The position numbers and the translations under genes are program-made. Shown here piece after piece: positions 1 through 15,452 of a stretch of DNA of 15,452 nt (positions are counted from its first letter, which is position 1; every line of letters begins with the position of its first letter). The notes below the pieces were generated by a model. That model made no database searches. It saw nothing but the letters and a program-made list of their open reading frames with translations, and was not told the DNA's origin. Source of the stretch: Deltaproteobacteria bacterium (GTDB lineage: Bacteria; Bdellovibrionota; JACOXK01; 2-02-FULL-40-11); contig JACPST010000089.1 of NCBI GenBank assembly GCA_016193165.1, forward strand, positions 1-15,452, in the 5' to 3' direction.

Positions 1-1
1 T

Positions 2-340
2 ATTCCTCCAGGATGCCCCAATACGGAAAAGACTCTCAGCTCTTTTCTTTCTTATGCGGATGTTTTTCTTCTGCAAAACCATGGAGTGCTTGCTGTTGGA
101 AAAGATTTAGCTCAGGCTTATTATCGATTAGAACTTGTTGAACATCTGGCCAAGATTGAATGGGTTGCCAAATCTTTAGGAGCGCCTCAGGCGCTGCCCC
201 AAAAAATAGTGGAAAAGCTTCTTGAAAAAAGAAAAAAAGCAGGACTGTCCCGTCCTTCTAAGTCCGAAAACGACATTCCTTCTTCTTTGGATCAGATTGT
301 GGCTGAGGAAGTAAACCGATTTTTAAGTCAAAATCGCTAA
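2..340 (+). CDS. Class II aldolase/adducin-family protein, C-terminal part (5' end outside window)
   Basis: The frame is open from the left edge to a TAA at 338-340, giving 112 residues of a longer protein; an internal GTG at 86 is not the start. It contains the family hallmark DVFLLQNHGVLAVGKDLAQAY (split here as DVFLLQNHGVL and AVGKDLAQAY); the His of NHG is one of the zinc ligands in L-fuculose-1-phosphate aldolase-type enzymes. These enzymes split or form ketose-1-phosphates to DHAP plus an aldehyde, or epimerise or dehydrate similar sugars; the substrate cannot be read from this fragment. After the domain come a helix, a polar linker (about residues 78-95 of the fragment, rich in Lys, Ser and Pro) and a terminal amphipathic helix, SLDQIVAEEVNRFLSQNR. 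That tail resembles C-terminal encapsulation peptides of microcompartment aldolases. Its last 18 bases overlap the end of hpt on the other strand. Family confident, specificity unknown. Confidence 0.85.
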   Translation: MPPGCPNTEKTLSSFLSYADVFLLQNHGVLAVGKDLAQAYYRLELVEHLAKIEWVAKSLGAPQALPQKIVEKLLEKRKKAGLSRPSKSENDIPSSLDQIVAEEVNRFLSQNR

Positions 341-844
341 TTCTTTGAGATTGCGATAGAGTTGAACCGCGTCAAGTCCATAGCCTACGACAAATTTTTT
401 GCCAATTTCAAATCCACAGTAATCAATTTGGACGTTTTGTTGAATACACTCTGGTTTTAAAAGAAGCGTGCAGAGCTTTAAAGAGCTGGGATTTCGGGAT
501 GAAAAATATTTTAAAAGATAGTCTACCGTAAGACCCGTATCAATGACATCTTCAATAATGAGGACATCTTTTCCTTCTAAGGAAATATCCACATCAAGTG
601 TGGTTTTGACAATCCCGGAGGAATGGGTGTTGTTGCCGTAGCTTTGAACCCCAAAAAATTCAACGGTGAGGTCCAAATCAATCGCGCGGATCAAATCGGC
701 ACAAAACATAAATGCCCCTTTTAAAACGCAAACAACGACTAAATCTTTTCCTTTGTAATCAGCAGTAATTTGTTTTCCAAGTTGTACAATTCGTTTTTGA
801 ATTTTTTCCTTTGAAAGAAGAGTTTTTAGTTTTTTTGTTTTCAT
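323..844 (-). CDS. hpt: Hypoxanthine(-guanine) phosphoribosyltransferase
   Basis: Makes IMP or GMP from hypoxanthine or guanine and PRPP in the cytoplasm (purine salvage). The 173 residues match the usual bacterial length of about 175-185. Visible motifs: LKGA at residues 41-44 (PRPP loop), the acidic PRPP-binding motif VLIIEDVIDTG at 94-104 with E98 and D99, K130 in LLLKPE (purine 6-oxo contact in the family), and FVVGYGLD at 151-158 followed by LYRNL. It starts at an ATG only 3 bp after the upp stop, so it is the last gene of the tdk-upp-hpt unit. Its 3' end overlaps the convergent class II aldolase gene by 18 bp, with no clear terminator. It fits the neighbouring PunA reaction, which releases hypoxanthine and guanine. 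Confidence 0.95.
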   Translation of the reverse strand: MKTKKLKTLLSKEKIQKRIVQLGKQITADYKGKDLVVVCVLKGAFMFCADLIRAIDLDLTVEFFGVQSYGNNTHSSGIVKTTLDVDISLEGKDVLIIEDVIDTGLTVDYLLKYFSSRNPSSLKLCTLLLKPECIQQNVQIDYCGFEIGKKFVVGYGLDAVQLYRNLKELAILT

Positions 845-847
845 GGT

Positions 848-1630
848 TTAAACAAAGGCATTATTTAAAATTTCACCTAATCCTCCTGCGCCGGGAACAA
901 TATATTGATAACGGTTAAGCCCGCGCTCTTGGTGCCAGTGCGTTCCAGGAATTGTTTTTAAAATTCTTTTGGAACTTAATCCCCGATCAAGCCGTAGTCC
1001 GTAAACAATAAGATCAGGGTGGTCTGTTTTTACCTTTTTAAGATATTCCGGTGTTACAATCAAGTGCAGGGCAATCCACTTTAAAGGTTTCCCGGAAATA
1101 CGACTTTTGTAAAGCTGTAGTGTCTCACAAATACTTCCTCCGGTAGCTCCCATCGGATCTGGAAAAAGGACAATCGCTTTATCCAGTCTCCCGCCAATTT
1201 TATAGCCGCTAATTTGACTTCCAATGACTTGGGATTGATCATCCACCGTGCGGTTAATATAAATGTGATCTTGTCGGACATATTTAGGTTTAAAAATATG
1301 GTTTAAGAATTCATAGCACAGTTGAGAAGGGACAATGCCTGCCCGCGCCAGATTTACGGTGATTACGCGTGTGTCAAAATCAATGAGCTTTTCTTTGAGA
1401 ATAGCTTCTTTATGGGTAGTGATCATGCGGGTTTTAATAGTGCATTTTTTCTGGGGAAACTCTAGTCCCACCACTCGAGCAATTAAGGCGTTATAAAGAA
1501 GTTTAATGAGATCGGTAATTAAGGGCTGATAGGTATCTTTAGAACAGAGAAGAGCTAAGAGCGATGACAAAAAAGAATCTGAGAGAATATGATAGTTTTG
1601 CCCGTAATGGTGTTTAACTTCTGACTGCAT
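848..1630 (-). CDS. upp: Uracil phosphoribosyltransferase, long form
   Basis: Uracil plus PRPP gives UMP (pyrimidine salvage, cytoplasm). The PRPP motif FPDPMGATGGS lies at residues 156-166 and corresponds to the canonical DPMLATGGS. The uracil-binding C-terminal signature appears as GLNRYQYIVPGAGGLGE at 237-253 in place of GYIVPGLGDAGDR. At 260 residues it is about 50 longer than the common bacterial enzyme of about 209. The extra length is mainly N-terminal, and the last segment is divergent, so specificity is less certain than family. It lies 10 bp after the tdk stop and 3 bp before hpt, and no strong Shine-Dalgarno sequence precedes its ATG, suggesting translational coupling with tdk. A possible alternative is a divergent phosphoribosyltransferase with a regulatory role, but its place in a base-salvage operon supports the enzyme call. 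Confidence 0.85.
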   Translation of the reverse strand: MQSEVKHHYGQNYHILSDSFLSSLLALLCSKDTYQPLITDLIKLLYNALIARVVGLEFPQKKCTIKTRMITTHKEAILKEKLIDFDTRVITVNLARAGIVPSQLCYEFLNHIFKPKYVRQDHIYINRTVDDQSQVIGSQISGYKIGGRLDKAIVLFPDPMGATGGSICETLQLYKSRISGKPLKWIALHLIVTPEYLKKVKTDHPDLIVYGLRLDRGLSSKRILKTIPGTHWHQERGLNRYQYIVPGAGGLGEILNNAFV

Positions 1631-1640
1631 AAGTAAAAAT

Positions 1641-2279
1641 TTATAAACGTGCTTCAGGTTGCCGAGATGTCTGGGCAGATCTGGGTGCCCGTTTTTCAGT
1701 TTTTTGTTTTATTCTTTCAGGCAACTGAGGATCAAAACAAAGCCGGCAGCGTGCTTCATAGGCTTCTTGAGCGCCTACTACTACGCGATCTCCTTCTGGG
1801 ATAATTCTTTGAGAGCGGCTGGCCGGATTTCCACAGACCACACAGATAGCATTATTTTTTGTAATATATTCAGCAACCGCTAAAAGTTGAGGAATAGGTT
1901 CAAATGGAATCCCTCTGTAATCTTGATCTAATCCTGCTACAATGACACGAAGACCCTGGTTGGCTAACTTTTGGCAGACATCTACTAAATCTTGGTTAAA
2001 GAATTGAGCTTCGTCTATTCCCACGACTTGAGTGTCTTTTTCAATGGAATCTAAAATTTCTTGGGCTGATCGAACCGCTTTGGCCAGGAGTTTTTGAGCG
2101 CTATGAGAGGCAATGTGATCGGCGGAATATCTAGAATCAATAATGGGTTTAAAAACTTGAACCTTTAATTTTGCAATTTGAGCTCTGCGCAAGCGACGAA
2201 TCAGCTCTTCTGTTTTTCCACTAAACATACTTCCGCAGACCACTTCGATCCAACCCATTTTTGCTTGAATAAAATTCAT
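1641..2279 (-). CDS. tdk: Thymidine kinase
   Basis: Phosphorylates thymidine (and deoxyuridine) with ATP to dTMP (dUMP). It is a type II TK: P-loop GSMFSGKT at residues 16-23, Walker B-like GIDEAQFF at 87-94 with catalytic E90, lasso-region Tyr, and two zinc Cys pairs, C146/C149 and C178/C181. The 212 residues include a disordered basic tail after about residue 190. The first ATG is supported by a strong AGGGAGG-type Shine-Dalgarno sequence (complement of 2285-2291). The internal Met8 would also be possible but has no comparable ribosome site. First gene of the tdk-upp-hpt salvage unit. It competes with DeoA for thymidine, so separate transcription of the salvage and catabolic units makes sense. 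Confidence 0.95.
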
Positions 2280-2309
2280 GAATTTGCCTCCCTTTGTTTT
2301 AGAGCCTAA

Positions 2310-2337
2310 GTATTAAATGGGTTTTAAAAAAAAGCAA
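2310..2337 (-). promoter_or_regulatory. Possible sigma-70-type promoter for tdk-upp-hpt
   Basis: On the minus strand TTGCTT (complement of 2332-2337) and TAATAC (complement of 2310-2315) are 16 bp apart. Transcription would begin near 2303, leaving a leader of about 25 nt that carries the strong tdk ribosome site. Both boxes are imperfect and the region is A/T-rich, so this is only a candidate. Confidence 0.35.
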
Positions 2338-2343
2338 AGAAAA

Positions 2344-2611
2344 TTAACACCTAAAAATTTCTTCAATAAAAAATTGAGTTTTAGGAGGAATAAGTTTTTT
2401 GGGATAATAGGATTCAATGATCGTGAATACTTCTTTTGCAGATTTTAGTTTGAGAAATTGAATCAGGAAGAGAACGTCCTCACGATTGTGAAATGAGAAA
2501 TTCTCAAGGAAGCTGTTGTCTGGGCAATGTGAAAGAAGCTGAAAATCAAGCGTATAAAAAATGTAAAAAATAATTGACCCTATACTTATGAAGGATTGAA
2601 ATCATTTTCAT
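2344..2611 (-). pseudogene. Unrecognised reading frame without a start; possible frameshifted gene remnant
   Basis: This stretch lies between tdk and the mgtC-like gene. On the minus strand a frame is open for 85 codons, from after a TGA at 2602-2604 to a TAA at 2344-2346. It has no ATG, GTG or TTG anywhere. The translation looks protein-like, not random: it contains FHNREDVLFLIQFLKLKSAK and later ESYYPKKLIPPKTQFFIEEI. An ATG at 2609-2611 in the neighbouring frame gives MKMISILHKYRVNYF before stopping. A single extra base in one of the T runs (complement of about 2557-2571) would join the two into a protein of about 88 residues. I recognise no family. Alternatives are a recently frameshifted gene, an assembly or sequencing error in a homopolymer, or chance. 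Apart from the tdk promoter region and this frame I see nothing else in the gap. Confidence 0.4.
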
Positions 2612-2631
2612 AAAGGTTTAAGCTGTTTTAT

Positions 2632-3102
2632 ATGGTGCAAGTTTGTTATCAATTTATCGTCAATGAAGGGTTTCAATTATTCATGGCCATTTTCTTAGGC
2701 GGCCTCATTGGATTAGAACGAGAGATGAAGGGAAAGCCTGCAGGCCTGAGAACAACGATACTGATCTGTTTAGGGGCTACACTTTTTATGATGCTCTCTG
2801 CAAAAGTCGCCATGATGGCTGGCTCTCAAGGAGCCGATCCTGCAAGAATTGCTTCTGGGATTGTCACAGGCATTGGATTTTTGGGGGCTGGGAGTATCTT
2901 CCACGGAGAAGGAATGGTTCAAGGACTGACCTCCGCAGCAACGATTTGGGTTGTGGGTGCTCTGGGATTGGCCATCGGGTGTGGACACTATGTTTTGGCT
3001 GTGGGTGTTACACTCATTCTTCTTTTGGTTTTAAGCGCTCTGGGAAGACTTGAATGCTACATTAGCGATAAATGTAAGACAAAAATTGCTGAAGAAAAGT
3101 AA
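2632..3102 (+). CDS. MgtC/SapB-family membrane protein
   Basis: A small inner-membrane protein of 156 residues with about five hydrophobic segments. Family motifs are clear: GGLIGLERE at residues 23-31, KPAGLRT at 35-41, a GIGFLGAG segment at about 81-88, and GLTSAATIWVVGA shortly after. The MgtC/SapB family covers MgtC itself (magnesium starvation and intramacrophage survival in pathogens, through an effect on the F-type ATP synthase) and many short housekeeping members of unknown job. This one has the short form without the C-terminal ACT-like domain of Salmonella MgtC. The ATG at 2632 gives the usual N-terminal length, but the only Shine-Dalgarno-like AAAGG (2612-2616) is rather far away. 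It stands alone, convergent with the next gene. Function beyond the family is not known. Confidence 0.85.
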   Translation: MVQVCYQFIVNEGFQLFMAIFLGGLIGLEREMKGKPAGLRTTILICLGATLFMMLSAKVAMMAGSQGADPARIASGIVTGIGFLGAGSIFHGEGMVQGLTSAATIWVVGALGLAIGCGHYVLAVGVTLILLLVLSALGRLECYISDKCKTKIAEEK

Positions 3103-3121
3103 AGTTCAGATTTTAAAATAC

Positions 3122-3505
3122 TTAATTCTTCCAGAAGTTAGCTACAAGCACTCCCGCAATTGCTAAAAGTCCACCCACGAGCGTTCCTCTATGGGGTAGC
3201 TCGTGAAACCATAAATAAACCATGGCTGGATAAGCAAGAGTTTGTGCAGCAATATAGGTTAAAAGCATGATCCACGCTGTTTGGGTGTGTTTATAGCCGT
3301 AGTAAAAAACTGCCCCAAATGTGAGATTGGCGATATTTAAAAGAGGGGTAGCAAGGCAAACAGCAGCAATCCAAAATATCCACACATTGGAAAATTCATA
3401 ATTGAAAAGGGATGGTTTGGGTGTTTGTTTTGTGACCCAGAACATGTAAGATTGAACGACAGAATGGGCTAAAAAGAAAAAGAAGAAATAAAAAATAAGT
3501 CTCAT
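3122..3505 (-). CDS. Small four-helix membrane protein, resembling half of a DMT/EamA transporter
   Basis: The 127 residues are mostly membrane-spanning, with hydrophobic segments at about 3-20, 42-66, 76-98 and 106-124. A very Phe-rich start (IFYFFFFFL) leads the first. The last helix, RGTLVGGLLAIAGVLVANFW, resembles the closing helix of EamA/DMT half-domains and small multidrug-resistance-like proteins; no residue proves transport. There is no Shine-Dalgarno sequence before the ATG. A good promoter lies 14 bp upstream and would place the transcript start within about 7 bases of the ATG. It is codirectional with cdd, 46 bp downstream of it, but probably also transcribed separately. Its end faces the mgtC-like gene with 19 bp between them. 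Confidence 0.6.
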   Translation of the reverse strand: MRLIFYFFFFFLAHSVVQSYMFWVTKQTPKPSLFNYEFSNVWIFWIAAVCLATPLLNIANLTFGAVFYYGYKHTQTAWIMLLTYIAAQTLAYPAMVYLWFHELPHRGTLVGGLLAIAGVLVANFWKN

Positions 3506-3518
3506 AAGTAGAATAATA

Positions 3519-3547
3519 ACTATAGCACGATCATTTTAGAGGCACAA
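3519..3547 (-). promoter_or_regulatory. Probable promoter for the small membrane protein at 3122-3505
   Basis: TTGTGC (complement of 3542-3547) and TATAGT (complement of 3519-3524) are spaced by exactly 17 bp on the minus strand. The expected transcript start at about 3511-3512 is only some 7 bases before the ATG at 3505, and no ribosome site is visible. The mRNA may therefore be nearly leaderless. Confidence 0.45.
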
Positions 3548-3551
3548 CAGG

Positions 3552-3956
3552 TTAGGAGCCTTGGCCATGACGCAAAGACTCTGGGCCAAAAGAATAAGGC
3601 AAAAGTTCTTCGAGATTTAAGACTTTAAATTTTTTGTCTGTATTGGCAATGACAATTTCCATTTTGGGATTAAATTCTCGGATGACTTGTCTGCAAATTC
3701 CACAAGGAGCGGAAAGGTCTTTGTTAGCCGTGACCACGACAAGCTTTACAATTTTTTTTACTCCTTCACTTAGAGCTTTATAAATGGCCACTCGCTCTGC
3801 ACACTCTCCCAAAAAAGCACAGTTTTCGACATTGCAGCCTGTGAAAAGTTGGCCTTGATCTGTTACTACAACAGCGCCCACCCGGTGCTCTGAATAAGGA
3901 GCATACGCATTTTTTCTCGCCTCTATGGCTTTTTCGATGAGAGAATGGTTATCCAA
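3552..3956 (-). CDS. cdd: Cytidine deaminase
   Basis: Hydrolyses cytidine and deoxycytidine to uridine and deoxyuridine. The 134 residues are typical of the short homotetrameric class. Visible: Ala-Pro-Tyr-Ser (APYS, 19-22), FTGCNVENCAF at 38-48, the catalytic CAE at 52-54 (zinc ligand C52, proton-shuttling E54) and PCGICRQ at 84-90 supplying the other two zinc cysteines C85 and C88. All key residues are present. It is the last gene of the long minus-strand nucleoside operon, 9 bp after the small secreted protein gene. It supplies (deoxy)uridine to DeoA, linking deoxycytidine to the same deoxyribose-1-phosphate pool. Confidence 0.95.
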   Translation of the reverse strand: MDNHSLIEKAIEARKNAYAPYSEHRVGAVVVTDQGQLFTGCNVENCAFLGECAERVAIYKALSEGVKKIVKLVVVTANKDLSAPCGICRQVIREFNPKMEIVIANTDKKFKVLNLEELLPYSFGPESLRHGQGS

Positions 3957-3965
3957 AGTTTTGAC

Positions 3966-4316
3966 TTATCGTTTTAGCCTGATCTTATATCTTGTAACAT
4001 AAGGAATTACACTTGTTGCGGTGTCTGTGAACTCAAAAGTAGCAGTGACACAATTTCTTAAATTGTTTCCAATGCTCATAGCTCGAGTTTCAAGTTCTGG
4101 TCCTGCTGGAATAAGTATTTTAAAAAAAGGATGTCTCTCCCCAGACGCTTGTGAAGTTCTAAACATAAGATCAACAGTACTACTTGGATCTGTAGAATAA
4201 CCAAATCGAACATCTAGCTCAGTAATTTGAGAACAATCTACTGTTCTTGTAGTGGAATGAGCATATATTGAAATAAGCATAAATCCGATAAGCACAACTA
4301 GTATTTTGTTTGTCAT
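3966..4316 (-). CDS. Small secreted hypothetical protein inside the nucleoside operon
   Basis: I do not recognise this 116-residue protein. It begins with a clear Sec signal peptide: Lys4 followed by a hydrophobic run ILVVLIGFMLISIYA, with cleavage likely around residues 19-22. The mature part of about 95 residues has two cysteines (C28 and C88) that could form a disulfide and alternates in a beta-sheet-like way, ending in a basic KIRLKR. Its ATG is preceded by a perfect AGGAGG (complement of 4323-4328) six bases upstream, one of the best ribosome sites in the window. It sits between punA and cdd, with 20 bp and 9 bp gaps, so it should be co-transcribed. A periplasmic or surface role linked to nucleoside uptake is only a guess from position. 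Confidence 0.7.
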   Translation of the reverse strand: MTNKILVVLIGFMLISIYAHSTTRTVDCSQITELDVRFGYSTDPSSTVDLMFRTSQASGERHPFFKILIPAGPELETRAMSIGNNLRNCVTATFEFTDTATSVIPYVTRYKIRLKR

Positions 4317-4336
4317 CGCTTTCCTCCTCTTTATAT

Positions 4337-5155
4337 TTAAGTGATCATTATAATGAATTCTTTGAGAAAAAGTCCAAACTTTTTAGAAGCGTTTTGTGTA
4401 ACCTTTAAGACTTCTTCGTGTCCTAGTTTGTGAGCACCGGTATAGGCGGCGTAGTTCGTGAGGCAAGAAATGCCACACACTTTCATTCCTTGGTGATTGG
4501 CCACAATGACTTCTGGAACAGTAGACATTCCTACAGCATCCGCTCCTAAGGTTTTAAGCATTTTAACTTCTGCGGGCGTTTCGTAACTTGGGCCTGGAAC
4601 AGCAACATAGATCCCTTCACGAAGCTGGACTTTGATTTTTTTGGCCACCGCTTTGGCTTTTTTTCGAAGAGCTTCATCATAAGCTTCCGTCAGATCTGGA
4701 AATCTTGGGCCCCACTCTTCCCAGTTTTTTCCCCGTAAAGGATTGGTGCCTAAGAGATTGATGTGGTCTTTAATAAGCATGAGCTCTCCGGCTTTATAAG
4801 AACGATTGATGCTTCCCGCGGCATTGGTGACAATGAGCGTTGTTGCGCCCAATTGTTTTAAAACTCGGACAGGAAATGTGACATCTTCTAAAGGATGTCC
4901 TTCGTAATAATGAATTCGCCCTTGAAGGACATAGACTGGAATGTTTCCCATTTTTCCAAAAACAAATTGGCCCTTGTGCCCCGAGACAGAAGACATTGGA
5001 AAATGAGGAATTTGCGAATAAGGGATTTCTTTTTTGTTTTGGAGGTAGTCAACAAACGCCCCTAATCCTGAACCTAGGATAATTCCTAAGGAAGCTTTTT
5101 GGCCAATTCTTTCGTTTAAAAGGTGGGAAGCTTCTAAAACGTAAGATGGATTCAT
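4337..5155 (-). CDS. punA: Purine-nucleoside phosphorylase (trimeric, 6-oxopurine type)
   Basis: Phosphorolysis of (deoxy)inosine and (deoxy)guanosine to base plus (deoxy)ribose-1-phosphate. The 272 residues fit the trimeric, mammalian-like class. Motifs in order: ILGSGLG at 26-32 (phosphate loop), SGHKG at 58-62, GRIHYYEGH at 79-87, NAAGSIN at 111-117, GPSYETPAEV at 188-197 with the purine-contacting Glu192, GADAVGMSTVPE at 204-215, and CLTNYAA at 231-237 with Asn234, the residue that favours 6-oxopurines. It lies 23 bp downstream of nupC and 20 bp upstream of the small secreted protein gene. Its products feed Hpt (bases) and DeoB/DeoC (deoxyribose). Confidence 0.95.
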   Translation of the reverse strand: MNPSYVLEASHLLNERIGQKASLGIILGSGLGAFVDYLQNKKEIPYSQIPHFPMSSVSGHKGQFVFGKMGNIPVYVLQGRIHYYEGHPLEDVTFPVRVLKQLGATTLIVTNAAGSINRSYKAGELMLIKDHINLLGTNPLRGKNWEEWGPRFPDLTEAYDEALRKKAKAVAKKIKVQLREGIYVAVPGPSYETPAEVKMLKTLGADAVGMSTVPEVIVANHQGMKVCGISCLTNYAAYTGAHKLGHEEVLKVTQNASKKFGLFLKEFIIMIT

Positions 5156-5178
5156 AAAATATTTTGGACGTTTTCTTC

Positions 5179-6423
5179 TTAAACGAGCATCCCTGCAAAG
5201 GTGGCTGTCATAAAGCAGGCGAGCGATCCAGCAATCATGGCTTTGAGCCCTAATCTTGCCAAATCTCCTCGTCGTTCAGGAGCCAATGCTCCAATTCCTC
5301 CCAACTGAATGGCAATGGATGAGAAATTTGAAAAACCACATAGAGCATAGATGGCAATAATTTGTGATCGGAGTGAAATTTCTCCGTTTTTCACCATATC
5401 AGCCAAGCTTAAATATCCCACAAATTCATTGATGACTGTTTTTTGGCCCAAAAGATTTCCAACCTTTACGCAGTCTTCCCACGGTGTTCCCATGATCCAT
5501 GCTAAAGGGGCAAATGACCATCCAAATAATTTTTCTAAGGTTAAATGTATGGGTTCAAATCCAAAGAAACTAATAAATTTATCTATTCCAACACCTATGG
5601 CAGAATTAAAAAGCGCAATCAGGGCAATAAAAGCTAAGAGCATGGCAGCAACGTTCACGGCCAGTCGTAATCCTTCCGATGCTCCACGAGAAGCGGCATC
5701 AATGACGTTCACATCCGTAATGGGAACCTTCACGGAACCTGCTCCTGCTGTTTCTGGAGTTTGGGTTTCTGGAAACATAATCTTTGACATAAGGATAGCC
5801 GCAGGTGCCGAAATAACGCTGGCTGCTAGCAAATGTCCCGCGCCTGTATCAAGGCCTGATTGTTTTAAAAAAACAGCGTAAGCGGCCATGACCGCGCCCG
5901 CAATGGTTGCAAATCCACCCGTCATCAAAGTCATGAGCTCGGAGTTGGTCATTTTGGAAACATAGGGGCGGATAAAAAGAGGAGCTTCGGTTTGTCCAAC
6001 AAATACATTTACGGCGCAAGATAGAGATTCTGCTCCTGAAATTCTCATTACTTTAGACATGATCCACGCCATGGCTCCAACCACTTTTTGTAAAATCCCA
6101 AAGTAATAGAGGACGGCTGTCAAAGAAGAAACAAAAATAACTGTGGGCAGTACTTGAAAAGCAAAGATGAATCCCACGCTGCCATCTAGTAATTTATCCC
6201 CAAATAAGAATGTAGCGCCTTTATTGGTGAAGGATAGAAGCGAGGAAATAGCATCTCCTGTCATTTGAAAAAAAGCATGGCCGATCCGAGTTTTTAAAAT
6301 ACAAAGTAGAAAGGTCAATTGAAGCAAAAGTCCCATCACCACAAGCCTTAAGTTAATGGCTTTTCGATTGTTGGATAGAGCATATCCCATGGCCATCAGG
6401 ATAAATAATCCCCAAAAACTCAC
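5179..6423 (-). CDS. nupC: Concentrative nucleoside transporter (CNT/NupC family)
   Basis: Inner-membrane nucleoside symporter. From the GTG at 6423 it has 414 residues, with many hydrophobic segments and the CNT signatures GQTEAPLFIRPYV (nucleoside and cation site), NEFVGYLSLA and SNFSSIAIQLGGIGALAPERR. I prefer this GTG. The protein then begins VVSFWGLFILMAMGYALSNN, as in other NupC proteins, and the GTG overlaps the TGA of an upstream 53-codon ORF (GTGA), a coupling arrangement. An ATG at 6513 would add a hydrophilic 30-residue leader (MDDLRKTFNFNDPS...) that is not typical of the family and overlaps that ORF. It imports the substrates for DeoA, PunA and Cdd encoded around it. Confidence 0.93.
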   Translation of the reverse strand: MSFWGLFILMAMGYALSNNRKAINLRLVVMGLLLQLTFLLCILKTRIGHAFFQMTGDAISSLLSFTNKGATFLFGDKLLDGSVGFIFAFQVLPTVIFVSSLTAVLYYFGILQKVVGAMAWIMSKVMRISGAESLSCAVNVFVGQTEAPLFIRPYVSKMTNSELMTLMTGGFATIAGAVMAAYAVFLKQSGLDTGAGHLLAASVISAPAAILMSKIMFPETQTPETAGAGSVKVPITDVNVIDAASRGASEGLRLAVNVAAMLLAFIALIALFNSAIGVGIDKFISFFGFEPIHLTLEKLFGWSFAPLAWIMGTPWEDCVKVGNLLGQKTVINEFVGYLSLADMVKNGEISLRSQIIAIYALCGFSNFSSIAIQLGGIGALAPERRGDLARLGLKAMIAGSLACFMTATFAGMLV

Positions 6424-6581
6424 AACCCTATCTCGTAGAACGAGGGTCGAGCTGCCATAAGAATGCCTAGGGGAAGGATCGTTAAAGTTAAAAGTTTTCC
6501 GAAGGTCATCCAATTGGAGACAGCCTTGTTGGTTTCAACGACTGTTCGTATCAAGGGAAGGCTTAAAACTCGTTCTTTCAT
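6420..6581 (-). CDS. Unrecognised 53-residue ORF coupled to nupC, one possible membrane helix
   Basis: This short frame fills the gap between deoA and nupC. It starts at an ATG (complement of 6579-6581), 18 bp after the deoA stop, behind a purine-rich but weak site (AAAGAGAT). It ends with a TGA that shares bases with the preferred GTG start of nupC. The product begins MKERVLSLPLIRTVVETNK and has a hydrophobic segment FGKLLTLTILPLGILMAARP that could span the membrane or act as a signal anchor. I recognise no family. It may be a real small membrane protein, a leader peptide controlling nupC translation, or an N-terminal piece split off by a frameshift. The overlap, and the absence of another explanation for this stretch, favour a translated ORF. 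Confidence 0.5.
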   Translation of the reverse strand: MKERVLSLPLIRTVVETNKAVSNWMTFGKLLTLTILPLGILMAARPSFYEIGL

Positions 6582-6599
6582 ATCTCTTTATTTCTCTTT

Positions 6600-7868
6600 C
6601 TATAGCTTCCCAAGGATTTTTTGAATGAGAGGGGTGAGATGGGGCTTCTTCGGAGCTATTTCAAAAGCTTGGGTTAGTTCTGCCATAGATGCGGCACACT
6701 TTTTCTCATCATTATAGCAAACTGTCAAGAGGGTATCGTTTTTTTGGACTTTAGCTCCCACCTTCTTATGAAGGATAAATCCCACAGAGGGATCAATAAC
6801 GTCGGTCACCGTTTCTCTGCCACACCCTAAAATGGAAGCTGCTTTTCCTATGTGCCAGGCATTGATTTTGGTTAAAAATCCTGCTTTGGGGGCCAAAAAT
6901 TCAAATGTATATTTGGCGGAAGGCAAATAGCTAAAAGATTCTATGACGCGCTCATCTCCGCCCTGCTGTTTAATCAATTCTTTAAATTTTTGGAGAGCTT
7001 GGCCAGTGCGAATCACTTTTTGGGACAAAGCGATCCCTTCTTTCACCGATCGGGAAATTCCGCCTAGAGTGAGCATGGCGCCACTGAGCGTTAAACTTAA
7101 ATCGATAAGATCTTTGGGACCCTGACCTTTGAGAACTTCTATAGTTTCTTCAATTTCTAAACTGTTTCCAATTTTATTGCCCAAGGGTTGGTTCATATCG
7201 GTGACCAGAGCGATTGTTTTTTTGCCGCAAGACTTCCCAATCTTCACAAGCCATTTGGCAAGTTCTATAGCATCTTTTAGTTTTTGCATGAAAGCTCCGC
7301 ACCCAAATTTTACATCGAGCACCAAGCTATCAATTCCTTCGGCTAATTTTTTACTCATGATTGAAGCAGCAATGAGAGGAATACATTCCACCGTCGCAGT
7401 CACATCTCGGAGCGCATACATTCTAGCATCCGCTGGAGCAATGTCTTTGGTTTGTCCCATCATGGCAAAATGGAGTGTTTTTAAATGATGCTGAAATTCT
7501 TCAAAAGATAAATTCATTTTAAATCCAGGGATGGATTCTAATTTATCAACGGTTCCTCCGGTGTGTCCCAGCCCGCGTCCCGAAATCATAGGTACAGCAA
7601 CGTCATAACAGGCAACAATGGGAGCAAGAATGAGAGATGTTTTATCGCCCACGCCACCGGTGGAGTGCTTATCGATCTTCTTAAAAGGGATGTCTGAAAA
7701 ATCGAAGGTTTTTCCCGAATGAAGCATGGCGTGAGTGAGATGGAGCGTTTCTTGAAAATTTAGGGGCTTAAAACAACAGGCCATCAAAAACGCAGACATT
7801 TGATAATCGGGAATGTCGTTATGGGTAAATCCTTTTACCAAAAAAGAAATCTCTTCTTTGGAAAGCAC
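6600..7868 (-). CDS. deoA: Thymidine (pyrimidine-nucleoside) phosphorylase; true start probably upstream at about 7916
   Basis: Phosphorolysis of thymidine and deoxyuridine to base and deoxyribose-1-phosphate. Motifs: NDIPDYQMSAFLMA near the N-terminus, DKHSTGGVGDKTSL (phosphate site), MISGRGLGHTGGTVDKLES, YALRDVTATVECIPLIAASI followed by MSKK (Arg, Ser and Lys of the pyrimidine site), and LDVKFGCGAFM. From the GTG at 7868 it has 422 residues but lacks the conserved first helix. In the same frame upstream, codons 7869-7916 encode IIRHLGALIQKKKEGC, which aligns with the usual family N-terminus (LIxKKRDG). That stretch has no ATG, GTG or TTG before an in-frame TAG. An ATT or ATC start at 7914-7916 or 7911-7913 would give about 438 residues, the family length, and overlap the end of deoB by up to 16 bp. 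Confidence 0.93.
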   Translation of the reverse strand: MLSKEEISFLVKGFTHNDIPDYQMSAFLMACCFKPLNFQETLHLTHAMLHSGKTFDFSDIPFKKIDKHSTGGVGDKTSLILAPIVACYDVAVPMISGRGLGHTGGTVDKLESIPGFKMNLSFEEFQHHLKTLHFAMMGQTKDIAPADARMYALRDVTATVECIPLIAASIMSKKLAEGIDSLVLDVKFGCGAFMQKLKDAIELAKWLVKIGKSCGKKTIALVTDMNQPLGNKIGNSLEIEETIEVLKGQGPKDLIDLSLTLSGAMLTLGGISRSVKEGIALSQKVIRTGQALQKFKELIKQQGGDERVIESFSYLPSAKYTFEFLAPKAGFLTKINAWHIGKAASILGCGRETVTDVIDPSVGFILHKKVGAKVQKNDTLLTVCYNDEKKCAASMAELTQAFEIAPKKPHLTPLIQKILGKL

Positions 7869-7900
7869 ACAGCCTTCTTTTTTCTTTTGGATAAGGGCAC

Positions 7901-9079
7901 CTAGGTGCCGGATAATTCTTTTAGAAAACTAGTTCCATGTCTTAGGGGAGAAAGATTAAAAATTTCTGCTACAGTTTGGCCAATATCTGAAAATGTTTTT
8001 CGAACGCCTAGGTTTTTGCTCTTAAACGCGGGGCTATAGGCCAAAAGGGGCGCATATTCTCGAGTGTGGTCTGTGCCAGGATGCGTGGGATCATTGCCAT
8101 GATCGGAAGTAATCAAAAGAAGCCCATCTAGGCCAATGGTTTTCATGAGCTCAGGGAGTTTTTGATCTAGTTCAATGAGGGCATTGGCAAATCCTGGCAC
8201 GTCGTTTCTGTGTCCATAGAGTTGGTCAAAATCAATGAGGTTTGTAAACACAAGTCCGCGTTTTAATTTTTTCATTTCAGTGCCCGATGTTAAAAGACCC
8301 TCTAAGTTAGATTTTGTTTTTAAAGAAGTCTCAATTCCCTGATGGTTAAAAATATCTGATATTTTTCCAACAGAGACCACAGGAACGTGTTTTTCTTTCA
8401 GAAAATCTAGGAGCATTTTTTCGGGAAGTTCAACCACATAATCTTTTCGGTTCGGGGACCGTTGAAAGTTTAAGGCAGAGTCTCCCACAAAAGGACGAGC
8501 AATAACGCGACCGATAGTATACTTATCACACAGACGCCGTGCAATTTTACAGATATGATAAAGTTCCTCTAAAGGAAAAACACTTTCATGACAGGCAATT
8601 TGAAAGACGGAGTCGGCAGAAGTATAGACAATAGGGTATTCGGTTTTAACATGCTCTTCCCCCAGTTCTTTTAAGATTTCCGTTCCAGACGCGGCTTTAT
8701 TTCCTAAGATTTTTCCAACACCTGTTTCTTGAATAAAAGCGTTGATGAGTTCTTTGGGAAAACCCTCCATAAAGACAGGGAAGGGTTCTTTCAAATGAAT
8801 GCCGGCCATTTCCCAATGACCCGTGGACGTATCTTTTCCCGGAGAGGCTTCGAGCTGTTTTCCATAGGAGCCTACGGTTTCTGTGGTTGAACTCACACCG
8901 GGGAGTGCATCGATTTTTCCGAGTCCTAATTTTTCGAGAGTAGGAAGCTTTAGACCTCCCATTTTTTCTGCAACATGTCTTAGGGTATGAGAGCCGGTAT
9001 CTCCATAGGAAGATGCATCTGGTAGGGCGCCAATTCCAACCCCATCTAGTACTAAAATTAGTACCCGGCTAATATCCAT
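7901..9079 (-). CDS. deoB: Phosphopentomutase
   Basis: Interconverts (deoxy)ribose-1-phosphate and -5-phosphate, the step between the phosphorylases and DeoC; alkaline-phosphatase superfamily, manganese-dependent. From the ATG at 9079 it has 392 residues, the usual length. It starts MDISRVLILVLDGVGIGALP with the metal-binding Asp, followed by GDTGSHTL and GKDTSTGHWE carrying the phosphorylated Thr region. The C-terminal metal motifs include ITSDHGNDPTHPGTDHTREY. This start is supported by AAGGGA (complement of 9087-9092) seven bases upstream and by similarity. A longer frame from 9139 would add 20 residues translated from inside deoC and is rejected. It overlaps deoC by 11 bp, indicating translational coupling. 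Confidence 0.96.
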   Translation of the reverse strand: MDISRVLILVLDGVGIGALPDASSYGDTGSHTLRHVAEKMGGLKLPTLEKLGLGKIDALPGVSSTTETVGSYGKQLEASPGKDTSTGHWEMAGIHLKEPFPVFMEGFPKELINAFIQETGVGKILGNKAASGTEILKELGEEHVKTEYPIVYTSADSVFQIACHESVFPLEELYHICKIARRLCDKYTIGRVIARPFVGDSALNFQRSPNRKDYVVELPEKMLLDFLKEKHVPVVSVGKISDIFNHQGIETSLKTKSNLEGLLTSGTEMKKLKRGLVFTNLIDFDQLYGHRNDVPGFANALIELDQKLPELMKTIGLDGLLLITSDHGNDPTHPGTDHTREYAPLLAYSPAFKSKNLGVRKTFSDIGQTVAEIFNLSPLRHGTSFLKELSGT

Positions 9080-9908
9080 GAATTTTTCCCTTGCCCGAGA
9101 CAATGGCAATGCCGTTGCTGGTGCCAATGCGATTGGCACCCGCGGAAATCATGGCCAAGGCGTCTTTGGTGGTTTTAATCCCTCCACTGGCCTTGACCCC
9201 CATATCTGGGCCAACGATTCGTCGCATGAGTTCTACATCTTTAACAGTTGCGCCGCCGGGCCCAAAACCCGTTGAAGTTTTGACAAAGGCAGCTCTAGAA
9301 ATTTTAGCCAGCACACAGGCAATAATTTTTTCTTCTTCGGTGAGCATCGCTGTTTCTAAAATAACTTTGACAGGATAAGGCTTTGAGGCCTCAACAACTT
9401 TAATGATGTCACTTGTGACCAAAACATAATCTCTGCTTTTTAAAGCGCCAATGTTCATCACCATATCAATTTCTTTGGCCCCACATCGTACAGCTTCTTG
9501 CGCTTCAAAGGCTTTGGAAGAAGTGGAAGCGGCACCCAAAGGAAATCCCACGACAGCAATGGGTTTAACTGAAGATCCTTCTAGAAGTTTAGCCACATAG
9601 GCAATGTTTGAGCTATTGACGCAAACCGTAGCAAAGTGAAACTCCAGTGCTTCTTTACAAAGCTTTTCGAGTTCTTTGGCTCCTGCTTCTGGTTTTAAAA
9701 GGGTGTGGTCAATAGTAGAGGCGAGGTTTAACCCCTCTTTTTTAGGGACATGTTCCGTAGAGCCTAATTTAGGATTGGACTTCACATAAGGTAGTATCGG
9801 ATTTTTGGTTGATAAACCTTTGGAAATATTTGGATTATCTCCTTTTAAGCCTTGAGCCAAAAGGGCTTCTTTTACTTTTTCTGTGACTTGTTCAATGAGG
9901 TGATCCAT
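9069..9908 (-). CDS. deoC: Deoxyribose-phosphate aldolase with an N-terminal extension
   Basis: Cleaves 2-deoxyribose-5-phosphate to acetaldehyde and glyceraldehyde-3-phosphate. The TIM-barrel domain runs from about residue 60: STIDHTLLKP, VCVNSSN, VVGFPLGA, KEIDMVMNIGALKS with D148, VKVILETAML, AAFVKTSTGFGPGGAT with Schiff-base K210, and GVKASGGIK with K239. All catalytic residues are present. The first 60 or so residues are extra compared with the usual enzyme of about 220 residues. Residues 1-20 (MDHLIEQVTEKVKEALLAQG) form an amphipathic helix with hydrophobics at 4, 5, 8, 12, 16 and 17, followed by a polar Pro/Gly/Lys linker. This is the layout of microcompartment encapsulation peptides. 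First gene of the operon, directly behind the promoter at 9978-10006. Enzyme identity is certain; the role of the extension is inferred. Confidence 0.96.
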   Translation of the reverse strand: MDHLIEQVTEKVKEALLAQGLKGDNPNISKGLSTKNPILPYVKSNPKLGSTEHVPKKEGLNLASTIDHTLLKPEAGAKELEKLCKEALEFHFATVCVNSSNIAYVAKLLEGSSVKPIAVVGFPLGAASTSSKAFEAQEAVRCGAKEIDMVMNIGALKSRDYVLVTSDIIKVVEASKPYPVKVILETAMLTEEEKIIACVLAKISRAAFVKTSTGFGPGGATVKDVELMRRIVGPDMGVKASGGIKTTKDALAMISAGANRIGTSNGIAIVSGKGKIHGY

Positions 9909-9925
9909 AACATAATCCTTGATCT

Positions 9926-9978
9926 AAAGTGTCTGACATTTTGGGACATTTTGGTGTCAGACACTTTGGTGTCAGACA
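9926..9978 (-). promoter_or_regulatory. Three TGTC(A/T)GACA palindromes between promoter and deoC start: possible operator array or 5' UTR hairpin
   Basis: The 9-bp palindrome occurs at 9930-9938, 9955-9963 and 9970-9978, with centre spacings of 25 and 15 bp. The first two copies also form a perfect 13-base inverted repeat, AAAGTGTCTGACA (9926-9938) and TGTCAGACACTTT (9955-9967), around a 16-base loop. The copy at 9970-9978 touches the -10 box and covers the expected transcript start of the deoC operon, an ideal site for a repressor. No regulator gene is seen in the window. Similar GTGTCAGACAC strings also occur as dispersed repeats in some genomes (recollection), so a mobile repeat is the main alternative. 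Confidence 0.5.
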
Positions 9979-10006
9979 TATAACACCTTGCTTTAAAAAC
10001 TGTCAA
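9978..10006 (-). promoter_or_regulatory. Strong sigma-70-type promoter of the deoC operon
   Basis: A perfect -35 box TTGACA (complement of 10001-10006) is followed after exactly 17 bp by TTATAT (complement of 9978-9983). The transcript would start near 9971 and carry a leader of about 60 nt containing the palindromic repeats. It is the best-matching promoter on this strand and precedes the first gene of the eight-gene minus-strand run. The divergent acyP gene begins 20 bp on the other side. Confidence 0.65.
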
Positions 10007-10025
10007 ATGCTAGGAACCTCGATTT

Positions 10026-10304
10026 ATGGTGGAGGTCAAACGAGTTCATCTTTTGATTTCGGGGTGCGTTCAAGGTGTGTTTTTCAGAGCCAATGCTAAA
10101 AAAATGGCAGACCTTTTTAGGCTAAAAGGATGGGTTAAAAATCTTGCTACAGGGCAAGTGGAACTCTACGCGATTGGCCCTGAAGAGCAGCTTAAGAAAA
10201 TAATTGAATGGAGTCATCACGGTCCTCCACGGGCCCACGTCACTAAAGTAGATATTTTGTGGGATAAAAACTTAGGCAACGCCCATTCGTTTGAGGTGAT
10301 ATGA
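10026..10304 (+). CDS. acyP: Acylphosphatase
   Basis: A 92-residue small cytoplasmic enzyme that hydrolyses acyl phosphates such as acetyl phosphate or 1,3-bisphosphoglycerate. Signature 1 is SGCVQGVFFRANA at residues 12-24, whose Arg22 binds the phosphate. Signature 2 is GWVKNLATGQVEL at 35-47, with catalytic Asn39. Length is normal for the family. AGGAA (10012-10016) lies nine bases before the ATG. It overlaps the plsC-like gene by ATGA, so the two are translationally coupled. It is divergent from deoC with only 117 bp between them. Its physiological role is not settled in most bacteria. Confidence 0.93.
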   Translation: MVEVKRVHLLISGCVQGVFFRANAKKMADLFRLKGWVKNLATGQVELYAIGPEEQLKKIIEWSHHGPPRAHVTKVDILWDKNLGNAHSFEVI

Positions 10305-11152
10305 AAAAAATAGGTTTGTTGTTTGTAAATGGGATTGATTTTCTTCTTAGAAGCTTTGTTAGGCTTGTCACTTTTTTGCGACTTCGCCCTTTTGTGACCC
10401 TGCTCTTAAGAGCCCTGACTCGCATTGTCTTATTTGCTCTTCATAAGATTTATTTCCGACTTGAAATTATTGATCACTCAAACATCCCCAAAACAGGGGG
10501 CGTTCTTTTGGCCGTTAATCACCAGAGTTATTTAGACCCTACCTTAGTGGGGATTTGTGTGTGGAGGTGGGTGACCTTTATTTCTAAAATTGAAAATTTT
10601 AAAATTCCTATTTTAGGGCATTTGATCGAACTTGGGGGAGCTTTCCCGGTCGTACGGGGTGGAGATGACGACGCCTTAGAGTTTTTTGGTAAGCTTTTAA
10701 AAGAAGGCCGCGTACTTTCCATTTTTCCAGAAGGAACGATTCCTGCGGAAGAAGAAATTCCCCGTTCTACCATGGAGCCAAATACAGGACTTCTTCGAGG
10801 AAAAACAGGAGCCATTCGCTTGGCTCTCAAAGCCAGAGTGCCAATTGTGCCTGTGGGTCTTTCGGGAACAGGAAAGGCTTTGTGTCCAGAAGCTGTGCCT
10901 CGGGGCGAAAAACTCCCACTTCCAAAGCCCGTGAAAATTACGGTTAAATTTGGAAAACCATGGGATTTGTCTTCTTATTACGATCAGCCGATCACAAAAG
11001 AGCTTTTAAGAACACTTACGGATGAGCTTATGAAAAAGATTTCTGATCTTGTTGAGCATACGCGTAGTTATATTCCTTTTAGTGTTCCTGTCTCTGAAGA
11101 CACCTATCGTTTTATCCGTGAATACGAAGCCCAACCCAAATCAAAGAATTAA
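10301..11152 (+). CDS. 1-acyl-sn-glycerol-3-phosphate acyltransferase-like protein (PlsC family)
   Basis: Likely transfers an acyl group to lysophosphatidic acid or a related lipid at the inner membrane. The 283 residues contain a hydrophobic, arginine-punctuated N-terminus (about 5-50, membrane anchor), the catalytic HX4D box as NHQSYLD at 73-79 (H74, D79), the substrate-binding FPEGT at 142-146, and VPIVPVGLSGTG near 183-194. It is longer than E. coli PlsC (245), mainly at the N- and C-termini. An insertion after FPEGT (PAEEEIPRSTMEPNTG) precedes the usual K-x-G-A segment. The start overlaps the acyP stop (ATGA). The exact acyl acceptor cannot be read from sequence; family confident. Confidence 0.88.
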   Translation: MKKIGLLFVNGIDFLLRSFVRLVTFLRLRPFVTLLLRALTRIVLFALHKIYFRLEIIDHSNIPKTGGVLLAVNHQSYLDPTLVGICVWRWVTFISKIENFKIPILGHLIELGGAFPVVRGGDDDALEFFGKLLKEGRVLSIFPEGTIPAEEEIPRSTMEPNTGLLRGKTGAIRLALKARVPIVPVGLSGTGKALCPEAVPRGEKLPLPKPVKITVKFGKPWDLSSYYDQPITKELLRTLTDELMKKISDLVEHTRSYIPFSVPVSEDTYRFIREYEAQPKSKN

Positions 11153-11200
11153 ATTTTTCTGAAAACTGCCGATAAGTGTATTACTAAGAAGGGAGGCTTT

Positions 11201-12487
11201 ATGTCGTTACAACATTCAACAATAATTCTTTTTTTTGTTTTGGTCATTGGAATGCCTTTTCAAAGCAGTGCTCAAACCCTTTCAGCTCCTACATTAAATG
11301 ACCCAGGAGAGATCGTAAATCCAGGCCAGCCTATTTCTTTAACTTGGACAAGCATTTCAGGCGCTACAGGATACAGCGTTGAAAAGAGTAGAGACCATGC
11401 TTTTTCAAACCCAGCAAGGACAGAAGTTCGTGAGCCTGCCATGACGTATATTATAAATCGCAGTCCGGAAGAGATGACTCTTTTCTTTCGAGTGAAGGCG
11501 CGCAATACGGAAGGATCAGGCTCTTGGTCTAATGTGGTCAATATCCTTGTGACAAGAGGGGAAGCTCCCAGAAGAGAGGCTGTGCCGGATGTTCCTCCTG
11601 CTTTAAGCGCGACTCTCACAAGCGCGCAATCTAATCAGACGTATCGTTTAAATTGGACGACGTCAGAAGCAGCGCGTGGTGGTTTTTTTCTTGTGGAATC
11701 CACGGATCCTTCTTTCCCTGCGAGAGGCGGGAGAGGAGTTAATTTATCAGATCGTTCTTATTCTTTTTTTCATCAAGTGACGCAGTCAACGATATATTAT
11801 TATCGTGTGAGAGTTTCCGATAGTTCAGGAATAACGCGTCCCTGGTCTAATACGATTCAAGTCACTGTTCAACCGCAAGCCGCCGTGCAGGCTTTAGCAG
11901 CTCCTGTCGTTCGTGATCCTGGAGAGAGAGTCAATCCCGGCCAATCGATTCGTCTAGCGTGGGCTGGAGTTTCTGGAGCCACAGGATATACGGTTGAAAA
12001 AAGTTTAGATATGTCATTTTCCAATCCCCAAAGAACAGGCGTCAGTTCTCCCTCGATGACCTATTCAATCAATCGGGCTGAACGAGATACTCCTTATTAT
12101 TTTCGTGTAAGCGCCAGAAATGATGAAGGAGCAGGTCCTTGGTCAAATGCTGTAGACATTATAGTAAACCAAGGAGAGTATAGGCAGGTCCGTACACCCG
12201 GAAGCGCTCCAACCTTGTCTATCAATCGAACTTCTGTTCTTTCGGATCAAACGTATGTATTGAGCTGGTCAGCCATGTTAGGGGTGCGGGGATATTTTTT
12301 AGTGGAATCGCCAGACTCACGATTTCCTGCCAGTCAAGGACGAGGAGTAAATACCACAGCTACTTCTTATTCTTTTGTTCATGAGGTCACTCAACCTACA
12401 ACTTATTATTATCGAGTACGGGTATCCAAAGGTGGGGATCAAAGTGAATGGTCAAATGTGGTGCCAGTTACTGTAAATCCCCAATAA
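11201..12487 (+). CDS. Secreted protein of four fibronectin type III domains (two duplicated A-B pairs)
   Basis: A signal peptide at residues 1-24 (IILFFVLVIGMPFQSSAQ, cleavage after SSA or AQ) precedes four Fn3-like domains of about 90 residues each. Domain A1 is about 27-118, B1 about 130-224, A2 about 229-322 and B2 about 337-428. A1 and A2 share VNPGQ, SGATGY, VEKS, FSNP, FRV.ARN.EG and WSN. B1 and B2 share FLVES, FPA, GRGVN, SYSF, YYYRVRVS and WSN. The pairwise pattern shows an internal duplication of an A-B unit. There is no membrane anchor or catalytic motif. GGGAGG (11191-11196) four bases before the ATG supports the start. It is probably an exported or surface adhesion or binding protein; its ligand is unknown. 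Confidence 0.85.
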   Translation: MSLQHSTIILFFVLVIGMPFQSSAQTLSAPTLNDPGEIVNPGQPISLTWTSISGATGYSVEKSRDHAFSNPARTEVREPAMTYIINRSPEEMTLFFRVKARNTEGSGSWSNVVNILVTRGEAPRREAVPDVPPALSATLTSAQSNQTYRLNWTTSEAARGGFFLVESTDPSFPARGGRGVNLSDRSYSFFHQVTQSTIYYYRVRVSDSSGITRPWSNTIQVTVQPQAAVQALAAPVVRDPGERVNPGQSIRLAWAGVSGATGYTVEKSLDMSFSNPQRTGVSSPSMTYSINRAERDTPYYFRVSARNDEGAGPWSNAVDIIVNQGEYRQVRTPGSAPTLSINRTSVLSDQTYVLSWSAMLGVRGYFLVESPDSRFPASQGRGVNTTATSYSFVHEVTQPTTYYYRVRVSKGGDQSEWSNVVPVTVNPQ

Positions 12488-12516
12488 AAATGCGTAAATT
12501 TTAGGCTCAAAAAGCT

Positions 12517-12545
12517 TTGATTTTTAAAAGAGGATATGATAATTA
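12517..12545 (+). promoter_or_regulatory. Possible promoter before the FmdB-type gene
   Basis: TTGATT (12517-12522) is followed after 17 bp by TAATTA (12540-12545); an overlapping GATAAT (12538-12543) at 15 bp is an alternative -10. It would start the zinc-ribbon > rng unit. A weak A/T stem (TCAAA-AAGC-TTTGA then T5) overlaps the -35 and could end the Fn3 transcript, but it is too weak to call a terminator. Confidence 0.35.
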
Positions 12546-12574
12546 ATCCTTAAGGAGTTTTGTAAATAAATTTT

Positions 12575-12844
12575 ATGCCTATTTACGAATATAGCTGTAA
12601 TAAATGTAAAAAAAGTTTTGAGATCTTTCAAAAGATTACGGAGAAACCGAGAAAAGTTTGTGAAAAGTGTGGGCACAGCGCTTTTCATCTCAAAGGAACA
12701 GGTTGGTATGCAACCGACTATGCAAAGCCGAAAAAAAAGGCAACATCCGCTGAATCCCCAACACAAGATCAAGGATGTGCGAAACCCGGTTGCAAAGCCA
12801 CGGCTTCAGAAGCCAAGAACTGTTCTTCCAGCGCAACAAGCTAA
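12575..12844 (+). CDS. FmdB-family putative regulatory zinc-ribbon protein
   Basis: An 89-residue protein beginning [16 protein letters not shown], the standard opening of the FmdB/CxxC_CxxC_SSSS family. The first knuckle is C8/C11 and the second is CEKC (about C29/C32), giving a four-cysteine zinc ribbon, followed by the usual GTGWYATDY segment and a low-complexity Lys/Ser/Ala tail. The tail carries three additional cysteines (CAKPGCKA and NCSS), which is unusual. Members are found next to many housekeeping genes and are described as putative regulators, but their function is not established. The ATG is fixed by the family N-terminus, although the best ribosome site (AAGGAG near 12551) is rather far away. 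It ends 48 bp before rng. Confidence 0.85.
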
Positions 12845-12892
12845 TCTCCAATAAAAGATCTCTCGTGAATTTTAGGAATTTAGGAAGGCATC

Positions 12893-14662
12893 ATGAGTAA
12901 TGAAATGATTATTAATGCTACTGATCAAGAATCTCGAGTGGCATTGGTAGAAAAAGGAACCGTCTCAGAGCTCTATATCGAGAGAATTAGGGACAAAGGC
13001 ATTGTTGGAAACGTGTATAAAGGAAAAGTTGTCCGTGTACTTCCAGGAATGCAAGCGGCCTTTGTAGACATTGGTTTAGAAAAAGCAGCGTTTTTATATG
13101 CGGGAGATGTCTATATTTCTGAAAAAACAGGACAGCTTTCCGCGGAACAACTCCATGAGATTGATGATTTAGAAGAAGGTCCGGAAGAAGACGCAGTTCC
13201 TGCTTCTCCTGAGGGATCTGAAGCAGAGCTTAGGGAGGAAGGGACAAAAACATCAGGGCCAGAAGCCTTAGAAAAAGAGCTTCCATCTTTCGACGAAGCT
13301 CTTCCTGGCGAAGCTCCCTCTGGTGCGGCGCTTTCTGTTTCAGAACAAATGCCGAAGGAAGGAGTTCCTGCTTCCCCTGCGCCTCAAAAAGAGTATCCTA
13401 GAGAACATAGAAGATTTCGAGTTTCGCGATATATGCCCCCGCCTAATATTGCTGATCTCCTTAAAGAGGGCCAAGAGATTTTAGTTCAAGTGACGAAAAA
13501 TCCCATCGGAACCAAAGGTGCTCGGTTAACCATGCATTTATCCATTCCAGGCAGAAATTTGGTTTTGATGCCTAGCTTTGGACATGTGGGAGTATCACGA
13601 CGTATTGGATCCGATAAAGAAAGACGACGTTTGAAAGACTTTATTCAAAGTGTTTGTCCTCCTGATGTAGGGGTGATCGTTCGGACGGCGTGTGAAGATA
13701 AAAAACCCAGGGTCATTAAAGCAGACTTAGATTACCTTTTAAAAATTTGGCGTGAAATCGAAAAAGATATGCTGCATGCGCCAGCGCCCTATTTACTCCA
13801 CGAAGAACTTGATATTGTCCTTCGAACGCTTCGAGACATGTTTATCGATGACATTGATCGCATTGTGGTGGATTCCAAAAAAGAACATAAGCAAATTCTT
13901 CGGTTTTTAGAAATCTTTAACCCTGCTTTTAAACGTGTTGTCAAATTTTATAAAGGACGAGAACCGATTTTTGATACTTATGGGATTGAAACAGAAATTA
14001 ATCGGGCGATGGGAAGACGCGTGTGGTTAAAATCCGGAGGCTATATTATTGTAGATCAAGCCGAAGCACTTACTGTTGTGGATGTGAATACCGGACGATA
14101 TGTTGGGAAGAAAAATTTTGAAGATACGATTTTAAAGATTAACTTAGAAGCGGCCCGAGAAATTGCCTATCAGTTGAGACTTCGAAATTGTGGAGGAATT
14201 ATTATTATTGATTTTATTGATATGGAAAGATCCTACCACAGAGAAAAGGTCTATCGGACCTTTGAAGAAGTCCTTCGAAAAGATCGGGCTAAGAACTCTA
14301 TCTTAAAAATTTCAGAATTAGGTTTGATTGAAATGACCCGTAAACGAACTCGAGAAAGTTTGATTCAAACCTTATGTGCTCCCTGTTTTTATTGCGAGGG
14401 GAAGGGATATTTAAAAAATAAACTCTCCATTTGTTATGAAATTTTTAGAGAACTTGCCAAATTTGAGGGAGATGTTGCAGCCAAAGAAATGCATCTTTTT
14501 GTACACCCAGAGATTGCAAAGACTCTAAAAGAGGAAGAGATGGAAGGGCTTTTGAAAATAGAAAAAATGGTCAATAAAAAGATAACCGTCGAGGCTGTCC
14601 CCGATTTTCATATTGAACAATTTGAAATTAAGAGCTGGGTTGAAGAAACAAAAACCGGTTGA
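12893..14662 (+). CDS. rng: Ribonuclease E/G family endoribonuclease
   Basis: Endonuclease for single-stranded A/U-rich RNA, acting in rRNA maturation and mRNA decay. The S1 RNA-binding domain starts at about residue 36 (GIVGNVYKGKVVRVLPGMQAA). It is interrupted at about 75-183 by an acidic, Pro/Glu/Ala-rich insertion and then resumes. The catalytic DNase-I-like domain shows VVDVNTGRYVGKK with metal ligand D397 and IIIIDFIDME with D440 and D443. The zinc-link is CAPCFYCEGKG with C498 and C501. At 589 residues it is RNase G-like in lacking a long C-terminal degradosome scaffold, with the extra length inside the S1 domain. AGGAAGG precedes the ATG. It lies upstream of rplU, a common arrangement, and its stop codon is part of the rplU promoter. 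Confidence 0.93.
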   Translation: MSNEMIINATDQESRVALVEKGTVSELYIERIRDKGIVGNVYKGKVVRVLPGMQAAFVDIGLEKAAFLYAGDVYISEKTGQLSAEQLHEIDDLEEGPEEDAVPASPEGSEAELREEGTKTSGPEALEKELPSFDEALPGEAPSGAALSVSEQMPKEGVPASPAPQKEYPREHRRFRVSRYMPPPNIADLLKEGQEILVQVTKNPIGTKGARLTMHLSIPGRNLVLMPSFGHVGVSRRIGSDKERRRLKDFIQSVCPPDVGVIVRTACEDKKPRVIKADLDYLLKIWREIEKDMLHAPAPYLLHEELDIVLRTLRDMFIDDIDRIVVDSKKEHKQILRFLEIFNPAFKRVVKFYKGREPIFDTYGIETEINRAMGRRVWLKSGGYIIVDQAEALTVVDVNTGRYVGKKNFEDTILKINLEAAREIAYQLRLRNCGGIIIIDFIDMERSYHREKVYRTFEEVLRKDRAKNSILKISELGLIEMTRKRTRESLIQTLCAPCFYCEGKGYLKNKLSICYEIFRELAKFEGDVAAKEMHLFVHPEIAKTLKEEEMEGLLKIEKMVNKKITVEAVPDFHIEQFEIKSWVEETKTG

Positions 14663-14687
14663 CGAATCCGTCAAAACTATCTATAAA
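14659..14687 (+). promoter_or_regulatory. Promoter of rplU-rpmA overlapping the rng stop codon
   Basis: TTGACG (14659-14664) and TATAAA (14682-14687) are spaced by exactly 17 bp. The -35 box contains the rng stop. The expected transcript start near 14694 is about five bases before the rplU ATG at 14699, and there is no Shine-Dalgarno sequence, so rplU mRNA from this promoter would be nearly leaderless. A perfect 6-bp inverted repeat, TTGACG-AATC-CGTCAA (14659-14674), covers the -35 and could be a regulator site or a small hairpin at the end of rng. Confidence 0.6.
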
Positions 14688-14698
14688 ATGAAATCTTT

Positions 14699-15160
14699 AT
14701 GTACGCAGTTATTCAAACAGGATCAAAACAATACAAACTTCAGCCAGGAGATCTCCTAACTGTTGAAAAGTTAGAAGGGACTGTTGGCAACGAAGTTGTT
14801 TTATCCAATGTTCTTTTGGTTCAAGATAAAGAGCTTACCGTTGGAAATCCCACCCTTGAAAAAGCAGGGATTCTTTGCGAAATTATGGCTCAAGGTCGTG
14901 GTCCCAAAGTACTGACGTTTAAGTATAAAAGACGCAAGGGAGCCAGACGTAAAAGAGGACATAGACAAACTTTAACTCTTTTAAAAGTAAAAGAGATTAG
15001 TTTAACAGGGGTGACCACTAAGGCCAAAGCTCCTGCGAAAGAAAAGGCGCCTAAAGTGGCAGCCAAATCTGTGGCAGCAAAAACTGCGGCTCCGAGAGTC
15101 AGAAAAGCAGCTCCTAAGAAAGCGGCTGAACCAAAAGTAACGAAGAAAACAAAGAAGTAA
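14699..15160 (+). CDS. rplU: 50S ribosomal protein bL21 with a basic C-terminal tail
   Basis: The start MYAVIQTGSKQYKLQPGD is the canonical bL21 N-terminus, which fixes the ATG. The globular part runs to about residue 104 and includes KYKRRKGARRKRGHRQ, the rRNA-binding loop with the conserved KRR.. .GHRQ pattern. The usual protein has about 103 residues; here 153, because of a tail of about 48 residues rich in Lys, Ala and Pro (KAPAKEKAPK, KAAPKKAAEP), histone-H1-like and surely disordered. It binds 23S rRNA in the large subunit. Followed by rpmA as in most bacteria, but with an unusually long 137-bp gap filled by an inverted-repeat element. Confidence 0.97.
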   Translation: MYAVIQTGSKQYKLQPGDLLTVEKLEGTVGNEVVLSNVLLVQDKELTVGNPTLEKAGILCEIMAQGRGPKVLTFKYKRRKGARRKRGHRQTLTLLKVKEISLTGVTTKAKAPAKEKAPKVAAKSVAAKTAAPRVRKAAPKKAAEPKVTKKTKK

Positions 15161-15168
15161 GATCGGGG

Positions 15169-15292
15169 ATAATCCCTCAGTTTTGAGGGAAAGACAAGGC
15201 CGCAGGGAGGAGGGCGACGCAGGCGTACTAAGAAGTACGTCGAGGAGCCCGACGACCGAGAACGCGGTATTTCCCCAAAACTGAGGGATTAT
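15169..15292. repeat. 124-bp palindromic (MITE/REP-like) element between rplU and rpmA
   Basis: The ends are near-perfect inverted repeats of 23-24 bases: 15169-15192 and the complement of 15270-15292 share ATAATCCCTCAGTTTTG and differ by about one substitution and one base of length afterwards. The centre has a second inverted repeat, CGTACT-AAGA-AGTACG (15224-15239), almost exactly in the middle. The interior is much more G/C-rich than the surroundings (for example GGAGGAGGGCGACGCAGG at 15205-15222). The left end also folds alone as CCCTCA-GTTT-TGAGGG (15174-15189). It has no coding capacity. The right end places GAGGG (15283-15287) ten bases before the rpmA ATG, the only ribosome-site-like sequence there. 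Non-autonomous mobile repeat most likely; an attenuator or processing hairpin is possible. Confidence 0.75.
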
Positions 15293-15297
15293 AAGTT

Positions 15298-15452
15298 ATG
15301 GCACATAAGAAAGGACAAGGCAGCTCAAGTAACGGCCGAGATAGTCAAGGCCAAAGGCGCGGTGTGAAGCGATTTGGCGGAGAAGTAGTTAAGCCGGGGG
15401 CAATTATTGTGCGCCAATTGGGTAGCCGTATTTATCCTGGATTTAATGTTGG
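15298..15452 (+). CDS. rpmA: 50S ribosomal protein bL27, N-terminal part (cut by window end)
   Basis: The frame from the ATG at 15298 reads [20 protein letters not shown], then [20 protein letters not shown] and [12 protein letters not shown] up to the edge: 51 codons of a protein that normally has about 85. This is the conserved bL27 N-terminus, whose first residues reach the peptidyl-transferase centre; here Ala-His-Lys-Lys follows the initiator Met directly, with no cleavable leader as in Firmicutes. A Shine-Dalgarno sequence is weak (GAGGG, provided by the upstream repeat element). Transcription is presumably from the rplU promoter through that element. Confidence 0.97.

Follow-up and report, generated by a model that had tools for sequence, protein, structure and literature searches.

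Tagged aldolases and a separately encoded HO-type shell suggest a split-locus metabolosome for deoxynucleoside-derived sugar phosphates

Introduction

The bacterial microcompartment (BMC) shell of the Haliangium ochraceum (HO) type is the primary model of shell structure, and a 2021 study described its function as enigmatic (PMC8217296). As presented in that work, HO loci carry a BMC-P triplet and encode an aldehyde dehydrogenase (AldDh) together with the shell genes; DeoC proteins with encapsulation peptide (EP)-like extensions located away from HO loci were also noted there, with nucleic-acid catabolism as a suggested role. The word 'nucleoside' is absent from its main text, which does not describe a deoC-deoB-deoA-nupC-punA-cdd context. 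Sugar-phosphate-utilizing (SPU) BMC loci have DeoC and RpiB in common and likewise combine a DeoC-type aldolase with AldDh, and the degradation of DNA has been proposed for them (PMC4207490, PMC8217296). A third comparison is offered by the DHAP shunt for 5-deoxyribose disposal (drdK-drdI-drdA; PMC6079011), described in a paper whose main text lacks the term 'microcompartment'. DeoC-associated family 4 A-domain encapsulins also represent relatives of compartment proteins that are tied to DeoC, with a proposed use of nucleosides, but they are archaeal and derive from the unrelated HK97 fold (PMC8346489).

Here we describe a bacterial locus in which a DeoC with an EP-like extension is encoded within a nucleoside operon. 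The link to this operon and the co-occurrence tests for such DeoC proteins are the new elements of the analysis.

Results

An ordinary nucleoside operon with two tagged aldolases

The window, by which we mean the whole stretch of 15,452 nucleotides analyzed, is one contig (C66) of a genome of 219 contigs that is 72% complete. Gene identities were taken from the best profile scores against NCBIfam cut-offs together with Pfam domains, and these searches confirmed the placement of nine genes by an earlier note on this DNA. Eight are on the minus strand: hpt, encoding hypoxanthine phosphoribosyltransferase (323..844; TIGR01203, 193 bits versus a cut-off of 150); tdk, thymidine kinase (1641..2279; PF00265, 190 bits); cdd, cytidine deaminase (3552..3956; TIGR01354, 138 versus 114 bits); punA, purine-nucleoside phosphorylase (4337..5155; TIGR01700 (PNP-I), 352 versus 293 bits); nupC, a concentrative nucleoside transporter (5179..6513) that falls slightly below its NCBIfam cut-off (TIGR00804, 416 versus 442 bits) with all three Pfam domains present; deoA/pdp, pyrimidine-nucleoside phosphorylase (6600..7868; TIGR02644, 540 versus 409 bits); deoB, phosphopentomutase (7901..9139; TIGR01696, 492 versus 341 bits); and deoC, deoxyribose-phosphate aldolase (9072..9908), whose 279-residue product has an N-terminal extension and matches TIGR00126 over residues 62-270 (256 versus 117 bits). 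The ninth, a class II aldolase gene (PF00596; 2..340, plus strand), is represented by its C-terminal part. Base salvage had been attributed to Tdk, Upp and Hpt; the first and last of these stand, but the putative Upp (848..1630, minus strand) is a UPRTase-domain protein (PF14681, 48 versus 27 bits) for which a TIGR01091 score of 53 versus 208 bits leaves the label weak and Upp identity unproven. This gene content resembles that of ordinary deo operons, and comparable operons occur in shell-less relatives, so that the operon itself is ordinary and its special feature lies in the tags alone.

The first tag comprises DeoC residues 1-20 (9849..9908, minus strand), which AlphaFold2 predicts to form an encapsulation-type helix at positions 2-18 (pLDDT 72-76). 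It is followed by a linker of residues 21-60 (9729..9848, minus strand) that is predicted to be disordered at 23-58 (pLDDT <50) and varies in length among relatives, and then by the barrel; folding runs gave mutually consistent models. A strict version of the motif matches 27 of 4,200 shuffled extensions (0.6%). This protein is the sole DeoC match in the window genome, as is the case for the single match in each of five order-mates, and thus cleavage of deoxyribose-5-phosphate in these organisms would use the tagged enzyme.

The second tag belongs to the class II aldolase, whose gene is truncated where the contig begins; residues 1-90 are encoded at the end of another contig (C121), and about 41 residues are lost in the assembly gap. 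The last 19 residues (281..337, plus strand) carry a C-terminal motif of the encapsulation type, and structure prediction for an intact copy from the same genus places a helix at 216-230 with moderate confidence. Of 1,750 homologues found, 120 were listed, and 72 of these carry the motif, versus 0.3% of shuffles. Two aldolases with encapsulation-like helices had been proposed from the window, and the predicted helices, motif frequencies above shuffle rates, and patterns of conservation and co-occurrence agree with that proposal. The hydrophobic moment of a single peptide was rejected as evidence for a tag, since shuffled versions of the two peptides, each taken alone, reach the observed value in 14% and 17% of cases; support for the tags comes from conservation and co-occurrence, not from any single peptide.

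HO-type shell genes on separate contigs

A deoxynucleoside-catabolizing metabolosome had been hypothesized for this locus, with the absence of shell genes from the genome named as grounds for abandoning it. The genome does contain them: there are four PF00936 matches, three of which exceed the cut-off, and three PF03319 matches, all above the cut-off, that constitute a BMC-P triplet. They reside on two contigs (C206 and C23) distinct from that bearing DeoC, one carrying BMC-T, BMC-H, BMC-P, and an EutE-like aldehyde dehydrogenase, and the other carrying the end of a dehydrogenase, BMC-T, and two BMC-P genes. The contig ends hold residues of one common dehydrogenase, which places the shell genes in order with the dehydrogenase between BMC-P and BMC-T. 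The resulting three BMC-P, one BMC-H, and two BMC-T genes are a full shell set, and the whole seven-gene order is found on a single contig in four genomes of the same family (G001, G002, G003, and G005). The G003 copy of the dehydrogenase scores 685 bits against a cut-off of 403 (PRK15398), and the EutE-like enzyme likewise has an N-terminal helix. PTAC (PF06130) was not found by profile search in the 72%-complete window genome.

The top natural solved relative of BMC-H (G003 copy, identical to that of the window genome) is HO-5815 (1.5e-42); only an engineered fusion scores better. For the double-disc BMC-T (G001 copy), HO-5816 is among the two best (1.4e-82), and the other BMC-T is nearest to the PduT type. 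The shell therefore shares with HO BMCs its BMC-P triplet, its AldDh encoded with shell genes, and a similar BMC-T, but the class II aldolase gene of the window lies beside base-salvage genes, converging on hpt, and away from the shell contigs. An SPU-type BMC is rejected: DeoC is encoded outside the shell locus, and the only RpiB match (PF02502) is on yet another contig (C65), so that the shell is of the HO and not the SPU type. RpiB and shell genes are on different contigs in all 13 of the 22 shell-bearing genomes for which a place for RpiB is listed. As shell and nucleoside genes are on separate contigs, any co-regulation of the two would be hypothetical.

Both tags follow the shell among relatives

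Synteny in shell-positive relatives had been put forward as a check on the hypothesis, and its outcome favors the hypothesis. In seven relatives of family f9, DeoC and the class II aldolase are encoded together within a shell locus that reads BMC-H, BMC-P, AldDh, an RnfC-like gene, BMC-T, two BMC-P, DeoC, BMC-T, and class II aldolase; an eighth relative has the two aldolases at the two ends of its shell locus. The RnfC-like gene gave no tblastn match in f1 shell loci. DeoC is found within the shell locus in the f9 relatives and in G089.

Among the genomes read, the strict N-terminal DeoC motif occurs in 16 of 19 with a shell versus 3 of 67 without. In the phylum sample, the BMC-type class II aldolase, defined by at least 40% identity and E<=1e-44, is present in 18 of 22 shell-bearing versus 1 of 268 shell-less genomes, the latter genome being 61% complete. 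There are exceptions in both directions. DeoC lies inside the shell locus and has no motif in two shell-bearing genomes (G250 and G260), the aldolase has no C-terminal helix in four others (G089, G115, G174, and G188), as is also true of a 36%-identical match in G023, and the shell locus of G076 contains neither protein. Conversely, no shell match was obtained in four f8 genomes whose DeoC bears the helix, a call that was made by eye for one of them.

The split arrangement recurs elsewhere. When the gene content of loci was assessed by tblastn, 19 loci of other genomes (with L089, L105, and L113 left out of this set) encode a tagged DeoC with no shell gene within the locus DNA examined. Nucleoside genes are nearby in 16 of these, and shell genes exist elsewhere in the genome for 17, with 13 of those 17 showing the full seven-gene order of the window genome; L053 and L084 have a tagged DeoC and no shell match in the genome. 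With a looser motif pattern, shell genes are present in 15 of 17 tagged versus 9 of 30 untagged genomes (Fisher p 2e-4, which like all our Fisher values ignores shared ancestry). After visual inspection of three loci (L048, L109, and L056, the last having its tag cut by a contig end), the counts are 18 of 20 versus 6 of 27. Two BMC-P genes combined with the placement of the aldolase, used as an HO-locus criterion, were found in 8 of 20 fetched loci; the window genome has two BMC-P genes in its main locus and the aldolase on another contig.

The earlier interpretation is supported, with corrections: across the phylum sample the shell is accompanied by the aldolase and by the extension on DeoC, and the nucleoside operon is ordinary, similar ones occurring without a shell.

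Discussion

These observations make it quite probable that the window genome encodes a split-locus HO-type metabolosome that converts deoxynucleoside-derived deoxyribose-5-phosphate to acetaldehyde and acetyl-CoA. Nucleosides would enter via NupC, deoxyribose-1-phosphate would be released through the activities of DeoA/Pdp, PunA, and Cdd, and DeoB would form the 5-phosphate for cleavage by encapsulated DeoC. Flux toward these products would be drawn by the EutE-like dehydrogenase, which may pull aldol cleavage by oxidizing acetaldehyde to acetyl-CoA while the aldehyde is contained. The class II aldolase would enter by its C-terminal helix and bring a second sugar phosphate to the same lumen.

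One tentative candidate for this second activity, which we regard as possible but less likely than not, is a 5-deoxyribulose-1-phosphate aldolase acting on sugars derived from 5'-deoxyadenosine and related 5'-deoxynucleosides and yielding the same aldehyde as DeoC. The enzyme is related to 6btd (E 8.6e-21), which we take to be DrdA, and is equally close to fuculose-phosphate aldolases; sequence scores do not separate the candidate substrates. A further likeness to the DHAP shunt is that the corresponding operons of two relatives include a gene of the 5'-deoxyadenosine deaminase type, namely one in G004 (NF005557, 592 bits versus a cut-off of 522) and a 74%-identical counterpart in G001; a 45%-identical counterpart belongs to an operon from Myxococcales that also encodes a tagged DeoC. 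Neither the window nor G003 shows the gene at this position. Of the DHAP shunt enzymes, no 5-deoxyribose/methylthioribose-1-phosphate isomerase (PF01008) was found in the incomplete (72%) window genome. This family is present in all five order-mates and in 161 of 290 phylum genomes, and was rejected as a shunt marker because it is too widespread. Should the assignment hold, the HO-type compartment would act as an acetaldehyde organelle for deoxy-nucleosides in general, with roles in DNA scavenging as well as in the disposal of radical-SAM by-products.

An alternative is that the shell serves another substrate, such as a 6-deoxyhexose phosphate cleaved by the class II aldolase, with DeoC as minor cargo and the nucleoside supply a historical accident. 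This aldolase tracks the shell no less tightly than the DeoC tag does, L-fuculose-phosphate aldolases are its closest relatives of solved structure, and ACI loci are described as having a class II aldolase with a C-terminal EP, with the same family also occurring in PVM and GRM5 (PMC8217296). We nevertheless consider this improbable, given that the sole DeoC in these genomes is the tagged enzyme, that the dehydrogenase is EutE-like, and that no fucose or rhamnose gene was recognized among the profiled window proteins. It is more improbable still that the tag drives aldolase clustering or condensation with no closed shell, the shell not being co-expressed; condensation driven by encapsulation peptides is the subject of published work (PMC12339742), and in this genome the cargo genes are separate from those of the shell, but the full shell set, in an order conserved in distant genomes, argues otherwise. 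Ordinary cytosolic salvage with two incidental helices, already disfavored and very unlikely, would fit the deo-like gene content and unremarkable hydrophobic moments, but not a genome with shell genes, co-occurrence of both tagged proteins with the shell, or their joint encoding within it in seven relatives.

On the metabolosome reading, a tagged, single-copy DeoC within a nucleoside operon names thymidine and other deoxynucleosides as candidate shell substrates, and would tie DNA-sugar breakdown to an organelle whose structure has been studied well but whose function is uncertain. A further implication would be that a shell can recognize, by its tag, cargo whose gene lies at a distance, in which case locus-based surveys may undercount cargo. 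As to the sequence signals in the window, promoter-like sites were uninformative (24 found versus 18.9 expected), and 22 terminator-like sites were found versus 12.2 expected.

Shell genes elsewhere in the genome

Profile searches of the window's genome (219 contigs, 1.29 Mb, 71.6% complete, with the window spanning 1-15452 of contig C66) revealed the bacterial microcompartment (BMC) shell genes on which the earlier note's proposal of a deoxynucleoside-catabolising metabolosome hinges, with four matches to PF00936 (BMC-H, BMC-T; three above the cut-off) and three to PF03319 (BMC-P), on contigs C206 and C23. The gene order on C206 is BMC-T (209 aa), BMC-H, BMC-P, aldehyde dehydrogenase, and that on C23 is dehydrogenase end, BMC-T (184 aa), BMC-P, BMC-P. 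Because the contig ends have dehydrogenase residues in common, the two very probably constitute one operon; the identical seven-gene order occurs on a single contig in four genomes of the same family (G001, G002, G003, G005). Neither DeoC nor class II aldolase is among the seven shell-operon genes of the window's genome. The dehydrogenase, judged from the intact G003 copy, is EutE-like (PRK15398, 685 versus 403 bits), with 5jfl as its nearest solved structure, and that of the window's genome starts with a helix-like stretch of its own.

Aldol cleavages of DeoC's class favour condensation, equilibrium constants of ~1e-4 being quoted in PMC6079011. Because of this equilibrium, the coupling of DeoC with an acetaldehyde-consuming dehydrogenase inside a confined space would be sensible. 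No PTAC gene (PF06130) was found in the window's genome at its 71.6% completeness. DNA degradation has been proposed for the SPU type of BMC (PMC8217296, PMC4207490), and EP-like DeoC away from HO loci has already been noted (PMC8217296). Among the papers listed by a literature search that covered few subscription journals and no bioRxiv preprints, none describes EP-tagged DeoC in a nucleoside operon, judging by titles and abstract openings.

Encapsulation-type helices and shell genes across the phylum

The structural model of DeoC comprises a helix (residues 2-18), a linker (23-58, pLDDT below 50) and then a confident barrel. For the class II aldolase, an intact copy from the window's genus was modelled; its C-terminus forms a helix (216-230), predicted with moderate confidence. 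Among the 290 genomes of a phylum sample, PF00936 is found in 22 and DeoC in 265. The start of DeoC was read in all but three of the 22 genomes with PF00936 (G188, where it is cut, G190 and G076), leaving 19 shell-bearing genomes in the count. The strict DeoC motif is present in 16 of these 19, versus 3 of 67 shell-less genomes hand-picked among the better-scoring matches listed, 22 of which belong to family f8 (Fisher p 9e-12, ancestry ignored). Reading by eye adds G003 to the shell-bearing genomes (17) and G139 to the shell-less ones (4), G133 being similar. Two genomes, G250 and G260, have a DeoC within the shell locus that is without the motif.

All shell-less genomes with the motif fall in f8, the strict count outside this family being 0 of 45. 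The f8 genomes with an encapsulation-type DeoC N-terminus and no PF00936 match are G061, G121, G168 and, by eye, G139. As f8 also includes shell-bearing genomes, shell loss or a missed assembly is possible; another use of the helix is a possible alternative. G004, a 61%-complete genome of the window's genus, carries the tag but yielded no shell match; it is kept out of the motif count.

The BMC-type class II aldolase, defined by at least 40% identity and E up to 1e-44, was detected in 18 of the 22 shell-bearing genomes versus 1 of 268 others, the sole exception being G004. The remaining four shell-bearing genomes have short aldolase pieces at 38-45% (G199, G190), a match at 36% (G023) or none (G076). 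Read by eye, the C-terminal helix is found in 14 of these 18 genomes; it is missing from the BMC-type aldolases of G115, G174, G188 and G089, and likewise from the weaker match of G023. The C-terminal motif occurs in 72 of the 120 listed homologues, versus 0.3% of shuffles. In shell-associated aldolases without the helix, at loci L195 (G089), L191, L192 and L196 (family f8), a short 'LxLPxDxxR'-type end replaces it.

In many shell-locus relatives (L159 at 12661-13413 and further f9 aldolases; P0018 and further members of A2), the 'NHG' motif of the window aldolase is 'GNG'. A His that serves as a metal ligand in FucA is thereby replaced, and activity or metal may differ.

Locus architecture in relatives

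In seven f9 relatives (G125, G163, G200, G209, G250, G260, G262), a single locus unites shell genes, dehydrogenase, RnfC-like protein, DeoC, BMC-T and class II aldolase, followed by triosephosphate isomerase in five and a second aldolase-like gene in two. In G089 (f20), the shell genes are flanked by DeoC at one end and aldolase at the other. In G199 and in those genomes of f1, f2, f5, f8 and f28 that were read, DeoC comes first, followed by homologues of deoB, deoA, nupC, punA and cdd; some of these gene sets are incomplete, and a number of them are truncated at a contig end.

Among shell-less relatives, deoC accompanies deoA, punA and cdd in G100, G061 and G109 (with deoB in two of the three) and deoB in G031; nupC had no match in these four deoC loci. 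The DeoC motif is absent from G100, G109 and G031 and present in G061. Since shell-less relatives have similar deoC operons, mostly without the motif, the operon is ordinary in kind, and it is the tag that tracks the shell. Clostridial-type loci (L057, L067, L076, L085, L086, L088) contain shell genes, TIM and two DeoC homologues (~31% and 57% identity).

Tagged DeoC in other genomes

A second sample consisted of the best 80 of 568 DeoC loci from a scan of genome contigs; L035, L036 and L037 (G004, G001 and G174) were excluded, and other overlap with the phylum sample may remain. Nineteen loci, 17 by pattern and L048 and L109 by eye, have a tagged DeoC and no shell gene in the surrounding sequence (tblastn). 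A deoA, deoB, nupC, punA or cdd homologue lies near the tagged DeoC in 16 of the 19 (tblastn), and not one of these five genes was found in any of 21 tagged-DeoC loci with shell genes nearby, sequence lengths varying among loci.

PF00936 searches of 50 of the 80 genomes located shell genes in 17 of the 19 tagged-locus genomes; matches above the cut-off occur in 7 of 28 genomes scored untagged. L056, scored untagged, turned out to break off at its contig end inside tag-like sequence. Twenty shell loci were compared, 17 from the tagged-locus genomes together with L089, L105 and L113. The full shell order of the window's genome recurs in 14 of the 20 (13 of the 17); five others have a partial order, at least two being cut by contig ends, and L296 has a different one. 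Class II aldolase is also present in eight of the 14 full-order loci and in L296. The 19 loci carry record titles of Deltaproteobacteria, Myxococcota/Myxococcales and unplaced proteobacteria, one title being odd. L068, whose record is labelled a Klebsiella pneumoniae MAG, has a tagged DeoC resembling those of deltaproteobacterial records, and this label looks wrong.

Genes and sites of the window

Profile searches uphold hpt, tdk, cdd, punA, nupC, deoA, deoB and deoC from the earlier gene assignments; the Upp label is weak, as the UPRTase-domain gene scores well under the true-Upp cut-off. Only the C-terminal part of the class II aldolase, likewise upheld by profile, lies in the window, where the contig start cuts the gene; contig C121 carries the first 90 residues. 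An MgtC-family gene (2632-3102) sits within the base-salvage part; G004 and G001 instead have a 5'-deoxyadenosine deaminase-type gene after cdd, and such a gene lies within tagged-DeoC nucleoside operons at L146 (15690-16982), L145 (16618-17910) and L043. The exact sequence TGTCTGACACC is absent upstream of deoC in all relatives' loci examined. Just upstream of deoC in the window, at 9929-9979, are three palindromic GTGTCTGACAC-like sites (four strand matches with at most one mismatch, versus 0.07 expected), which from their sequence could represent an operator or a local repeat.
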